Shown piece by piece: positions 1 through 64,000 of a stretch of DNA of 64,000 nt (the first letter of the stretch is position 1; every line of letters begins with the position of its first letter). The stretch is from positions 62,001 through 126,000 of the forward strand of contig NZ_JAJMLZ010000003.1 in assembly GCF_022227765.1 (NCBI RefSeq), written 5' to 3'. This DNA is from Ectothiorhodospira shaposhnikovii. GTDB taxonomy: Bacteria; Pseudomonadota; Gammaproteobacteria; Ectothiorhodospirales; Ectothiorhodospiraceae. Both the position numbers and the translations under genes were made by a program. Under the pieces are notes generated by a model. It did not search any database. It was not told the origin of the DNA and was given only the letters and a program-made list of their open reading frames with translations.

Positions 1-197
1 AGGCAAAGGGGTCGTGATGCCGTGAGTCAAGGATACGTTGGAGATGTTCGTTGTACGATGTAGGCATGAGAGGTTCCGTGGCTGGCGCGGCGGTGTGGCG
101 GCACTTTCCGTGGCTGCAGAAATGATGTAATAGATTCGAAACAGGGACATCGCACTATGATAAGCGGGCCATGCCGGGGGCTGAAGTACCCGATTGA
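1..197. other. Non-coding left edge, nothing assignable
   Basis: No open frame here has protein-like composition or a ribosome binding site. I see no tRNA, rRNA or clear terminator. The stretch may be the far end of the structured element that follows, or the intergenic remainder of a gene lying left of the window. Confidence 0.4.
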
Positions 198-660
198 GTC
201 AACCCTATCATGAGCAGCGTGACCGAGTCCCCCATTGACCCGGGTCCGGGAAAGTCAGCGTCAACTACCCCCGACTGAAGTCGGGGGCTTGCCTGCCTGC
301 CGCGTCGCAGGTGAAAGCAAGCCGGGTTGACCAGCCTGAGCCCGCCTGAGCAGGACGCTCGAAAGGGGCTACGTTTGCAACAGGTCGTCAAGACCCACCG
401 GCGGATGCTTCCTCAGTCTGCCGCTCTGGAAGGTTGGGATCATGCTGGCGAAAGGTAAAGCGCCGAAGGTTCCAGTCGCCGCGCCAGCGGGAGCCGGTTG
501 CAGACATTGGCGAGGGGAGATAGGGCGAAAGCCCTGCGTCACTGGTGCCCTTTACGGGGCAGAGCCTTGCGGCCCAGTGGGTGGAAGGCCCACACCTTTT
601 CCTGTGGCTGTAATACCGCAGCCGCAATTCCTCCCGCGATTGAAATCGCGGGTTTCCTTG
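198..660. mobile_element. Structured non-coding element, possible IS200/IS605-derived remnant
   Basis: Two perfect 9-bp hairpins with the same design, stem ending T-GA-A, lie at 268-287 (CCCCCGACT/AGTCGGGGG) and 633-652 (CCCGCGATT/AATCGCGGG). Between and around them are nested pairings: GTCAACCC at 198-205 with GGGTTGAC at 324-331, and GGCTTGC with GCAAGCC enclosing CCTGC/GCAGG. No transposase frame is present. Short palindromes at both ends of a few hundred bases without genes are what Y1-transposase elements of the IS200/IS605 family and their non-coding derivatives look like. That identity is inference. The alternative is a structured leader RNA for glgC, which begins 18 bases after the second hairpin. 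Confidence 0.4.
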
Positions 661-670
661 CGGAAAGATT

Positions 671-1936
671 ATGAAATCACAATCTCAACGCTTCGTCAGT
701 CGCATCACCCGAGACACCCTGGCATTGATCCTTGCCGGGGGGCGGGGGTCCCGTCTCAAGCAGCTCACCCTGTGGCGCGCCAAGCCGGCGGTACCCTTCG
801 GCGGCAAGTTCCGGATCATCGACTTTCCGCTGTCCAACTGCATCAACTCGGGTATCCGTCAGGTGGGAGTGCTCACCCAGTACAAGTCCCATTCCCTGAT
901 CCAGCACATCCAACGCGGCTGGGGGTTCCTGCGCGGGGAGTTCGGCGAGTTCGTGGAACTGCTGCCGGCCCAGCAGCGCATCGAGACTTCCTGGTATGAA
1001 GGGACGGCGGACGCAGTCTATCAGAACCTGGACATCATCCGTGACCATGACCCGGGGTACGTTCTCATCCTGGCCGGCGATCATATCTACAAGATGGACT
1101 ACGGCGACATGATCGCCTACCACGTGGAGTCCGGCGCCGACATGACCGTCGGATGCCTGGAGGTGGATCTGGAAACCGCCCGGGGGTTTGGCGTCATGGC
1201 GGTGGACGGAGACGGCCGGGTGCGTCAGTTCACGGAAAAACCGGCGCAGCCCCAGAGCATTCCCGACAAGCCGGACAAGGCGCTCGCCTCCATGGGGATC
1301 TATGTCTTCAATACCCGCTTCCTGTTCGAACAGCTGATCAAGGATGCGGATACCCCGGGCTCCAGCCATGATTTCGGCAAGGACATCATCCCCAACGTGA
1401 TCAAGTCCTATCGGGTGATGGCGTATCCCTTCCGGGACGTGCAGACCGGTTCCCAGGCCTACTGGCGTGACGTGGGGACCATCGACTCCTACTGGCAGGC
1501 CAATCTGGAGCTGATCGGCGTGACGCCGGAACTGAATCTTTACGACATGGACTGGCCCATCTGGACCTACCAGGAGCAGTTGCCGCCGGCCAAGTTCGTG
1601 TTTGACGACGATGACCGGCGCGGCATGGCAGTGGATTCCATGGTCTCCGGGGGTTGCATCATCTCCGGTGCGCTGGTGCGACATTCCTTGCTGTTCTCCA
1701 ATGTGATCGTCAACTCCTTCAGCCAGATCACCGATTCCGTGGTCCTGCCCGATGTGGAGATCGGTCGTCATTGCCGGATTCACAAGGCCGTGATCGACAA
1801 GGGTTGCCGGATTCCCGAAGGCATGGTAATCGGTGAAGATCCGGTGGAGGATGCCAAGCGCTTCCATGTCTCGGATGGCGGTGTGACCGTGGTGACGCCC
1901 GAAATGCTCGGCAACATGCCCCGCTATGCCCGCTGA
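671..1936 (+). CDS. glgC: Glucose-1-phosphate adenylyltransferase
   Basis: Makes ADP-glucose from glucose-1-phosphate and ATP, the committed step of bacterial glycogen synthesis. The 421-aa product has the expected length. The N-terminal nucleotidyl-transferase loop [15 protein letters not shown] is at about residues 17-31, followed by [15 protein letters not shown] and the [10 protein letters not shown] active-site block. The C-terminal third is a left-handed beta-helix used for allostery and assembly. The ATG follows a GGAAAG-like ribosome binding site that sits only a few bases after the hairpin of the upstream non-coding element. The next gene starts at or just before its stop codon, so the two are probably co-translated. 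Glycogen is a common storage polymer in purple bacteria. Confidence 0.93.
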
Positions 1937-1949
1937 GTCCTCCACCCGG

Positions 1950-3674
1950 ATGAATTCTCCGGCGATCAGGCTGGTGCTGTGCTGGCACATGCATCAGCCC
2001 GAATATCGCGAGGCGGGCACCGGCCGCTACGCCCTGCCCTGGACCTATCTGCATGCCATCAAGGATTACGTGGACATGGCCGCTCACCTGGAGGCGACTC
2101 CCGGCGCCCGGGCCGTGGTCAACTTCGCCCCGGTGCTGCTGGAGCAGATCAAGGATTACGCCGATCAGGTGGCTGCCTTCCTGTCCCGGGGGGAAGCCGT
2201 TTCCGATCCGGTACTGGCCTTGCTGGGGGCGCAGTCGCCGCCCGCCGGTGTTACCGAACGCATGCAGCTGGCCGAGGCCTGCGCGCGGGCCAATCGCAAG
2301 CGTCTGATCGAGCCCCATGCGGATTATCGGATGCTTGTCGACATGCTGCCCTGGCTGCGCCAGCAACCGGATGCCGTGGCCTATCTGGCGGATCAGTATT
2401 TCTTCGATCTTGTGACTTGGTATCACTTGGTGTGGCTGGGTGAGACGGTCCGGCGCAAGGATCCCCGCATCGATTCGCTGATGAAGCAGGGGCGTGATTT
2501 CACGCCGGGACAGCGCAGGCTGTTGCTGGAAATCATTGCGGAACTGCTGGGGAATCTGATCGGTCGCTACCGGCGCCTGGCCCGGTCGGGGCAGGTGGAG
2601 CTGTCCTTCACCCCCTATGCTCACCCCATCATGCCCCTGTTGCTGGACTTGAAATCCGCACGGGAAGCGGTTCCGGAAATGAAGCTGCCCGAGGCTTCCT
2701 CCTATCCCGGAGGCGATGCCCGGGTCCGCTGGCACGTGGCGCACGGCATGCGGGTGTTCGAGTCGCATTTCGGCCTGCGCCCGGCGGGTTGCTGGCCCTC
2801 CGAGGGCAGCGTCAGCGATGCCACCCTGCGGTTACTGGCCCAGGAGGGGGTCCGGTGGGCGGCTTCCGGTGAGGGGGTGCTGTTGAATTCCCTGCGCACA
2901 TCATCCGTGAGCCCGCCGGCCGCGGATCGTACCTGGCTCTATCGTCCCTATCGTTACGATGCCGAATCCCTGGCAGTCTTTTTCCGGGATGATGCCCTGT
3001 CCGACTCCATCGGCTTTCGTTATGCCGACTGGCATGGGGATGATGCAGTGGCCGATTTCATTCACCAGTTGGAGCGGATCGCCGGTCAGCTGGCCGGCTC
3101 ACGCAGGCCACAGGACCCACCGCCGGTGGTATCCGTCATACTCGATGGCGAAAATGCCTGGGAATACTATCCCAACAATGGTTTCTATTTTCTCTCCGCC
3201 CTGTATCCCAAACTGGTGGCGCATCCGGACATCGAGCTCACGACCTTCAGTGACGTCCTGGATGACGGGCCGCCCCCGTCGGCATTGTCCCGCGTGGTGG
3301 CGGGGAGTTGGGTCTATGGTAACTTCGAAACCTGGATCGGGTCCGCGGACAAGAATCGGGGCTGGGACATGCTGGTCGACGCCAAGATCCATGTGGACCG
3401 GGTTCTGGCACAAGGCCGGTTGACGCCGGTCGAGGAAGCCGCGGTGCTGGATCAGCTGGCGGTCTGCGAGGGTTCCGACTGGTGCTGGTGGTTCGGTGAC
3501 TACAACCCTTCCTCGGCGGTGAGCTTGTTCGAGCGTCTGTATCGTCAGCACTTGAGCCACCTGTACCGTCTCATGGGGGAAACACCTCCGGCTTATCTGG
3601 CACAGTCCGTGAGCCGGGGCAGTGGCGAGCCGGTGGCGGGCGGTGTCATGCGAACCGGTCAGAAATCCGAATGA
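1950..3674 (+). CDS. Glycoside hydrolase family 57 alpha-glucan enzyme
   Basis: A GH57 (alpha-amylase/4-alpha-glucanotransferase/branching superfamily) protein of about 574 aa. Family signatures visible are the N-terminal LCWHMHQPEYR block, PSEGSVSD and WAASGEGVL in the middle, and DGENAWEYYPNNG, the region carrying the catalytic acid. No signal peptide is apparent, so it probably acts on cytoplasmic glycogen or maltodextrin. An in-frame ATG at 1926 overlaps the end of glgC; I prefer 1950 because the family normally begins a few residues before the LCWHMHQP block, but neither start has a strong ribosome binding site. Position between glgC and malQ supports a role in glycogen turnover. The exact linkage specificity cannot be read from sequence. 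Confidence 0.85.
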   Translation: MNSPAIRLVLCWHMHQPEYREAGTGRYALPWTYLHAIKDYVDMAAHLEATPGARAVVNFAPVLLEQIKDYADQVAAFLSRGEAVSDPVLALLGAQSPPAGVTERMQLAEACARANRKRLIEPHADYRMLVDMLPWLRQQPDAVAYLADQYFFDLVTWYHLVWLGETVRRKDPRIDSLMKQGRDFTPGQRRLLLEIIAELLGNLIGRYRRLARSGQVELSFTPYAHPIMPLLLDLKSAREAVPEMKLPEASSYPGGDARVRWHVAHGMRVFESHFGLRPAGCWPSEGSVSDATLRLLAQEGVRWAASGEGVLLNSLRTSSVSPPAADRTWLYRPYRYDAESLAVFFRDDALSDSIGFRYADWHGDDAVADFIHQLERIAGQLAGSRRPQDPPPVVSVILDGENAWEYYPNNGFYFLSALYPKLVAHPDIELTTFSDVLDDGPPPSALSRVVAGSWVYGNFETWIGSADKNRGWDMLVDAKIHVDRVLAQGRLTPVEEAAVLDQLAVCEGSDWCWWFGDYNPSSAVSLFERLYRQHLSHLYRLMGETPPAYLAQSVSRGSGEPVAGGVMRTGQKSE

Positions 3675-3761
3675 TGAAGGTGGTGGTTCAAGGTTCTCCC
3701 GCGTCCGGTCCATGCAGTTCGGTATCATCGGCGGGAGTCAGTCACATTGGACGGAGGCAAC

Positions 3762-5258
3762 GTGTCCGTAACCGTTCCTGAAGCCCGGTCATTTCTGGAC
3801 CGGCGCCGTGCCGGTATTCTGCTGCATCCCACCTCGCTCCCGGGCAGTGCCGCGCAAGGTGCCCTGGGACATGAGGCCCACCGCTTCATCGAGTTTCTAG
3901 AGGCCTGTGGCGCGACCGTCTGGCAGGTGCTGCCGTTGAATCAGCCCCACGCCGGTGGATCCCCGTATCAGTGCATGTCGGTACACGCCGGCCATACCGG
4001 TCTGATCTGTCTGGAAGCGCTGCGCCGACGGGGCTGGCTGGCGGAGGAAAAACCCGCCCATCGGGAACTGGGGTTGAGAAACCCCTTCGGCTGTATTGCG
4101 TTGCAGGAGGCCAGGCTGGGTTTTGAGGCCCATGCCGGTGATGATGAGCGGGCCGCCTTTGCCGCCTTCAAGTCACATCATGGGTACTGGCTGGAAGACT
4201 ACGCGCTGTATCTGGGACTCAAAGCCGAACAGGGCCAGGCCCCTTGGTGGGAATGGCCCGCACCCTTGCGTGATCGGGAGGAGGGGGCACTGGCGGCGGC
4301 CAGGCAGCGGCTTGAGTCCGTGCTGGAACAATACCGTTTTGAGCAATTCCTGTTCTACGATCAGCTGCAGGCGGTGAAGCAGCATGCCAACCGCAGGGGG
4401 ATACTCCTGTTTGGCGACATGCCCATCTTCGTGGCCAGTGACAGTGCCGATGTCTGGACCCATCGTCGCCTGTTCGATCTGGATGCCCGAGGTCTGCCCA
4501 ATACCGTGGCCGGGGTGCCTCCCGATTATTTCTCGGCCACGGGCCAGCGTTGGGGGAATCCTCACTATCACTGGCGGAACATGGAGGCCGACGGATTCCA
4601 GTGGTGGATCGAACGCATCAGTGCGGCCCTGGAGATGGTGGACCTGATCCGCATCGACCACTTCCGCGGCTTTGAGGCCTATTGGTCGATCCCCGCGGAC
4701 GAGGAAACCGCCATCAACGGTCACTGGGTGCCGGCACCGGGCAAGGCTCTGTTCGATACCTTGCGGGAACGGTTTGGCACCTTGCCGCTGGTGGCGGAGG
4801 ATCTTGGCGTGATCACCCCCGAGGTGGAGGCCCTGAGGGAACAGAACGGCCTGCCGGGAATGAAAATCCTGCAGTTTGCCTTTGAAGGCGGGTCCGCCAA
4901 TCCCTATCTGCCCCATCATCACCAGGAAAACTCGGTGGTGTATACGGGCACCCATGACAACGACACCACCCTGGGCTGGTATGCCGCCTGTGACGAGACG
5001 CTCCAGAGCCGGGTGAGGGAATATCTGGGTTTCCCCGATGAGTCCATGCCCTGGCCCCTGATACGCAGCGCACTGGCCTCGGTGTCACGCCTGGCGGTCC
5101 TGCCGATGCAGGACGTGCTGGAACTGGATGGGCATCATCGCATGAACACGCCGGGCACCCAGGAGGGTAACTGGTGCTGGCGTTTTTCCTGGGAACAGGT
5201 GCCCGACAGCCTGGCTGGACACCTTCGGCATCTCATGAGTCTCTACGGCCGGGTCTGA
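3762..5258 (+). CDS. malQ: 4-alpha-glucanotransferase (amylomaltase)
   Basis: Transfers glucan segments between maltodextrins, releasing glucose (GH77). The 498-aa product is typical in length for the short bacterial form. Visible motifs are RRAGILLHPTSLPG at the N terminus, GDMPIFVASDSADVW, LIRIDHFRGFEAYW with the nucleophile Asp, LPLVAEDLGVITPEV with the acid/base Glu, and YTGTHDNDTT. The start is GTG at 3762, chosen because a GGAGG ribosome binding site precedes it by five bases; an upstream in-frame TTG at 3747 is less likely. Its 3' end overlaps by 16 bases the 3' end of the convergent c-di-GMP gene. Third gene of the glgC-GH57-malQ group. Confidence 0.93.
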   Translation: MSVTVPEARSFLDRRRAGILLHPTSLPGSAAQGALGHEAHRFIEFLEACGATVWQVLPLNQPHAGGSPYQCMSVHAGHTGLICLEALRRRGWLAEEKPAHRELGLRNPFGCIALQEARLGFEAHAGDDERAAFAAFKSHHGYWLEDYALYLGLKAEQGQAPWWEWPAPLRDREEGALAAARQRLESVLEQYRFEQFLFYDQLQAVKQHANRRGILLFGDMPIFVASDSADVWTHRRLFDLDARGLPNTVAGVPPDYFSATGQRWGNPHYHWRNMEADGFQWWIERISAALEMVDLIRIDHFRGFEAYWSIPADEETAINGHWVPAPGKALFDTLRERFGTLPLVAEDLGVITPEVEALREQNGLPGMKILQFAFEGGSANPYLPHHHQENSVVYTGTHDNDTTLGWYAACDETLQSRVREYLGFPDESMPWPLIRSALASVSRLAVLPMQDVLELDGHHRMNTPGTQEGNWCWRFSWEQVPDSLAGHLRHLMSLYGRV

Positions 5259-8200
5259 TCCGGGGCGACGGGGAGCGGAGAACCGTCCTGGAGCAGGCTG
5301 CCGATGACATCTGCCGGCTGCGGATGGCTGAACAGGAAGCCTTGTCCCCGCGTGCAGCGATGCGCCATCAGGAAATCCCGCTGGGTCGGGGTTTCCACCC
5401 CTTCCGCCACCACCTCCAGACCCAGATTCAGGCCCAGTCCGATCATGGCATCGACGATAGCCATGGTCTGTCTGCAACGTGCGGGATCCCGTTCCAGCTC
5501 CGCAATGAAGGACTGGTCGATCTTCAGGCCGTGGACCGGCAGGTTGCTCAGGTAGCTCATGGAGGCATAGCCCGTTCCGAAATCATCCAGGGACAGGGTG
5601 AATCCGGCCGTTTTCAGCTCCGATAGGATGGCCCTGGCGTCGTCGATGGAGCGCATGGCCGTGCTTTCGGTGATTTCGAATTCCAGCAGCGCGGGGTCGA
5701 TGTCGTGTTGTGACACCGTGGCCAGGACCTCGGTCACAAGGCCTTGTTTGTAGAGTTCCTGCGTGGTCAGGTTGATGGCAACCGGTACCACGGGGATACC
5801 GGCCGCTCGCCAGCGCTGGATCTGTTCGCAGGTCTTGCGCAACACCAGTGGGCCGAGACTGAGAATGAGGCCGCTGCTTTCCGCCACCGGTATGAAACGG
5901 TGAGGGGGCAGGAGCCCCTGTTCCGGGTGAAGCCAGCGCACCAGGGCTTCAAGACTCTGGATCTGCCCGGTGGCCATGTCGACGCGCGGTTGGAAATGGA
6001 GCAGCAGTTCATCCCGTTCCAGGCCCCGGCGCAAGGCTTGTTCCAACTGAAACTGATCCTTGAGCTGCTTGTCCATGGTGGAGGTGAAGAAACAGTAGGC
6101 GCGCCCCTCGCCGTCGTTCTTGCTGCGATGCAGGGCGGCATCACCTCGACGCATCAGTTCGTCCACGGTATCGGCATCTCCCGGGAAAAGGGCGATGCCG
6201 GTGCTGGCGGTGACCACTAGAGACTGGTCCTGGATGGTCAGGGGTTGTTCCACCAGCTGCTGGATGCGTTCCGCCAGATGCAGCGCGTCCTGGGTCTGTG
6301 CCATGTGCGCCTTGAGCAACAGGAAGTGGTCCCCACCCAGTCTTGCCAGGGTGTCTTCCTTGCCAAGCAGGCCCTGGAGCCGATCGGACAGGATGCGCAA
6401 CAGTTCATCCCCCGCGGCATGTCCCAGGGAATCATTGACCCGCTTGAGGTCATCGACATCGATGGAAAAGATCGCCAGGTGATCACCGTTATGTCGGACC
6501 CTGACCATGGCCTGCTGGAGGCATTCCCGCATGACCGCCCGCTTGGGCAGGCCGGTGAGAGGATCATAATGGGCCAGGTAACTCAGCTGTTCCGACAGGG
6601 CCTTGCGGTCACTCAGGTCCTCGGACATCTTGACGAAATGAGTGATGTCTCCCTGGGTATTTTTCAGCGGGGTCAATGTCGCTTGTTCCCAGAAATGCTC
6701 CCCGGATTTCTTGCGTACGGCCAGTTCTCCGCTCCATATCCTGCCCGCGGACAGGTCATGCAGAATGCCGTCAAGATCCGGACTCATGGCCGCGTCATGG
6801 GGATGGATCAGTGCCAGGGGTTGGCCCTGAATCTCTTCTCGACTGAAACCGGTCAGTTGGCTGAAACGGGCATTGATGTATTCGATACGGGCTTCCCGGT
6901 CGGTAACCAGCACGATACTGGGACTTTGCTCCACCACCAGCGCCAGTCGCTGGATGCGGCTTTGTTGCCGCTTCTGTTCGGTGATGTCAATCAGTCCGCC
7001 GTAGAGCCGGACCGGCCCCGTGGGGTGTGATGAGGGGATGCATTCGGAGGTGGCCCTGACCCAGCGGGGCGGGCCAAGCTTGCTGCGCAGGCGCAATTCA
7101 CAGCAGGAGGCCCGGCCGGGTTCAAGCTCGAGGATTTCCCGTTTGAAGATTGCCTGATCCTCGTCCAGGACCAGGAATTCCCAGGAGCCCCGATCACGGA
7201 TATCGGCCACACTGTAACCGGTCATGGCCTGGATCGAGTCGGTCATCCAGTCGATCTGCAGTGTGCCCCGGTCATCCCTGAGGCAGGCATAGGCGATATC
7301 GCTGGTCACGGCGCAGATATGCCGATAGCGCGCTTCGCTTTCCTGAAGTTCCTTCTGGGCACGACAACGGATGATCATGCCGGCCAGATTTTCCGCGACC
7401 ATGCGCATCTGGTCGGGCTGTTCCTGCCAGTGGTGAGCCGGCAGCTGCCCGAAGCTTTCCAGCAGCAGCAGGCCCAGGATTTCACCGTCGCTGATCATGG
7501 GGACCAGACGGACCGAGCGGGCGTTGTCAGGGCTGAGCAGCTGATGTTCCCGGGCAAATTCCGGGGGTTGTCCCGGCCCCTTTTCCAGCATCAACACCTC
7601 ACGGGCTCGCATCCGGAGGGTGGTCCAGGGCAGTTGCGTGACATGCCATTGCCGGCGCAGGTCGGGTCCCGTCCCATCGCCTTCCAGGCCGGACCAGTGA
7701 TGGGTAAGTTCCAGGGCGTTGCGATCCGGGGAATATTCCAGGATACGGCAGCGCTCTGCCTGGAAAAACCGTCCGATCTGTTGCAGTGCCTGCACCATGG
7801 CCGGGTCCATGTGCTCGATGCGGGTATTGACGAACAAGGACGAGATATTGGCCAGCATGGCCTGGAAGCGCAGCTGGTGTTCCAGGGAGTCCTGGGCATT
7901 CTGCCGTTCGGTGATATCCCGGTTGATCCCCCGATAGCCCATGAATTCACCGTGGGCGTCCATCACCGGGTTGCAGACATGTTCGACCCAGCGGGTTTCG
8001 CCGCTCTTGGTCAGGATCCGGAACTGCACCGGGGCACTGTCAAGTGTCCTGTCCGTGGCGGTCTTGTGCGATTGGTACCGGGGCAGGTCATCCGGATGAA
8101 TGATCCGTTCCATGAGTTCGGGATCGTCCATGAAGTCTTCCGCGCTATACCCGGTGATACGCGCACAGGCGGGGGAGATGTAACGAAATTCCCCGTCATG

Positions 8201-8854
8201 GCCGAGCCAGAAATCCCAGTCGGGGGAGAAGGTCGCCAGGATGCGGTAGTTGTCCTCACTCTCCTGCAGACGGGCATAGGATTCCATCAATGCGTCACGC
8301 TGCTGTATGAGCGGGGTCTGGTCCACGATGCTGCAGATGAAACCCGGCTTGGCGCCATCCGGTTCCGGCAGGCGGATCAGGGCAATGTCGGCGATCAATG
8401 GGCGGCCGTCGGCCCGCCGCAGTCGAACGGCCTGGCAGTCCGAGCGTCCATCATGGCGTGCCCGCTCCAGTGCGTTTTCCAGGAAATTGCGGTGCTTTGC
8501 CTCGGATAGCTGGGTGAACAACCTGCGATTGAGGGCGAGGGTCCGGTGTGCGGCGCTGTTGGCGTCCTGCAGAAAGCCGCTCCAGTCAATCCGCAGGACC
8601 GGTAGCGGCAGTTCCTGATACAGGCGGCTGAACCGGCTCAGCGCCAGTTCGGTTGCCGTCTGGCTCTCCAGCAATGCCTCCTGCTGGATGCGCAGTTCGG
8701 CATGGTAGATGTGCAACTCCTCCAGGAGTGTCTCGACGTCCAGCTCACCCCGTTGCAGGGAGAACAGGGTGCTGTCGAAGCTGTGATCCCGCAGGATCTG
8801 CTTGGCTCTTTCACGCAGGGTGGCGGCGTTGAGCAGTGGCATCTTGGAGGCCAT
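5243..8854 (-). CDS. PAS/GAF-GGDEF-EAL cyclic-di-GMP signalling protein
   Basis: A 1203-aa cytoplasmic sensor. Order: coiled N terminus; PAS at roughly residues 85-190; PAS at 200-320; GAF-like at 335-490; PAS at 505-630; PAS at 640-760; GGDEF at 765-930; EAL at 945-1195. No membrane segment is apparent. The GGDEF signature reads GGDHF, so diguanylate cyclase activity is doubtful. The EAL domain keeps EALVRW, the DDFGTGYASM loop, LKIDQSFI and EVVAEGVET, so c-di-GMP phosphodiesterase activity is likely, perhaps GTP- or PAS-regulated. It lies between the glycogen genes and the photosynthesis operon, whose last gene (bchJ) ends only about 20 bases upstream. Read-through from the photosynthesis operon is possible but not shown. 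Confidence 0.9.
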   Translation of the reverse strand: MASKMPLLNAATLRERAKQILRDHSFDSTLFSLQRGELDVETLLEELHIYHAELRIQQEALLESQTATELALSRFSRLYQELPLPVLRIDWSGFLQDANSAAHRTLALNRRLFTQLSEAKHRNFLENALERARHDGRSDCQAVRLRRADGRPLIADIALIRLPEPDGAKPGFICSIVDQTPLIQQRDALMESYARLQESEDNYRILATFSPDWDFWLGHDGEFRYISPACARITGYSAEDFMDDPELMERIIHPDDLPRYQSHKTATDRTLDSAPVQFRILTKSGETRWVEHVCNPVMDAHGEFMGYRGINRDITERQNAQDSLEHQLRFQAMLANISSLFVNTRIEHMDPAMVQALQQIGRFFQAERCRILEYSPDRNALELTHHWSGLEGDGTGPDLRRQWHVTQLPWTTLRMRAREVLMLEKGPGQPPEFAREHQLLSPDNARSVRLVPMISDGEILGLLLLESFGQLPAHHWQEQPDQMRMVAENLAGMIIRCRAQKELQESEARYRHICAVTSDIAYACLRDDRGTLQIDWMTDSIQAMTGYSVADIRDRGSWEFLVLDEDQAIFKREILELEPGRASCCELRLRSKLGPPRWVRATSECIPSSHPTGPVRLYGGLIDITEQKRQQSRIQRLALVVEQSPSIVLVTDREARIEYINARFSQLTGFSREEIQGQPLALIHPHDAAMSPDLDGILHDLSAGRIWSGELAVRKKSGEHFWEQATLTPLKNTQGDITHFVKMSEDLSDRKALSEQLSYLAHYDPLTGLPKRAVMRECLQQAMVRVRHNGDHLAIFSIDVDDLKRVNDSLGHAAGDELLRILSDRLQGLLGKEDTLARLGGDHFLLLKAHMAQTQDALHLAERIQQLVEQPLTIQDQSLVVTASTGIALFPGDADTVDELMRRGDAALHRSKNDGEGRAYCFFTSTMDKQLKDQFQLEQALRRGLERDELLLHFQPRVDMATGQIQSLEALVRWLHPEQGLLPPHRFIPVAESSGLILSLGPLVLRKTCEQIQRWRAAGIPVVPVAINLTTQELYKQGLVTEVLATVSQHDIDPALLEFEITESTAMRSIDDARAILSELKTAGFTLSLDDFGTGYASMSYLSNLPVHGLKIDQSFIAELERDPARCRQTMAIVDAMIGLGLNLGLEVVAEGVETPTQRDFLMAHRCTRGQGFLFSHPQPADVIGSLLQDGSPLPVAPDQTRP

Positions 8855-8874
8855 GAGTTATCCGAAGACGACGT

Positions 8875-9480
8875 TCAAACGTCCCAGGATACGGCAAACA
8901 GACAACTCGATGCACCCGTGGCCCCGCAGGCGGTCTCCCGAACGGTAGTGTTCTTGTGGACCAGCGATCGGAATAGGTGCTCAAAGGTTGCCGCATAGTA
9001 ATCACAGACCGGCTCGTGGGCCTGGATTTCCTTGCAGATGGGGCCGCCGGTAATGCTCAGTTCCAGGCTCCGGTCACGGTTGACCTGGAAACGGCCGCTT
9101 CCGGTGAAGGTCCAGGCATTGCGTGAAATGGCGGTCAGGAGAATGCGGCTGGCGGGTCCCGCCGGCAGTAGCCGGAGCAGTGTCTGGACCGGTTTGGGAA
9201 TACGGTTGGCCAGCAGGTATTCGGCGGTCAGGCGGCCTGCCTCGCGGGAGACCGACCTCGCCTCTTCGGGAGTGAGGGTTTCCCGGACCACCCGGTGCAG
9301 GGCGGTCACGTCTTTTTCATCCACCATCTGGGTGGGCGGCTCGGACAGATAGTGCATCAGCCCGGCGGCTTCGAAGATCCGTGCGGTTACGGCCTCTCCC
9401 TGCTGGTGGGTCAATGCTTGAGCCATGCGGGTGATGGAGTTGGGACCGATGGTGCCGGGGGTATGTGCGTGCGCAGTCAT
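8875..9480 (-). CDS. bchJ: V4R-domain protein BchJ
   Basis: A 201-aa protein of the BchJ family, containing a V4R (4-vinyl-reductase type) small-molecule-binding domain. BchJ was named for a role in 8-vinyl reduction of chlorophyllide; later work points to an accessory or substrate-delivery role for Mg-protoporphyrin intermediates rather than the reductase itself. Recognisable segments are the N-terminal GPNSITRMAQAL and the C-terminal cysteine-containing V4R portion (GGPICKEIQAHEPVCDYYAA). It is the last photosynthesis gene of the minus-strand run, 15 bases after puhE, so it is probably co-transcribed with the puh genes. Confidence 0.85.
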   Translation of the reverse strand: MTAHAHTPGTIGPNSITRMAQALTHQQGEAVTARIFEAAGLMHYLSEPPTQMVDEKDVTALHRVVRETLTPEEARSVSREAGRLTAEYLLANRIPKPVQTLLRLLPAGPASRILLTAISRNAWTFTGSGRFQVNRDRSLELSITGGPICKEIQAHEPVCDYYAATFEHLFRSLVHKNTTVRETACGATGASSCLFAVSWDV

Positions 9481-9495
9481 GATGGGTGTGCAGGT

Positions 9496-10365
9496 TCAGG
9501 AGCGAAGACGGCCGGGACCGGCGGCAAGCCCAGTCCCTGGAGACTCCTTGTCAGGGTCATTGGCCACCGGGATGTTGGGTCTGATGGGTCGGAAACAGGG
9601 TTCGGGCTGACGGGAGCGAAGCGCCCAGTTCCACAGTGCTTGCGAGGGCAGGGGCAGTACCAGGAACCAGTGTTCGAGGATTGCCAGGATCATCAAAATG
9701 GCCAGGAAGGTTGCCATGATGGCCTGGTGGGCGGAAACCTCCGGACTCAAGGCCATTTGTACCAGGAATACCGCCACCACCGTGGACGCGGTGACCGTCA
9801 GGGGGAACAGCAGATTCATGGGGCGCTTGCGGAAGTAGCTCTCCAGGTAGCGCAGATGATCCGGTAGCCACTCTTCATTGAGATTGCGCACGCCGAGGAA
9901 GACGTTGAGCTTGGTGCTGGTGCGCATGATCCAGAGGATGAGGAAGGTGTACAGGCCCATCTGATTGGCGCCCCCCCAGGTTACCCACAAAATGGCGACC
10001 GCACTGATCAGTAGTGCCAGTTCATGGTAGATGATGGCCTGGGTGGCGTAGAGGAATCGCCGCCAGCCACGGGCATTGTCCGGGCAGCGGGTACGCCGGG
10101 AGCCCGTGATCAGCCCCATGAGGAAGCTCATTTCCACCCAGCCCCAGATCAGGATGGCACAGGTGAAGGCAATATAGGCGCCGGCGACGGAGACATCCTG
10201 ACTGGTGATGGCCAGACCGTACAGGGCCGCGGCGCCAAGCAGGGTGGCGCCAAGCATGCTCCAGCGATAGGTATGCCGGGGGAGTCCGTCCAGATAGATG
10301 ATCGCTCCGGTGCTGAACCACCAGAGGAAGACCACATAGAGGATTGGCAGGCCGAACTGTGTCAC
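9496..10365 (-). CDS. puhE: Photosynthetic complex assembly protein PuhE
   Basis: A 289-aa polytopic membrane protein matching the PuhE (DUF3623) family found downstream of puhABC in purple bacteria. Roughly seven hydrophobic segments are visible, starting with LPILYVVFLWWFSTGAIIYL. PuhE influences reaction-centre assembly and bacteriochlorophyll flow; its biochemical activity is not known. The start is a GTG. A gap of about 50 bases separates it from puhC. Its place in the operon is the standard one. Confidence 0.87.
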   Translation of the reverse strand: MTQFGLPILYVVFLWWFSTGAIIYLDGLPRHTYRWSMLGATLLGAAALYGLAITSQDVSVAGAYIAFTCAILIWGWVEMSFLMGLITGSRRTRCPDNARGWRRFLYATQAIIYHELALLISAVAILWVTWGGANQMGLYTFLILWIMRTSTKLNVFLGVRNLNEEWLPDHLRYLESYFRKRPMNLLFPLTVTASTVVAVFLVQMALSPEVSAHQAIMATFLAILMILAILEHWFLVLPLPSQALWNWALRSRQPEPCFRPIRPNIPVANDPDKESPGTGLAAGPGRLRS

Positions 10366-10414
10366 GGATTCAGTTTACCCGGTTTCGCGGCCTAGCGCGC
10401 AAGGAGTGCCGCGG

Positions 10415-10912
10415 TCAGGAGTCCCTGGCCGCGTCCAGAAGCCGGCCGAAGGCGGCGGCGTTGGTGGAGCCGAAGGCATTGAGCTCGTAACGCAGGCCGG
10501 TGGCGGGATCTTCCAGCGTCAGACTGCCGTTGGACCAGCGTGTCAGGCGCAGGGGCGAGGGATCGCTTTTTTCCGCCTCGGTACGACGATCAAGGGCGAT
10601 GATACGGATGACGGTGCGCATGAACCCGCCTTCGGAAGGGCTGAGCACCTGGAGGACCTGACCATTGGCGCCATCGAGCACCGCCAGATAGCCGCCGGGG
10701 CGATCTTCGGTGCGCAGGTCCAGAGTCTGTACCGCTGTGACCTGGGGCGCGCTGGATGGAGCCGCGGCATCGACCTGGGCTGGGGAGGATCTGGTGGCCG
10801 TGGCACTGGCACCGAGGTAATACACCCCCGCGCCCAGTGCCACGACCAGCACGCCCAGCCCGGAGAGCAACAGTGTGGTTCTGGATCGCTGGCTCGCCGG
10901 CTTCTCACTCAT
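10415..10912 (-). CDS. puhC: Photosynthetic complex assembly protein PuhC
   Basis: A 165-aa bitopic membrane protein. A short charged N terminus is followed by one transmembrane helix (TTLLLSGLGVLVVALGAGVY, about residues 14-33), then a periplasmic domain. The periplasmic part has the PuhC-type core LDLRTEDRPGGYLAVLDGANG. PuhC is needed for normal reaction-centre/LH1 core complex formation. The ATG overlaps the puhB stop codon by four bases, implying translational coupling. Confidence 0.87.
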   Translation of the reverse strand: MSEKPASQRSRTTLLLSGLGVLVVALGAGVYYLGASATATRSSPAQVDAAAPSSAPQVTAVQTLDLRTEDRPGGYLAVLDGANGQVLQVLSPSEGGFMRTVIRIIALDRRTEAEKSDPSPLRLTRWSNGSLTLEDPATGLRYELNAFGSTNAAAFGRLLDAARDS

Positions 10913-11592
10913 GATGCGGTCTGGCTCGAGGTCTGATCGGTACGTTTGCTGGGTGCGGAACCGGACAGCATGCCCGTCAGCTCGGGTCTGGCGTTCGGAT
11001 CCGCAGGTACATATTCACCATGGATGGCCTTGCCCAGCAGCTCTGCAACGCGCTTGGCATCGGGGATGCAACGCAACATGGGCTGAGGGGTCAGCAGACG
11101 CCAGGGGCGAACATGGGGCCACATGATCAGGTAGGACACCCGTTCCGGCGGCTCAAGCACCAGGGCAATGTCGCCCGTTCCATCGGCGTAGGCCTTAAGT
11201 GACGCGGACTGGATCACCCGGTAGGGGAGGTTCACCGACATCTGTATGGCAACCCCGAAACGGATGACGATACGACGATTCGTGATGGTATAGACCGTGG
11301 CACGTGCCATCAGCCACGCCAGTAGGTAGAGCAGGGCTACCGCGGTCACGGACAGGGTCAGGACAAGGGCGATGTCGGCCAGTGCTCCGGGGATGGAGGC
11401 ACCTTGCATCAGGCTGTAGCTGCCCCGGGCCGCAAGGAAGATACCCAGATAGACCATGACCTTTCTGACGTGAAAGGCCCGCCGGGCGAGGGCGCCCCAC
11501 AGGGGGGCGCCTTGCCACAGGATGTGCTCCCCCTCGGGGGGGAGCTCGGGCAGACCACGGATCGGTTCAGGAGCGTGGTCGTCGTGACTCAC
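10909..11592 (-). CDS. puhB: Photosynthetic complex assembly protein PuhB
   Basis: A 227-aa membrane protein of the PuhB family, with a bacterial PH-like domain after the transmembrane helices. The N-terminal LPELPPEGEHILWQGAP motif is characteristic; helices lie around residues 42-60 and 72-95, followed by TVYTITNRRIVIRFGVAIQM. PuhB is a dimeric assembly factor for the reaction centre and indirectly LH1. It starts with GTG and overlaps the end of puhA by four bases, and its own stop overlaps puhC. Confidence 0.9.
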   Translation of the reverse strand: MSHDDHAPEPIRGLPELPPEGEHILWQGAPLWGALARRAFHVRKVMVYLGIFLAARGSYSLMQGASIPGALADIALVLTLSVTAVALLYLLAWLMARATVYTITNRRIVIRFGVAIQMSVNLPYRVIQSASLKAYADGTGDIALVLEPPERVSYLIMWPHVRPWRLLTPQPMLRCIPDAKRVAELLGKAIHGEYVPADPNARPELTGMLSGSAPSKRTDQTSSQTAS

Positions 11593-12419
11593 AGGAAGGC
11601 TTCCCTGCGTTCCTTGGTGGCGTAGAAGTGACCACCACCGAAGTAGGCCATGATGCGGTCTTCTTCCAGGCGGGTGACGGACTCGGCATTACGGGTCACG
11701 GGGGCATCGGCGAAGTGATGGGACATCACGGACACCACGCGAACCTCGAAGGGACGACCGTCAATCATGCGCTCGCCCAGGCTGGCGCCTGCCTTGGCCT
11801 TGGCGGCGCGAGCCACCTTGGAGAGGAACATCGGCACCAGGACGGTGCGGTTGGCAATCTCGGAATTGACTTCCACCTCCAGATAGCGGGGCATGGCTTC
11901 GGAGCGGTCAACCCAGATGTCACGCACGGTGCCGGCCACCTTGCCGTCAGCGGCGTAGACGGGCATGCCGCGCGGATCGGGATCACGGGAAGGCACGCCG
12001 AAGCCGTGGCTGGTGACGCGCATGGGCACGATACGGGGCGTACCGTCCATGGTGACGTCGGGCTCGTCGGCACGCTGTGCCCAGGAGGCCGGACCCACGC
12101 CGTCAATCATGGGATTGCCGGTGGGCTCCAGCGGAGAACCGGGGAACTTGTTGGCCGGCTTGGCATGCACTTCACGGGTATCGGGGTTGCCGTTGGCGAT
12201 GATGATGGCACCACCGTCGGCGGTCAGGAACTGCTTGGGACCGGGGACGGGCGGGAAACCCTGAACCGTGATGTAGGGGGAACGATCAGACTCCAGTGGA
12301 TACCCCTCCCGCTTGTTTTCGCGGTGGAGGTAATAGACTAGGCCTGCAAAGAAGAACCAGAAGACGTACAGCGTGACTTGCGCGACATCCATATATTCAG
12401 TAATGGCACCGGTTGGCAT
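11589..12419 (-). CDS. puhA: Photosynthetic reaction centre H subunit
   Basis: A 276-aa protein with a single N-terminal transmembrane helix (VAQVTLYVFWFFFAGLVYYL, about residues 12-31) and a large cytoplasmic beta-rich domain. It caps the L/M core and shapes proton delivery to QB. Diagnostic segments are the GAITEYMDVAQ start, NKREGYPLE just after the helix, and VRDIWVDRSEAMPRYLEVE. A strong GGAGGAAA ribosome binding site precedes the ATG by five bases, fitting a highly expressed structural protein in the middle of an operon. The lhaA stop lies 27 bases upstream. L, M and LH1 genes (puf) are not in this window. Confidence 0.96.
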   Translation of the reverse strand: MPTGAITEYMDVAQVTLYVFWFFFAGLVYYLHRENKREGYPLESDRSPYITVQGFPPVPGPKQFLTADGGAIIIANGNPDTREVHAKPANKFPGSPLEPTGNPMIDGVGPASWAQRADEPDVTMDGTPRIVPMRVTSHGFGVPSRDPDPRGMPVYAADGKVAGTVRDIWVDRSEAMPRYLEVEVNSEIANRTVLVPMFLSKVARAAKAKAGASLGERMIDGRPFEVRVVSVMSHHFADAPVTRNAESVTRLEEDRIMAYFGGGHFYATKERREAFL

Positions 12420-12446
12420 TGCATTTCCTCCAAGTTTCGAGTGGGC

Positions 12447-13883
12447 CTAGCCGGGGAAGTCGGCCATGCCGAACCTCGATGAAGATTGCTCTCGGGAAAC
12501 GCTCTTGCTGCGCACGAGCGGTCCGATCGCGACGAGTGTGGCTAACAACAACACTATTTCAATATGGTAGACCACCGCATAGCCAATTTCCGGACCGGTC
12601 AGGGACGGACCCAGCAGTTCCCTGCTGGTCATGGCATTGACGATGTCGCGAATCACACCCCCCAGGATGATCCCAAGACCCAGGGCGGTTGCCTGAACGG
12701 CGCCCCAGGCACCCAGTGCGATGCCGCTTTGTCCACCATTCTCCCGGCTCATGGCCGCAATCAATGTGCCCACGGCGAAAAAGCCTGTACCGAAACCGAT
12801 GCATGTGGCACCGATACGGAACAGCAACGCCGAATCCATGGGTGCTGCAAGGATCACTGCCGTGAACGCACCAATGCCGATCAGTGCGCCCAGGGCCGAG
12901 AGCCGATAGGGGTTCCCGCCGCGGTTCAACCACCAGGCCGCCAGGGCCAGGGAGGCCAGGGTACCGCCCGCAAGCAAGGCCGTCAGTGTCGTTGTGGCAC
13001 TGACGGACAACCCCAGAATTTCTCCGCCGTAAGGCTCCAATAATATGTCCTGCATCTGGAAACCGGCCGTTCCCAGCCCCACCACCACGAGAAAGCGCGC
13101 CGCATGGCTCTGACTCATGTAATTGCGCCAGGCTTCCTTGAAAGGTTGCCGCGGTGCGTTCTTCGAGGTGCGTGCAGGGTTACGTGCCTCTTGTTTCCAT
13201 AATGCCAGACAATTTACAAGGAAAGTCACGACAGCCGCGCCTTGTATGACCTGGATCAGTTTCATTTCGCTGAAATCGATCAGCAGGGCGCCCAGGGTGA
13301 GGGCGCTGACCAGCATGCCCACCAGGAGCATGGTGTAGAGGAGGGCAACCACCCGTGGCCGCTTGTCTTCCGGGGCCAGATCGGTGGCCAGGGCCAGTCC
13401 CGCGGTCTGGGTGGTATGCAGTCCGGCGCCGGTCAGGAAAAAGGCCAGCGCGGCCGCCGCGGGACCCGCCCATTCCGGTCCCATTTCACCGCCGGTGGAC
13501 ATGAGCAGCAGGGCAAAGGGCATGAAGGCCAGGCCACCGAACTGCATCAGCGTGCCGATCCAGATGTAGGGCACGCGGCGCCAGCCCAGGGCGGAACGAT
13601 GGGTGTCGGAACGGTGTCCGATGAGGACGCGGAAGGGCGCGAACAGGACAGGCAGGGCGACCATCAGGGCCACCAAGGCCGCCGACAGGCCCAGTTCCAC
13701 AATCATGACGCGATTGAGGGTGCCCGTTAGTAGAACGATGGCCATGCCCACGGAGAGTTGGAACAGGGACAGGCGCAATAGCCGCCCCAGGGGCAGATCC
13801 CGGGTGGCGGCATCGGCGAAGGGCAGAAAGCGCGGTCCTACATGGGACAGCGCTCTGGCGATCTGTCGGCTGACGGCCTTCAC
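12447..13883 (-). CDS. lhaA: LhaA/PucC-type light-harvesting 1 assembly factor
   Basis: A 478-aa major-facilitator-like protein with about twelve transmembrane helices, of the bacteriochlorophyll-delivery (PucC/LhaA) family. It starts ALSHVGPRFLPFADAATRDL, followed by LGRLLRLSLFQLSVGMA, both typical. LhaA is thought to deliver bacteriochlorophyll or insert LH1 polypeptides during core-complex assembly. The start is GTG at 13883, overlapping the bchM stop (GTGA). The position between bchM and puhA is conserved in purple bacteria. No internal disruption was seen. Confidence 0.92.
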   Translation of the reverse strand: MKAVSRQIARALSHVGPRFLPFADAATRDLPLGRLLRLSLFQLSVGMAIVLLTGTLNRVMIVELGLSAALVALMVALPVLFAPFRVLIGHRSDTHRSALGWRRVPYIWIGTLMQFGGLAFMPFALLLMSTGGEMGPEWAGPAAAALAFFLTGAGLHTTQTAGLALATDLAPEDKRPRVVALLYTMLLVGMLVSALTLGALLIDFSEMKLIQVIQGAAVVTFLVNCLALWKQEARNPARTSKNAPRQPFKEAWRNYMSQSHAARFLVVVGLGTAGFQMQDILLEPYGGEILGLSVSATTTLTALLAGGTLASLALAAWWLNRGGNPYRLSALGALIGIGAFTAVILAAPMDSALLFRIGATCIGFGTGFFAVGTLIAAMSRENGGQSGIALGAWGAVQATALGLGIILGGVIRDIVNAMTSRELLGPSLTGPEIGYAVVYHIEIVLLLATLVAIGPLVRSKSVSREQSSSRFGMADFPG

Positions 13884-14599
13884 GTCACATCATTCCTGCC
13901 TGTGCTCAATTCCAGTGCCTGGGAGGTATAGAACCCCTTGGAAATGCGATGGGTCCGCATGGGTTTCCAGCCGTCGAGGGCGGGTTCGGCGGCAATCAGT
14001 CGTAGCAGTGTCTTTTCGGCCACCGGCTCGATGGCGGGGGAGCGGTCGCTCTTGGGGAATACCTTGCCCACCGTGTGCATGATGGCCAGGGCCGGGGTGC
14101 GCGGGGCAAAGGTGAACAGCAGTCCCGCATGGGTGCGGGCAGCCAGCACAGAGAGGGCCTGGACGATGTCCTGGGACTGATAGTGGATCAGGGAATCCAT
14201 GGCCACCACATAGTCGAATTCACCCAAGGTCGGGTCCAGGTAGTCGCCCACATGGAATTTGATCTCGCCGGTACCCAGATCCTCGGATTCGGCCCGTTCA
14301 CGGGCCATGTCCACCAGGTTCTGGGACAGGTCGATGGCGATCACGTGGGCCCCGCGACGGGCGGCCTCCACCGAGAGCATGCCCGTGCCGCAACCGGCAT
14401 CCAGCACCCACTTGCCGGTGAGGTCCTGCGGCAGCCAGTCCAGCAAGGTGTTGCGCATCTGTTCCCGACCGGCGCGCACCGTGGCGCGAATGTGGCCCAG
14501 CGGCGTGTCGGAGGTCAGCTTTTTCCAGGCATCGACGGCGGTCCGGTCGAAGTAGGTTTCCAACTGGCCGCGTCGCTTCTGATAAGAGGGAGAAGGCAT
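13880..14599 (-). CDS. bchM: Magnesium-protoporphyrin IX O-methyltransferase
   Basis: A 239-aa SAM-dependent methyltransferase that esterifies the C13 propionate of Mg-protoporphyrin IX. The Rossmann SAM motif VLDAGCGTGMLSVEAARRG and the following VIAIDLSQNLVDMARERA are clear. The N terminus reads YQKRRGQLETYFDRTAVDAW, as in other BchM proteins. In most purple bacteria bchM directly follows bchL and bchH; here 132 non-coding bases and then bchB lie upstream, so the enzyme that makes its substrate (Mg-chelatase H) must be encoded elsewhere. Its stop overlaps the lhaA start. Confidence 0.93.
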   Translation of the reverse strand: MPSPSYQKRRGQLETYFDRTAVDAWKKLTSDTPLGHIRATVRAGREQMRNTLLDWLPQDLTGKWVLDAGCGTGMLSVEAARRGAHVIAIDLSQNLVDMARERAESEDLGTGEIKFHVGDYLDPTLGEFDYVVAMDSLIHYQSQDIVQALSVLAARTHAGLLFTFAPRTPALAIMHTVGKVFPKSDRSPAIEPVAEKTLLRLIAAEPALDGWKPMRTHRISKGFYTSQALELSTGRNDVT

Positions 14600-14640
14600 C
14601 AGGAAAATCCGTGTGAGTCAAAATGGGGCGGCATGGACCC

Positions 14641-14668
14641 TGATTATAGTTGGCCGCGGGGAAGTCCT
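14641..14668 (-). promoter_or_regulatory. Possible bchM promoter (-10 TATAAT)
   Basis: In the 132-base gap upstream of bchM the minus strand carries a perfect TATAAT at 14648-14643. The sequence 17 bases further upstream (TGAGGA) is a poor -35 box. A 9-bp inverted repeat CCGCGGGGA/TCCCCGCGG (14655-14680) lies just upstream and has no T-tract. This could give bchM-lhaA-puh a promoter independent of bchF. Support is the -10 element only. Confidence 0.3.
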
Positions 14669-14731
14669 CATCCCCGCGGGCCGTCCATCCTGATCAGGGC
14701 AGGACATGCATGGGGCCGCGGCCGGCATGTG

Positions 14732-16339
14732 TCACCGACCGAAGTGTGCCTTGGCATCGTACAGGGTGTCGATTTCGATGCGACTGATCCCCCGTTCCTT
14801 GGCAAAGCGCTCGGTATTGCGTCGTGCCTTGCCGCGGACGAAGAACGGGATCTTGCGCAGTTCCTTTTCCGCTTCCGGAGACCAGACGGGTTCGCCGTCC
14901 GTCGGCGTCGCCTCCGGCTCCGGCTCTACCGTGGCGGCAGCGGGGCTTGTGGCCGCCTGGGCGGCCCCCACGGGGCGGGTTTCCGCCGGCGCGCTGGCGC
15001 CCAGATGTGAAGGGCCTGCCTCGGCGTGGAACTCGAAGTCTTCCCGGAACATGCCCAGCAGGTGTTCTTCCAGGCCCATCATCAGGGGGTGTACCCAGGT
15101 ATCGAACAGGACGTTGGCGCCGCCAAAGCCCATCTGGGGGGCGTAACGGGCAGGGAAGTCCTGCACATGGACCGGCGCGGAGATGACGGCGCAGGCCACA
15201 CCCAGACGCTTGGCGATATGCCGCTCCATCTGGGTGCCCAGCACCAGTTCCGGATGCAATTCCGCCACCTGGGCTTCCACTTCCAGATAATCGTCGGTGA
15301 TCAGGGGTTCGATGCCGTACTGCTTGGCAGCCTCGCGTACCTCCCGGGCGAATTCCCGGCTGTAGGTGCCCAGCCCCACCACGGTAAAGCCGAATTCCTC
15401 GGTGGCGACCCGGGCCGCCGCGACGGCATGGGTGGCATCACCGAAGATGAATACCCGCTTGCCGGTGAGGTAGTTGGAGTCCACCGACCGTGAATACCAA
15501 GGCAGGCGGGAGTCGCCGTCACGCAGGGCAGGCTCCGGGTCGACACCGGCCAGGGCGGCCACTTCGGCGATGAATTCGCGGGTGGCGCCGACCCCGATGG
15601 GCACCACCTTGGTGAAGGGCTGCTTGAACATCCGCTCCAGCCACTTGGCGGCGGTGGCGGCGATCTCGGGATACAGGACCACGTTGAAATCGGCCTCGCC
15701 CAGGCGGGCGATGTCCATCGGCGTGGCGCTCATGGGGGCGGTCACGTGGACGTCGATGCCGAGGCTGTTCAGCAATCGGGTGATTTCCTGAATGTCATCC
15801 CGATGCCGGAACCCCAGGGCCGTGGGACCGAGGATGTTGCAGCGTGGCCGTTGTCCTTCGGGTCGGGCAGGGCGCTCGGTGCCCGGTGCCGGGACATGGG
15901 GGCCGGCCAGACCGCGAACGACCTGATAGAAGGTTTCCGACGCGCCCCAGTTTTCCTTGCGTTGATAGGACGACAGTTCCAGCGGGATGGCGGGAACGGG
16001 CAGACCCAGTCCCTTGGCCAGACCGCCCGGGTCATCCTGAATCAGTTCCGCGGTGCAGGAGGAACTGACCAGCATCGCCTGGGGCTTGAAGCGCTCGCAG
16101 GCCTCCCGGGCGGCCTCCATGAACAGTTCGGCCGTGTCCTGGCCCAGATCACGGCCCTTGAAGGAGGTGTAGGTCACCGGCGGGCGCTTGTCGCGCCGCT
16201 CGATCATGGTGAACAGCAGATCCGCATAGGTGTCACCCTGCGGTGCGTGAATCACGTAATGGAGGCCCTCCATCCCGGTGGCCACGCGCATGGCGCCCAC
16301 ATGGGGTGGGCCTTCATAAGTCCAGACCGTCAGTTGCAC
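14732..16339 (-). CDS. bchB: Light-independent protochlorophyllide reductase subunit B
   Basis: A 535-aa nitrogenase-like catalytic subunit. With BchN it forms the NB-protein that reduces ring D of protochlorophyllide in the dark using electrons from BchL. The N terminus [20 protein letters not shown] is diagnostic, as are [27 protein letters not shown] and the C-terminal domain [21 protein letters not shown] linker rich in Ala, Pro and Glu precedes that domain. It starts four bases after bchN. The BchL iron protein required for activity is not encoded next to it, unlike the usual arrangement. Confidence 0.96.
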
Positions 16340-16343
16340 GACA

Positions 16344-18106
<1,763 letters not shown>

Positions 18107-18165
18107 TGCGCCTTTCTCCAGACAGCTCAACGTGGTGGCGTGAGTTTGTACAAGGGTCCCTGGTT

Positions 18166-18222
18166 TGTCAATCAAAGTGGACGTAAGCATTGGTTGACAA
18201 TCCTTTATCGGGCAACCATGAT
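18166..18222. promoter_or_regulatory. Divergent bchF/aerR promoters with two PpsR-like operators
   Basis: Plus strand: TTGACA at 18194-18199, 17-base spacer, CATGAT at 18217-18222, directed at aerR-ppsR. Minus strand: TTGACA at 18171-18166, 17-base spacer, then a weak CAAACT, directed at bchF. Two palindromes of PpsR/CrtJ type (consensus TGT-N12-ACA) lie between: TGT-N12-ACG at 18166-18183 and CGT-N12-ACA at 18182-18199. They overlap by two bases and each covers one of the -35 boxes. Each differs from the consensus half-sites by one base. The promoter and operator roles are inferred from position and match. Confidence 0.6.
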
Positions 18223-18353
18223 TTTTGTGGGTAAAAAAGCGCCCTCGTCCTGCTAGACTGCCTGTTTTGAATGCCCGGAGAATGGCTGTGCTTTCCAGGC
18301 ATTGACCGACTGTCGCCGCCACGGTGGCTTTCCGACGTCCTTGGGAGGGGTTG

Positions 18354-19364
18354 ATGGTGACTGCGAGACGACCGACCAGTCGCGACGAGCGGGTGCCGAC
18401 CCGAAGTCCTGGTGGGGAAATGATGGATCTGCACATGCTCGATGGTTCCTCCGCCAATGCGGATGGGGAAGGGCGATCTCTTGCGGCGGAGGGCGATATC
18501 GCGGATGCGCGGCCGGACCGGGATACCGAGCGTTTGAGAAGCGAGCTTTCCAGGGTCATCGAGGGGGAGATCATCCCCCGTCTGATGCTGGCGCACCGCA
18601 CCCGAACCGGTGGCGACGGCCGCCGGCCGGGGAGCCGAAAGGGGGGGCGGTCCGTGACGATCGGCCCCGACACCGCGCCTATCAATGGACAGTCGGTGGC
18701 AGAGTTTGCCCGCTTGGTCATGGAGCATGATGCCGCCGCCGCCTCGTCCTATGTGGACATGCTGCGTGCGCGGGGTGCCACTCTGGAGATGATCTTCGTG
18801 CAGTTGCTGGCCCCCACGGCAAAGCGCCTGGGGGAATTGTGGGAGATCGATCAGGCTGATTTTACAGAAGTGACCGTGGGCCTTTGCCGGCTCCAGCACG
18901 TGCTGCGGGAGCTGGGGGGCATCTTCGAGGGAGAACTCGGGCACGAATTGCCCAGTCAGAAGAGGGTGCTGATGGCCCCGATACCCGGGGAGCATCACAC
19001 CTTCGGTCTTCTGATGGTTTCTGAATTCTTTCGCCGCGCGGGTTGGGAAGTCACCTGTGACCCGGCGATCAGCGCCGCTGAACTGAATCACCTGGTGCAT
19101 CGGGAATGGTTCGACGTGGTGGCTCTGTCCGTCAGTTGTGAACCGTTGCTGGAACGGGTTTCCGGCACGATCAAGGGGGTTCGTCGCGCATCCCGAAACC
19201 CTGCTGTCGGGATACTCGTGGGCGGACGCCTGTTCGTGGAAAACCCTCACCTGGTGTCCGTGGTGGGGGCCGACATGACGGCGACGGATGGCAATGAAGC
19301 GGTTCGTCGGGCCGAGGACATGCTGTTCCGGCGGGTGGGTTGCGTGAGTCAGCAGATTGGCTGA
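18354..19364 (+). CDS. aerR: AerR cobalamin-binding photosynthesis regulator
   Basis: Partner of PpsR/CrtJ; in Rhodobacter, AerR binds cobalamin and light converts it to an antirepressor. The 336-aa product has an N-terminal extension (about 1-110, low complexity, charged), a helical cap region (LLAPTAKRLGELWEIDQADF), and a Rossmann-like B12 domain from about 203 with PGEHHTFGLLMVSEFFRRAG (His214/215) and VGGRLFVENPHL. The start is the ATG at 18354, preceded by GGGAGGGG; an upstream in-frame GTG at 18324 lacks a ribosome binding site. It is co-directional with ppsR, whose frame opens at the aerR stop. The N-terminal extension looks longer than in better-known AerR proteins. Confidence 0.88.
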   Translation: MVTARRPTSRDERVPTRSPGGEMMDLHMLDGSSANADGEGRSLAAEGDIADARPDRDTERLRSELSRVIEGEIIPRLMLAHRTRTGGDGRRPGSRKGGRSVTIGPDTAPINGQSVAEFARLVMEHDAAAASSYVDMLRARGATLEMIFVQLLAPTAKRLGELWEIDQADFTEVTVGLCRLQHVLRELGGIFEGELGHELPSQKRVLMAPIPGEHHTFGLLMVSEFFRRAGWEVTCDPAISAAELNHLVHREWFDVVALSVSCEPLLERVSGTIKGVRRASRNPAVGILVGGRLFVENPHLVSVVGADMTATDGNEAVRRAEDMLFRRVGCVSQQIG

Positions 19365-19407
19365 TGTGATCCGGATACAGGATTTGATACCGATAAGCGT
19401 GGAGCGA

Positions 19408-20887
19408 GTGAAGCAGTTCAAGGCCCCAAAGCAGTCGCTCGGGGAGCTGAAGCCCGACCAGGTGGCGTCCCTGATCGCCGCGGCGGCGGATGTTTCCCTT
19501 GTGCTGGATGACGCCGGCGTCATCCAGGATCTCGCCTTTGGCAGCGATGAACTGTCCATGGAAGGGTATGGTCAGTGGTTGGGCAAGCCCTGGGTCGATA
19601 CCGTCACCCTGGATGGAAGGGTATGGTCAGTGGTTGGGCAAGCCCTGGGTCGATACCGTCACCCTGGATAGCCGCAACAAGATCGAGGCCCTGTTGCGGG
19701 ATGCCGGCGCCGACGGCAATACCCGCTGGCGTCAGGTGAATCATCCCTCGGGCCGGGGTGTGGATGTGCCGGTCATGTATTCCGCGGTCAGAGTGGGGGA
19801 TGATGGCCGCGTGGTGGCCATGGGCAGGGATCTGCGCGGTATCGCCACCTTGCAGCGTCGTCTGGTGGAATCCCAGCAGATGATGGAGCGCGAATATTCA
19901 CGCCTGCGTCATGCCGAGACCCGTTATCGCCTGTTGTTCCAGGTGGCTTCCGAGGCCGTGCTCATCATGGATGCCGCCACCCATAAGGTGGTGGAGGCCA
20001 ATCCATCCGCCGGTGAACTGCTGGGGGATAGCGTGGGCAGGATGGTCGGCAAGGTATTTCCGGAAGGCTTCGATCTGGAAAACACCCAGTCCATTCAGGA
20101 CATGCTGGCCACGGTGCGTGCCACCGGGCATGCGGAAGAAGTCAGTGTGCGTTCCCTTGGGGGCGAGCGTGAATTCATCATCGCCGCTTCCCTGTTTCGT
20201 CAGGACAACGCCTCCCATTTCCTGGTCCGGCTGCGTTGCCCGGTGCTGGATGCCCTGTCATCGGTGGGGCCGCAGATGCACTCCCGGGTACTGGCCATGG
20301 TGGAACGGGCACCCGACGGTTTCGTGGTCACCGATCTTAGCGGTCGCATCCTGACCGCCAATCCGGCCTTTCTGGAACTGGCGCAGATGCCGACTGAAGA
20401 TCAGGTTCGTGGCCAGTCACTGGGGCGTTGGCTGGGTCGACCCGGCGTCGACCTCAACGTCCTCATCGGTAATCTGCGTGAACACGGTTCTCTACGCCTT
20501 TTCAGCACAGCCATGCGAGGTGAATACGGCTCGTCCACGGAGGTGGAGATTTCCGCCGTGGCGGTGCTTGACGCCGACAGCCCCTGCTTGGGTTTTACCA
20601 TTCGCAGCGTGGGGCCGCGGCTGTCCCGCGATAGTGTGATCGCCCGGGATGGTCCACGTTCCGTCGAACAGCTCACGGAACTGGTTGGACGGGTGCCGCT
20701 CAAGGATCTGGTGCGGGAAAGTACCGACATGATCGAGCGCCTTTGCATCGAGGCCGCACTGGAACTGACCAATGACAACCGGGCTTCTGCCGCCGAGATG
20801 CTGGGTCTGAGCCGACAGAGCTTCTACGTGAAACTCAGGCGCTACGGCCTGGGTGACCTGGCCCCGGAAAACGAAGACAAGCTATGA
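19408..20887 (+). pseudogene. ppsR: PpsR/CrtJ photosynthesis repressor, frameshifted by duplication
   Basis: Encodes the redox-responsive PAS-PAS-HTH repressor of pigment and light-harvesting genes, but in two frames. Frame one gives KQFKAPKQSLGELKPDQVAS up to the first copy of a 55-bp repeat, then enters the second copy out of frame and stops at 19671. The second frame resumes PpsR sequence at the second copy and runs to 20887, ending in the Fis-type helix-turn-helix (NRASAAEMLGLSRQSFYVKL). Cysteines are kept in LRCPVLD and in ERLCIEAALEL at the start of the HTH. Deleting one repeat copy restores a single frame of about 470 aa. The start is uncertain: GTG 19408 fits homology and has a nearby GGAG; GTG 19366 is possible. 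Internal initiation at ATG 19613 would give an N-truncated protein. Confidence 0.9.
19558..19669 (+). repeat. Perfect 55-bp tandem duplication inside ppsR
   Basis: Bases 19558-19612 (beginning ATGGAAGGGTATGG and ending CACCCTGG) are repeated exactly at 19613-19667, with two further matching bases. Both copies encode the peptide MEGYGQWLGKPWVDTVTLD, in different frames. As 55 is not a multiple of three, the duplication shifts the frame by one base. The exact identity points to a recent event, or to an assembly or sequencing artefact. Confidence 0.97.
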
Positions 20888-20988
20888 CCGGTAGAGCTTG
20901 CGAGCATGATTCACCCTTGATTTTCATGCCCCCGATGGCCGTGTGATGGTGGTGTCCATCATTCATTACTTATGGCGCCCGTGGGCAG

Positions 20989-21027
20989 TGTAAATGAAGC
21001 TTGACGATCCTGTTAGCCGCGTATAAT
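20989..21027 (+). promoter_or_regulatory. Possible bchG promoter with PpsR-like site
   Basis: TTGACG at 21001-21006 and a perfect TATAAT at 21022-21027, with a short 15-base spacer. A PpsR-type half-palindrome pair TGT-N12-ACG spans 20989-21006 and covers the -35 element, as at the bchF/aerR promoters. If used, transcription would start about three bases before the bchG ATG at 21037, giving an almost leaderless mRNA. The 100 bases upstream, after ppsR, show no clear terminator. Confidence 0.45.
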
Positions 21028-21036
21028 TTACCCGCC

Positions 21037-21936
21037 ATGTCGATTCCAGCACCCCGTGCAGTCCTTGAACTGCTCAAGCCCGTCACCTGGTTCCCGCCCA
21101 TGTGGGCCTTTGCCTGTGGCGTCGTCTCATCCGGTGTCGCCCTGCAGGAGCGGTGGTGGCTCATCATCGTCGGCGTGGTCCTGGCGGGTCCGCTGATCTG
21201 CGGCACCAGTCAGGCGGTCAATGACTGGTTTGACCGCCATGTGGACAAGATCAACGAACCCCATCGCCCCATTCCCTCGGGGCGGATTCCCGGCCGCTGG
21301 GGGCTTTACATCGCCATCATCTGGACCATCCTGTCCTTGCTGGTTGCCACCTTGCTGGGCGTTTGGGGCTTTCTGGCGGCGCTCTTCGGCATGATCCTGG
21401 CCTGGGCCTACAGTGCCCCGCCCACCCGCCTCAAGCGCAACGGCTGGTACGGCAACTCCGCCGTGGCCATCTGTTATGAAGGGGTGCCCTGGTTCACCGG
21501 TGCCGTGGTGATGACCGTGGGCACGGCGGCCGCCGGTTTCCCCGACTGGCGCATCGTGGTGGTGGCCCTGTTGTACAGCGTCGGCGCCCACGGCATCATG
21601 ACCCTCAACGATTTCAAGTCCGTGGAAGGGGATACCCGCATGGGTCTGGGTTCCCTGCCGGTGCAGCTGGGCGTGGAACGTGCCGCCCGCCTGGCCTGCT
21701 GGGTCATGGCCCTGCCGCAGGTGGTGGTGATCGCGCTGCTGTTCTCCTGGGGCGCCCTGTGGCATGCATTGGCCATCGCCGTGCTGCTGGCCGTTCAGGG
21801 GGGACTGATGCTGCGCTTGCTCAAGCAACCCAAGGAACTGGCGCCCTGGTACAACGCCACCGGCGTCACCCTTTACGTGAGCGGTATGATGATCACGGCT
21901 TTCGCCCTGGGCAGCATGAATCTGATGGCGTCGTGA
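21037..21936 (+). CDS. bchG: Bacteriochlorophyll synthase
   Basis: A 299-aa integral membrane prenyltransferase of the UbiA superfamily that esterifies bacteriochlorophyllide a with geranylgeranyl (or phytyl) diphosphate. The two Asp-rich sites are present: NDWFDRHVDKINEPHRPIPS around residues 66-85 and NDFKSVEGDTRMGLGSLPV around 191-209. The N terminus reads ELLKPVTWFPPMWAFACGVV, typical of BchG. About eight or nine helices are visible. The open frame reaches back to a TTG at 21001, but that would overlap the putative promoter; ATG 21037 fits homologues. There is no obvious ribosome binding site. A strong terminator follows the gene. Confidence 0.95.
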   Translation: MSIPAPRAVLELLKPVTWFPPMWAFACGVVSSGVALQERWWLIIVGVVLAGPLICGTSQAVNDWFDRHVDKINEPHRPIPSGRIPGRWGLYIAIIWTILSLLVATLLGVWGFLAALFGMILAWAYSAPPTRLKRNGWYGNSAVAICYEGVPWFTGAVVMTVGTAAAGFPDWRIVVVALLYSVGAHGIMTLNDFKSVEGDTRMGLGSLPVQLGVERAARLACWVMALPQVVVIALLFSWGALWHALAIAVLLAVQGGLMLRLLKQPKELAPWYNATGVTLYVSGMMITAFALGSMNLMAS

Positions 21937-21964
21937 TCAGCACCTTGCCAGGGTAGTTTTCGGG

Positions 21965-22004
21965 GGGGAGTCGAGGCGACGGGTTCGCCGGACTCCCCTT
22001 TTTT
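21965..22004 (+). terminator. Intrinsic terminator after bchG
   Basis: Stem GGGGAGTC/GACTCCCC (21965-21972 with 21991-21998), with an inner GGCGA/TCGCC stem, followed immediately by TTTTTT. It lies 29 bases after the bchG stop and before bchP, so bchP is probably also expressed from its own promoter or by partial read-through. Confidence 0.85.
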
Positions 22005-22060
22005 GTGACTTTTTTCCGTGGTGTGGTAGTGAGCCGCGGAGCCGGACAAAGGTGAATCAA

Positions 22061-23248
22061 ATGGCTGAAATGGAAACCTATGATGTGGTCGTGATCGGCG
22101 GCGGTCCAGCGGGGGCGACGGCCGCCACCGATCTGGCCAGGGCCGGGCGCAAGGTTCTGTTGCTGGATCGGGAAGGGCGCATCAAGCCTTGCGGCGGCGC
22201 CATCCCCCCCATCCTCATGACCGAGTTCGACGTGCCGGAAGAGGTGCTGGTAGCCAAGATTCGCTGCGCCCGCATGTTCTCTCCCTCCGACCGCAAGGTA
22301 GACATGCCCATCGACGGCGGTTATGTGGGCATGGTGGACCGCAAGACCTTTGATCCCTGGCTGCGCGACCGGGCCGAGCAGGCCGGTGCCGAGCGCCGCG
22401 TGGGCACCTATGAGAAGATCGACCGTGACGCCGACGGCACCGCCGTGGTGCGTTACAAGAATGCCGACGACGAAGTGGTGGGCGTGCGTGCGCGGGCCGT
22501 GATCGGCGCCGACGGTGCCCGTTCTTCCGTGGCCCGCCAGGAAGTTCCCGGCGCCGACAAGATCCCCCATGTGGCCGCCTACCATGAGATCATCAGTCGT
22601 CCCACCCGGCCGGACGCGGAATATGATCCCGAGCGCTGCGACGTCTATTATCGCGGCTCCCTGTCTCCCGATTTCTATGCCTGGGTCTTCCCCCACGGCG
22701 ACACCGTCAGTGTGGGGGTCGGTTCCGCCCATCGTGGCTTCTCCCTGAAGGGTGCGGTGGATGAGTTGAGAAAGGCCGCCGGCATGGAAGACTGCGAAAC
22801 CCTGCGCCGCGAGGGTGCTCCCATCCCCCTGTACCCGATGAAGTGCTGGGATAATGGCCGTGACGTCTTGCTGGCCGGGGATGCCGCCGGCGTGGTGGCT
22901 CCCGCCTCCGGCGAGGGCATCTACTACGCCATGCTGGGTGGGCGTCTGGCGGCGGAGGCCGTGCACAACTTCCTCACCTCCGGCAAGCCGGCGGACCTGA
23001 AACTGGCCCGCAAGCGCTTCATGAAACTGCATGGACAGGTATTCTGGGTGCTGGGCATCATGCAGCGCTTCTGGTATATCAACGACAAGCGCCGCGAGCG
23101 ATTCGTGGCCATCTGCCGCGACAAGGACGTACAGGATCTGACCTGGCAGTCCTACATGTACAAGAAGTTGGTACGGACCCGTCCCCTGGCCCAGATCCGT
23201 ATCTTCTTCAAGGACATGGGACACTTGCTGGGTCTGTCCAAGGTCTGA
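22061..23248 (+). CDS. bchP: Geranylgeranyl (bacteriochlorophyll) reductase
   Basis: A 395-aa FAD-dependent reductase that converts the geranylgeranyl tail of bacteriochlorophyll to phytyl in three steps. The dinucleotide-binding motif VVVIGGGPAGATAATDLARA is at the N terminus, followed by KPCGGAIPP. The second FAD motif VLLAGDAAGVVAPASGEGIYYA is also clear. I take ATG 22061, since a GGTG element lies six bases upstream; an in-frame GTG at 22052 is less likely. It is followed after ten bases by a small membrane gene and then idi, which would supply its prenyl substrate pathway. Confidence 0.95.
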   Translation: MAEMETYDVVVIGGGPAGATAATDLARAGRKVLLLDREGRIKPCGGAIPPILMTEFDVPEEVLVAKIRCARMFSPSDRKVDMPIDGGYVGMVDRKTFDPWLRDRAEQAGAERRVGTYEKIDRDADGTAVVRYKNADDEVVGVRARAVIGADGARSSVARQEVPGADKIPHVAAYHEIISRPTRPDAEYDPERCDVYYRGSLSPDFYAWVFPHGDTVSVGVGSAHRGFSLKGAVDELRKAAGMEDCETLRREGAPIPLYPMKCWDNGRDVLLAGDAAGVVAPASGEGIYYAMLGGRLAAEAVHNFLTSGKPADLKLARKRFMKLHGQVFWVLGIMQRFWYINDKRRERFVAICRDKDVQDLTWQSYMYKKLVRTRPLAQIRIFFKDMGHLLGLSKV

Positions 23249-23258
23249 GGAGCGAGCC

Positions 23259-23522
23259 GTGGCCCAGTGGTTTGCCTCCGGTCTGGTCGTCGATCTGATC
23301 ATCCTGGCCATGGTCCTGGAGGCGGCCCTGCTGGGCCTTTGGCACCGTCGTACCGGCCGGGGGATTGCCTTTGTCAGGCTCTGGCCCTTCCTGCTGGCCG
23401 GCGTGTCTCTCATGCTGGCCCTGCGGGCAGCGCTGACGGGGGCGGAGTGGTACTGGATCTCCTTCTGGCTGCTGGCGGGATTCGTGGCCCATGTAGCGGA
23501 TCTGTGGCAACGCATGCGCTGA
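23259..23522 (+). CDS. Small membrane protein between bchP and idi
   Basis: An 87-aa protein with about three hydrophobic segments: near residues 8-27, 40-60 and 64-80. I do not recognise a named family. It starts with GTG ten bases after the bchP stop, with a GGAGCGAG ribosome binding site, and ends three bases before idi, so it is clearly part of this operon. Position suggests an accessory role in pigment or isoprenoid metabolism, but nothing in the sequence fixes a function. Confidence 0.75.
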   Translation: MAQWFASGLVVDLIILAMVLEAALLGLWHRRTGRGIAFVRLWPFLLAGVSLMLALRAALTGAEWYWISFWLLAGFVAHVADLWQRMR

Positions 23523-23525
23523 ACC

Positions 23526-24578
23526 ATGGATGCCATGACCTTCGATACTGCTTCCCTGCGCGACCCCCGTTCCAAGGGGCGTCATATCAAGGCGTGTCTT
23601 ACCCAGCAGGTGCTTTACCAAAAGAGCACCGGCCTGGAACGCTTTGATTTCGTCAGTCAGGCCCTGCCTGAAATCGCCCTATCACAGATCGATCTTTCCG
23701 TGAGTCTGGCGGGGCGTGCCCTGTCCGCGCCGCTGATGATCGCCCCCATGACCGGTGGGGACCGGCGAGCGCTGGTGATCAATCATCGTTTGGCCCGGGC
23801 GGCGCAGCGCTGGGGCCTGGCCATGGGCGTGGGGAGTCAGCGAGTGGGCATTGAGGACCGCAGTCGGGCGCGTTATTTCGAGCTGCGCAGTCAGGCGCCC
23901 ACCGCCCTGCTGTTTGCCAACCTGGGGGCGGCCCAGCTGGTGAAGGGATGGGGTAGGGATGAGGCCCTACGGGCAGTGGAAATGATCCACGCCGACGCCC
24001 TGTTCATCCATCTCAACCCCATCCAGGAAGCCGTTCAAGGCGGAGATCTGGATTTTCGCGGTGTCGCGGATCGTTTGAGCCGACTCTGTGAAGCACTCGA
24101 GGTTGCGGGTGTGCCGGTGTTTGTCCGGGAGGTGGGTTTTGGCATCAGTGAACAGGCCGCCCGGCAGTTGCTGGCCTGCGGCGTGTCCGGCATCGATTGC
24201 GCCGGTGCCGGCGGGACATCGTGGGCACGGGTGGAATCACTCTGCGCGGATTCCGAGCGGGAGCGTCTGATGGGGGAGCGCTTCGGTGAATGGGGGATTC
24301 CCACCAGCGACAGCATCCTCAATGTGCGGCGGGTTTCCCGGAGCCTGCCCCTGATTGCCTGCGGCGGCCTGACCAACGGCATTGAGCTGGCCAAGGCCCT
24401 GGCCCTGGGGGCGGATGTGGGGGGCATGGCCAGGAGCATGCTGGTGAAGGCCTGTCAGGGGGAGGACGCCCTGAACCGTTTCATTGCCGACACCCTGGAC
24501 GAGCTGCGGATCTGCATGTTCGGTACCGGCGCCGCCACCGTGGCGGCGCTACGGGGCACGGTGGTGTCCTGTCGATAG
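23526..24578 (+). CDS. fni: Type 2 (FMN) isopentenyl-diphosphate delta-isomerase
   Basis: A 350-aa TIM-barrel flavoenzyme interconverting isopentenyl and dimethylallyl diphosphate. Visible family features are the N-terminal KGRHIKACLTQQVLYQ segment, MIAPMTGGDRRALVINHRLA, GVGSQRVGIEDRSRA, LFANLGAAQL, the substrate-binding HLNPIQEAVQGGDLDF, and GIDCAGAGGTSWARVES. In this operon it would feed carotenoid and bacteriochlorophyll tail synthesis. It overlaps nothing and starts three bases after the preceding small membrane gene. Confidence 0.94.
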   Translation: MDAMTFDTASLRDPRSKGRHIKACLTQQVLYQKSTGLERFDFVSQALPEIALSQIDLSVSLAGRALSAPLMIAPMTGGDRRALVINHRLARAAQRWGLAMGVGSQRVGIEDRSRARYFELRSQAPTALLFANLGAAQLVKGWGRDEALRAVEMIHADALFIHLNPIQEAVQGGDLDFRGVADRLSRLCEALEVAGVPVFVREVGFGISEQAARQLLACGVSGIDCAGAGGTSWARVESLCADSERERLMGERFGEWGIPTSDSILNVRRVSRSLPLIACGGLTNGIELAKALALGADVGGMARSMLVKACQGEDALNRFIADTLDELRICMFGTGAATVAALRGTVVSCR

Positions 24579-24730
24579 CTTCTTGGCGCACAACCCCGCG
24601 GTAGCTCATCGACGGGGCAATGTTTGTCAAAATGCGCACTCCATCACAGGCAGTGTTGCCTGTTCGGGTCTATACCTTTGCGTCATGGGGGAGTCCTTGC
24701 CGGTGTCTTATGCCGAAGTGAGGTGGTGCC

Positions 24731-25510
24731 ATGGACAAATCACTCAATTCCGCTCCCGTTACCGCAAGCGCGGAACCCATTCCTCAGCGCATTTCCCGTG
24801 ATCGCCCTTTTCACTGGCTATCCATGGGGGCTAGGGATTTCTTGAAGGCCCCCGTGCCTGGACTGATCTACGGCTTGCTGGTGGTACTGCTGGGTTATGC
24901 CATTCTCTGGGGTGTGAGAGCCGAGCCCTTTCTGGTGCTGACCTTCCTGGCGGGGTTCCTGCTGGTGGGTCCCTTGGCTGCCATGGGCATCTATGAAAGC
25001 AGCCGCCTGCTGGAACAGGGACGGTCGGTTTCCTTCATGCAGACTTGGCGGGTCTGGCGGGAGAACCCGATTGTCATCGGTCTGTATATTGCCTTCCTGT
25101 CGGTGGTCATGATCGCCTGGATTCGTTTTACTTCCCTTATGCTGGCACTGTTTTTTGACCGTCTGCCCGCGGGATTGCAGACCAGTTGGACATCCTTGTT
25201 CAGCACCGTGGAAGGTCTGGGATTTTTGGGTATCTTCATGGCCAGCGGCGCCCTTGCAGCCTTGTTGGTGTTCATGACCGGGGTGGTCACCCTGCCCATG
25301 ATCACGGACCGGCGCGGCGAAATCATCGACGGTGTGGTGACCAGTGTGCGGGTGGTGCTTCAGAACCCTGCCGCCATGGCGATATGGGCCGGGCTGCTGG
25401 TGGTCCTGACGGCCTTCGGGTTTGCAACCCTGATGCTGGGACTGATGGTGATCCTGCCGATTCTGGGGCATGCCACCTGGCACGCCTACAGGGAGTTGGT
25501 GCACTGGTGA
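24731..25510 (+). CDS. DUF2189-type membrane protein
   Basis: A 259-aa polytopic membrane protein with about six transmembrane helices. The start DRPFHWLSMGARDFLKAPVPGLIYGLLVV is typical of the DUF2189 family of unknown function, often found near respiratory genes. A GAGGTGG ribosome binding site precedes the ATG. A gap of 152 bases separates it from idi, so it is probably its own unit. Convergent with the hydrolase gene downstream. Confidence 0.8.
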   Translation: MDKSLNSAPVTASAEPIPQRISRDRPFHWLSMGARDFLKAPVPGLIYGLLVVLLGYAILWGVRAEPFLVLTFLAGFLLVGPLAAMGIYESSRLLEQGRSVSFMQTWRVWRENPIVIGLYIAFLSVVMIAWIRFTSLMLALFFDRLPAGLQTSWTSLFSTVEGLGFLGIFMASGALAALLVFMTGVVTLPMITDRRGEIIDGVVTSVRVVLQNPAAMAIWAGLLVVLTAFGFATLMLGLMVILPILGHATWHAYRELVHW

Positions 25511-25540
25511 AGTGATGCGCCCGAACGGTTGTGGGATGGG

Positions 25541-27028
25541 TCAAATCAGCGGAAACATCATGGTCAGGGTCCAGCCCAGGAAGGCGGCCATGGCCAGCCC
25601 CCCGGCCCAGGGCCGTTGCGCCGGCAGGCTCACCAGCAGGGGCAGGGCCAGCATGACCGGCAGCAGGGGCAGGATGATGAGCAGGAACATCATGCCGTCC
25701 ACCACGGCGGCGGCAATGCCGACGGTGACCATGGTCACCAGGGTGATGCCCAGGCCAAGGCCGAAGCCCCGGATGCCCTCCCGTCCCAGCAGGGCGGTGG
25801 ACAGGGCCAAGGCCCAGGGCAGGATCAGCAAAGTCAGCACCGGCAGATAGGGCAGGCGGTGCAGCGGGGGCCACCAGGCCAGCCAGACCTTGGCGCCGAG
25901 CACACCGAAGGCCAGCATCAGCACGCCGAACATGACCATTCCCCAGCCCAGGTCCGACCATTCCGGGCGGGGCGGTCGGGTGCCCAGGGCCAGCCAGAAC
26001 AGGCCGGCCAGGGCCAGCCAGAGGGCGAACTGGGGACTTACCAAGATGCCCCCCAGTCCATCCAGATAGATCACCTCGCCGATACCGATCAGGGCCAGGG
26101 TGGCTCCGATACCGCTCAGGGCGGCGCGCAGCAGGGGGCGGCGGGTGTGATCCATCCAGTCCGGATGCATGCCGAGCAGGGAAGGGGATTCCCGGTGCGC
26201 GAACAGGGGGACCAGGGCACGCCAAAGGATCAGGACCGCCAGCAGGTGCAGTAGCCACCAGGCCAGGGTGGGATTGGGCGAAACGTCCGGGATCGAAAGA
26301 TCCCAGGCCCGGGCAAACCAGGCCAGGGAGGCGGCATGGGCCTCGTGGCGAAACAGGATGCCGATGTGTTCGGCATGGGGAATGACGGTGAGGGTGCGCG
26401 CGGTGCCCTGCAGGGGATCTCCCCCCTCGCCGCCGGCCTGTTCCAGCAGGGTTTTCGCCGCCGCCAGGAAGGGGCCTTCCCAGGCGCCGGCCATGAGCAT
26501 CAGGTTGCGGGGGCTGTCCGGGCCGACCTCGCTCTGGCCGGGGGAGATGGCCACCACGGCGCTGACATCGTCCAGGCGCAGCCTGCCGGCGTCGATAGCG
26601 GCCCCGGCTCCCAGGGAATGCCCCAGCAACCCCAGGTGCTGGTGGTCTACCTCGGGACGGCTCAGCAGCAGATCCAGGGCGGTCTGGACATCCCGCTGAA
26701 ACTGTTCTGGATCATTCCACCAGTCCAGGGGGGCCTGATTGCGACCGTGACCACTCAGGTCCGGCAGGGCCACCACGACGCCGGCGCGGGCCAGGGTCAG
26801 CGCCCAATGGCGCATCAGACGGTCGGAGCCGGCAAAGCCGTGGGCCATGACCACGCCCGGCGCCGGCTCGGTCACGGCGGGCAGCAGCAGAGTGACGGGG
26901 ACGCCGTCCCGGGTGAGGGACAGACTCTGCACACCCCGTTCGGCGGCCAGTACCATCCACCAGGCCAGGGCCATGAGCAGCACCGCGATCAGGGCGGCGC
27001 CCAGGCGCAGGGGCAGATATCTGTTCAT
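25541..27028 (-). CDS. Alpha/beta hydrolase fused to a membrane domain
   Basis: A 495-aa protein. An N-terminal transmembrane anchor (about 10-28) is followed by an alpha/beta hydrolase domain with VVMAHGFAGSDRLMRHWA (oxyanion region), the nucleophile elbow LLGHSLGAGAA and a late His (VIPHAEHIGILF). The C-terminal half, from about residue 255, contains roughly seven hydrophobic helices. The substrate is unknown; dienelactone-hydrolase or esterase-like activity is plausible. The ATG overlaps the gph stop by four bases, placing it last in the ubiG-gph operon. Confidence 0.75.
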   Translation of the reverse strand: MNRYLPLRLGAALIAVLLMALAWWMVLAAERGVQSLSLTRDGVPVTLLLPAVTEPAPGVVMAHGFAGSDRLMRHWALTLARAGVVVALPDLSGHGRNQAPLDWWNDPEQFQRDVQTALDLLLSRPEVDHQHLGLLGHSLGAGAAIDAGRLRLDDVSAVVAISPGQSEVGPDSPRNLMLMAGAWEGPFLAAAKTLLEQAGGEGGDPLQGTARTLTVIPHAEHIGILFRHEAHAASLAWFARAWDLSIPDVSPNPTLAWWLLHLLAVLILWRALVPLFAHRESPSLLGMHPDWMDHTRRPLLRAALSGIGATLALIGIGEVIYLDGLGGILVSPQFALWLALAGLFWLALGTRPPRPEWSDLGWGMVMFGVLMLAFGVLGAKVWLAWWPPLHRLPYLPVLTLLILPWALALSTALLGREGIRGFGLGLGITLVTMVTVGIAAAVVDGMMFLLIILPLLPVMLALPLLVSLPAQRPWAGGLAMAAFLGWTLTMMFPLI

Positions 27029-27720
27029 TGTGAGGCGATCCCCACCCGGGACTCGGCGGGGAGCCAGGGAAGGATCTGTTCCGGGTGATCAATGGCGGCA
27101 TCCGCGCCCCAGGTGGCGGCTGCCTGGGCGTCGTCGATATAACCGTAGAGGGCGACCAGGGTATGGGTCCCGGCGGCGCGCCCGGCCTGGATGTCCCGCT
27201 CGGCATCACCTACGTACAGACATTCGGCCGGTTGGCAGGCCGCCTGTTCACAGGCCAGCAGCATGGGCATGGGATGGGGCTTGCGCTGGGGCGTGGTGTC
27301 GCCGCTGATGACGGTGACGGCCCGTTGGTGCAGATCCATGGCGCGCACCAGTGGATCGGTGAGCCAGGCCGGCTTGTTGGTGACGATGCCCCAGTTCAGT
27401 CCCTGGTTCTCGATGGCCTGGAGCAGGGTCTCCATGCCCGGAAACAGGCGCGTTTCCAGACACAGATAATGTTCTGCGTAAAGATTCAGGAAACGCAGCC
27501 TGAGGGTTTCGAAGCGATCGCCCTCGGCGTCGGGAAAGGCCAGTCTGACCAGGGCCGCGCCGCCGTTGGAGACCTGGTTACGTACGGTTTCGAAGGGCAG
27601 TGCCGACACGCCCTGTTCCCGTTGCAGGGCAACCAGGGCGGCATGCATGTCCGGGGCGGTGTCCGCCAGGGTGCCATCCAGGTCGAACAGCACGGTTCGC
27701 AAGGGCTCGCGGCTGGGCAT
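27025..27720 (-). CDS. gph: Phosphoglycolate phosphatase
   Basis: A 231-aa HAD-family phosphatase that removes phosphoglycolate, the oxygenation side product of RuBisCO, and repair-derived phosphoglycolate. The DxD nucleophile motif VLFDLDGTLADTAPDMHAAL is at the N terminus, followed by WGIVTNKPAWLT (motif II/III area) and VGDAERDIQAGRAAG (motif IV). Start at ATG 27720. It is adjacent to ubiG, as in many gammaproteobacteria. Some members prefer other phosphosugars or N-acetylmuramate phosphate. Confidence 0.88.
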   Translation of the reverse strand: MPSREPLRTVLFDLDGTLADTAPDMHAALVALQREQGVSALPFETVRNQVSNGGAALVRLAFPDAEGDRFETLRLRFLNLYAEHYLCLETRLFPGMETLLQAIENQGLNWGIVTNKPAWLTDPLVRAMDLHQRAVTVISGDTTPQRKPHPMPMLLACEQAACQPAECLYVGDAERDIQAGRAAGTHTLVALYGYIDDAQAAATWGADAAIDHPEQILPWLPAESRVGIASQ

Positions 27721-27760
27721 GGAATGGTTTCCCCGGCTGAGTCTGAGTGGCTGCTTCGGC

Positions 27761-28474
27761 TTACGCCTCGCGGATGGCGTGGGCCAGATAGTTGACATCG
27801 ACACCGGGACCCAGGCGATAGGTGCCGGAGAGGAACTGGTAGTGCATGCCCATCAGTTCCTTCAGGGTCAGATTGGCCTCGCGCATCCATTGCTCCATCT
27901 CCGATGGGCGGACGAAGCGGGCGTATTCATGGGTGCCCTTGGGTAGCATGCGCATGAGGTATTCCGCGCCCAGAATGGCCATGGCGAAGGCCTGGGGCGT
28001 GCGGTTGAGGGTGGCGAAGAAGACATGGCCACCGGGCTTCACCAGGCGGGCGCAGGCATGGATGACGGAACCCGGGTCGGGGACATGCTCCAGCATTTCC
28101 ATGCAGGTGACCACATCGAAGGCGCCGGGCATGGCTTCTGCCAGCACCTCGGCGGAGGTCTGCCGGTAATCCACTTCCAGGCCGGACTCCAGCAGGTGCA
28201 TGCGGGCCACGCCCAGACCGTCCTCGCTCATGTCGATGCCGGTGACCTGAGCGCCACGCTGGGCCATGGCTTCGGAGAGCAGGCCGCCGCCGCAGCCCAC
28301 GTCCAGGACCTTGAGGCCCTTGAGTCCGCCGCAGCCTTCATCGATGTAGTCCAGGCGCAGGGGGTTGATTTCGTGCAGGGGGCGGCATTCACCGCTGGGG
28401 TCCCACCAGCGGTGGGCCATGTCACCAAACTTGGCGATCTCGGCGGGGTCGACGTTGTGATGGGTCTCGGACAT
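27761..28474 (-). CDS. ubiG: Ubiquinone biosynthesis O-methyltransferase
   Basis: A 237-aa SAM methyltransferase catalysing both O-methylations in ubiquinone synthesis. It begins NVDPAEIAKFGDMAHRWWDP, the standard UbiG start, and contains KVLDVGCGGGLLSEAMAQRG and the post-motif CMEMLEHVPDPGSVI. The ATG at 28474 is chosen from homology; an upstream in-frame ATG would add 13 residues. Upstream is a REP-like palindrome and the mtaD 3' end on the same strand. Downstream, 40 bases away, is gph. Confidence 0.93.
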   Translation of the reverse strand: MSETHHNVDPAEIAKFGDMAHRWWDPSGECRPLHEINPLRLDYIDEGCGGLKGLKVLDVGCGGGLLSEAMAQRGAQVTGIDMSEDGLGVARMHLLESGLEVDYRQTSAEVLAEAMPGAFDVVTCMEMLEHVPDPGSVIHACARLVKPGGHVFFATLNRTPQAFAMAILGAEYLMRMLPKGTHEYARFVRPSEMEQWMREANLTLKELMGMHYQFLSGTYRLGPGVDVNYLAHAIREA

Positions 28475-28565
28475 GGGGATCGGTCTGCTGGAATGATGGG
28501 GCATTGTACTCACCGGGGCGACATTTTATCCACCTGGAGCCGGAATCCTCCAGGTGTCCATCCCG

Positions 28566-28588
28566 GTGGGAGCGGGTCTGCCCGCGAA
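28566..28588. repeat. REP-like palindrome
   Basis: GTGGGAGCGGG, a tetranucleotide loop, then CCCGCGAA, between ubiG and mtaD. The reverse-oriented counterpart at 33833-33856 shares the GTGGGAGCGG...CCGCGAA frame. Such units resemble the dispersed REP palindromes common in gammaproteobacteria. Confidence 0.6.
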
Positions 28589-28595
28589 CAGTGGC

Positions 28596-29933
28596 TCATC
28601 CGGAGCCGGTCTGATGATCCGCCCTGGCGATCTTCTCCTGCCAGATCCCGATGCGCCGGTGCAGATCGGCCTCGTCAATGGTGGTGAGCTGCCGGTCCCG
28701 CAGCAGCGGGCGGCCGTCCACCCAGACATCACTGACCTGATGGCGGCCGCAGGCATAGATCAGATGGGATACCGGGTCATAGACCGGACGGCATTCCAGG
28801 TCATCCATGAATACCGCGGTGATGTCCGCTCGCTTGCCGGGGACCAGGGAACCGATCTCATCAGCCAGGCCCAGGGCGCGGGCGCCGTTGAGGGTGGCCA
28901 TGCGCAGGGCGGTATGGGCGGGCAGGGCCGCCGCGTTGCCACTGACTCCCTTGGCCAGCAGGGCGGCGGTGCGCATCTCGCCGAACATGTCCAGATCGTT
29001 GTTGCTGGCGGTACCGTCGGTACCCAGGGCCACGTTGACGCCCGCCTCCAGCAGGGCCTGCACCGGGCAGAAGCCGGAGGCCAGTTTGAGGTTGGATTCG
29101 GGGCAGTGGACCACATGGGTGCCAGCCCGCGCCAGGTGGGCGATCTCCGCCGGTTGCAGCTGGGTCATGTGAATGGCCATGAGATTTGAACCGCTCAGGC
29201 CCAGTCCGGCCAGCCGCTCCAGGGGCCGGACACCGAAGCGGGCGGTGGCCTCGTTGACCTCGTGGGCGGTTTCATGGACGTGCATGTGAATGGGCAGGTC
29301 CAGTTCATCGGCCAGGGTGACCAACCGCTTCAGCGGCTCGTCGGACACCGTGTAGGGGGCGTGGGGGGCAAAGCAGAAGGAGAGCAGGGCGTTGCCTTTG
29401 TGGCGATCGTAGATTTCCAGGCCCTTGGCGATGTATTCGTCGCCGTTGGCGGCCCAGCTGCTGGGAAAATCGATGACGATGAGGCCGATGGCCGCTCGCA
29501 GGCCCACTTGGGAGGCCACCAGGGCGGTGGTTTCCGGGAAGAAGTACATGTCATTGAAGCAGGTGGTGCCGCCGCGCAGCATTTCGGCGGCGGCCAGCAG
29601 GCTGCCGTCGTGGACGAAATCCTCGCCGACGAAGCGACCTTCGGCGGGCCAGATATGGTTCTGCAGCCAGTCCATCAGGGGCAAGTCGTCGGCCAGCCCC
29701 CGCAGCAGGGTCATCGGCGAGTGGGTATGGGCATTGATCAGGCCCGGGATGAGGGCGTGCCGGTCCAGGCGGCGGTGGGTGTCGGCCTGGTAGCGCCGTT
29801 CCGCCTCGGGGGTGGGCAGCAGATCCAGTATGCGGCCCTCGTGGATGACCAGGGTGTGATGGTCCAGGACCTGATTGTCCGGTTCCACCGGGATGATCCA
29901 GCGGGCGGAGATCATTTTTTCGACGTTTTTCAT
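28596..29933 (-). CDS. mtaD: 5-methylthioadenosine/S-adenosylhomocysteine deaminase
   Basis: A 445-aa amidohydrolase (TRZ/ATZ family) that deaminates methylthioadenosine and/or S-adenosylhomocysteine. The metal-binding motif [17 protein letters not shown], the HMHVHET motif, the later His in MAIHMTQL and the [17 protein letters not shown] catalytic Asp are all present. ATG 29933 gives a standard N terminus ([20 protein letters not shown]); the much longer open frame upstream is a shadow over mtnA. It is divergent from mtnA, which acts later on the same salvage route, supporting the methylthioadenosine assignment. Confidence 0.88.
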
Positions 29934-30035
29934 GGCGGAAAAGATAACTGCACCCTGTCGCGGCGGGCAAGCGGTACATCGGTCTTGATCCAACCCACTG
30001 GCGGCGGAATCATGGCGGACATACAATCCTGCCCC

Positions 30036-31091
30036 ATGAACACACACGCCCATGACTCCATTCGTGCCGTGCAGTGGACCGGCACCCACCTGCGCCTGCT
30101 GGATCAGCGGCGCCTTCCCCACGAATCCGTCTACCTGGACATGGATACGGCCCCGGAGGCGGCCGTGGCCATTCGCGACATGGTGGTGCGCGGCGCCCCG
30201 GCCATCGGGGTGACGGCCGCCTATGCGGTGGTCCTGTCCGCTCGTCAGGCCTGGTCCCGTGATCCGTCCCACTGGCGGGACGCCATGCAGGCGGATCTGG
30301 ACACCCTGGCGGCCTCTCGTCCCACCGCCGTGAACCTGTTCTGGGCCCTGGCCCATATGCGTCGGCTCATGGATCGCCTGCCCGACGGTGTCGACCCCAC
30401 CGGCGAACTGCTGCTTGAGGCCGAGCGCATCCATCACGACGACATCGAAGGCAACCGCCGCATGGGCGAACTGGGCGCCGCCCTGATCGACCCCGGCAAG
30501 GCCGTGCTGACCCACTGCAATACCGGCTCGCTGGCCACCGGCGGCTACGGCACCGCCCTGGGAGTCATCCGCAGTGCCTATGCCAAGGGCCTGATTCCCC
30601 ATGTCTTTGCCGATGAAACCCGACCCTGGTTGCAGGGGGCGCGCCTGACCGCCTGGGAACTGGTGCAGGACGGCATTCCGGTCAGCCTGCTGTGCGAGGG
30701 CGCGGCCGCCAGCCTGATGCGGGAAGATCGGGTGAGCTGGGTGATCGTGGGCGCGGACCGCATTGCCGCCAATGGCGATGCCGCCAACAAGATCGGCACC
30801 TATGGTCTGGCCGTGCTGGCCCGGCATCATGGGGTGCGCTTCATGGTGGTGGCCCCCACCACCACCATCGACATGGAAGCGGCCGACGGCAGCGCCATTC
30901 CGATCGAGCAGCGCGGGGCCGAGGAAGTGCTGGAACTGGCCGGAAAGCGGGTGGCCGCCGATGGGGCAGGGGCCTGGAACCCGGCCTTTGACGTCACCCC
31001 CGCCGGACTGATCGACGCCATCGTCACCGAACGGGGTGTGGTGGAACAGCCGGATCGGGAAAAAATGCTGGCTCTGATGTCGGGACGCTGA
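30036..31091 (+). CDS. mtnA: S-methyl-5-thioribose-1-phosphate isomerase
   Basis: A 351-aa enzyme that converts methylthioribose-1-phosphate to the ribulose form in methionine salvage. Signature motifs are [36 protein letters not shown] with the catalytic Cys, and [17 protein letters not shown] with the catalytic Asp. ATG 30036 ([14 protein letters not shown]) fits homologues; ATG 30012 would add eight residues, and neither has a strong ribosome binding site. It is divergent from mtaD, with an intergenic space of about 100 bases. Confidence 0.92.
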
Positions 31092-31105
31092 CCTGACCTG
31101 GCCTT

Positions 31106-31134
31106 GCGGTTGCCGGGACTTGTCCGGCAACCGC
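31106..31134 (+). terminator. Stem-loop after mtnA
   Basis: An 11-bp perfect stem GCGGTTGCCGG/CCGGCAACCGC with a 7-base loop, 14 bases after the mtnA stop. There is no T-tract, so termination is inferred only from position. A TATGAT -10-like hexamer at 31191-31196 lies further on, before gyrA. Confidence 0.5.
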
Positions 31135-31248
31135 CGCCGAAACCATGCGGCGGACGGGGCGGCGGCCCCCTGGCCATCCCGACGTTGTGGTATGATTGTC
31201 CGCTTGTTCTGATCCCTTTTTCCGCCCATCATCACGCCCTGAGACTGA

Positions 31249-33819
31249 ATGGCCGAATTCGCCAAAGAAATCCTCCCCGTCAATCTCGAAGACGAGATGC
31301 GCCAGTCCTATCTGGACTACGCGATGAGTGTCATCATCGGGCGCGCCCTGCCCGACGTGCGGGACGGACTCAAGCCGGTACACCGCCGCGTCCTCTTCGC
31401 CATGCGCGAGCTGGGCAATGACTGGAACAAACCCTACAAGAAATCCGCCCGCGTGGTCGGTGACGTGATCGGTAAGTATCACCCTCATGGTGATTCCGCC
31501 GTCTACGACACCATCGTGCGCATGGCCCAGCCCTTCTCCATGCGCTACATGCTGGTGGACGGGCAGGGCAACTTCGGCTCAGTGGACGGCGACGCCCCGG
31601 CGGCGATGCGATACACCGAAGTCCGCATGGCCCGGATCGCCCACGAAATGCTGGCGGACATCGACAAGGAAACCGTCGATTTTGTCGACAACTACGATGG
31701 TTCCGAGTCCGAACCCTCCGTCTTCCCCGCCCAGTTGCCCCATCTGCTGATCAACGGCTCGGCCGGCATCGCGGTGGGCATGGCCACCAACATCCCGCCC
31801 CATAACCTCACCGAGGTGGTGAATGCCTGCATTGCCCTGATTGATGACCCGGAACTGGGCATCGACGGGCTGATGGAGCATCTGCCGGGTCCGGATTTCC
31901 CCACCGCCGGCACCATCAACGGCGATCGCGGCATCCACGAGGCCTACCGCACCGGCCGCGGCCGCATCTACGTGCGCGCCCGCACCGAGATCGAGACCGA
32001 CGAGCGGACCGGGCGTCAGTCCATCATCGTCACCGAGCTGCCCTACCAGGTGAACAAGGCCCGGTTGCTGGAGCGCATTGCCGAACTGGTCAAGGAGAAG
32101 AAGCTCGAAGGCATCAGCGAGCTGCGGGACGAATCCGACAAGGACGGCATGCGCATGGTGGTGGAACTCAAGCGCGGCGAAGTCCCCGAGGTGATCATCA
32201 ACAATCTCTATCAGCACACCCAGATGCAGAACGTGTTCGGCATCAACATGGTGGCGCTGGTGGATGGTCAGCCCCGTCTTCTGGATCTCAAGCAGATCCT
32301 GGAGGCCTTCCTGCGCCATCGCCGGGAAGTGGTGACCCGACGGACCATCTATGAACTGCGCAAGGCCCGTGAGCGTGCCCACGTGCTGGAAGGCCTGGCG
32401 GTGGCACTGGCCAATATCGACGAGGTCATCGCCCTGATCAAGGCCTCCGGCAGCCCCGCCGAAGCCAAGGAAGGGCTGCTGGCCCGGGCCTGGAATCCGG
32501 GTGTGGTGACCGGCATGCTGGAACGTGCCGGGGCCCTGGCTTCCCGCCCCGAGGACCTGGCGCCGGCATTCGGTCTGAGGGAGGACGGTTATCATCTGTC
32601 CGAGGCCCAGGCCCAGGCCATCCTGGACCTGCGCCTGCATCGTCTGACCGGGCTGGAGCAGGACAAGATCGTCGCCGAGTATCGGGAACTGCTGGAGCGC
32701 ATCCATTACCTGCTGGAGATCCTCGGCAGCCCGGATCGGTTGATGGCGGTGATTCGCGAGGAACTGGAAGCGATCCGGGAACAGTACGGTGATGAACGCC
32801 GGACCGAGATCCTGAGCACCCAGCTTGACCTGACCCTGGAGGATCTGATCACCGAGGAAGACGTGGTGGTCACCCTGTCCCATGCCGGTTATGCCAAGTA
32901 CCAGCCCCTGAGCGCCTATCGTGCCCAGCGCCGTGGCGGCCGGGGCAAGACCGCCACCACCTTCCGCGACGAGGATTTCGTGGATCGTCTGGTGGTGGCC
33001 AACACCCACGACACCATCCTGTGCTTCTCCAGCCGTGGCAAGGCCTACTGGCTCAAGGTGTATGAACTGCCCCTGGGCAGTCGTACCGCCCGCGGCCGCC
33101 CCATGGTCAACCTGTTGCCCCTGGAGGAAGGGGAACGGATCAACGCCATTCTGCCGGTGCGTGAGTTCAGCGAGGATGTCTATGTCTTCATGGCTACCAG
33201 TGAAGGCGTGGTGAAGAAGACGCCGTTGGTGGATTTCTCCCGTCCCCGTTCCAACGGCATCATCGCCGTAGGTCTGCGGGATGGAGACTGGCTGGTGGAT
33301 GTGAAGATCACCGACGGCCGCAAGGACGTCATGCTGCTCACTTCCGCCGGCAAAGCCATTCGCTTCAACGAGGATTCCGTCCGTCCCATGGGGCGTACCG
33401 CCAGTGGCGTGCGCGGCGTGAAGCTGAGCGAGGGCCAGCAGGTGATTTCCCTGATCATCGTCGATCAGGGCACCATCCTGGTGGCCACCGAGAACGGTTA
33501 CGGCAAGCGCACCCCGCCGGAGGATTTCCCGCTCCATGGCCGTGGTGGTCAGGGAGTCATCGCCATCCAGACCGGCGGCCGCAACGGCAACGTGGTCGGC
33601 GCGACCCTGGTGGGCGACGAGGACGAGGTCATGCTCATCACCAACGGGGGTACGCTGGTGCGGACTCCGGTGGCCGATATCTCGGTGCTGGGTCGCAACA
33701 CCCAGGGCGTGAGGCTGATCCGTCTGGCCGACGACGAGAACCTGGTGGAACTGGCCCGGGTGGAAGGTCTCAACGGGGAAGGCGAGGATGAGGCCGCCCC
33801 CGAGGATGCCGATGCCTGA
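31249..33819 (+). CDS. gyrA: DNA gyrase subunit A
   Basis: An 856-aa type II topoisomerase breakage-reunion subunit. It starts [20 protein letters not shown]; the active-site Tyr122 lies in [10 protein letters not shown]. The quinolone-resistance region reads [17 protein letters not shown] with Ser83 and Asp87, so it has the wild-type (sensitive) pattern by E. coli numbering. The C-terminal pinwheel contains the GyrA box (QRRGGRGK). It heads the gyrA-serC-serA-pheA-hisC-tyrA-aroA-cmk-rpsA run, a gene order typical of gammaproteobacteria. Confidence 0.97.
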
Positions 33820-33832
33820 GTCCGTTCCGGCT

Positions 33833-33856
33833 TTCGCGGCCAAGGGCCGCTCCCAC
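33833..33856. repeat. REP-like palindrome, reverse orientation
   Basis: TTCGCGGCC, AAG loop, GGCCGCTCCCAC, in the gyrA-serC gap. It is the reverse-oriented relative of the palindrome at 28566-28588. The remainder of the gap to serC shows nothing clear. Confidence 0.55.
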
Positions 33857-33940
33857 GGAGGGCGGTCTCCCACACAGTGCTGCTTTTGCCTGGATGGCGA
33901 CAAACCGTATTCGTAGTGTGATCCAACCCTGGAGCAAACC

Positions 33941-35023
33941 ATGACACGAGTCTACAACTTCAGCGCCGGCCCCGCCGTGCTGCCCGAGCCGGTGCTGGAA
34001 CGCGCCCGCGAAGAAATGCTCGACTGGAACGGGACCGGTATGTCGGTGATGGAAATGAGTCACCGTGGCAAGGCCTTTGTGTCCATCGCCGCCCAGGCGG
34101 AACAGGATCTGCGGGATCTGTTGCAGATCCCCGCCAACTACAAGGTGCTGTTCCTGCAGGGCGGTGCCACCGGCCAGTTCGCCGCCATCCCCATGAACCT
34201 GCTGCGGGGCAAGACCCGGGTGGACTATGTCAACACCGGCGCCTGGTCCAAGAAGGCCATCTCCGAAGCCAGGAAATATGCGGATGTGAACGTGGTGGCC
34301 ACCGCCGCCGACAGCCACTTCACCACCATCCCGGCCTTTGATACCTGGCAGCGCGGCAGCGATGCCGCCTACCTGCACTACACCCCCAACGAGACCATCG
34401 GCGGGGTGGAATTCCACTGGATCCCCGAATCCGGTGACGTACCCCTGGTGGCGGACATGTCCTCCAACATCCTGTCCGGTCCCCTGGATGTCTCCCGCTT
34501 CGGCCTCATCTACGCCGGCGCCCAGAAGAACATCGGTCCCGCCGGCCTCACCCTGGTGATCGTGCGTGACGACCTGCTGGGCGGCGCCATGGCATCCACC
34601 CCCAGCATCTTCGACTACCAGGTGCAGGCGGAAGCCGAGTCCATGTCCAACACCCCGCCCACCTATGCCTGGTACCTGGCCGGCCTGGTGTTCCAGTGGC
34701 TCAAGGAGATCGGCGGCCTGAAGGTGATGGAGGAGATCAATCGCCGCAAGGCCGAGAAGCTCTACAAGGCCATCGACAACTCCGCCTTCTACACCAACCC
34801 GGTGGATGTGGCTGCCCGCTCCCGCATGAACGTGCCCTTCACCCTGGCGGACCCCGAACTGGACGGCCTGTTCCTCAAGGAAGCCGAGCAGGCGGGACTG
34901 ACCACCCTCAAGGGCCACCGCTCCGTGGGTGGCATGCGTGCCAGCATCTACAACGCCATGCCCGAGGCCGGCGTCGATGCCCTGGTGGAATTCATGGTGG
35001 ACTTCGAACAGCGCAAGGCCTGA
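33941..35023 (+). CDS. serC: Phosphoserine aminotransferase
   Basis: A 360-aa class V PLP aminotransferase acting in serine synthesis (phosphohydroxypyruvate to phosphoserine) and, in gammaproteobacteria, pyridoxal phosphate synthesis. It starts [18 protein letters not shown]; the PLP lysine lies in [22 protein letters not shown] precedes the ATG by seven bases. The serA gene begins one base after its stop, so the two enzymes of the pathway are coupled. Confidence 0.96.
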
Positions 35024-35024
35024 C

Positions 35025-36188
35025 ATGTACAAGATCCTTACCCTGAACAACATCTCTCCCAGGGGCCTGGACCGGTTCGGCCACGAGCATTACGAAGTGG
35101 CCTCCGAAATCAGCCAGCCCGATGCCGTCATGGTGCGTTCGTTCAACATGCATCAGATGGAGATTCCCGCCAGCCTCAAGGCCGTGGGCCGCGCCGGTGC
35201 CGGCGTGAACAACATTCCCCTGGATGCCATGACCGAGCGGGGCGTGGCGGTTTTCAATGCGCCCGGCGCCAATGCCAACGCGGTGAAGGAACTGGTGCTG
35301 GCGGGGATGCTGCTGGCGGCCCGCAACATCTGCCAGGCCTGGGACTACACCCGCCATCTGGAAGGGGATGACGCCACCCTGCACAAGCAGGTGGAAGCCG
35401 GCAAGAAACAGTTCAGTGGTTTTGAACTGCCCGGCCGTACCCTGGGCGTGGTGGGTCTGGGGGCCATCGGTGTCCTGGTGGCCAATGCCGCGCGCGCCCT
35501 GGGCATGAACGTCATCGGCTTCGATCCGCACATCACCGTGCGTGCCGCCTGGCAGCTGGATGCCGGTGTGCAGCAGGCCCTGAGCGTGGACGATCTGATC
35601 GCCCGATGCGACATGGTCACCTTCCATGTCCCCCTGAACGACCATACCCGTCATCTGCTCAACCGGGAGCGGCTTCACTCCATGCGGGACGGTGCCGTGG
35701 TGCTGAATTTTGCCCGCGAGGGCATCGTGGACGAGGCCGCCGTGCTCGAGGCCCTGGAAGCAGGCAAGCTGCGCAGTTATGTGTGTGATTTCCCCAGCAA
35801 CAACCTGATGGGCAAGGCCGGGGTGATCGCCCTGCCGCACCTGGGTGCCTCTACCCAGGAAGCGGAGGAGAACTGCGCCGTCATGGTGGCGGATCAGCTG
35901 CGCGAGTACCTGGAGCACGGCAATGTGCGCAATTCCGTGAACCTGCCGGAGGTGGTGCTGCCTCGGGCGGGCAAGACCCGTCTGGCAGTCATCAACCGCA
36001 ATCTGCCGGACATGGTGGGGCAGATCTCCCATGTGCTGGGGCAGAACAGCATCAATATCGTCCACATGGTGAATGAATCCCGCGCCGGAGTTGCCTACAA
36101 TCTCATCGACGTGGAAGACGAGATCGGTGAAGAAGCGGCCCGCGCCATCGCGGGCATTGACGGCGTGTTGCGGGTCCGCGTCCTGTAA
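35025..36188 (+). CDS. serA: D-3-phosphoglycerate dehydrogenase
   Basis: A 387-aa NAD-dependent dehydrogenase for the first step of serine synthesis. The NAD motif GRTLGVVGLGAIGVLVANAA is central, with the catalytic residues in NFAREGIVDE and ALPHLGASTQEAEENCA. A short C-terminal ACT domain (SQISHVLGQNSINIVHMVNE) could bind an amino acid. Shorter than the E. coli enzyme but typical for the form encoded beside serC. ATG 35025, immediately after the serC stop; the open frame extends back over serC without homology. Confidence 0.93.
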   Translation: MYKILTLNNISPRGLDRFGHEHYEVASEISQPDAVMVRSFNMHQMEIPASLKAVGRAGAGVNNIPLDAMTERGVAVFNAPGANANAVKELVLAGMLLAARNICQAWDYTRHLEGDDATLHKQVEAGKKQFSGFELPGRTLGVVGLGAIGVLVANAARALGMNVIGFDPHITVRAAWQLDAGVQQALSVDDLIARCDMVTFHVPLNDHTRHLLNRERLHSMRDGAVVLNFAREGIVDEAAVLEALEAGKLRSYVCDFPSNNLMGKAGVIALPHLGASTQEAEENCAVMVADQLREYLEHGNVRNSVNLPEVVLPRAGKTRLAVINRNLPDMVGQISHVLGQNSINIVHMVNESRAGVAYNLIDVEDEIGEEAARAIAGIDGVLRVRVL

Positions 36189-36217
36189 CAGGTCCCACGG
36201 CTAGAGCAGATCGAGAT

Positions 36218-37309
36218 ATGAGTGGTCAGGACGGGGAGACGCTGGACGGCATTCGCCGGCGCATTGATGCGCTGGACGATGAGATCATGCGTCTGATCAG
36301 CGAACGGGCCGACTGTGCCCAGGAAGTGGCCCGCATCAAGCGGGCCGCCGATGCCCGGGCGGAGTTTTACCGTCCGGAACGGGAGGCCCAGGTATTGCGC
36401 CGGATTCAGGCGGCCAATCCCGGCCCCCTGAACAGCGAGGAGATGGCCCGGTTGTTCCGGGAGATCATGTCCGCCTGTCTGGCCCTGGAGCAGCAGTTGT
36501 CCATTGCCTTTCTGGGGCCGGAGGGGACCTTCACCCAGGCCGCCGCCCTCAAGCATTTCGGGCATTCGGTCAATACGGTCCCCATGAATGCCATCGACGA
36601 GGTATTCCGTGAAGTGGAGTCCGGCAGTGCCCATTACGGGGTGGTGCCGGTGGAGAACTCCACGGAAGGGGTGGTGACCCATACCCTGGACCGCTTCATG
36701 CAGTCTCCCCTGAGCATCTGCGGTGAGGTGGAGCTGAGAATTCATCACCACCTGCTGTCCACGGCCGACGCGCTGTCCCGGGTGGAGCGGATCTATTCCC
36801 ACCAGCAGTCCCTGGCCCAGTGCCGGGAGTGGCTGGATGCCCGTCTGCCCCATGCCGAGCGCCTGTCGGTGAGCAGCAATGCCGATGCGGCCCGGCGTGC
36901 GTCCCGGGAGCCGGGGGCGGCGGCCATTGCCAGCGAGGCGGCGGCGGAGCTTTACGGCCTCAACGTGCTGGCGGCCAATATCGAGGACTCACCGGACAAC
37001 ACCACCCGCTTCCTGGTGATCGGACCCCGTTCCAGCGGGCCCTCCGGCAACGACAAGACCTCGCTGCTGGTATCGGCCCGCAATCGCCCCGGTTCCCTCC
37101 ATGGTCTGCTCTCGCCCTTTGCCGATAATGACGTGAGCCTGACCCGGATCGAATCCCGGCCTTCCCACTGCGTGAACTGGGAATATGTGTTCTTCATGGA
37201 CATCGAGGGTCATGCCCAGGATGCCCACGTGGCCAAGGCCCTGAGAGAACTCAAGCAGGAAGCGGAACTGGTCAAGGTGCTGGGCTCCTACCCCAAGGCG
37301 GTTCTGTAG
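36218..37309 (+). CDS. pheA: Chorismate mutase/prephenate dehydratase
   Basis: A 363-aa bifunctional enzyme making phenylpyruvate from chorismate. An AroQ-type mutase occupies about 1-95 (IRRRIDALDDEIMRLISERA), the prephenate dehydratase about 96-275 (IAFLGPEGTFTQAA, GVVPVENSTEGVV, DNTTRFLVIG), and a regulatory ACT domain about 285-360 (NRPGSLHGLLSPFADNDVSL, ESRP), which in the family senses phenylalanine. It sits between serA and hisC in the standard order. Confidence 0.96.
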   Translation: MSGQDGETLDGIRRRIDALDDEIMRLISERADCAQEVARIKRAADARAEFYRPEREAQVLRRIQAANPGPLNSEEMARLFREIMSACLALEQQLSIAFLGPEGTFTQAAALKHFGHSVNTVPMNAIDEVFREVESGSAHYGVVPVENSTEGVVTHTLDRFMQSPLSICGEVELRIHHHLLSTADALSRVERIYSHQQSLAQCREWLDARLPHAERLSVSSNADAARRASREPGAAAIASEAAAELYGLNVLAANIEDSPDNTTRFLVIGPRSSGPSGNDKTSLLVSARNRPGSLHGLLSPFADNDVSLTRIESRPSHCVNWEYVFFMDIEGHAQDAHVAKALRELKQEAELVKVLGSYPKAVL

Positions 37310-37384
37310 GCCCTTGCATCGGAGGCGGCCATCCGCGCTCGGGCAGTTTTGTGACGGCTTCCAAGAATCAACCCCGGAGACAAC

Positions 37385-38509
37385 ATGAGCTGTGATTACC
37401 GTGCCCTGGCCAATGCCGGGGTTCAGAGCCTGATGCCTTACCAGCCCGGCAAGCCGGTGGAGGAGCTGGAGCGGGAACTGGGCATCCGCGAGAGCATCAA
37501 GCTGGCCTCCAACGAAAACCCCCTGGGCCCCAGTCCCCGTGCCATTCAGTCCCTGGGCGGATTGCTGGAGGGGCTGGCCCTGTATCCCGATGGCGGCGGT
37601 TTCGCCTTGCGCCGCCGTCTGGGGGAGGTGCTGGGGGTGGAACCGGCCTGCATCACTCTGGGCAACGGCTCCAACGACGTGCTGGAACTCATTGCCCGGG
37701 CCTATCTCTCCCCCGGCCGCAACGCGGTCTTCTCCGCCCATGCCTTTGCCGTCTATCCGCTGGTGGTGCAGGCGGTGGATGCCGAGGCCCGCGTCGCCCC
37801 GGCCAATCCCGTGGATCATGCCATGCCCTACGGCCACGACCTGGCCGCCATGGCGGAGCGGGTGGATGCCCATACCCGGGTGATCTTCGTCGCCAACCCC
37901 AACAATCCCACCGGCACCTGGCTGGATGGCGCTTCCCTCAAGGCCTTCATCGCCGCTCAGCCCCGGGAGACCCTGGTGGTGGTGGACGAGGCCTATTTCG
38001 AATACGTGGAAGAAGCCGAATACCCGGATACCACCCGCTGGCTGGCGGAATTCCCCAACCTGGTGGTGACCCGGACCTTTTCCAAGATCCACGGCCTGGC
38101 GGGTCTGCGCATCGGCTACGCGGTGTCCAGTCCGGAGGTGGCGGACATCCTCAATCGGGTGCGTCAGCCTTTCAATACCAACACCCTGGCCCAGGCCGGT
38201 GCCCTGGCCGCCCTGGAAGACGACGCCCACGTGCGTGAGTCCGTCAGGGTGAACCGGGAAGGTTTGGCCTTTCTCACCGCCGCCTGCCGCGAGCGGGGTC
38301 TGGATTTCATTCCTTCGGTGGGCAACTTCCTGTGCATCGACATGGGCCGGGAAGCCGGGCCGGTGTATCAGGCTCTGCTGCACCAGGGGGTGATCGTGCG
38401 TCCCGTGGGCGGCGGTTACGGTCTGCCCCGTCATCTGCGGGTGACGGTGGGGCGTGCCCATGAAAACCGGCGTTTCATCGACGCCCTGGATCAGGTGTTG
38501 GGCCGGTGA
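37385..38509 (+). CDS. hisC: Histidinol-phosphate/aromatic aminotransferase
   Basis: A 374-aa class I/II PLP aminotransferase. Visible signatures are KLASNENPLGPSP near the N terminus, NPNNPTGTW, VVDEAYFEY and the PLP lysine in RTFSKIHGLAGLRIGYAV. In this aromatic-synthesis run it probably acts as a HisC2-type enzyme on aromatic keto acids as well as histidinol phosphate; the sequence alone does not decide. GGAG precedes the ATG. Its end overlaps the start of tyrA by four bases. Confidence 0.92.
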   Translation: MSCDYRALANAGVQSLMPYQPGKPVEELERELGIRESIKLASNENPLGPSPRAIQSLGGLLEGLALYPDGGGFALRRRLGEVLGVEPACITLGNGSNDVLELIARAYLSPGRNAVFSAHAFAVYPLVVQAVDAEARVAPANPVDHAMPYGHDLAAMAERVDAHTRVIFVANPNNPTGTWLDGASLKAFIAAQPRETLVVVDEAYFEYVEEAEYPDTTRWLAEFPNLVVTRTFSKIHGLAGLRIGYAVSSPEVADILNRVRQPFNTNTLAQAGALAALEDDAHVRESVRVNREGLAFLTAACRERGLDFIPSVGNFLCIDMGREAGPVYQALLHQGVIVRPVGGGYGLPRHLRVTVGRAHENRRFIDALDQVLGR

Positions 38510-39363
38510 TTCGTCGTCTGACCATTTTCGGTGTCGGCCTCATCGGCGGTTCCCTGGCCCTGGCCCTGCGCCGGGCCGGTACCTGTGAGGAAGTGGTAGG
38601 CTGTTCCCGTTCCGAGGACCATCTGCGCCAGGCGGTGGAGCTGGGCGTGATCGACCGCTACAGCCTGGATCCGGCAGAGGCAGTGGCCGGTGCCGACATG
38701 GTGGTGCTGGCGGTGCCCCTGGGCGCGATGGGCGGCGTCTGCGCTGCCATCCGTGACCATCTGGCACCGGATGCGGCCCTCACCGATGTGGGCAGCGCCA
38801 AGGGCAGCGTGGTGGACGCAGTGCGGGAAGGGTTCGGTGAACTGCCCCATGGCTTCGTGCCCGGTCATCCCATTGCCGGGACCGAGCGCAGCGGCGTGGC
38901 GGCGGCCTTCCCGACCCTGTTTCAAGGCCGGCGGGTGATTCTTACCCCGCTGGATACCACGGACATCGGTGCCCTGGCCAAGGTGCGCACCATGTGGGAG
39001 GAGACCGGGGCGGTGGTGGAAAGCATGTCCGTGGCTCATCATGACGAAATCCTGGCCGCCACCAGTCATCTGCCTCACCTGCTGGCCTTCGGTCTGGTGG
39101 ACAGCCTGGCCCGCATGGGTGAGCGGGACGAGATCTTCCGTTATGCGGCCGGCGGTTTTCGCGACTTTACCCGCATCGCTTCCAGCGATCCGGTGATGTG
39201 GCGGGATATCTGCCTGTCCAACCGGGAGGCCATCCTGTCGGTGATGGCCCACTACCAGGAAGATTTGACCATGATCACCGAGGCGGTGTCCCGGGGTGAC
39301 GGTGAGCGGCTGCTGGAGATCTTTCAGCGCGCCAAGGCGGCCCGGGATCGGTTCTGTGAGTGA
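38506..39363 (+). CDS. tyrA: Prephenate (arogenate) dehydrogenase
   Basis: A 285-aa NAD(P)-dependent dehydrogenase for tyrosine synthesis. The dinucleotide motif LTIFGVGLIGGSLALALRRA is at the N terminus; HPIAGTERSGVAAAF and SHLPHLLAFGLV carry the conserved active-site His residues. The start is GTG at 38506, overlapping the hisC stop (GTGA). There is no fused mutase domain, consistent with the cyclohexadienyl-dehydrogenase type. Confidence 0.93.
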   Translation: MIRRLTIFGVGLIGGSLALALRRAGTCEEVVGCSRSEDHLRQAVELGVIDRYSLDPAEAVAGADMVVLAVPLGAMGGVCAAIRDHLAPDAALTDVGSAKGSVVDAVREGFGELPHGFVPGHPIAGTERSGVAAAFPTLFQGRRVILTPLDTTDIGALAKVRTMWEETGAVVESMSVAHHDEILAATSHLPHLLAFGLVDSLARMGERDEIFRYAAGGFRDFTRIASSDPVMWRDICLSNREAILSVMAHYQEDLTMITEAVSRGDGERLLEIFQRAKAARDRFCE

Positions 39364-39392
39364 ATGTTCTTTTCGTGGATGCAGGTGATCAG

Positions 39393-40721
39393 ATGACACA
39401 CGGCAGTATGCTGGAATTCCTGGTGGAACCGGGCGGTCGGCTTGAAGGCCGCTGCCGGGTTCCCGGTGACAAATCCATCTCTCATCGCTCCATCATGCTG
39501 GGCGCGCTGGCGGAAGGCACCACCGAGGTGAGTGGTTTTCTGGAGGGAGAGGACTGCCTGGCCACCCTCAAGGCCTTTCGCGCCATGGGGGTACGGATCG
39601 ACGGTCCCGAAGCCGGGCGGGTGACCATCCACGGCGTGGGCTTGCAGGGTCTGAAGGCCCCCGACGCCCCCCTGGACCTGGGTAACTCCGGGACATCCAT
39701 GCGCCTGATGGCCGGCCTGCTGGCCGGACAGCCGTTTGATACCGTGTTGACCGGCGATGCCTCCCTGAGCCGTCGACCCATGCGTCGTGTCACCGAACCA
39801 CTGTCACGCATGGGTGCCCGCATCGACACCGGCCCCGAGGGCCGTCCCCCCCTGACCATCCGGGGTGGACGGGCGCTGGAGGGCGTTGACTATGACATGC
39901 CCGTGGCCAGTGCCCAGGTCAAGTCCAGTCTACTCCTGGCCGGCCTCTATGCCCGGGGCAGGACCTGTGTGACCGAACCGGCACCAACCCGAGACCACAC
40001 CGAGCGCATGCTCACCGGGTTCGGCTATGACGTGGCGTGCGACCAGGGGCGGGTCTGCCTGCAGGGTGGGGGGCGTCTGCACGCCGCTGCCATCGACGTG
40101 CCGGCGGATATCTCATCCGCGGCCTTCTTCCTGGTGGGGGCCTCCATCGCGCCCGGTTCCGAGCTGACCCTGGAGCATGTGGGCGTCAATCCCACCCGCA
40201 CCGGCATCATCGATATCCTGCAACTGATGGGGGCCGACATCCGCCTGGAAAATCCCCGTGAAGTGGGTGGCGAGCCGGTGGCGGATCTGGTGGTGCGGGC
40301 CGCCCCCCTCAAGGGCATCCGTATCCCCGAGGCCCTGGTGCCCCTGGCCATCGACGAATTTCCCGCCATCTTCGTGGCGGCCGCCTGTGCCGAGGGTGAA
40401 ACCGTGCTCACCGGTGCCGAGGAGTTACGGGTCAAGGAAAGCGACCGGATTCAGGTGATGGCCGATGGCCTGGCCGCCTGCGGTATCCAGGCTCGACCCA
40501 CGCCGGACGGCATCGTGATTCAGGGTGGCCGGCTGCAGGGCGGCGTGGTGCAGAGTCACGGCGATCATCGCATTGCCATGTCCTTTGCCATGGCGGCGCT
40601 GCGGGCCCAGGGATCCATCCGCATCCAGGACTGCGCCAACGTGAATACCTCCTTCCCGGGTTTTGCCGCGCTTGCCGGTGGGGCGGGGCTGAACATCCAT
40701 GTGATGGAGGGGGGCGTCTGA
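39393..40721 (+). CDS. aroA: 3-phosphoshikimate 1-carboxyvinyltransferase (EPSP synthase)
   Basis: A 442-aa shikimate-pathway enzyme joining shikimate-3-phosphate and phosphoenolpyruvate. Motifs are RVPGDKSISHRSIMLGALA, DLGNSGTSMRLMAGLLAGQ and KESDRIQVMADGL. I take ATG 39393, preceded by AGGTGA six bases upstream; the frame also has a GTG at 39360 overlapping tyrA. The variant at the glyphosate-site motif (LGNSGTSMRL, Ser rather than Ala after Thr) resembles class II-type sequences, so tolerance cannot be excluded. Overlaps cmk by one base. Confidence 0.95.
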   Translation: MTHGSMLEFLVEPGGRLEGRCRVPGDKSISHRSIMLGALAEGTTEVSGFLEGEDCLATLKAFRAMGVRIDGPEAGRVTIHGVGLQGLKAPDAPLDLGNSGTSMRLMAGLLAGQPFDTVLTGDASLSRRPMRRVTEPLSRMGARIDTGPEGRPPLTIRGGRALEGVDYDMPVASAQVKSSLLLAGLYARGRTCVTEPAPTRDHTERMLTGFGYDVACDQGRVCLQGGGRLHAAAIDVPADISSAAFFLVGASIAPGSELTLEHVGVNPTRTGIIDILQLMGADIRLENPREVGGEPVADLVVRAAPLKGIRIPEALVPLAIDEFPAIFVAAACAEGETVLTGAEELRVKESDRIQVMADGLAACGIQARPTPDGIVIQGGRLQGGVVQSHGDHRIAMSFAMAALRAQGSIRIQDCANVNTSFPGFAALAGGAGLNIHVMEGGV

Positions 40722-41407
40722 TGTCCGTGCCCGTGATTACCCTGGACGGTCCCGGTGGTTCCGGCAAGGGGACGGTGAGCCGCCTGCTGGCCGAACGATT
40801 GGGCTGGTCCTTCCTCGACAGCGGTGCTTTGTACCGTCTGGTGGCCCTGGGCGCCCTGCGCCGCGGGATGGCGCTGGACGACGTGGCGCGAGTGTCCGAG
40901 CTGGCCCGTCATCTGGATGTGTGCTTTGAACTGGATGAGGCCGGTGCCCCCACGGTTCGCCTGGACGGCGATCGGGTGGGCGGCGAGTTACGTACCGAGG
41001 CCTGTGGCGATGCCGCTTCAAAAGTGGCCGCCATTCCCGAAGTCCGGCAGGCCCTGCTGGATCGGCAGCGGGATTTTCGCAGCGCCCCGGGGCTGGTGGC
41101 CGATGGCCGGGATATGGGCACGGTGGTCTTTCCCGATGCGCCATTGAAGGTTTTCCTGACCGCGGACACGGAAGAGAGGGCCCGGCGTCGCTACCTGCAG
41201 TTGAAGGAGCAGGGCCTTAATGCTAACCTGCCAGCCCTCATAGAAGAGCTGGCCGAACGTGATCGGCGTGATGCGGAGCGGGCCGTGGCCCCGCTCAGGC
41301 CCGCGGAAGATGCCATCGAGGTGAACTCCACCCACATGAGCATCGATGCGGTCCTGAACGAGATCCTCGCATTGGCGGCGAAACGCGGTCTGATGGCAGT
41401 GCAATGA
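40721..41407 (+). CDS. cmk: Cytidylate kinase
   Basis: A 228-aa P-loop kinase phosphorylating CMP and dCMP. The Walker A loop LDGPGGSGKGTVSRLLAERL is at the N terminus, and VADGRDMGTVVFPDA and TADTEERARRRYLQL are conserved. The ATG shares one base with the aroA stop (TGATG), so translation is coupled. Followed by the rpsA leader. Confidence 0.95.
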   Translation: MSVPVITLDGPGGSGKGTVSRLLAERLGWSFLDSGALYRLVALGALRRGMALDDVARVSELARHLDVCFELDEAGAPTVRLDGDRVGGELRTEACGDAASKVAAIPEVRQALLDRQRDFRSAPGLVADGRDMGTVVFPDAPLKVFLTADTEERARRRYLQLKEQGLNANLPALIEELAERDRRDAERAVAPLRPAEDAIEVNSTHMSIDAVLNEILALAAKRGLMAVQ

Positions 41408-41415
41408 TCGTATGG

Positions 41416-41478
41416 TCCGGGGCAGGCAAGCCCGGGATCCTTTTTGAATAACCGGTCTGCAACGGGATAGTGCAGGCC
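41416..41478 (+). promoter_or_regulatory. rpsA leader with two hairpins
   Basis: The 101-base cmk-rpsA gap holds a GC hairpin (CCGGG 41417-41421 with CCCGG 41431-41435) followed by TTTTT, resembling a weak terminator, and a second 8-bp hairpin GGTCTGCA/TGCAGGCC (41454-41461 with 41471-41478). There is no good Shine-Dalgarno sequence before the rpsA ATG. In E. coli the rpsA leader is likewise structured, lacks a strong ribosome binding site and is autoregulated by S1; the same here is inference. Confidence 0.45.
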
Positions 41479-41508
41479 CCAATACTATTTTGCAGGTTCA
41501 ACCAACCC

Positions 41509-43194
41509 ATGACTGAAAGTTTCGCGCAACTGCTCGAAGAGAGCTTGTCCTCCATCGAGATGCGGCCCGGCTCCATCTTGAACGGCACTGTCATCAACAT
41601 CACCAATGACATGGTGGTGGTCAATGCCGGCCTCAAGTCCGAGGGCGTCATCCCCATCGAGCAGTTCTACAACGAAAAGGGTGAGCTGGAAATCCAGATC
41701 GGCGATCTGGTGGAAGTGGCCCTGGAGTCCCCCGAAGACGGCTTCGGCGAGACCCGCATGTCCCGCGAGAAGGCCAAGCGTGCCAAGGCCTGGGAACGCC
41801 TCGAAGAAGCCATGGAGAAGGACGAGACCATCGCCGGCATGATCAGCGGCAAGGTCAAGGGCGGCTTCACCGTGGAACTGGGCGACATCCGCGCCTTCCT
41901 GCCGGGCTCCCTGGTGGACGTCCGCCCCGTGCGCGACACCGCGTACCTGGAAGGCAAGGAACTGGAGTTCAAGCTCATCAAGCTGGATCGTCGCCGCAAC
42001 AACGTGGTGGTGTCCCGCCGCGCCGTGGTGGAGAAGGAATACAGCGCCGAGCGCGAAGCCCTGCTCAAGAACCTGCAGGAAGGCATGGTCCTCAACGGTA
42101 TCGTCAAGAACCTCACCGACTACGGTGCGTTCCTGGATCTGGGCGGTATCGACGGCCTGCTGCACATCACCGACATGGCCTGGAAGCGGGTCAAGCACCC
42201 CTCCGAAGTGGTCAACATCGGTGACGAGATCCAGGTCAAGGTCCTCAAGTTCGACCGCGAGCGCAACCGCGTCTCCCTGGGTCTGAAGCAGCTGGGCGAA
42301 GATCCGTGGGAAAACATCACCCGCCGTTATCCGGTGGGCACCCGTCTGTTCGGCAAGATCACCAACATCACCGACTACGGCTGCTTCGTGGAAGTGGAAG
42401 ACGGCGTCGAAGGTCTGGTGCACGTCTCCGAGATGGATTGGACCAACAAGAACGTGAACCCCGCCAAGGTCGTGGTGGTGGGCGAGGAAGTGGAAGTGAT
42501 GATCCTCGACATCGACGAGGAGCGTCGCCGCATCTCCCTGGGCATGAAGCAGTGCCAGCCCAACCCCTGGGACGAGTTCGCCGCCATGCACAACAAGGGC
42601 GAGAAGGTCTCCGGTGTGATCAAGTCCATCACCGACTTCGGCATCTTCGTGGGCCTGGAAGGCGGTATCGACGGTCTGGTTCACCTGTCCGACCTGTCCT
42701 GGAACATGCCCGGTGAAGAAGCCGTTCGCAACTTCCGCAAGGGCGAGGAGATCGAGGCCGTGGTGCTGTCCGTGGACCCCGAGCGTGAGCGCATCTCCCT
42801 GGGTCTGAAGCAGCTGGACAAGGATCCCTTCTCCAACTTCGTGGCCGAAAACGCCAAGGGCAGCATCGTCAAGGGTGTGGTCCGGGAAGTGGACGCCAAG
42901 GCTGCCGTGGTGGAACTGGGTGATGGCGTCGACGGTATTCTGCGTGCCTCCGAACTGTCCCGGGATCGCGTCGAGGACGCCCGCACCGTGCTGAGCGTCG
43001 GAGACGCGGTCGAAGCCAAGTTCGTGGGCGTGGATCGCAAGAACCGCACCGTGACCCTGTCCATCAAGGCCAAGGAAAGCGACGAAGAAGCCGAAGTGAT
43101 GCAGGACTACAGCGGTTCCTCCGCGGCTACCACCTCCCTGGGTGCGTTGCTCAAGGAACAGCTGGCCGGCAGCGGCGACTCCGAGAAGAAGTAA
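41509..43194 (+). CDS. rpsA: 30S ribosomal protein S1
   Basis: A 561-aa RNA-binding ribosomal protein with six S1 (OB-fold) repeats, needed to recruit mRNAs lacking strong ribosome binding sites. It begins [20 protein letters not shown]; repeats are visible at [79 protein letters not shown] and later. ATG 41509 matches homologues; the frame is open upstream. Codon use is notably more biased than in its neighbours, as expected for high expression. Confidence 0.97.
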
Positions 43195-43206
43195 GGCTCG
43201 CTCCAT

Positions 43207-43238
43207 CATCCCCGGATGCAACCCATCCGGGGATGTTT
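43207..43238 (+). terminator. Terminator after rpsA
   Basis: A 12-bp perfect stem CATCCCCGGATG/CATCCGGGGATG with a 5-base loop, 12 bases past the rpsA stop, followed by TTT. The T-tract is short, so some transcription may continue into ihfB, as known for E. coli. Confidence 0.75.
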
Positions 43239-43282
43239 GCGTGCCGGGAGTCATGGTCGTGTAACATGCAAAGGGCAGGACG

Positions 43283-43582
43283 ATGACGAAATCGGAACTC
43301 ATCGATATACTAGCTCGCAAGCAGAGCCATCTCGCGTATAAAGATGTCGAGTTGTCGGTCAAGACCATACTCGAACAGATGAGCCAGGCACTGGCCACCG
43401 GAGACCGGATCGAGATTCGCGGTTTCGGCAGTTTCTCGCTGCATTTCCGGCCGCCGCGGGTAGGGCGCAACCCCAAGACGGGTGAGACCGTGTCTCTGCC
43501 GGGGAAATACGTGCCTCACTTCAAGCCTGGCAAGGAATTGCGGGAGCGGGTCAATGAGCCGGAAAAGGCCGGGATCCGCTGA
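43283..43582 (+). CDS. ihfB: Integration host factor subunit beta
   Basis: A 99-aa DNA-bending protein that pairs with IHF-alpha. The start [14 protein letters not shown] and the beta-arm motif [23 protein letters not shown], with the intercalating proline, are diagnostic. It follows rpsA, as in many gammaproteobacteria. Confidence 0.95.
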
Positions 43583-43622
43583 CGTGGCAACACACTAATG
43601 TCCACAATCGGGAAAGCAGCCC

Positions 43623-43916
43623 ATGAGTCGAGTCATTCTTCCGTTGGTTCTCATCCTGGCCGTTGTTCTGGGGGCCAGTTTCACGATTCTTAATGCCGGG
43701 GAGGTGGATGTACACCTGTACCTGGAAAGTTTCCAGGTGCCGCTGTCCATCGTAGTCTTCGTCAGCATGCTGCTGGGGGCCGTTCTTGGGGGTCTGGCTT
43801 GCAGCGGTCTGGTGATGCGCCGTGGCCGTGACGCACGCCTGCTACGCAAGCGTTGCAAGCGGGCCGAAGATGAGATTGCCAGACTGCGCGCACTACCCAG
43901 CAACAGCAAGGTTTAA
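43623..43916 (+). CDS. lapA: LapA-type inner membrane protein
   Basis: A 97-aa protein of the LapA (DUF1049) family with two transmembrane helices (about 5-22 and 40-62) and a basic cytoplasmic tail. With LapB it tunes lipopolysaccharide synthesis by controlling FtsH-dependent turnover of LpxC in E. coli. It ends five bases before lapB. Confidence 0.88.
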   Translation: MSRVILPLVLILAVVLGASFTILNAGEVDVHLYLESFQVPLSIVVFVSMLLGAVLGGLACSGLVMRRGRDARLLRKRCKRAEDEIARLRALPSNSKV

Positions 43917-43921
43917 TTTTC

Positions 43922-45118
43922 ATGATGGAACTCCTGTGGCTGCTGCTGCCGGTAGCGGCAGCCTCGGGGTGGCTGGCGGCCCGTCGTACGGCTCGGCATG
44001 ATGTCGAGCCCGAGCGGGCCGTTACCTTTTCCAGCCATTACATCAAGGGTCTCAACTATCTCCTGACCGAACAGTCGGACCGTGCCCTGGAAGTGTTCAT
44101 CGACATGGTGGACGTGGATCCGGACACGGTGGAGACCCACCTGATCCTCGGCAGCCTGTTCCGTCGCCGGGGCGAGGTCGACCGGGCGATCCGTATCCAT
44201 CAGAACCTGGTGGAGCGGGAAAATCTGGATCCGGCACAGCGAGCCAATGCCCTGATGGAGCTGGGGCGCGACTACATGAAGGCCGGTCTGCTGGATCAGG
44301 CCGAATCCCTGTTCAAGGAACTCATCCAGCTGGGCTTTCTCCAGGCGGATGCCTACCGGCGCCTGCGTGCCCTGTATGAGCGCGAACGGGATTGGGCCAA
44401 TGCCATCTGGGCCAGCGAACAGTTGTGTGAATTTTCCACCGAGCCGCAGAACCGCCGTATCGCCCAGTACCATTGCGAACTGGGCGAAATGGCGCGATCG
44501 AAGGGGGATGCCCCGGACGCGGGCCGGCATGCCCGCAAGGCCCTGAGTTTTGATCAGGATTGTGCCCGCGCCGGTATCCTCATGGGTGACCTGGCCCTGG
44601 ATGATGCCAATCCCCGGCTGGCGGTGGAGCACTACAGCCGCGTGATGCGCCGGGATGCGGGATTCATCTCCCTGGTACTCCCCCGCATCCAGGACGCATT
44701 TACCCGTCTGGAAGATGCCCGGGGCCTGGAATCCCTGCTGACGGAACTGCGTGACCAGCATCCCTCCGAGGCCACCTCGCTGGCCCTGGCCCAGGCACTG
44801 GAAGCCCGGGGACGACTGGATGACCTGGATACGCTGCTGCGGGAGGAGATGGCCCGGGACAAGGTATCCCTGAAACTGTTGCCGGTCTATCTGCGCCTCA
44901 AGGCACAGCGCAACGCGGCGACCGCGGACGTGCTTCCGGCGGCCATCGGGATGCTGGACCGGTATCTGGAGGGGCATGTCTGCAACACCTGTACGCAATG
45001 CGGATTTCAGTCCCGCACCCATTTCTGGCATTGTCCCAGTTGCCAGGGCTGGGCCACCATCCGTCCCGTTGACAGTCTGATTGATCAGCGTCCGGAAACC
45101 TGTTTGACGCCCCCCTGA
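43922..45118 (+). CDS. lapB: Lipopolysaccharide assembly protein B (YciM)
   Basis: A 398-aa inner-membrane-anchored tetratricopeptide protein. An N-terminal helix ([19 protein letters not shown]) is followed by the conserved [20 protein letters not shown], several TPR units, and a C-terminal rubredoxin-like zinc knuckle with [10 protein letters not shown] and CPSCQGW. LapB is the adaptor that promotes LpxC degradation by FtsH. Two ATG codons in tandem open the frame. The lapA-lapB-pyrF order is conserved in gammaproteobacteria. Confidence 0.94.
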
Positions 45119-45179
45119 GCAGGACGGTCCCGCCGTCCTGGTCTGTCCCCCGTTTCCCATTACGAGGTTTGCCAAGATC

Positions 45180-45905
45180 ATGTCCCTGATTTCCTCCGGC
45201 CCACGGGTCATCGTGGCCCTGGATTTTCCCGATGCCGATGCCGCACTGAGCCTGGCGTCCCGGCTGAACCCTTCGCAGTGCCGTCTGAAAGTGGGGTTCG
45301 AACTGTTTGTCAGCGCCGGACCGGCCCTGATCGAGCGTCTGCACGCCCTGGGTTTTCAGGTATTTCTGGATCTCAAGTTCCATGACATCCCCAATACCGT
45401 GGCCGGAGCCTGCCGGGCCGCCGCGCGTCTTGGGGTCTGGATGGTCAATGTCCATGCCAGTGGCGGTCGCCCCATGATGGAGACGGCGCGGGAAGCCCTG
45501 GAGTCCGTGGCCACTTCGGGGCAGCGCCCGCTGCTGATCGCAGTGACCGTACTGACCTCGATGGATGATGGCGATCTGGCCGGTTGCGGTGTGACCCGCA
45601 CGGTGGCCGAACAGGCGCACTACCTGGCGACCCTGACCCATGAGGCGGGACTGGACGGGGTGGTCTGTTCTGCCCACGAAGCCGGTGCATTCAGGACGGC
45701 CTTTGGCGAACGTTTCCTGCGCGTGACCCCGGGGATCCGCCCGGCGGACGCGGCACTGGGTGACCAGAAGCGGGTGATGACACCCGGAGCGGCGATGGGG
45801 CTTGGATCCAGCCATCTGGTCATCGGTCGTCCCGTGACTCAGGCCCAGGATCCCGGCGCCGTGCTGACGGCGGTCAACCGGGAGATCGCTGACGCCCTGG
45901 CTTGA
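45180..45905 (+). CDS. pyrF: Orotidine-5'-phosphate decarboxylase
   Basis: A 241-aa TIM-barrel enzyme for the last step of UMP synthesis. [21 protein letters not shown] opens the protein; the catalytic [11 protein letters not shown] motif and the phosphate-binding [20 protein letters not shown] are intact. A hairpin CAGGACGG/CCGTCCTG (45120-45140) lies in the gap after lapB without a T-tract. Confidence 0.96.
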
Positions 45906-46015
45906 ATCAGAGGGAGATTTGGGCGATAGTGACGGCGCGGGTACAACGGATTGCAGGAACACGCGACCCGCGTTCAACCAAGGAATGCCAAGGAAATCCT
46001 CAAGGAGGCAACGGT

Positions 46016-46300
46016 ATGAAACGTCTGACGTCCCTGATCGTCTTTTTTTCCCTGCTGTTCACCGCCCCCGGTGCCTTTGCGACCGGCCCGGTGAATGTCA
46101 ACGAGGCGGATGCCCAGTCCCTGTCCCGCGCCCTGACCGGTGTGGGGCTGACCCGGGCCGAAGCGATCGTTGCCCACCGCGAACAGCACGGTCCCTTCAC
46201 TTCCGTCCACCAACTGACACGGGTGCCGGGCATCGGCCCGCGGACCGTGGAGCAGAACCTGGACCGGATCGAGCTGGGTAGCCACGCGCCACGGGACTGA
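46016..46300 (+). CDS. ComEA-family helix-hairpin-helix protein
   Basis: A 94-aa secreted or periplasmic protein. A signal peptide (MKRLTSLIVFFSLLFTAPGAFA) precedes two helix-hairpin-helix units (VNVNEADAQSLSRAL and VPGIGPRTVEQNLDRI). Such proteins bind double-stranded DNA and help pull it in during natural transformation, though small forms are not all proven competence factors. ATG 46016 is preceded by AGGAGG. A strong terminator follows. Confidence 0.85.
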   Translation: MKRLTSLIVFFSLLFTAPGAFATGPVNVNEADAQSLSRALTGVGLTRAEAIVAHREQHGPFTSVHQLTRVPGIGPRTVEQNLDRIELGSHAPRD

Positions 46301-46346
46301 TCCTGCCCGCGAAGGCAGGACCAGTCCCGGATCTGCCGGGACACAA

Positions 46347-46384
46347 CAGACAAGGGGCGGCCAACACCGCCCCTTGTCTGTTTT
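46347..46384 (+). terminator. Strong terminator before galU
   Basis: A 14-bp perfect stem CAGACAAGGGGCGG/CCGCCCCTTGTCTG with a 6-base loop, then TTTT. It ends the pyrF-comEA transcript and isolates galU. Confidence 0.9.
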
Positions 46385-46457
46385 GTGTCATCGCATCGGC
46401 CTATACTGACTGATCCTGGGACCGAATCCACACAATCCGACCAACGAAGACGTGCTT

Positions 46458-47345
46458 ATGCAAAAAAAGATAAGGAAGGCAGTTTTTCCCGTGGCTGGGA
46501 TGGGCACTCGCTTCCTGCCCGCCACCAAGGCCAACCCCAAGGAAATGTTGCCCGTGGTGGACAAGCCCTTGATCCAGTACGCCGCCGAGGAGGCGGTGGA
46601 GGCGGGCATCGACGTGCTGGTATTCGTCACCGGGCGCAACAAGCGCTCCATCCCCGATCATTTCGACAAGGCCTATGAGCTTGAAACGGAGCTGGAAGAG
46701 CGCGGCAAGGAAAAGATGCTGGAGATCGTCCGCAATATCCTGCCCGCCGGCGTGACCTGCGTCTACATCCGCCAGGCGGAGGCCCTGGGCCTGGGGCATG
46801 CGGTGGGCTGTGCCCGCCCGGTGGTGGGCGATGAGCCCTTTGCCGTCATCCTGGCCGACGACCTCATTGACGGTGCGGGGAAAGGGGCGCTCAAACAGAT
46901 GGTGGAAGTCTACGAACAGTATGGTTCCAGTATTCTGGGCGTGGAAGAGGTACCGCCCAGCGAGACGCACAAATACGGCGTGGTCACGCCGGAGCCGATT
47001 GCCGACCGCCTCTGGAACGTCACGGGCATCGTGGAGAAACCGGCACCGGAGGTGGCGCCCTCCAACATGGCCGTGGTGGGGCGTTACATTCTCACCCCCC
47101 GTATCTTCGAGTTGCTGGAAAACACCCAGAAAGGTGCCGGTGGAGAGATCCAGCTCACCGATGCCATCTCCGATCTGCTGGCCGAGCAGCAGGTACTGGC
47201 CCATCGATTCAACGGTACCCGTTATGATTGCGGCAGCAAGCTCGGCTATCTGCAGGCCACCGTGGAATACGCCCTGAAGCACCCGGAGCTCAAGGATGAC
47301 TTCCGGGAGTATCTGCTGGGGAATGTCTGCAGTCGCGGCATCTGA
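46458..47345 (+). CDS. galU: UTP-glucose-1-phosphate uridylyltransferase
   Basis: A 295-aa nucleotidyltransferase forming UDP-glucose for cell-surface polysaccharide and osmoprotectant synthesis. The motif [20 protein letters not shown] and [12 protein letters not shown] are clear; [19 protein letters not shown] and [10 protein letters not shown] follow. ATG 46458 fits homologues better than the in-frame GTG at 46452. Confidence 0.95.
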
Positions 47346-47431
47346 GTGTAGGAATCAGGCCACACACCGGTCGATGTCCTTCAGGAAACACTGGACCAGT
47401 CTTCTACCGCCACTTCGGCTCCGCTACCGCC

Positions 47432-47498
47432 ACTCCCGCGGAAGCGGGAGTCCGGAATTTCCAGTAGTCTGTGGCTGGATTCCCGCTTGTGCGGGCAT
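47432..47498. repeat. Paired-palindrome intergenic repeat, copy 1
   Basis: Two palindromes about 47 bases apart (start to start): ACTCCCGC-GGAA-GCGGGAGT (47432-47451) and ATTCCCGC-TTGT-GCGGGCAT (47479-47498, one mismatch). The same two-hairpin unit recurs at 60186-60250. The pattern matches a dispersed intergenic repeat family. Confidence 0.75.
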
Positions 47499-47538
47499 GA
47501 CGGGTTCAGAATGGTCTTATCCTTGAATTTTCAAGTCA

Positions 47539-47565
47539 TGAGGGCGGTACGGGGTACCGCCCTCA
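47539..47565. other. Long stem-loop before the 634-aa gene
   Basis: A 12-bp perfect stem TGAGGGCGGTAC/GTACCGCCCTCA with a GGG loop, ending 18 bases before the GTG start at 47584. There is no T-tract. It could terminate galU transcripts or structure the leader of the following gene. Confidence 0.5.
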
Positions 47566-47583
47566 ACAAGCATCGGTCGGGAA

Positions 47584-49488
47584 GTGAGCTGGTTCAGATT
47601 CATTCAACGATCCGCTCGGCCCAGGGAAAATACCGTTTCCCTGGGGCGGCGGGATGATGAGCGTTACGAGCGCTGGTCCAGGGCCGTCAAGCGGACGCGC
47701 GTCTCCCGCAACCTGTTGAACATCGCATGGACGGCAGGCCCGGTGACCGTGCTGGGTCTGTCCGGTGGCTATTACATCGGCTATGGCCGTCCTCCTTCCA
47801 TTGAGCTGGTGACTTATTTCGTCAGCTTCACCGTTCTCTCCGGCCTCATCGGCCTGATCGCCAAGATCGTTTACGACAGCATTCACGGCACCGCCAAGGA
47901 GCAGGCACAGGCCGATGTCATGGAGGCCATCGACAAGCTGGGAGATCTGATCCTGGCGGTGCGGGACCTGGCCATGGAGGGACTGGATCCGGAGGTGCGT
48001 CGTCGTGAGGCCGCCGTGCAACTGCTGCAGCGGGTGGATCTTTCACCGGAAGGGGTGGCCTTTGCCTGCGAAGAACTGACCGGCAATCCGGCGCTGGGGC
48101 GCTGGCTGGCGCAGATCGACACCTTCCGGCGGGCCGGTCTGTATTCCCGCATCCGTGACATCCATCAGGAAAGGGGCGAGGAATTCGAGCATATCGTCGC
48201 GGATCTGCGGCAGATCGCGCCCGTGGCCGCGGGCATCCTGCGGGAGCGCTACCTGGGCAGGGCGCCCAAGCTGCAGCTGGGCGTACCCCGGGACGAGTTC
48301 TTTCTGGAACGGGTGATGGCCGCCATTGAGCAGGACAACCCCCTGCTCATGACCACTACCGACGTGGAAGCCATGCTGGTACTGGCCTTTGAACTGGTCA
48401 ATGGGCGCGAGATTCCCATGCTCATGTTCAGTTATACCGGCAAATGGCGGTTGGCCGGGGCGCTGGATCAGATGGAGGCGGCGCGCAGCCGTTACCGTAT
48501 TGCCCAGGCAGCCGCCAGTAACCGGATTCGTGCCCTGGCTTCCTGGCTGGTGGAGGTGGACCTTTTGGCCTACGAGGAAGTGCCCGAGGGGCTGTCGTCC
48601 CACCTGTTGGTGGAGCGGGTGGTGCTGGCACTGGATGAACTGGCCACGCTGCTGGATGACCTGTGCAGGGGCCTGCGGGAGGATCAGCCCGACCCCCAGT
48701 CCCGGGGAGATCTTCGTCGCCTGGCGGAAAACCTGGCCACGGCCCTGCGCCTGTATCGCACCGCCCACGAGGCGTTTCAGGAAGTGGGACGTGTCCATGC
48801 GGAGCTGCTCCGGACATCGGAAGCCTGGGAGGCGCTCACTTCCCGGGATCTGGATGCCTCCGAGCAGCTGCGGGTGGGACCGGGCCGTCGCGGGCTTCGT
48901 ATCGTGGAAAAGGTGGTCAGCCTGGAGGAGGATGCCCGCGAGTCGGTCTGCCAGCATCTGGTGAGGTATCTGCACGGCGAGCATCTGGAAAAACGCGGGC
49001 GACGCTTCTTCACCCGTCGTGACGGTCGTCGCCGTCCCCTGACCCTGGACGGGGCCAGGCAGTTGGCGGTGGAAGTGGCCTTAGCCCTGGAGCCCCATAT
49101 CGGCCTGTCCCGTCCCGAGGTACAGCGGGGGGTGGGGGCGACCCAGGCCAGCTACCTGGGCAGCCTGGAGCCGGGCATGAGTGCCCAGGAAAAACGCATC
49201 CTGGGCGAGGCCATGGCCCTGGAGGTGGAGCAGGACATGAGTCGAGCCGCGGAGCGCCTGGCCCTGGCTCTGGTGAAACACTATCGGGTGAGGCTGACGG
49301 ATGCCGCCCGGGATTTTCTCATCGAGACCTATGGCGCCCGTCCCCAGGTGTTGAGCATGATCTCCCAGAGCCACCTGGACGAGATGCCCCGCATCAGTCT
49401 GTTGAGCCTGCGGCCACCAGTGGTGCCCAGCCCACGCCGGGACTGGTATCGCAGTCTGGTGCGGGCACGCAGAGTGTTGCCGGACTGA
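47584..49488 (+). CDS. Unrecognised 634-aa membrane-anchored protein
   Basis: I do not recognise this family. The first 40 residues are basic and polar. Two adjacent transmembrane helices follow at about 46-68 and 74-97, then a long soluble, mostly helical, Arg/Glu/Leu-rich region to residue 634 with no catalytic motif I can name. The topology, two helices then a large cytoplasmic domain, recalls scaffolding or signalling proteins. The start is GTG 47584, with only a weak GGGAA upstream. It stands alone, between galU and the convergent msrQ. Composition resembles the neighbours, so there is no sign of recent transfer. Confidence 0.75.
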   Translation: MSWFRFIQRSARPRENTVSLGRRDDERYERWSRAVKRTRVSRNLLNIAWTAGPVTVLGLSGGYYIGYGRPPSIELVTYFVSFTVLSGLIGLIAKIVYDSIHGTAKEQAQADVMEAIDKLGDLILAVRDLAMEGLDPEVRRREAAVQLLQRVDLSPEGVAFACEELTGNPALGRWLAQIDTFRRAGLYSRIRDIHQERGEEFEHIVADLRQIAPVAAGILRERYLGRAPKLQLGVPRDEFFLERVMAAIEQDNPLLMTTTDVEAMLVLAFELVNGREIPMLMFSYTGKWRLAGALDQMEAARSRYRIAQAAASNRIRALASWLVEVDLLAYEEVPEGLSSHLLVERVVLALDELATLLDDLCRGLREDQPDPQSRGDLRRLAENLATALRLYRTAHEAFQEVGRVHAELLRTSEAWEALTSRDLDASEQLRVGPGRRGLRIVEKVVSLEEDARESVCQHLVRYLHGEHLEKRGRRFFTRRDGRRRPLTLDGARQLAVEVALALEPHIGLSRPEVQRGVGATQASYLGSLEPGMSAQEKRILGEAMALEVEQDMSRAAERLALALVKHYRVRLTDAARDFLIETYGARPQVLSMISQSHLDEMPRISLLSLRPPVVPSPRRDWYRSLVRARRVLPD

Positions 49489-49508
49489 TCCTGGAGACCT
49501 TAAATTCA

Positions 49509-50119
49509 TCATTTTTCAGGGGATGAGAAACCCCATCGCTCCACCAACCTGAACAGGACCAGGGCGGTGAATAGCAGTCCCAGTACGATGACCTCCGTCT
49601 CGATCACCCGGGATACCATCCAGTAATGCAGGATGCCGCCCGCCGCCGAGACATAGGCCAGACGATGCAGCCACTGCCAGCGTACCCGACCCAGTCGTTC
49701 CCTGGCTCTGTTCACCGAGGTCAGCACCAGCGGCACCAGCATCACCCAGGCAATCAGCCCCGTCTGAAGGTGTCTGAGCGCCAGAACTTCGGCGACCATG
49801 AAAGACCATGACCCGCCCTGGATCATCACCACCCAGACCAGGACATGCAGCAGCAGGTAGGTAAAGGCCCATAACCCCATGGCCCGGCGCACCGCCGGGA
49901 AGCCCGGCCAACCGGTCAGCCGGAAGGCGGGTCCCAGGGCCAGGGTTGCCAGGAGCAGATACAGTCCCCAGCGCCCCAGTTCATGCAGCAGTCGCTCTTC
50001 CGGCACCACCCCCAGCATGCCGGTCTGCCAGGCAATGCCGAGCCATGACAGGGGCAGGGCGGCGCCAATGAACAGGATCACCCTGAATCCCCGGATGAAT
50101 CGCGGTGAGGCCGACCCCA

Positions 50120-50120
<1 letters not shown>
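49509..50120 (-). CDS. msrQ: Haem-binding membrane subunit of methionine sulfoxide reductase
   Basis: A 203-aa six-helix membrane protein of the YedZ/MsrQ family that passes quinone-pool electrons to periplasmic MsrP. Conserved haem-ligand histidines lie in ELGRWGLYLLLATLALGP, YLLLHVLVWV and WLHRLAYVSAAGGILHYWMV. The ATG overlaps the msrP stop by one base, so the pair is coupled. Confidence 0.92.
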
Positions 50121-51061
<941 letters not shown>

Positions 51062-51166
51062 TTTGAACTCTCTTGACCCGGCTGAAGGTCGCTTTTTTGA
51101 TGCGGCTCATGGCTTTGATACATGGGGGGCGGTTTTGGTTGCACGGCAAGGGAAACAGGTCTATTT

Positions 51167-51181
51167 CTAGACTTATTCTAA
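51167..51181. promoter_or_regulatory. Imperfect 7-1-7 palindrome upstream of cytochrome c peroxidase
   Basis: CTAGACT-T-ATTCTAA, an AT-rich imperfect inverted repeat (5 of 7 pairs), 36 bases before the peroxidase ATG in the msrP/ccp divergent gap. The geometry is that of Fur/PerR-type boxes. A weak TTGCAC...TATTTC promoter could lie just upstream. Low support. Confidence 0.25.
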
Positions 51182-51217
51182 AGTAATATCATCGACGCGA
51201 GTCAACGGGAGAAAGTC

Positions 51218-52213
51218 ATGAAACGTATTGTGCAATCCCTTCGCAAAGCCCTGCCTGTGGCGGTTCTGGTCTGTGTCGCCGGCAGTGGGGGTGTTCAGGC
51301 CGCCGAATTTGAAAGCTACAAGCGTTATTTCGAACCCCTGCCGGCCTTGCCGCCGCTGCCGTCCAACAACTCACTGACCCCGGAGAAGGTGGAACTGGGC
51401 AAGATGCTGTTTTTTGAACCCCGCATCTCCGCCAGCGGGGTGATCAGTTGCGCCACCTGTCACAATCCGGCACTGGGCTGGTCCGATCGCATTCCCAGGG
51501 CGGTGGGGCACGATGGCCAGGTCGGAGAGCGCAACACCCCCACGGTCCTCAATTCCGGTTTCCTGGAGGCACAATTCTGGGATGGGCGCGAGCCTGACCT
51601 GGAGGGACAGGCCTTGGGGCCGATCCAGGCCGAGATCGAGATGGCCATGGAACTGGATGATGCCCTGGATCAGTTGGCGCGATTCGATGTCTATCAAGAG
51701 CGTTTCAAGGAGGCCTTTCCCGGCCAAGCGGATCCGTTGACCGCGGAGAACGTGGCCAAGGCCCTGGCCAGCTTCCAGCGCACCCTGAACACGCCGAACT
51801 CGCCCTTTGACCGCTACCTGCGGGGGGATGACAACGCCATGACCGAGCAGCAAAAGCGCGGCATGGCGGCCTTCGTGGGCAATGGCTGTATCGCCTGTCA
51901 CCGCGGAGCCAATTTCTCGGACAGTCGTTTCCACCGTTTCGAGTTGCCCGGCTCCACCGATGAAGGGCGTTTCGTGGTGACGGGGGAGGAGCGTGACCGC
52001 TTTGCCTTCCGTACCCCCACATTGCGCAACGTGGCGGTGACCTACCCCTATTTCAACAACGGTAGCGTGGATAACCTCCATGACGCAGTGCAGTTGATGG
52101 GCGAGCAGATGCTGGGCCGCAAGCTGGAACAGCCGGTGGTGGATGACATCGTGGCCTTCCTCCATGCCCTCACCGGAGAGATGCCCCGGATCACGTTCCC
52201 TTCTCTGCCCTGA
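51218..52213 (+). CDS. Dihaem cytochrome c peroxidase
   Basis: A 331-aa periplasmic enzyme reducing hydrogen peroxide with electrons from c-type cytochromes. A signal peptide (about 1-29) is followed by two haem c attachment sites, CATCH at 78-82 and CIACH at 224-228. FRTPTLRNVAVTYPYFNNGSV and the C-terminal VAFLHALTGEMP are typical of the CcpA/MauG superfamily. GGGAGAAAG precedes the ATG. A hairpin separates it from the convergent TonB receptor gene. Confidence 0.92.
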   Translation: MKRIVQSLRKALPVAVLVCVAGSGGVQAAEFESYKRYFEPLPALPPLPSNNSLTPEKVELGKMLFFEPRISASGVISCATCHNPALGWSDRIPRAVGHDGQVGERNTPTVLNSGFLEAQFWDGREPDLEGQALGPIQAEIEMAMELDDALDQLARFDVYQERFKEAFPGQADPLTAENVAKALASFQRTLNTPNSPFDRYLRGDDNAMTEQQKRGMAAFVGNGCIACHRGANFSDSRFHRFELPGSTDEGRFVVTGEERDRFAFRTPTLRNVAVTYPYFNNGSVDNLHDAVQLMGEQMLGRKLEQPVVDDIVAFLHALTGEMPRITFPSLP

Positions 52214-52247
52214 GCACCTGACCCCGCCGTATTGATGCGGGAGGCGT

Positions 52248-52274
52248 GTCCGGCAGGCCTATGGCTTGCCGGAC
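52248..52274. terminator. Hairpin between convergent genes
   Basis: Stem GTCCGGCA/TGCCGGAC (52248-52255 with 52267-52274), placed between the 3' ends of the peroxidase and TonB-receptor genes. There is no long T-tract; it may act on both strands. Confidence 0.45.
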
Positions 52275-52281
52275 TGATCGC

Positions 52282-54252
52282 TTAGAAGTTCAGTTGGAGA
52301 GACACGGCGGTTCGTGTCTCACGGCGGTTGGCGGGCCAGCTGGGGCCCTCATCGCCGCGACCGGTAAAGCCGCTGGCCAGCAGATCGTCCACGTGCAGCC
52401 CGATCTCCGCCTGCTCCCCCAGGGATCTTCGCAGGCCCAGACGCAGGAAGCCGTCGCCGGTGCCCAGGGGCGCGGCCAGTGGGTCATCCAGCCATTTCAC
52501 ATCGGCATGATGGTAGTACTGGAACGACAGGGTCCAGGTATCGTCGGGTGTGTAGTAACCGGCAAGATTGAAGATATGGTCCGGAACCGAGTCTGCATGG
52601 AGCCTGGTATCCGGTCCGGCGCTGCGGCTGCCCAGCAGGGACAGTCCTCCGCTCAGGCGCAAGCGGGAATTGAACCGGTAGTCGACCTGCATCTCCACTC
52701 CCTGGATGGTCAGTTTGCCCAGATTGCTGATGACCGCAGTGAAGTCTACGGGCATCTGCCCCAGGGGGATCTGGATCAGTCGATCCACCTCGTTGTGAAA
52801 GGCCTTGATGTCCAGGCTGCCCCGACCATGATCAAACAGCAGGTGACCGCCCAGTTCCAGGGATTGGATGACCTCGGCCCGGATATGCTCATCCGCGATG
52901 AAGGTCAGACCGCCTTCGCCGGGCCGAATCCCGATCGGGGTGGGGAAGACGGCCTCGATCTCCGACTCGATGAGGCTTGGGGTGCGTATGGCACGGGAGG
53001 CCACCAGGCGCAGGCTCAGGTCACTGGTGGGGAGGAAGATCAGGGCTGTCCGCGGCATGAATTCATCCCGGATCAGGTCATTGGCCTCATACATCCCGCC
53101 CAGATTCAACAGCCAGCGTTCCGCGGGCATCCATTCCAGGTTGGCGAACAGACGCTGGATGCGATTTTCCACAGTGCCGCCGGGCGTGTTGAAATAATAG
53201 GTTGAACGGGCGGTGTCCTGGCGCAGTCCGCCTCCCCAGACCACCCGGGTCCGGGGCTTCAGTTGACGATGCCATTCCACTTCCAGGTCATGCCGGCGGT
53301 TACGTACCCCCTGATCCACATCGACCCACAGGCCGGAGGCCGGGTCTTGCAGTGGGTATTCATCGATCAGGTCATACTGTTCAAAGTAATACTGCAGGCG
53401 ATAGCCCGCATTGGGATCGGCATGGCCCTCCAGAACGGCATGGAGATGAACGTATTCAAAATTCAGTGTTCTGGAGGGAGGCAGCGGGTTATTGATGGCC
53501 TCCAGGCCCTTGTCCACGCGGGTCAGACCGGTGTTCACCGTCAGTGACCGGGAACCCGTCAACTCCCGATCCAGGCGCAGGTTCAGGGCCGTGCGCTCCC
53601 ACTGGTCGCGGTTGCCGGGAAAGCCGTCATCCTCCGCATGGGACAAGGACAGACGGTAATGTTGTCTGTCCCCCAAACTGCCTCCCTGGCGCAGGGAGGC
53701 ATCACGGACACCGTGGGTGCCGATCCGGGTCCGGACCTGCGTCCCGGGCGTATCGGCGGCATGGCGGGTCAGGATGTTGATGATGGCAAAGAAGGAGTTG
53801 GAGCCATAGGCGGCCGAGTTGGGGCCGCGAATGATCTCGATGCGTTCGACGTCATCCAGGGACAGCGCCAAGTCGCCCCACTGTGCGCCTCCGTTGGTGG
53901 GGCTGTAGATGGAGCGGCCATCCACCAGGACCTGCAGCTGGCGAACGAACATGCCTCCCAGGCCGTGATAACTGACGATGCGTCGATTGCCGTCGTGATG
54001 GCTGACCAGAAAGCCGGGCACCATGCTCAGAACATCGGCAATATGCCGGGCATCGCTGTGCTCCAGCCAGTCCCTGTCAATAATGGTGACCGAGGCCGGG
54101 GCCTCGATCTGGGGCTGCTGGAGCCGCGTCGCCGTGAGCGCCACTGGCAGGTCGAGGAAAAAATCCTGCTCCGAGAAGCTGTGAGGTTCCGCCTGTAGCC
54201 CCTGGGGCAGGATCATGGCGCCACACAGGAGCAGGGTCTTCTTGTTGGTCAT
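52282..54252 (-). CDS. TonB-dependent outer membrane receptor
   Basis: A 656-aa outer-membrane protein. A signal peptide (MTNKKTLLLCGAMILPQGLQA) precedes the plug domain (ASVTIIDRDWLEHSDARHIA, VDGRSIYSPTNGG, VERIEIIRGPNSAAYGSNSF) and a 22-strand barrel that ends with the typical terminal Phe (TAVSLQLNF). The ligand is not readable. The plug resembles vitamin B12/colicin-I-type receptors, and no Fur box was seen in the short upstream region. ATG 54252 is chosen because it starts a clean signal peptide. Confidence 0.9.
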   Translation of the reverse strand: MTNKKTLLLCGAMILPQGLQAEPHSFSEQDFFLDLPVALTATRLQQPQIEAPASVTIIDRDWLEHSDARHIADVLSMVPGFLVSHHDGNRRIVSYHGLGGMFVRQLQVLVDGRSIYSPTNGGAQWGDLALSLDDVERIEIIRGPNSAAYGSNSFFAIINILTRHAADTPGTQVRTRIGTHGVRDASLRQGGSLGDRQHYRLSLSHAEDDGFPGNRDQWERTALNLRLDRELTGSRSLTVNTGLTRVDKGLEAINNPLPPSRTLNFEYVHLHAVLEGHADPNAGYRLQYYFEQYDLIDEYPLQDPASGLWVDVDQGVRNRRHDLEVEWHRQLKPRTRVVWGGGLRQDTARSTYYFNTPGGTVENRIQRLFANLEWMPAERWLLNLGGMYEANDLIRDEFMPRTALIFLPTSDLSLRLVASRAIRTPSLIESEIEAVFPTPIGIRPGEGGLTFIADEHIRAEVIQSLELGGHLLFDHGRGSLDIKAFHNEVDRLIQIPLGQMPVDFTAVISNLGKLTIQGVEMQVDYRFNSRLRLSGGLSLLGSRSAGPDTRLHADSVPDHIFNLAGYYTPDDTWTLSFQYYHHADVKWLDDPLAAPLGTGDGFLRLGLRRSLGEQAEIGLHVDDLLASGFTGRGDEGPSWPANRRETRTAVSLQLNF

Positions 54253-54319
54253 TAATCGAATCAAGCCCTGAAGGCCGCGGCGGCGGCTCACAAAGTGCTG
54301 AAAACCATATCGGGATCTT

Positions 54320-54946
54320 TCACAGACCTCCGGTGCTGATCAAGATCTGCAGGATGGATTCGGCCAGTATCCGGTAGCCATCCTCATTGGGATGAATGGG
54401 GTCGGCCTTCAGTTCGTCCCGTGACAGTATATGGGCGAGCGCGTGATTTTCCAGAGGAATTCTAAATTCCCGGGCCAGGGCTTCATAGGTGACGGCATTT
54501 CGTAGTCGAATCAGGGTGGGGGTGGGCACGGCCACCAGTACGACCTGGACATTCCGGTCCCTGGCGGCCCGGATCATGGTCGCCAGGTTGTCCTGTTTCT
54601 GCTCCATGTCCATGCGGCGGAGCATGTCGTTTCCGCCATGGATCAGCACCAGCAGATCCGGTCTGTGCTCGTCCAGTAGCCGTGGCAACCGTTCACGCCC
54701 CTGACGACTGACTTCTCCGGGCACGCCGGCATTGATGACCTCAAGTCCCGTCAATCGGGCCAGATGGGCGGGATAGCTCTCATCCCGAGAGGCGCCGGTG
54801 CCAAAGGTGAGACTGTCGCCGAACGCCAGTATCACCGCGTCCTCGGGCAACGGCAGCATGGCCGGCGGGGCAGGGGAGCAGGCTGCGAGGAGGATCAGCA
54901 ACAGCGCCGAGATCAGTCTGCCCGCGTGGTGCGCAAGCCGGCGCAT
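54320..54946 (-). CDS. GDSL lipoprotein esterase (TesA-like arylesterase)
   Basis: A 208-aa SGNH hydrolase. The N terminus has a lipobox (LILLAACSP), so the protein is probably a lipoprotein. The catalytic blocks are present: ILAFGDSLTFGTGASRDESY with the Ser, GVPGEVSRQGRERLP with the Gly, IHGGNDMLRR with the Asn, and DPIHPNEDGY with Asp and His. The likely activity is esterase/lysophospholipase. The next gene upstream on this strand ends one base before it. Confidence 0.9.
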   Translation of the reverse strand: MRRLAHHAGRLISALLLILLAACSPAPPAMLPLPEDAVILAFGDSLTFGTGASRDESYPAHLARLTGLEVINAGVPGEVSRQGRERLPRLLDEHRPDLLVLIHGGNDMLRRMDMEQKQDNLATMIRAARDRNVQVVLVAVPTPTLIRLRNAVTYEALAREFRIPLENHALAHILSRDELKADPIHPNEDGYRILAESILQILISTGGL

Positions 54947-54947
54947 C

Positions 54948-55373
54948 TCAGCGGATCTCCCGAGGGCCTGAATGCCCTAGCAACTGGCCGAGGCTCCGTC
55001 GTGCCTGCTGGCCGATGAAGACCCGGGACAGGCGTCGTGGACCGAACAGGAGTTGTTGCTGTACACGTCCCCCCAGATACAGCAGATCCTTGGCGGTGGG
55101 GTCGAAGGGGCGTCGACTGATACGGGCGATGCGTCCCAGGTTGATGCCCCGCCCATCGTCCAGCAGGATGAAATGCGGACTCAGGCCCCTGGCCGGGTCG
55201 GGCCGGGGGAAATCCATCACATCCAGCAGGATCCGGGGGGCTCCATGGACGCGAACCCCCAATTGCATCGGGCTTGGGACCAGTTCCACCAGATAGATGG
55301 CGTCACCAATGGCGGCACGCAGTCGTTCGATCTGCGCGTGATATTCGGTGGGAGGCCATAACTGCTCGCTCAT
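54948..55373 (-). CDS. Conserved-looking hypothetical protein
   Basis: A 141-aa soluble protein that I do not recognise. It is Arg/Leu-rich with no signal peptide or membrane helix; residues about 30-85 look beta-rich (YLVELVPSPMQLGVRVHG, HFILLDDGRGINLGRIARI). ATG 55373 is used; an in-frame TTG lies two codons upstream. It is directly joined to the GDSL lipoprotein gene, so the two are likely co-transcribed. Confidence 0.6.
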   Translation of the reverse strand: MSEQLWPPTEYHAQIERLRAAIGDAIYLVELVPSPMQLGVRVHGAPRILLDVMDFPRPDPARGLSPHFILLDDGRGINLGRIARISRRPFDPTAKDLLYLGGRVQQQLLFGPRRLSRVFIGQQARRSLGQLLGHSGPREIR

Positions 55374-55442
55374 GAGCAAGGAGACTAGGCCCGGGCGGAG
55401 GGAACTGCAACCCGGCCGACAAAGGGGAAATCCTGCGCCACG

Positions 55443-55474
55443 AAAAAAGCCCAGGTGGATCCACCTGGGCTTTT
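55443..55474 (-). terminator. Terminator after tRNA-Asn, possibly bidirectional
   Basis: A perfect stem GCCCAGGTG-GATC-CACCTGGGC flanked by an A-run on one side and TTTT on the other, so it can act on either strand. It lies seven bases beyond the encoded CCA end of the minus-strand tRNA. Confidence 0.88.
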
Positions 55475-55480
55475 CAATCT

Positions 55481-55556
55481 TGGCTCCCCGGGACGGGCTC
55501 GAACCGCCGACCTAGTGATTAACAGTCACCCGCTCTACCGACTGAGCTACCGGGGA
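55481..55556 (-). tRNA. tRNA-Asn (GTT anticodon)
   Basis: A 76-base cloverleaf on the minus strand. The 5' acceptor TCCCCGG pairs with 3' CCGGGGA; GTAGCTCAGTCGGTAGAGC forms the D arm; the anticodon loop reads CTGTTAA, with GTT for asparagine; GGTTCGAGCC forms the T loop. The CCA end is encoded. No integration remnants were seen at its 3' end. Confidence 0.97.
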
Positions 55557-55564
55557 ATTGCTTG

Positions 55565-55598
55565 GAAGCCCGGCATATTACGGATTCCGCCGGGCTTC
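55565..55598 (-). terminator. Stem-loop between aminotransferase and tRNA-Asn
   Basis: A 10-bp stem GAAGCCCGGC/GCCGGGCTTC (55565-55574 with 55589-55598). It follows the aminotransferase stop on the minus strand. There is no T-tract, so termination is only inferred. Confidence 0.45.
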
Positions 55599-55618
55599 GT
55601 CAACACATTTTGTGAAGT

Positions 55619-56806
55619 TTATTCACCTTCCACCGCGCGGGCGATTCTTTCCACCGCCTGCTTCAGATTGTCCATGCTGGTGGCGAAGGAAATGCGCACG
55701 TGACCGTCGGCGCCGAAGGCGGAACCGGGCACCAGGGCCACGCCCACCTTGTCCAGCAGGTACTCGGAGAACTTCACGTCGCTGTCCATGCCCAGCTTCT
55801 CCATCGCACCCTTGACGCTGGGGAAGGAGTAGAACGTGCCGTCGGAGGGCAGGCATTCCACGCCCGGGATGGCGTTCAGGGCCGCCACCAGATAGTCATG
55901 ACGCTGCTCGAAGGCCTTGCACATCTCACCCACGCAGCCCTGGTCGCCGTTGAGGGCGGCCTCGGCGGCCTCCTGGGCGATGGAGGTGGGGTTGGAGGTG
56001 CTCTGGGACTGGATCTTCTTCATGGCGGAGATCAGGGCCTTGGGGCCGCCGGCATAGCCGATACGCCAGCCGGTCATGGCATAGGCCTTGGAGACGCCGT
56101 TGAGCACGATGGTGCGGTCATACAGTGCCGGGCAGGCCATGAGGATGTTCACGAAGGGCACGCCCCGGAACATCATGTGCTCGTACATGTCGTCGGTGGC
56201 CACCAACACATGGGGATGACGCAGCAGCACTTCGCCCAGGGCGGCCAGTTCCTCGCGGCTGTAGGCCACGCCGGTGGGGTTGGAGGGGCTGTTGATCACC
56301 ACCAGGCGGGTGCGCGGGGTGATGGCGGCTTCCAGCTGCTCGGGGGTCATCTTGAAACCCTGGGACTGATCGGCGGAAACGATCACCGGCTTGCCGTCGG
56401 CCAGCAGCACCATGTCCGGGTAGGAGACCCAGTAGGGCGCGGGGATGATGACTTCGTCGCCTTCGTTCAGCAGTGCCTGGGCCAGGTTGAAGAAACTCTG
56501 CTTGCCGCCGCAGGAGACCAGGATCTGGTCGGGCTGGAAGTCATGCCCGTTGTCACGCTTGAACTTGTCGATGATGGCCTGCTTCAGGCCGGGGGTGCCG
56601 TCCACCGCGGTGTAGCGGGTCTTGTTGTTGCGGATGGCGGCAATGCCGGCTTCCTTGATGGGATCCGGCGTATGGAAATCGGGCTCGCCGGCACCCAGGC
56701 CGATCACGTCGCGGCCCTGGGCCCGTAGCTGGGCGGCAAGGGCGGTCACGGCCAGGGTGGGGGAGGGCTTGATGCGCTGAACGCGGGAAGAGAGCTTGAT
56801 GTCCAA
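55619..56806 (-). CDS. Aspartate aminotransferase (class I, prephenate-type)
   Basis: A 395-aa PLP aminotransferase of the aspC/aatA Ib subgroup. Signatures are KLSSRVQRIKPSPTLAVTAL at the start, GLGAGEPDFHTPDPI, NSPSNPTGVAY and the PLP lysine in VLNGVSKAYAMTGWRIGYAG. The most homologous start is a TTG at 56806 (DIKLSSRVQ...); no ATG is close, and the longer frame to 56950 overlaps the uvrB start and lacks similarity. Just before the TTG the bases GGACATC occur twice in a row. It lies divergent from uvrB. Confidence 0.9.
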   Translation of the reverse strand: MDIKLSSRVQRIKPSPTLAVTALAAQLRAQGRDVIGLGAGEPDFHTPDPIKEAGIAAIRNNKTRYTAVDGTPGLKQAIIDKFKRDNGHDFQPDQILVSCGGKQSFFNLAQALLNEGDEVIIPAPYWVSYPDMVLLADGKPVIVSADQSQGFKMTPEQLEAAITPRTRLVVINSPSNPTGVAYSREELAALGEVLLRHPHVLVATDDMYEHMMFRGVPFVNILMACPALYDRTIVLNGVSKAYAMTGWRIGYAGGPKALISAMKKIQSQSTSNPTSIAQEAAEAALNGDQGCVGEMCKAFEQRHDYLVAALNAIPGVECLPSDGTFYSFPSVKGAMEKLGMDSDVKFSEYLLDKVGVALVPGSAFGADGHVRISFATSMDNLKQAVERIARAVEGE

Positions 56807-56940
56807 GGCGATGTCCAGGGAATGCGTGTGTGGATGGGGTTCTGCGTGTGCACACCCGGCGGGGGTGCAAGGGCGCGTACAGGAAAGACGCGCCGAGTCA
56901 AGGTAGGATGATACTGAAACCAGGTGGATAAAATAAGCCC

Positions 56941-58959
56941 ATGGACTCATGTTTCCAGCTCAAGACCTCATACACGCCGGCCGGTGACCAGCCTGCCGCC
57001 ATCGCGCAGTTGCTCGACGGCCTGGATGCCGGGCTGGCCCACCAGACCCTGTTGGGGGTGACCGGTTCCGGCAAGACCTTCACCATTGCCAACGTCATCC
57101 AGCGCGCCCAGCGCCCGGCCATCATCCTGGCCCCGAACAAGACCCTGGCGGCCCAGCTCTACGGAGAGATGAAGGAGTTCTTCCCGGACAACGCAGTGGA
57201 GTATTTCGTCTCGTACTATGACTACTATCAGCCGGAGGCCTATGTCCCGTCTTCGGACACCTTCATCGAGAAGGACTCCGCCATCAACGATCACATCGAG
57301 CAGATGCGCCTGTCCGCCACCCGCGCCCTGCTGGAGCGGCGGGATGCCATCATCGTTGCCAGCGTGTCCGCCATCTACGGTCTGGGGGACCCCCGGGCCT
57401 ACCTGCAGATGGTGCTGCACCTCAAGCGCGGCGATGTCATCGACCAGCGCCTGATCCTGCGCCGATTGGCGGAACTGCAGTACACCCGCAACGATCTGGA
57501 CCTCAAGCGGGGTACCTACCGGGTGCGGGGCGAGGTCATCGACATCCACCCGGCGGAGTCGGACCGGGAAGCGGTGCGCATCGAGCTCTTCGACGAGGAG
57601 ATCGAGCAGCTCTCCTATTTTGATCCCCTCACCGGGGAAGTGCTGCGCCGGGTGCCGCGCCTGACCATCTACCCCAAGACCCACTATGCCACCCCCCGGG
57701 AGACCCTGCTGGCGGCCATCGAGCAGATCAAGGATGAACTGCGGGACCGCCTGGAGGTGCTGCGCCGGGCGGATCAACTGGTGGAGGCCCAGCGCCTGGA
57801 ACAGCGCACCCGGTTCGATCTGGAGATGATGCTGGAGCTGGGCTACTGTTCGGGGATCGAGAACTACTCCCGTTACCTGTCCGGGCGTAACGCCGGTGAA
57901 CCGCCGCCCTGTTTCTTCGACTACCTGCCCGATGACGCCATCCTGGTCATCGACGAGAGTCACGTCACCGTGCCCCAGCTGGGGGCCATGTACAAGGGGG
58001 ACCGGTCCCGCAAGGAGACCCTGGTGCAATACGGCTTCCGGTTGCCGTCCGCCCTGGATAACCGGCCGTTGCGTTTCGAGGAGTTCGAGGCCCTTTCACC
58101 CCAGACCCTCTTCGTCTCCGCCACGCCCGGCCCTTATGAACAGGAGAAGGCCGGTCAGGTGGTGGAGCAGGTGGTGCGTCCCACCGGACTGGTGGACCCG
58201 GAGGTGGAGGTGCGACCCGTCTCGACCCAGGTGGATGACGTGCTGTCCGAGATCCGGCTGCGGGTGAAGGCCAACGAGCGGGTCCTGATCACGACCCTGA
58301 CCAAGCGCATGGCCGAGGACCTCACCGATTATCTGGGGGAACACGGGGTTCGGGTGCGTTACCTGCATTCGGACATTGACACCGTGGAGCGGGTGGAGAT
58401 CATACGCGATCTGCGTCTGGGAGAATTCGACGTGCTGGTGGGGATCAACCTGTTGCGGGAAGGGCTGGACATGCCGGAGGTGTCCCTGGTGGCGATCCTG
58501 GATGCGGACAAGGAAGGCTTCCTGCGTTCGGAGCGTTCCCTGATCCAGACCATCGGCCGGGCGGCCCGCAATCTCAACGGCAAGGCCATCCTGTATGCGG
58601 ACACCATCACCGGCTCCATGCGTCGGGCCATGGACGAAACGGCCCGCCGCCGGGACAAGCAGATCGCCCACAATCAGGCCCATGGCATCACGCCGAGGGG
58701 GGTGCAAAAGCGCATCGCCGATATCATGGAAGGGGCCTATGCCGGCGGCGCCATGGCCACGCCGAAACGCCATGCCAAGGTGGCCGAGGAGGAGGCACGC
58801 TACGGACGGCTGTCGCCCCGGGACACGCTCAAGGAGATCAGTCGCCTGGAGGCACGCATGCTTGAGCATGCCCGTAATCTGGAATTTGAAGAAGCGGCCC
58901 GCCTGCGGGACGAAGTTGCGCGTCTGCGCGAGGGGATGTTGGGGGTGGTGGAGTCATGA
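56941..58959 (+). CDS. uvrB: UvrABC excision repair subunit B
   Basis: A 672-aa DNA-damage recognition helicase-like protein. Walker [16 protein letters not shown], the beta-hairpin region [20 protein letters not shown], helicase motif [19 protein letters not shown] and motif [15 protein letters not shown] are all present. The C-terminal UVR domain ([20 protein letters not shown]) that contacts UvrC is intact. No strong ribosome binding site precedes ATG 56941. Its stop overlaps the start of the L,D-transpeptidase gene by four bases. Confidence 0.97.
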
Positions 58960-60167
58960 AGTGTAGAAGCGTGTCTGCCCTGGCCCTGCTGGGAGCATGG
59001 GCATGGAGTCTTTCCGCCGGCCTGGGGGCAACGACCCTGTCGCTGCAACCGGGCTCGGATCTGGTGGGCGAGTTGCGGCATGTGGAGGCCCGCCATGAAC
59101 ACACCCTGATCGACATTGCCCGCAGTCATCAGGTGGGGTTCGAGGCCATCCGCAATGCCAACCCGGACCTCAATACCTGGATTCCCGGCGAAGGGGCCAG
59201 AGTATTGCTGCCGCTGCAGTTCGTGCTGCCGGACGCACCCCGTCGAGATATCGTCATCAACCTGCCGGAGATGCGACTTTATTATTTTTCCGCCGACGGC
59301 AAGCAGGTGATGTCCTATCCCGTCAGCATCGGGCGCATGGACTGGGATACTCCCCTGGGTACCCTGAAGATCACCGAAAAGCGTGAAAATCCCACCTGGA
59401 CGCCGCCCCGGTCGGTACGGGAGTCCTACGCGGCCCAGGGCAAGAGCCTGCCGGCGGTGGTGCCGCCAGGGCCGGACAACCCCTTGGGTGAGTTCGCCAT
59501 GCGGCTGAGCCGTCCCAGTTACCTGATCCACGGCACCAACTGGTCCACCGGCATCGGCATGCGCGCGACCCACGGCTGCATCCGCATGGACAATAACGAC
59601 ATCCGCACCCTCTATGGCCGGGTGCCGGTGGGGACATCCGTCAATATCGTCAACCAGCCCTTCAAGGCCGGCTGGAAGGGGGATGTCCTGTACCTGGAGG
59701 CCCATCCGCCCCTGGAAGAGTTCAAGGCGGATCACAGCATCACTCCGGCGATCCAGCGCATCATGGCGGCGGTGGGTGAGAAGCCCGCCCGGGTGGACTG
59801 GACACGGGTGCGTGAGGTGGCCGAGGCCGCCACCGGCGTACCCCAGCCCGTGGGCTACCGGGGGGAACTGACGGCCTTGCCGGAGTTGCGTCTGGGGCAG
59901 CGTCCCGCGGTGGCGCCGGAAGCCGATGCCGGTGACTGGTTCGTGCAGATGGGCAGTTTCAGCGAGGTGGACCGCGCCCGGGTGTTGAGCGCCAGGCTGG
60001 AGCAGGAGGGCTTTCCCGTCAATGTCTCCCAGTTCAGCAAGGGCGAGCGACCAATGTACCGCGTGTTACTGGGGCCGGTGCAGGACCGGGCCGCCGCCAC
60101 CGACCTGGGCGAGCAAGTGGCCCGCCGGATGCTGATCGAAGGGATGGTGATACAGTTGCCGCGATAA
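58956..60167 (+). CDS. L,D-transpeptidase with LysM-like and SPOR domains
   Basis: A 403-aa periplasmic cell-wall enzyme. A signal peptide (about 1-25) is followed by a LysM-like peptidoglycan-binding region (about 40-90), the YkuD catalytic domain (about 97-235) with [10 protein letters not shown] and the nucleophile Cys208 in THGCIRM, and a C-terminal SPOR domain (about 325-403, [20 protein letters not shown]) that targets septal peptidoglycan. The family forms 3-3 crosslinks or attaches lipoprotein. It overlaps the uvrB stop by four bases. The combination with SPOR is less usual. Confidence 0.92.
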
Positions 60168-60185
60168 GGACGTGCCGAACCCGTC

Positions 60186-60250
60186 ACTCCCGCGAAGGCG
60201 GGAGTCCAGGGTTTTCACTCCGTGGCCTGGATTCCCGCTTTCGCGGGAAT
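60186..60250. repeat. Paired-palindrome intergenic repeat, copy 2
   Basis: ACTCCCGC-GAAG-GCGGGAGT (60186-60205) and ATTCCCGC-TTTC-GCGGGAAT (60231-60250), both perfect, matching the unit at 47432-47498. It sits just after the L,D-transpeptidase stop. Confidence 0.8.
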
Positions 60251-60502
60251 GACGTGTTGGGGGTGTCTCCGGGCGCTGTATGTGGCCAAGAGTGGGGGAA
60301 AGGGACCGGGTGAGAGTGGAGTGGGGCTGTTCCGCGTTGATGCAATCATGCTGATATGGCATAACGGTTCTGTGACCGATTACCGGTTTTGACATCCCCG
60401 CCCCAAGGAGCTCCAGCCCACATGGATTGTCACCCCCACCAATCTCCCACCATCTGCTGAACCGGCCCCAGGTTGCCGGGTAATGCCCATGGGAAACGCG
60501 CC
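60251..60502. other. Gap before the restriction-modification locus
   Basis: About 250 bases without a supported gene. I see no clear sigma-70 promoter, terminator or attachment site. A GGGAAA ribosome binding site for hsdM lies at its end. It marks the boundary between core genes and the mobile defence locus. Confidence 0.5.
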
Positions 60503-62482
60503 ATGAACACCGAAAACCACACCCAACTCGCCGCCTTCATCTGGTCCGTGGCGGACCTGCTGCGGGGGGATTTCAAACAGTCCCAGTACGGTCGCATCAT
60601 CCTGCCCTTCACCCTGCTGCGGCGCCTGGAGTGTGTATTGGAACCCACCCGGGCCAACGTACTCAGCACCGCCCAGGAACACCAGAGCAAACCCGATGCG
60701 GTGCGCGAGAAACTGCTGCTCCGGGCGGCGGATCAGCCCTTTTTCAATGCCTCGCCCCTGACCCTGGGCACATTGTCCGATACCCAGACCGGCGATGACC
60801 TGATGCGCTACGTGCAGTCGTTCAGCGGAGATGCCCGGGAGATCTTCGAGCACCTGGAGTTCGAGGGGTTTATCCAGCAACTGAGCGCCAACAACCTGCT
60901 CTATCAGGTGGTGCAGCGCTTCGCCGCCATCGACCTGAGTCCGCAACAGCTCTCCAACTACGGCATGGGGCTGGTGTTCGAGGAACTGATCCGCAAGTTC
61001 GCGGAAAGCTCCAACGAAACCGCCGGGGAGCACTTCACCCCCAGGGACATCGTGCATCTGACCACCTCCCTGATCCTCACCGGTCAGGAAGACCGGCTGC
61101 AACCGCACCGGATCGTCACCGTCTATGACCCAACAGCAGGGACGGGGGGATTTCTCTCCGAGAGTGATGAGTACATCCAACAGGTCAGTCAGGGCGTGAC
61201 CGTCTCCCTGCATGGCCAGGAACTCAACCCGGAGTCCTACGCCATCTGCAAGGCGGACATGCTCATCAAGGGCCAGGCGGTGGAGCAGATCAAGCTGGGC
61301 AACACCCTTTCCGACGACCAGCTGGCGGGCGAACGCTTCGACATCATGCTCTCCAATCCTCCCTTTGGCGTGGAATGGAAGAAGGTCCAGAAGGCGATCA
61401 CCGACGAGCACACGCAGAAGGGCTTTGATGGGCGCTTCGGTCCCGGTCTGCCCAGGGTGTCCGATGGCTCTCTGCTCTTTCTGATGCATCTGGTGAGCAA
61501 GATGCGCCCCCGCCAGGAGGGTGGATCACGCATCGGCATCATCCTCAACGGCTCGCCCCTGTTCACCGGGGGAGCCGGCAGCGGGGAATCGGAAATCCGC
61601 CGCTACCTGCTGCAGCACGACCTGGTGGAGGCCATCATCGGCCTGCCCACCGATATGTTCTATAACACCGGCATTGCCACCTATGTGTGGATTCTCTCCA
61701 ATGACAAGCCCGCCGAGCGCCGGGGCAAGGTGCAACTGATCAACGCCACCGGTCGGGCCAGCAAGATGCGCAAGTCCCTGGGCAGCAAGCGCCAGTATGT
61801 GGCCGATGGCGACATCAACGAGATCGTGCGCCTGTATGGCGCCTTTGGGGAGGCGGAAGAAAGCCGGATCTTCCCGGTGGAGGCCTTCGGCTACCGGCGC
61901 ATCACCGTGGAACGTCCGCTGCGGCTGAACTTCCAGGCCAGCCCGGAGCGCATCCAGCGACTGCTGGAGGAAAAGCCGATTCAGAAGCTCGATGGCACCA
62001 CCCGCCTGGGTGTCCAGGCCGCCTGCGAGCGGCTGGGTGTCGAACGGGTCTACACCCACCGCGATGCCTTCCTGAAGGATCTCAAGGCGGCGCTGAAGGC
62101 GCTGGACCTGAAACTGGGCGCTCCCGTCATGAAGGCCATTCAGGGTGCCTTGTCCGAGCGCGACCCCGAGGCGAGCATCTGCACCGACAACCAGGGCAAC
62201 CCGGAGCCGGACACCAGCCTGCGGGACAATGAGAACGTGCCCCTGGGTGAATCCGTGTTCGACTATTTTGAGCGGGAGGTGAAGCCCCACGTCCCCGATG
62301 CCTGGATCGACGAGAGCAAGCGCGACCTGCTGGACGGGGAGATCGGCATTGTCGGCTTCGAGATCCCCTTCAACCGTCACTTCTACAAGTTCATCCCGCC
62401 GCGTCCGCTGGAGGAGATCGACGCGGATCTGAAGGCCTGCACGGACCGGATCAAGCGGATGATTGAGGAGTTGTCGGCGTGA
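60503..62482 (+). CDS. hsdM: Type I restriction-modification DNA methyltransferase subunit
   Basis: A 659-aa N6-adenine methylase. The N-terminal helical domain ([20 protein letters not shown]) is followed by the SAM motif DPTAGTGGF at 209-217 and the catalytic NPPF at 285-288. It is longer than classic HsdM, with a C-terminal extension of a type common in this subgroup. ATG 60503 has GGGAAA six bases upstream; the in-frame upstream codon is less likely. Next come an AbiF-like gene and hsdS; an hsdR is expected to the right of the window. Confidence 0.95.
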
Positions 62483-62529
62483 GGCGGTCGCAGAGAATAG
62501 TGGACGATGTTTGCCTTGCTCTTTCTGGG

Positions 62530-62633
62530 TTGACAGCGGACGTCAATACTGGTAGCGTCCACCTTAACAACACCCCCCAAGCCTATCCCGCAGTCCGCTG
62601 CGGTGACGCTCAAACCGGGGGGTTACTTTTTTT
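62530..62633 (+). ncRNA. Candidate promoter and small structured RNA upstream of AbiF-like gene
   Basis: Promoter-like TTGACA at 62530-62535, 17-base spacer, TAGCGT at 62553-62558 (weak -10). Downstream, nested hairpins: ACCCCCC (62572-62578) with GGGGGGT (62617-62623), enclosing CCGCA/TGCGG (62588-62603). A run of seven T follows at 62627-62633, so this reads as a terminator-ended short RNA of roughly 70 bases, 12 bases before the AbiF-like ATG. A further pairing GTGGACG (62500-62506) with CGTCCAC (62556-62562) is possible if transcription begins earlier. AbiF genes are known to be preceded by a structured non-coding RNA; identity with that class is inferred, not shown. Confidence 0.5.
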
Positions 62634-62645
62634 CGGGTGGTGGTA

Positions 62646-63578
62646 ATGCGTTACGACAAGCCACCCACATCCATTGACGAGCAGATCGCGCTGTTGGTGG
62701 ACAGAGGCATGTATGTGCCCTCTGCTGAACGTGCTGCACACTATCTTCGCCATATCGGCTACTATCGCCTCAGCGCCTACTGGCTGCCCTTCGAACATCC
62801 CCCGGCCACGCAAGGCCAACGGTCTCACCGATTTCTGAATGAAGTCTCGTTCGATGACGTACTGGCCCGGTACGTCTTTGATCGGGAGTTGCGGTTGCTC
62901 TGTCTGGAGGCGCTGGAGCGTATTGAGGTCTCCATCCGTGCATCTTGGGTCAATGCGCTCGCTCTGAGGCATGGTCCCCATGCCTACCTTGATTCTACCC
63001 ATTTCAAATGCGCCTATGAACACGCCGGGCAGGTGGCCAAGGCAGCCAGCGATATGGGGCGGAGTAGCGAAGTGTTCATTGAGCACTACCGGGGGAAATA
63101 TTCCGATCCAGGGCTACCACCAATATGGGTGATGGCGGAGACGCTCAGCTTCGGTGCGCTTTCCAAGTGGATTCAGAGTACTCGGGAAACCAATATCCAG
63201 AAAGAGGTGATGCATCACCTAAGGCTTCCGACGGTCGAGATCGTTCACGGTGTTTTTCATAACCTGAGCCAGCTACGCAACGTCTGCGCACACCACTCCC
63301 GCTTGTGGAATCGGCGTTTTCCCAAGAAGTACCCTCACATAAGGAAGATCCCCGATCTGCTTCATCCGGAGACCGAGGGAGAGGAGGCCCGCTATATCCG
63401 CAACCACTTGGTCATGCTTCGATACCTCATGCTGGTGATCAACCCCGGTACCTCCTGGCCACAAAGACTGTGTGACCTTCTGCAGCTGCAACCCAGTGGA
63501 ACCATCGCTGCCATGCGCCTACCCGACAACTGGCTCGAACTTCTGCAACCCACTTCACTTGGGGGGCATCGAAAATGA
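62646..63578 (+). CDS. Abi_2/AbiF-like HEPN abortive-infection protein
   Basis: A 310-aa protein of the Abi_2 (AbiD/AbiF) family. The N terminus carries the family pattern (SIDEQIALLVDRGM, LRHIGYYRLSAYWLPF); the C-terminal half has the HEPN ribonuclease motif R-x4-H at Arg211-His216 within LRNVCAHHSRLWNRRF. Family members block phage growth, probably by cutting RNA. It lies inside the type I R-M operon: 163 bases after hsdM, and its stop overlaps the hsdS ATG by four bases. ATG 62646 is chosen over the upstream GTG because GGTGG lies just before it. The T-tract of an upstream terminator-like hairpin ends 12 bases before the start, so its expression may depend on read-through. Confidence 0.88.
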   Translation: MRYDKPPTSIDEQIALLVDRGMYVPSAERAAHYLRHIGYYRLSAYWLPFEHPPATQGQRSHRFLNEVSFDDVLARYVFDRELRLLCLEALERIEVSIRASWVNALALRHGPHAYLDSTHFKCAYEHAGQVAKAASDMGRSSEVFIEHYRGKYSDPGLPPIWVMAETLSFGALSKWIQSTRETNIQKEVMHHLRLPTVEIVHGVFHNLSQLRNVCAHHSRLWNRRFPKKYPHIRKIPDLLHPETEGEEARYIRNHLVMLRYLMLVINPGTSWPQRLCDLLQLQPSGTIAAMRLPDNWLELLQPTSLGGHRK

Positions 63579-64000
63579 GCTTTCCGAAATATCCCGAGTA
63601 CAAGGATTCCGGGGTGGAGTGGCTGGGGGAAGTGCCGGCGCATTGGTCAGTTAGGCGGATTCGGTACGTAGCAGATATCAATCCGTCAAAATCCGAAGCA
63701 CGATCATTAGCGGGCAATAAGAAAGTCAGTTTTATCCCCATGGAATCGGTGGGGGAAGACGGTACGCTTGACTTAAAACATGTGCGTCCACTGGAAGAAG
63801 TTATCGACGGATATACCTATGTTCGTGATGGTGACGTCACTTTCGCCAAGATCACGCCTTGCTTTGAGAACGGTAAAGCCGCTTTGATGGAAGGGCTGGA
63901 GTCGGGTATTGGCTTCGCCACCACGGAATTGACTGTTCTTCGGCCAAAACCGAAATGCTCAACCGGCGAATTCCTTTTTCGTGTTGTCCATTCAGGGCCT
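63575..64000 (+). CDS. hsdS: Type I restriction specificity subunit, partial
   Basis: The first 142 residues of a DNA-recognition subunit; the frame is open to the window end. The start FPKYPEYKDSGVEWLGEVPAHW is a classic HsdS opening, followed by the first target-recognition domain (RDGDVTFAKITPCFENGKAA). ATG 63575 overlaps the AbiF-like stop (ATGA), so synthesis is coupled to that gene. The base composition is less GC-rich than in the core genes, as often seen in exchanged specificity genes. Confidence 0.93.
   Translation, partial: MSFPKYPEYKDSGVEWLGEVPAHWSVRRIRYVADINPSKSEARSLAGNKKVSFIPMESVGEDGTLDLKHVRPLEEVIDGYTYVRDGDVTFAKITPCFENGKAALMEGLESGIGFATTELTVLRPKPKCSTGEFLFRVVHSGP

Follow-up and report, generated by a model that had tools for sequence, protein, structure and literature searches.

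Introduction

AbiF with an RNA antitoxin and a terminator was already in print by 2025 (PMC12373285). The accessible portions of that study, on C. difficile, report that the RNA RCd22 neutralises the toxin in trans and lowers transcription of its own gene in cis, that a fusion placed behind the homologous RNA was strongly reduced, which the authors ascribe to the terminator, and that abiF rose 17-fold upon removal of the RNA. AbiF, or AbiD/F, also appears as a Cas13 relative, and AbiF with its RNA as a proposed Cas13 ancestor, in the available parts of PMC12737573 and PMC12165695. Genes of this family have further been noted in restriction-modification (R-M) operons. As far as the accessible text goes, Table 1 of Anantharaman 2013 (PMC3710099) carries Abi2/AbiF/AbiD with the remark "Embedded in R-M operons", and a figure legend on Histophilus somni places an Abi family gene between hsdR and a specificity gene of a type I cluster (PMC3339403). 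The explanation offered in 2013 for HEPN genes in R-M operons, in the part of PMC3710099 available, is an analogy to PrrC, with the toxin held by the restriction enzyme.

Here, we analyse an abiF gene and its upstream region in a type I R-M operon at the end of a 64,000-nucleotide stretch of DNA (the window). The novelty implied by a first-pass annotation of this locus must be narrowed, since AbiF in R-M operons (PMC3710099) and RNA control of AbiF (PMC12373285) both appear in the accessible parts of earlier papers. The toxin and its RNA are a known pair; what is added here is the presence of the RNA inside many R-M operons. Searches of an open-access library that lacks most subscription papers yielded no report of abiF RNA within hsd operons, of the cassette-like hsdM/hsdS junction, or of the hsdS start on the AbiF stop.

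An AbiF cistron within a complete type I operon

The gene order at the locus is hsdM, abiF RNA, abiF, hsdS, hsdR, which amounts to a complete type I operon plus one added cistron, with hsdM, hsdS and hsdR each present as an open frame (Table 1). For hsdM, the list of open reading frames offers a longer TTG start at 60473. The AbiF start is most likely the ATG at 62646 (MRYDKPP...), judged by comparison with relatives; the listed GTG at 62637, three codons longer, is a possible alternative. Between the end of hsdM at 62482 and this ATG lies a gap of 163 bases (62483–62645), and the AbiF stop codon (TGA, 63576–63578) overlaps the hsdS ATG at 63575 by four bases, ATGA. The first-pass annotation proved accurate in its coordinates and motifs, namely the position between hsdM and hsdS, the 163-base gap, the 4-base overlap, R211-H216, TTGACA, the seven T, and the 12 bases between the T-run (62627–62633) and the AbiF ATG. 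Also supported, by the Abi_2 match, the match to PDB 8VZ6, the RNA match and covariation, is its identification of an AbiF-like HEPN gene that, together with a putative antitoxin RNA, lies within a type I operon.

Table 1. Features of the hsdM–abiF–hsdS–hsdR locus (window positions; positions prefixed L002 lie in that locus)
Feature	Position	Strand	Evidence
hsdM, type I modification subunit	60503..62482	+	Pfam N6_Mtase 191.8 bits, HsdM_N 96 bits; PADLOC MTase_I 928 bits
Promoter-like site of the RNA	62530..62558	+	TTGACA 62530-62535, 17 bases, TAGCGT; TGG before -10
abiF-type RNA, candidate antitoxin	62566..62635	+	RF03085, own covariance model, fold
abiF, Abi_2-family HEPN protein, predicted RNase toxin	62646..63578	+	Pfam, PADLOC, phmmer to PDB 8VZ6
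hsdS, specificity subunit	63575..64000, past window to L002:11969	+	PADLOC Specificity_I; Pfam Methylase_S (whole gene)
hsdR	ORF L002:12021-15458, beyond window		HSDR_N, SWI2_SNF2, T1R_D3-like domains

The protein belongs to Pfam Abi_2 (PF07751; 182.5 bits against a cut-off of 25.6) and is labelled "AbiD" by PADLOC (208 bits), with no NCBIfam match at E 0.001. Residues 6–299 match the AbiF of PDB 8VZ6 by phmmer (E 1.4e-37). The HEPN R-x4-H motif is present as RNVCAH (R211-H216, numbered from the ATG at 62646), and its R, N, A and H, together with the following H, are invariant among 20 aligned relatives. RN-x3-H occurs in all 168 proteins of the AbiF tree, in or out of R-M operons and with or without RNA. 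Pfam revealed no domain other than Abi_2 in the window protein at E 0.001 or better, and at that threshold no ATPase domain of the PrrC type fused to the HEPN part. A Cas13 protein carries two HEPN domains; in this AbiF, a single conserved RN-x3-H motif and a single Abi_2 domain were seen. A single Abi_2 match was found in the genome that carries the locus.

A covarying abiF-type RNA precedes the gene

The RNA within the gap has an outer stem, ACCCCCC/GGGGGGT (62572–62578 paired with 62617–62623), an inner helix, a CUCAAA strand and a U-run at 62627–62633. A covariance-model search of the gap against the abiF RNA family matched Rfam RF03085 at full length over 62573–62623 (E 1.4e-5), its 36.9 bits falling 0.1 short of the curated cut-off of 37. 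We call the RNA abiF-type on the strength of a wider model and of covariation. The wider model (R1) was built from 59 seeds chosen among 117 candidate upstream motifs, with 14 loci left out by eye along with near-identical copies. It scores the window copy, itself one of the 59 seeds, at 61.3 bits (E 1.4e-15); the runners-up, over the window plus a further 20 kb beyond it, reach 12.1 and 11.3 bits.

Across the 59 seed RNAs, seven of ten pairs changed on both sides. Complementarity of the outer stem was used to pick seeds, so that covariation there is partly built in; the inner helix is the fairer test because its pairing was no condition of seed choice. In that helix, 97.2% of cells pair, with compensating changes at pair 19-56 in 18 sequences (C-G, A-U, U-A and G-C types) and at pair 21-54 in eight (C-G and G-C). 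Over both helices, 96.4% of cells pair, compared with 29–48% when partners are slid. Pairing stands at 96.1% in the 18 R-M-adjacent rows and 96.1% in the 41 others. By folding energy, the nested hairpin at 62565–62634 (−26.2 kcal/mol, z −3.83) was matched by 0 of 200 shuffles; the 154-base leader as a whole folds unexceptionally (z −1.37, 20 of 200 shuffles equally good).

The abiF family looks under-called by the present Rfam model. RF03085 exceeded its cut-off in three of 12 R-M loci tried, which the wider model scores at 55–71 bits, and in five of the other nine, RF03085 applied without a cut-off matched the same spot every time (28.7–33.3 bits). An early strict motif search used a rigid pattern that six loci passed, one of them doubtfully. 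An alternative pairing between the hsdM-derived leader and the RNA, the 8-base complement CAGCGGAC/GTCCGCTG, was considered and rejected as a conserved switch: 16 of 200 shuffles were as good in the window, and the average over 23 loci in which hsd genes flank AbiF on either side (sandwiched loci) was 5.65 observed and 5.65 shuffled.

Two further observations concern the RNA. Many relatives' copies carry a CUGGGG-like stretch after the U-run (CGGGTGG at 62634–62640 in the window), perhaps with a role in ribosome binding. Loci L185, L179 and L251 have two abiF RNA motifs upstream of AbiF, as does C. difficile RCd22.

The RNA recurs at AbiF genes inside and outside hsd operons

Relatives of this AbiF were gathered from genomes, the genome_contigs set and viral contigs, giving 174 ORFs, or 172 after two fragments (83 and 174 residues) were dropped. 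A gene was counted as R-M-adjacent if a same-strand hsd gene ended at most 400 bases before it or started at most 250 bases after it. The hsd neighbours were detected with profiles grown from this operon, which miss distant Hsd proteins. Type I hsd genes adjoin 43 of the 172 AbiF genes, a fraction that is not a population rate, the loci having been selected by likeness to this AbiF and including near-identical copies (e.g., L039, L041, L084 and L117; L134 and L136). The RNA is found at 40 of these 43 genes. Among the 129 without an adjacent hsd gene by the profiles used, 99 have the RNA, as do two more whose called start is over-long. By set, R-M adjacency was seen for 25 of 80 genes in genome_contigs, 10 of 60 in viral contigs and seven of 30 in the class sample, the window being the 43rd; the RNA accompanies 25/25, 9/10 and 5/7 of these, respectively.

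Of the 146 matches of our model within AbiF loci at E < 0.01, 142 lie at the start of an AbiF ORF and on its strand, and two of the remaining four (L070, L076) would fall there if an over-long called start were shortened. Seven of the 71 matches in one search set had E > 0.01 and were excluded; four of these weak matches precede AbiF genes that our count treats as lacking the RNA (L150, L159, L161, L164), and no R-M-adjacent gene is among these four. The R-M-adjacent genes counted as having the RNA include one with a weak copy (L133, 24.6 bits). In a further phylum sample, the RNA was present at 22 of 29 loci and at all seven with hsd right beside AbiF (L235, L238, L242, L246, L250, L251, L255); at L253, where hsdR lies 720 bases on, it is absent.

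Partial AbiF matches were seen in other genomes at L266, L270, L271 and L272; L266 and L272 lie beside hsd genes, and L266, L270 and L271 have the RNA upstream. At L069, a second abiF-type RNA (8457–8515, 59 bits) follows the AbiF gene of that locus at a distance of about 570 bases. No AbiF was found after this copy, and the next long ORF looks by eye like an AAA-type ATPase; the RNA is possibly an orphan antitoxin or a leftover.

The three R-M-adjacent Abi_2 genes lacking the RNA are at L169, L199 and L202. Abi_2 genes without the RNA cluster in a single deep region of the tree, and a more divergent RNA may have escaped detection there. L201 joins these three as an Abi_2 gene in or near an hsd operon, with no detectable abiF RNA and within this RNA-poor part; at L199, 22 bases separate the gene from the preceding hsdS, too few to accommodate an RNA directly upstream. 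L169, L199 and L202 may represent a second, RNA-independent kind.

A tree of 168 AbiF proteins, built quickly and without bootstrap, requires at least 29 changes of the R-M label, as compared with an average of 38.4 and a minimum of 32 with shuffled labels. The label thus changes less often than under shuffling, yet at least 29 times, which points to frequent entry into or exit from R-M operons with some inheritance. The nearest relatives of the window AbiF (L034, L038, L042, L044, L037, L047) are not hsd-adjacent, and positions in the operon vary, with M-AbiF-S, S-AbiF-R, AbiF-M-S and R-AbiF-M all represented.

A cassette-like junction between hsdM and hsdS

HsdM lies just upstream of AbiF at 18 loci, all 18 with the RNA, and hsdS follows at 12. 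Ten of these 12 M-AbiF-S loci have a candidate hsdS start, in frame, that overlaps the stop codon of AbiF (ATGA in nine, TAATG in one), the exceptions being L065, with hsdS 98 bases on, and L133, with an 8-base overlap. We compared these with the junctions of 24 HsdM-relative loci, that of the window included. At 17, there is no cassette and the next ORF starts on the hsdM stop in the ATGA or TAATG manner; these 17 ORFs were not each checked as HsdS, and one has merely 90 residues. Two junctions hold an RNA–AbiF cassette, that of the window and that of L207, which shares 70% HsdM identity, comes from the same genome as L185 and has its own cassette with two RNA motifs. At L209, L214, L216 and L224, the junction holds something else or no clear ORF, and at L206 the wrong ORF was taken.

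Since junctions without a cassette have the next ORF on the hsdM stop, 62483–63574 behaves, by this sequence comparison, as an insert that keeps an ATGA start for hsdS while AbiF replaces HsdM as the upstream neighbour. The L220 counterpart reads HsdM ...LSA followed by HsdS MSFAKYPAYKDSGVEWLGEV; in the window, ...LSA is followed by the cassette and then MSFPKYPEYKDSGVEWLGEV. For EcoKI, translational coupling of hsdM and hsdS is reported in the accessible part of PMC3510504. A search for a clean chromosomal empty site for the whole island gave none; the same-genus genome G322 matches over one stretch, up to within the L,D-transpeptidase gene, and then differs.

Promoter-like and terminator-like elements flank the RNA

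The promoter-like site upstream of the RNA fits TTGACA-N17-TANNNT, a pattern written after seeing the site, which occurs once in the 64 kb against 0.02 expected. Its −10 element has three of six consensus bases, and the default promoter scanner does not list it. TAGCGT starts at −13 from the start of the RNA model, the position at which TATAAT likeness peaks in the 23 sandwiched loci, the window among them (3.43 of 6, background 1.64). The signal is less clear outside sandwiched loci. Where AbiF is first in the hsd operon (eight loci), likeness is 2.8 at −13 and the best position is −35; where AbiF is last (five loci), it reaches 4.0 at −12; and at 83 loci without an hsd neighbour, likeness is highest right at the RNA start (2.93) and comes to 2.9 of 6 at −12.

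At the other end, the U-run begins three bases past the stem. The terminator scanner does not list this stem with its seven T, the hairpin loop exceeding the scanner's limit of 8. Weaker terminators in sandwiched operons were considered on the basis of a shorter T-run (mean 4.17, n=23, compared with 5.02, n=83, without an hsd neighbour; raw p 0.004). The idea was rejected: independent tree pairs were unsupportive (10 pairs, too few with a differing trait), and five new sandwiched loci have runs of 8, 4, 6, 4 and 7, the window having 7.

Discussion

We propose, with a probability of roughly 0.6, that the RNA and AbiF form a type III-like toxin–antitoxin unit within a type I operon, in which the RNA keeps the RNase off and read-through yields an abiF-hsdS-hsdR message. 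From the observed gene order, RNA, motifs, gene overlap and recurrence, we infer promoter and terminator use, antitoxin action, toxicity and a trigger. A short RNA would be made from its own promoter and end at its own stem and U-run. It would bind AbiF and hold the RNase off, as is known for relatives and expected here by homology. Most of the time the RNA would be made alone, with occasional read-through giving an mRNA for abiF, hsdS and hsdR, so that all three proteins would come from one transcript, with hsdS beginning on the AbiF stop codon. Should the RNA fall faster than the protein, through infection, operon loss or blocked transcription, AbiF would be freed, cut cellular RNA and arrest growth. 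AbiF would then serve both as a second line behind restriction and as a lock against operon loss.

Of the alternatives, the most durable takes the RNA–AbiF pair for an autonomous addiction or abortive-infection module, settled in a safe, expressed spot of a defence island and sharing neither regulation nor signal with restriction. Several findings agree with this possible, if unlikely, account: the module takes several positions relative to hsd (at the M/S, S/R and R/M junctions, and ahead of M), 129 of the 172 AbiF genes have no adjacent hsd gene by the profiles used, the R-M label changes at least 29 times against the shuffled average of 38.4, and the RNA pairs equally well in and out of R-M operons. 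What it does not readily accommodate is the hsdS start on the AbiF stop in ten of 12 M-AbiF-S loci, which looks selected for joint translation. Even so, the overlap may in part be a legacy of the empty junction, and tight gene overlaps are common in bacterial operons.

Quite improbable is a guard of the PrrC kind, in which the Hsd complex would hold AbiF inactive, phage anti-restriction proteins would release it and the RNA would be a secondary regulator. According to the accessible parts of PMC3710099, the HEPN RNase PrrC acts in this manner together with a type Ic system, a scheme which Anantharaman 2013 carries over to the HEPN genes found in R-M operons; the RNA-less R-M-adjacent genes at L169, L199 and L202 may also need another keeper. 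However, the RNA at 40 of the 43 R-M-adjacent copies would be superfluous under such a guard, the position of AbiF varies, and the window protein shows, in Pfam, Abi_2 and no other domain, the ATPase part of PrrC being absent. The frequency of the RNA at these genes points to the RNA, rather than the Hsd complex, as keeper, which argues against a straight PrrC analogy. Least probable of all, to the point of being very hard to sustain, is that the gap serves hsdS-hsdR merely as an attenuator or terminator and that the ORF is a dead remnant: a terminator-like end does lie between hsdM and hsdS, but the reading frame is intact over its full length and retains both the HEPN motif and the residues that do not vary among 20 relatives, and a terminator would need neither the conserved loop strand nor the inner helix.

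In operons like the present one, hsdS and hsdR lie downstream of the terminator-like end of the RNA. With AbiF, RNA and terminator-like end present in the operon as a unit, expression of hsdS and hsdR would depend on read-through past the antitoxin; synthesis of HsdS and HsdR must pass the terminator-like end, an internal promoter being the alternative route. The claim in the first-pass annotation that the toxin is wired into the restriction system holds as anatomy only, in the shared operon, the hsdS start on the AbiF stop and the terminator-like end upstream of hsdS-hsdR; its further suggestion, that phage disturbance of the RNA or of the R-M complex is the trigger, is speculative. That the RNA is retained in many restriction operons suggests that one switch may serve both defences. 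Tentatively, the RNA end might act as a shared throttle of toxin and restriction that sets the level of the abiF-hsdS-hsdR mRNA. It is conceivable, if doubtful, that a drop in the RNA or increased read-through, as on phage takeover of transcription or entry into a naive host, would raise restriction and free the toxin together. Speculatively, this would amount to a two-stage defence under RNA control, put together by bacteria on many separate occasions. The position of the terminator-like end allows a simple test of a shared RNA switch for two defence layers, control of restriction by the RNA being so far a proposal.

Among known systems, ToxIN-like type III toxin–antitoxin loci have a comparable layout, with an RNA antitoxin and terminator upstream of an RNase gene, where the present locus has a candidate antitoxin with a terminator-like end; they probably differ in protein fold and in having a repeat-array antitoxin. 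PrrC-EcoprrI likewise places a HEPN RNase gene within a type I operon. In the accessible text of PMC3710099, PrrC carries an ABC-type ATPase part and the R-M complex keeps it in check, whereas this AbiF comes without the ATPase part and with an RNA. C. difficile RCd22-AbiF and PbAbiF-AbiFr (PDB 8VZ6), both AbiF / abiF RNA (RF03085) systems, share the Abi_2 HEPN protein, RN-x3-H, the RNA just upstream and the terminator-like end before the gene. The C. difficile pair lies in a prophage lysis module, with an RNA of two motifs and its own terminator, as the available part of PMC12373285 describes; unlike it, the window RNA has one motif, with the outer stem followed by the U-run, and lies inside hsdMSR with hsdS and hsdR downstream. 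The Abi2/AbiF/AbiD genes of PMC3710099 share both family and operon kind, and the accessible text already proposes a combined role of restriction and toxin; the H. somni gene of PMC3339403 shares the operon kind and, by its printed name only, the family. The accessible portions of these two papers make no mention of an RNA at such genes, and to their description the present analysis adds the RNA, the junction, the hsdS overlap and the recurrence.
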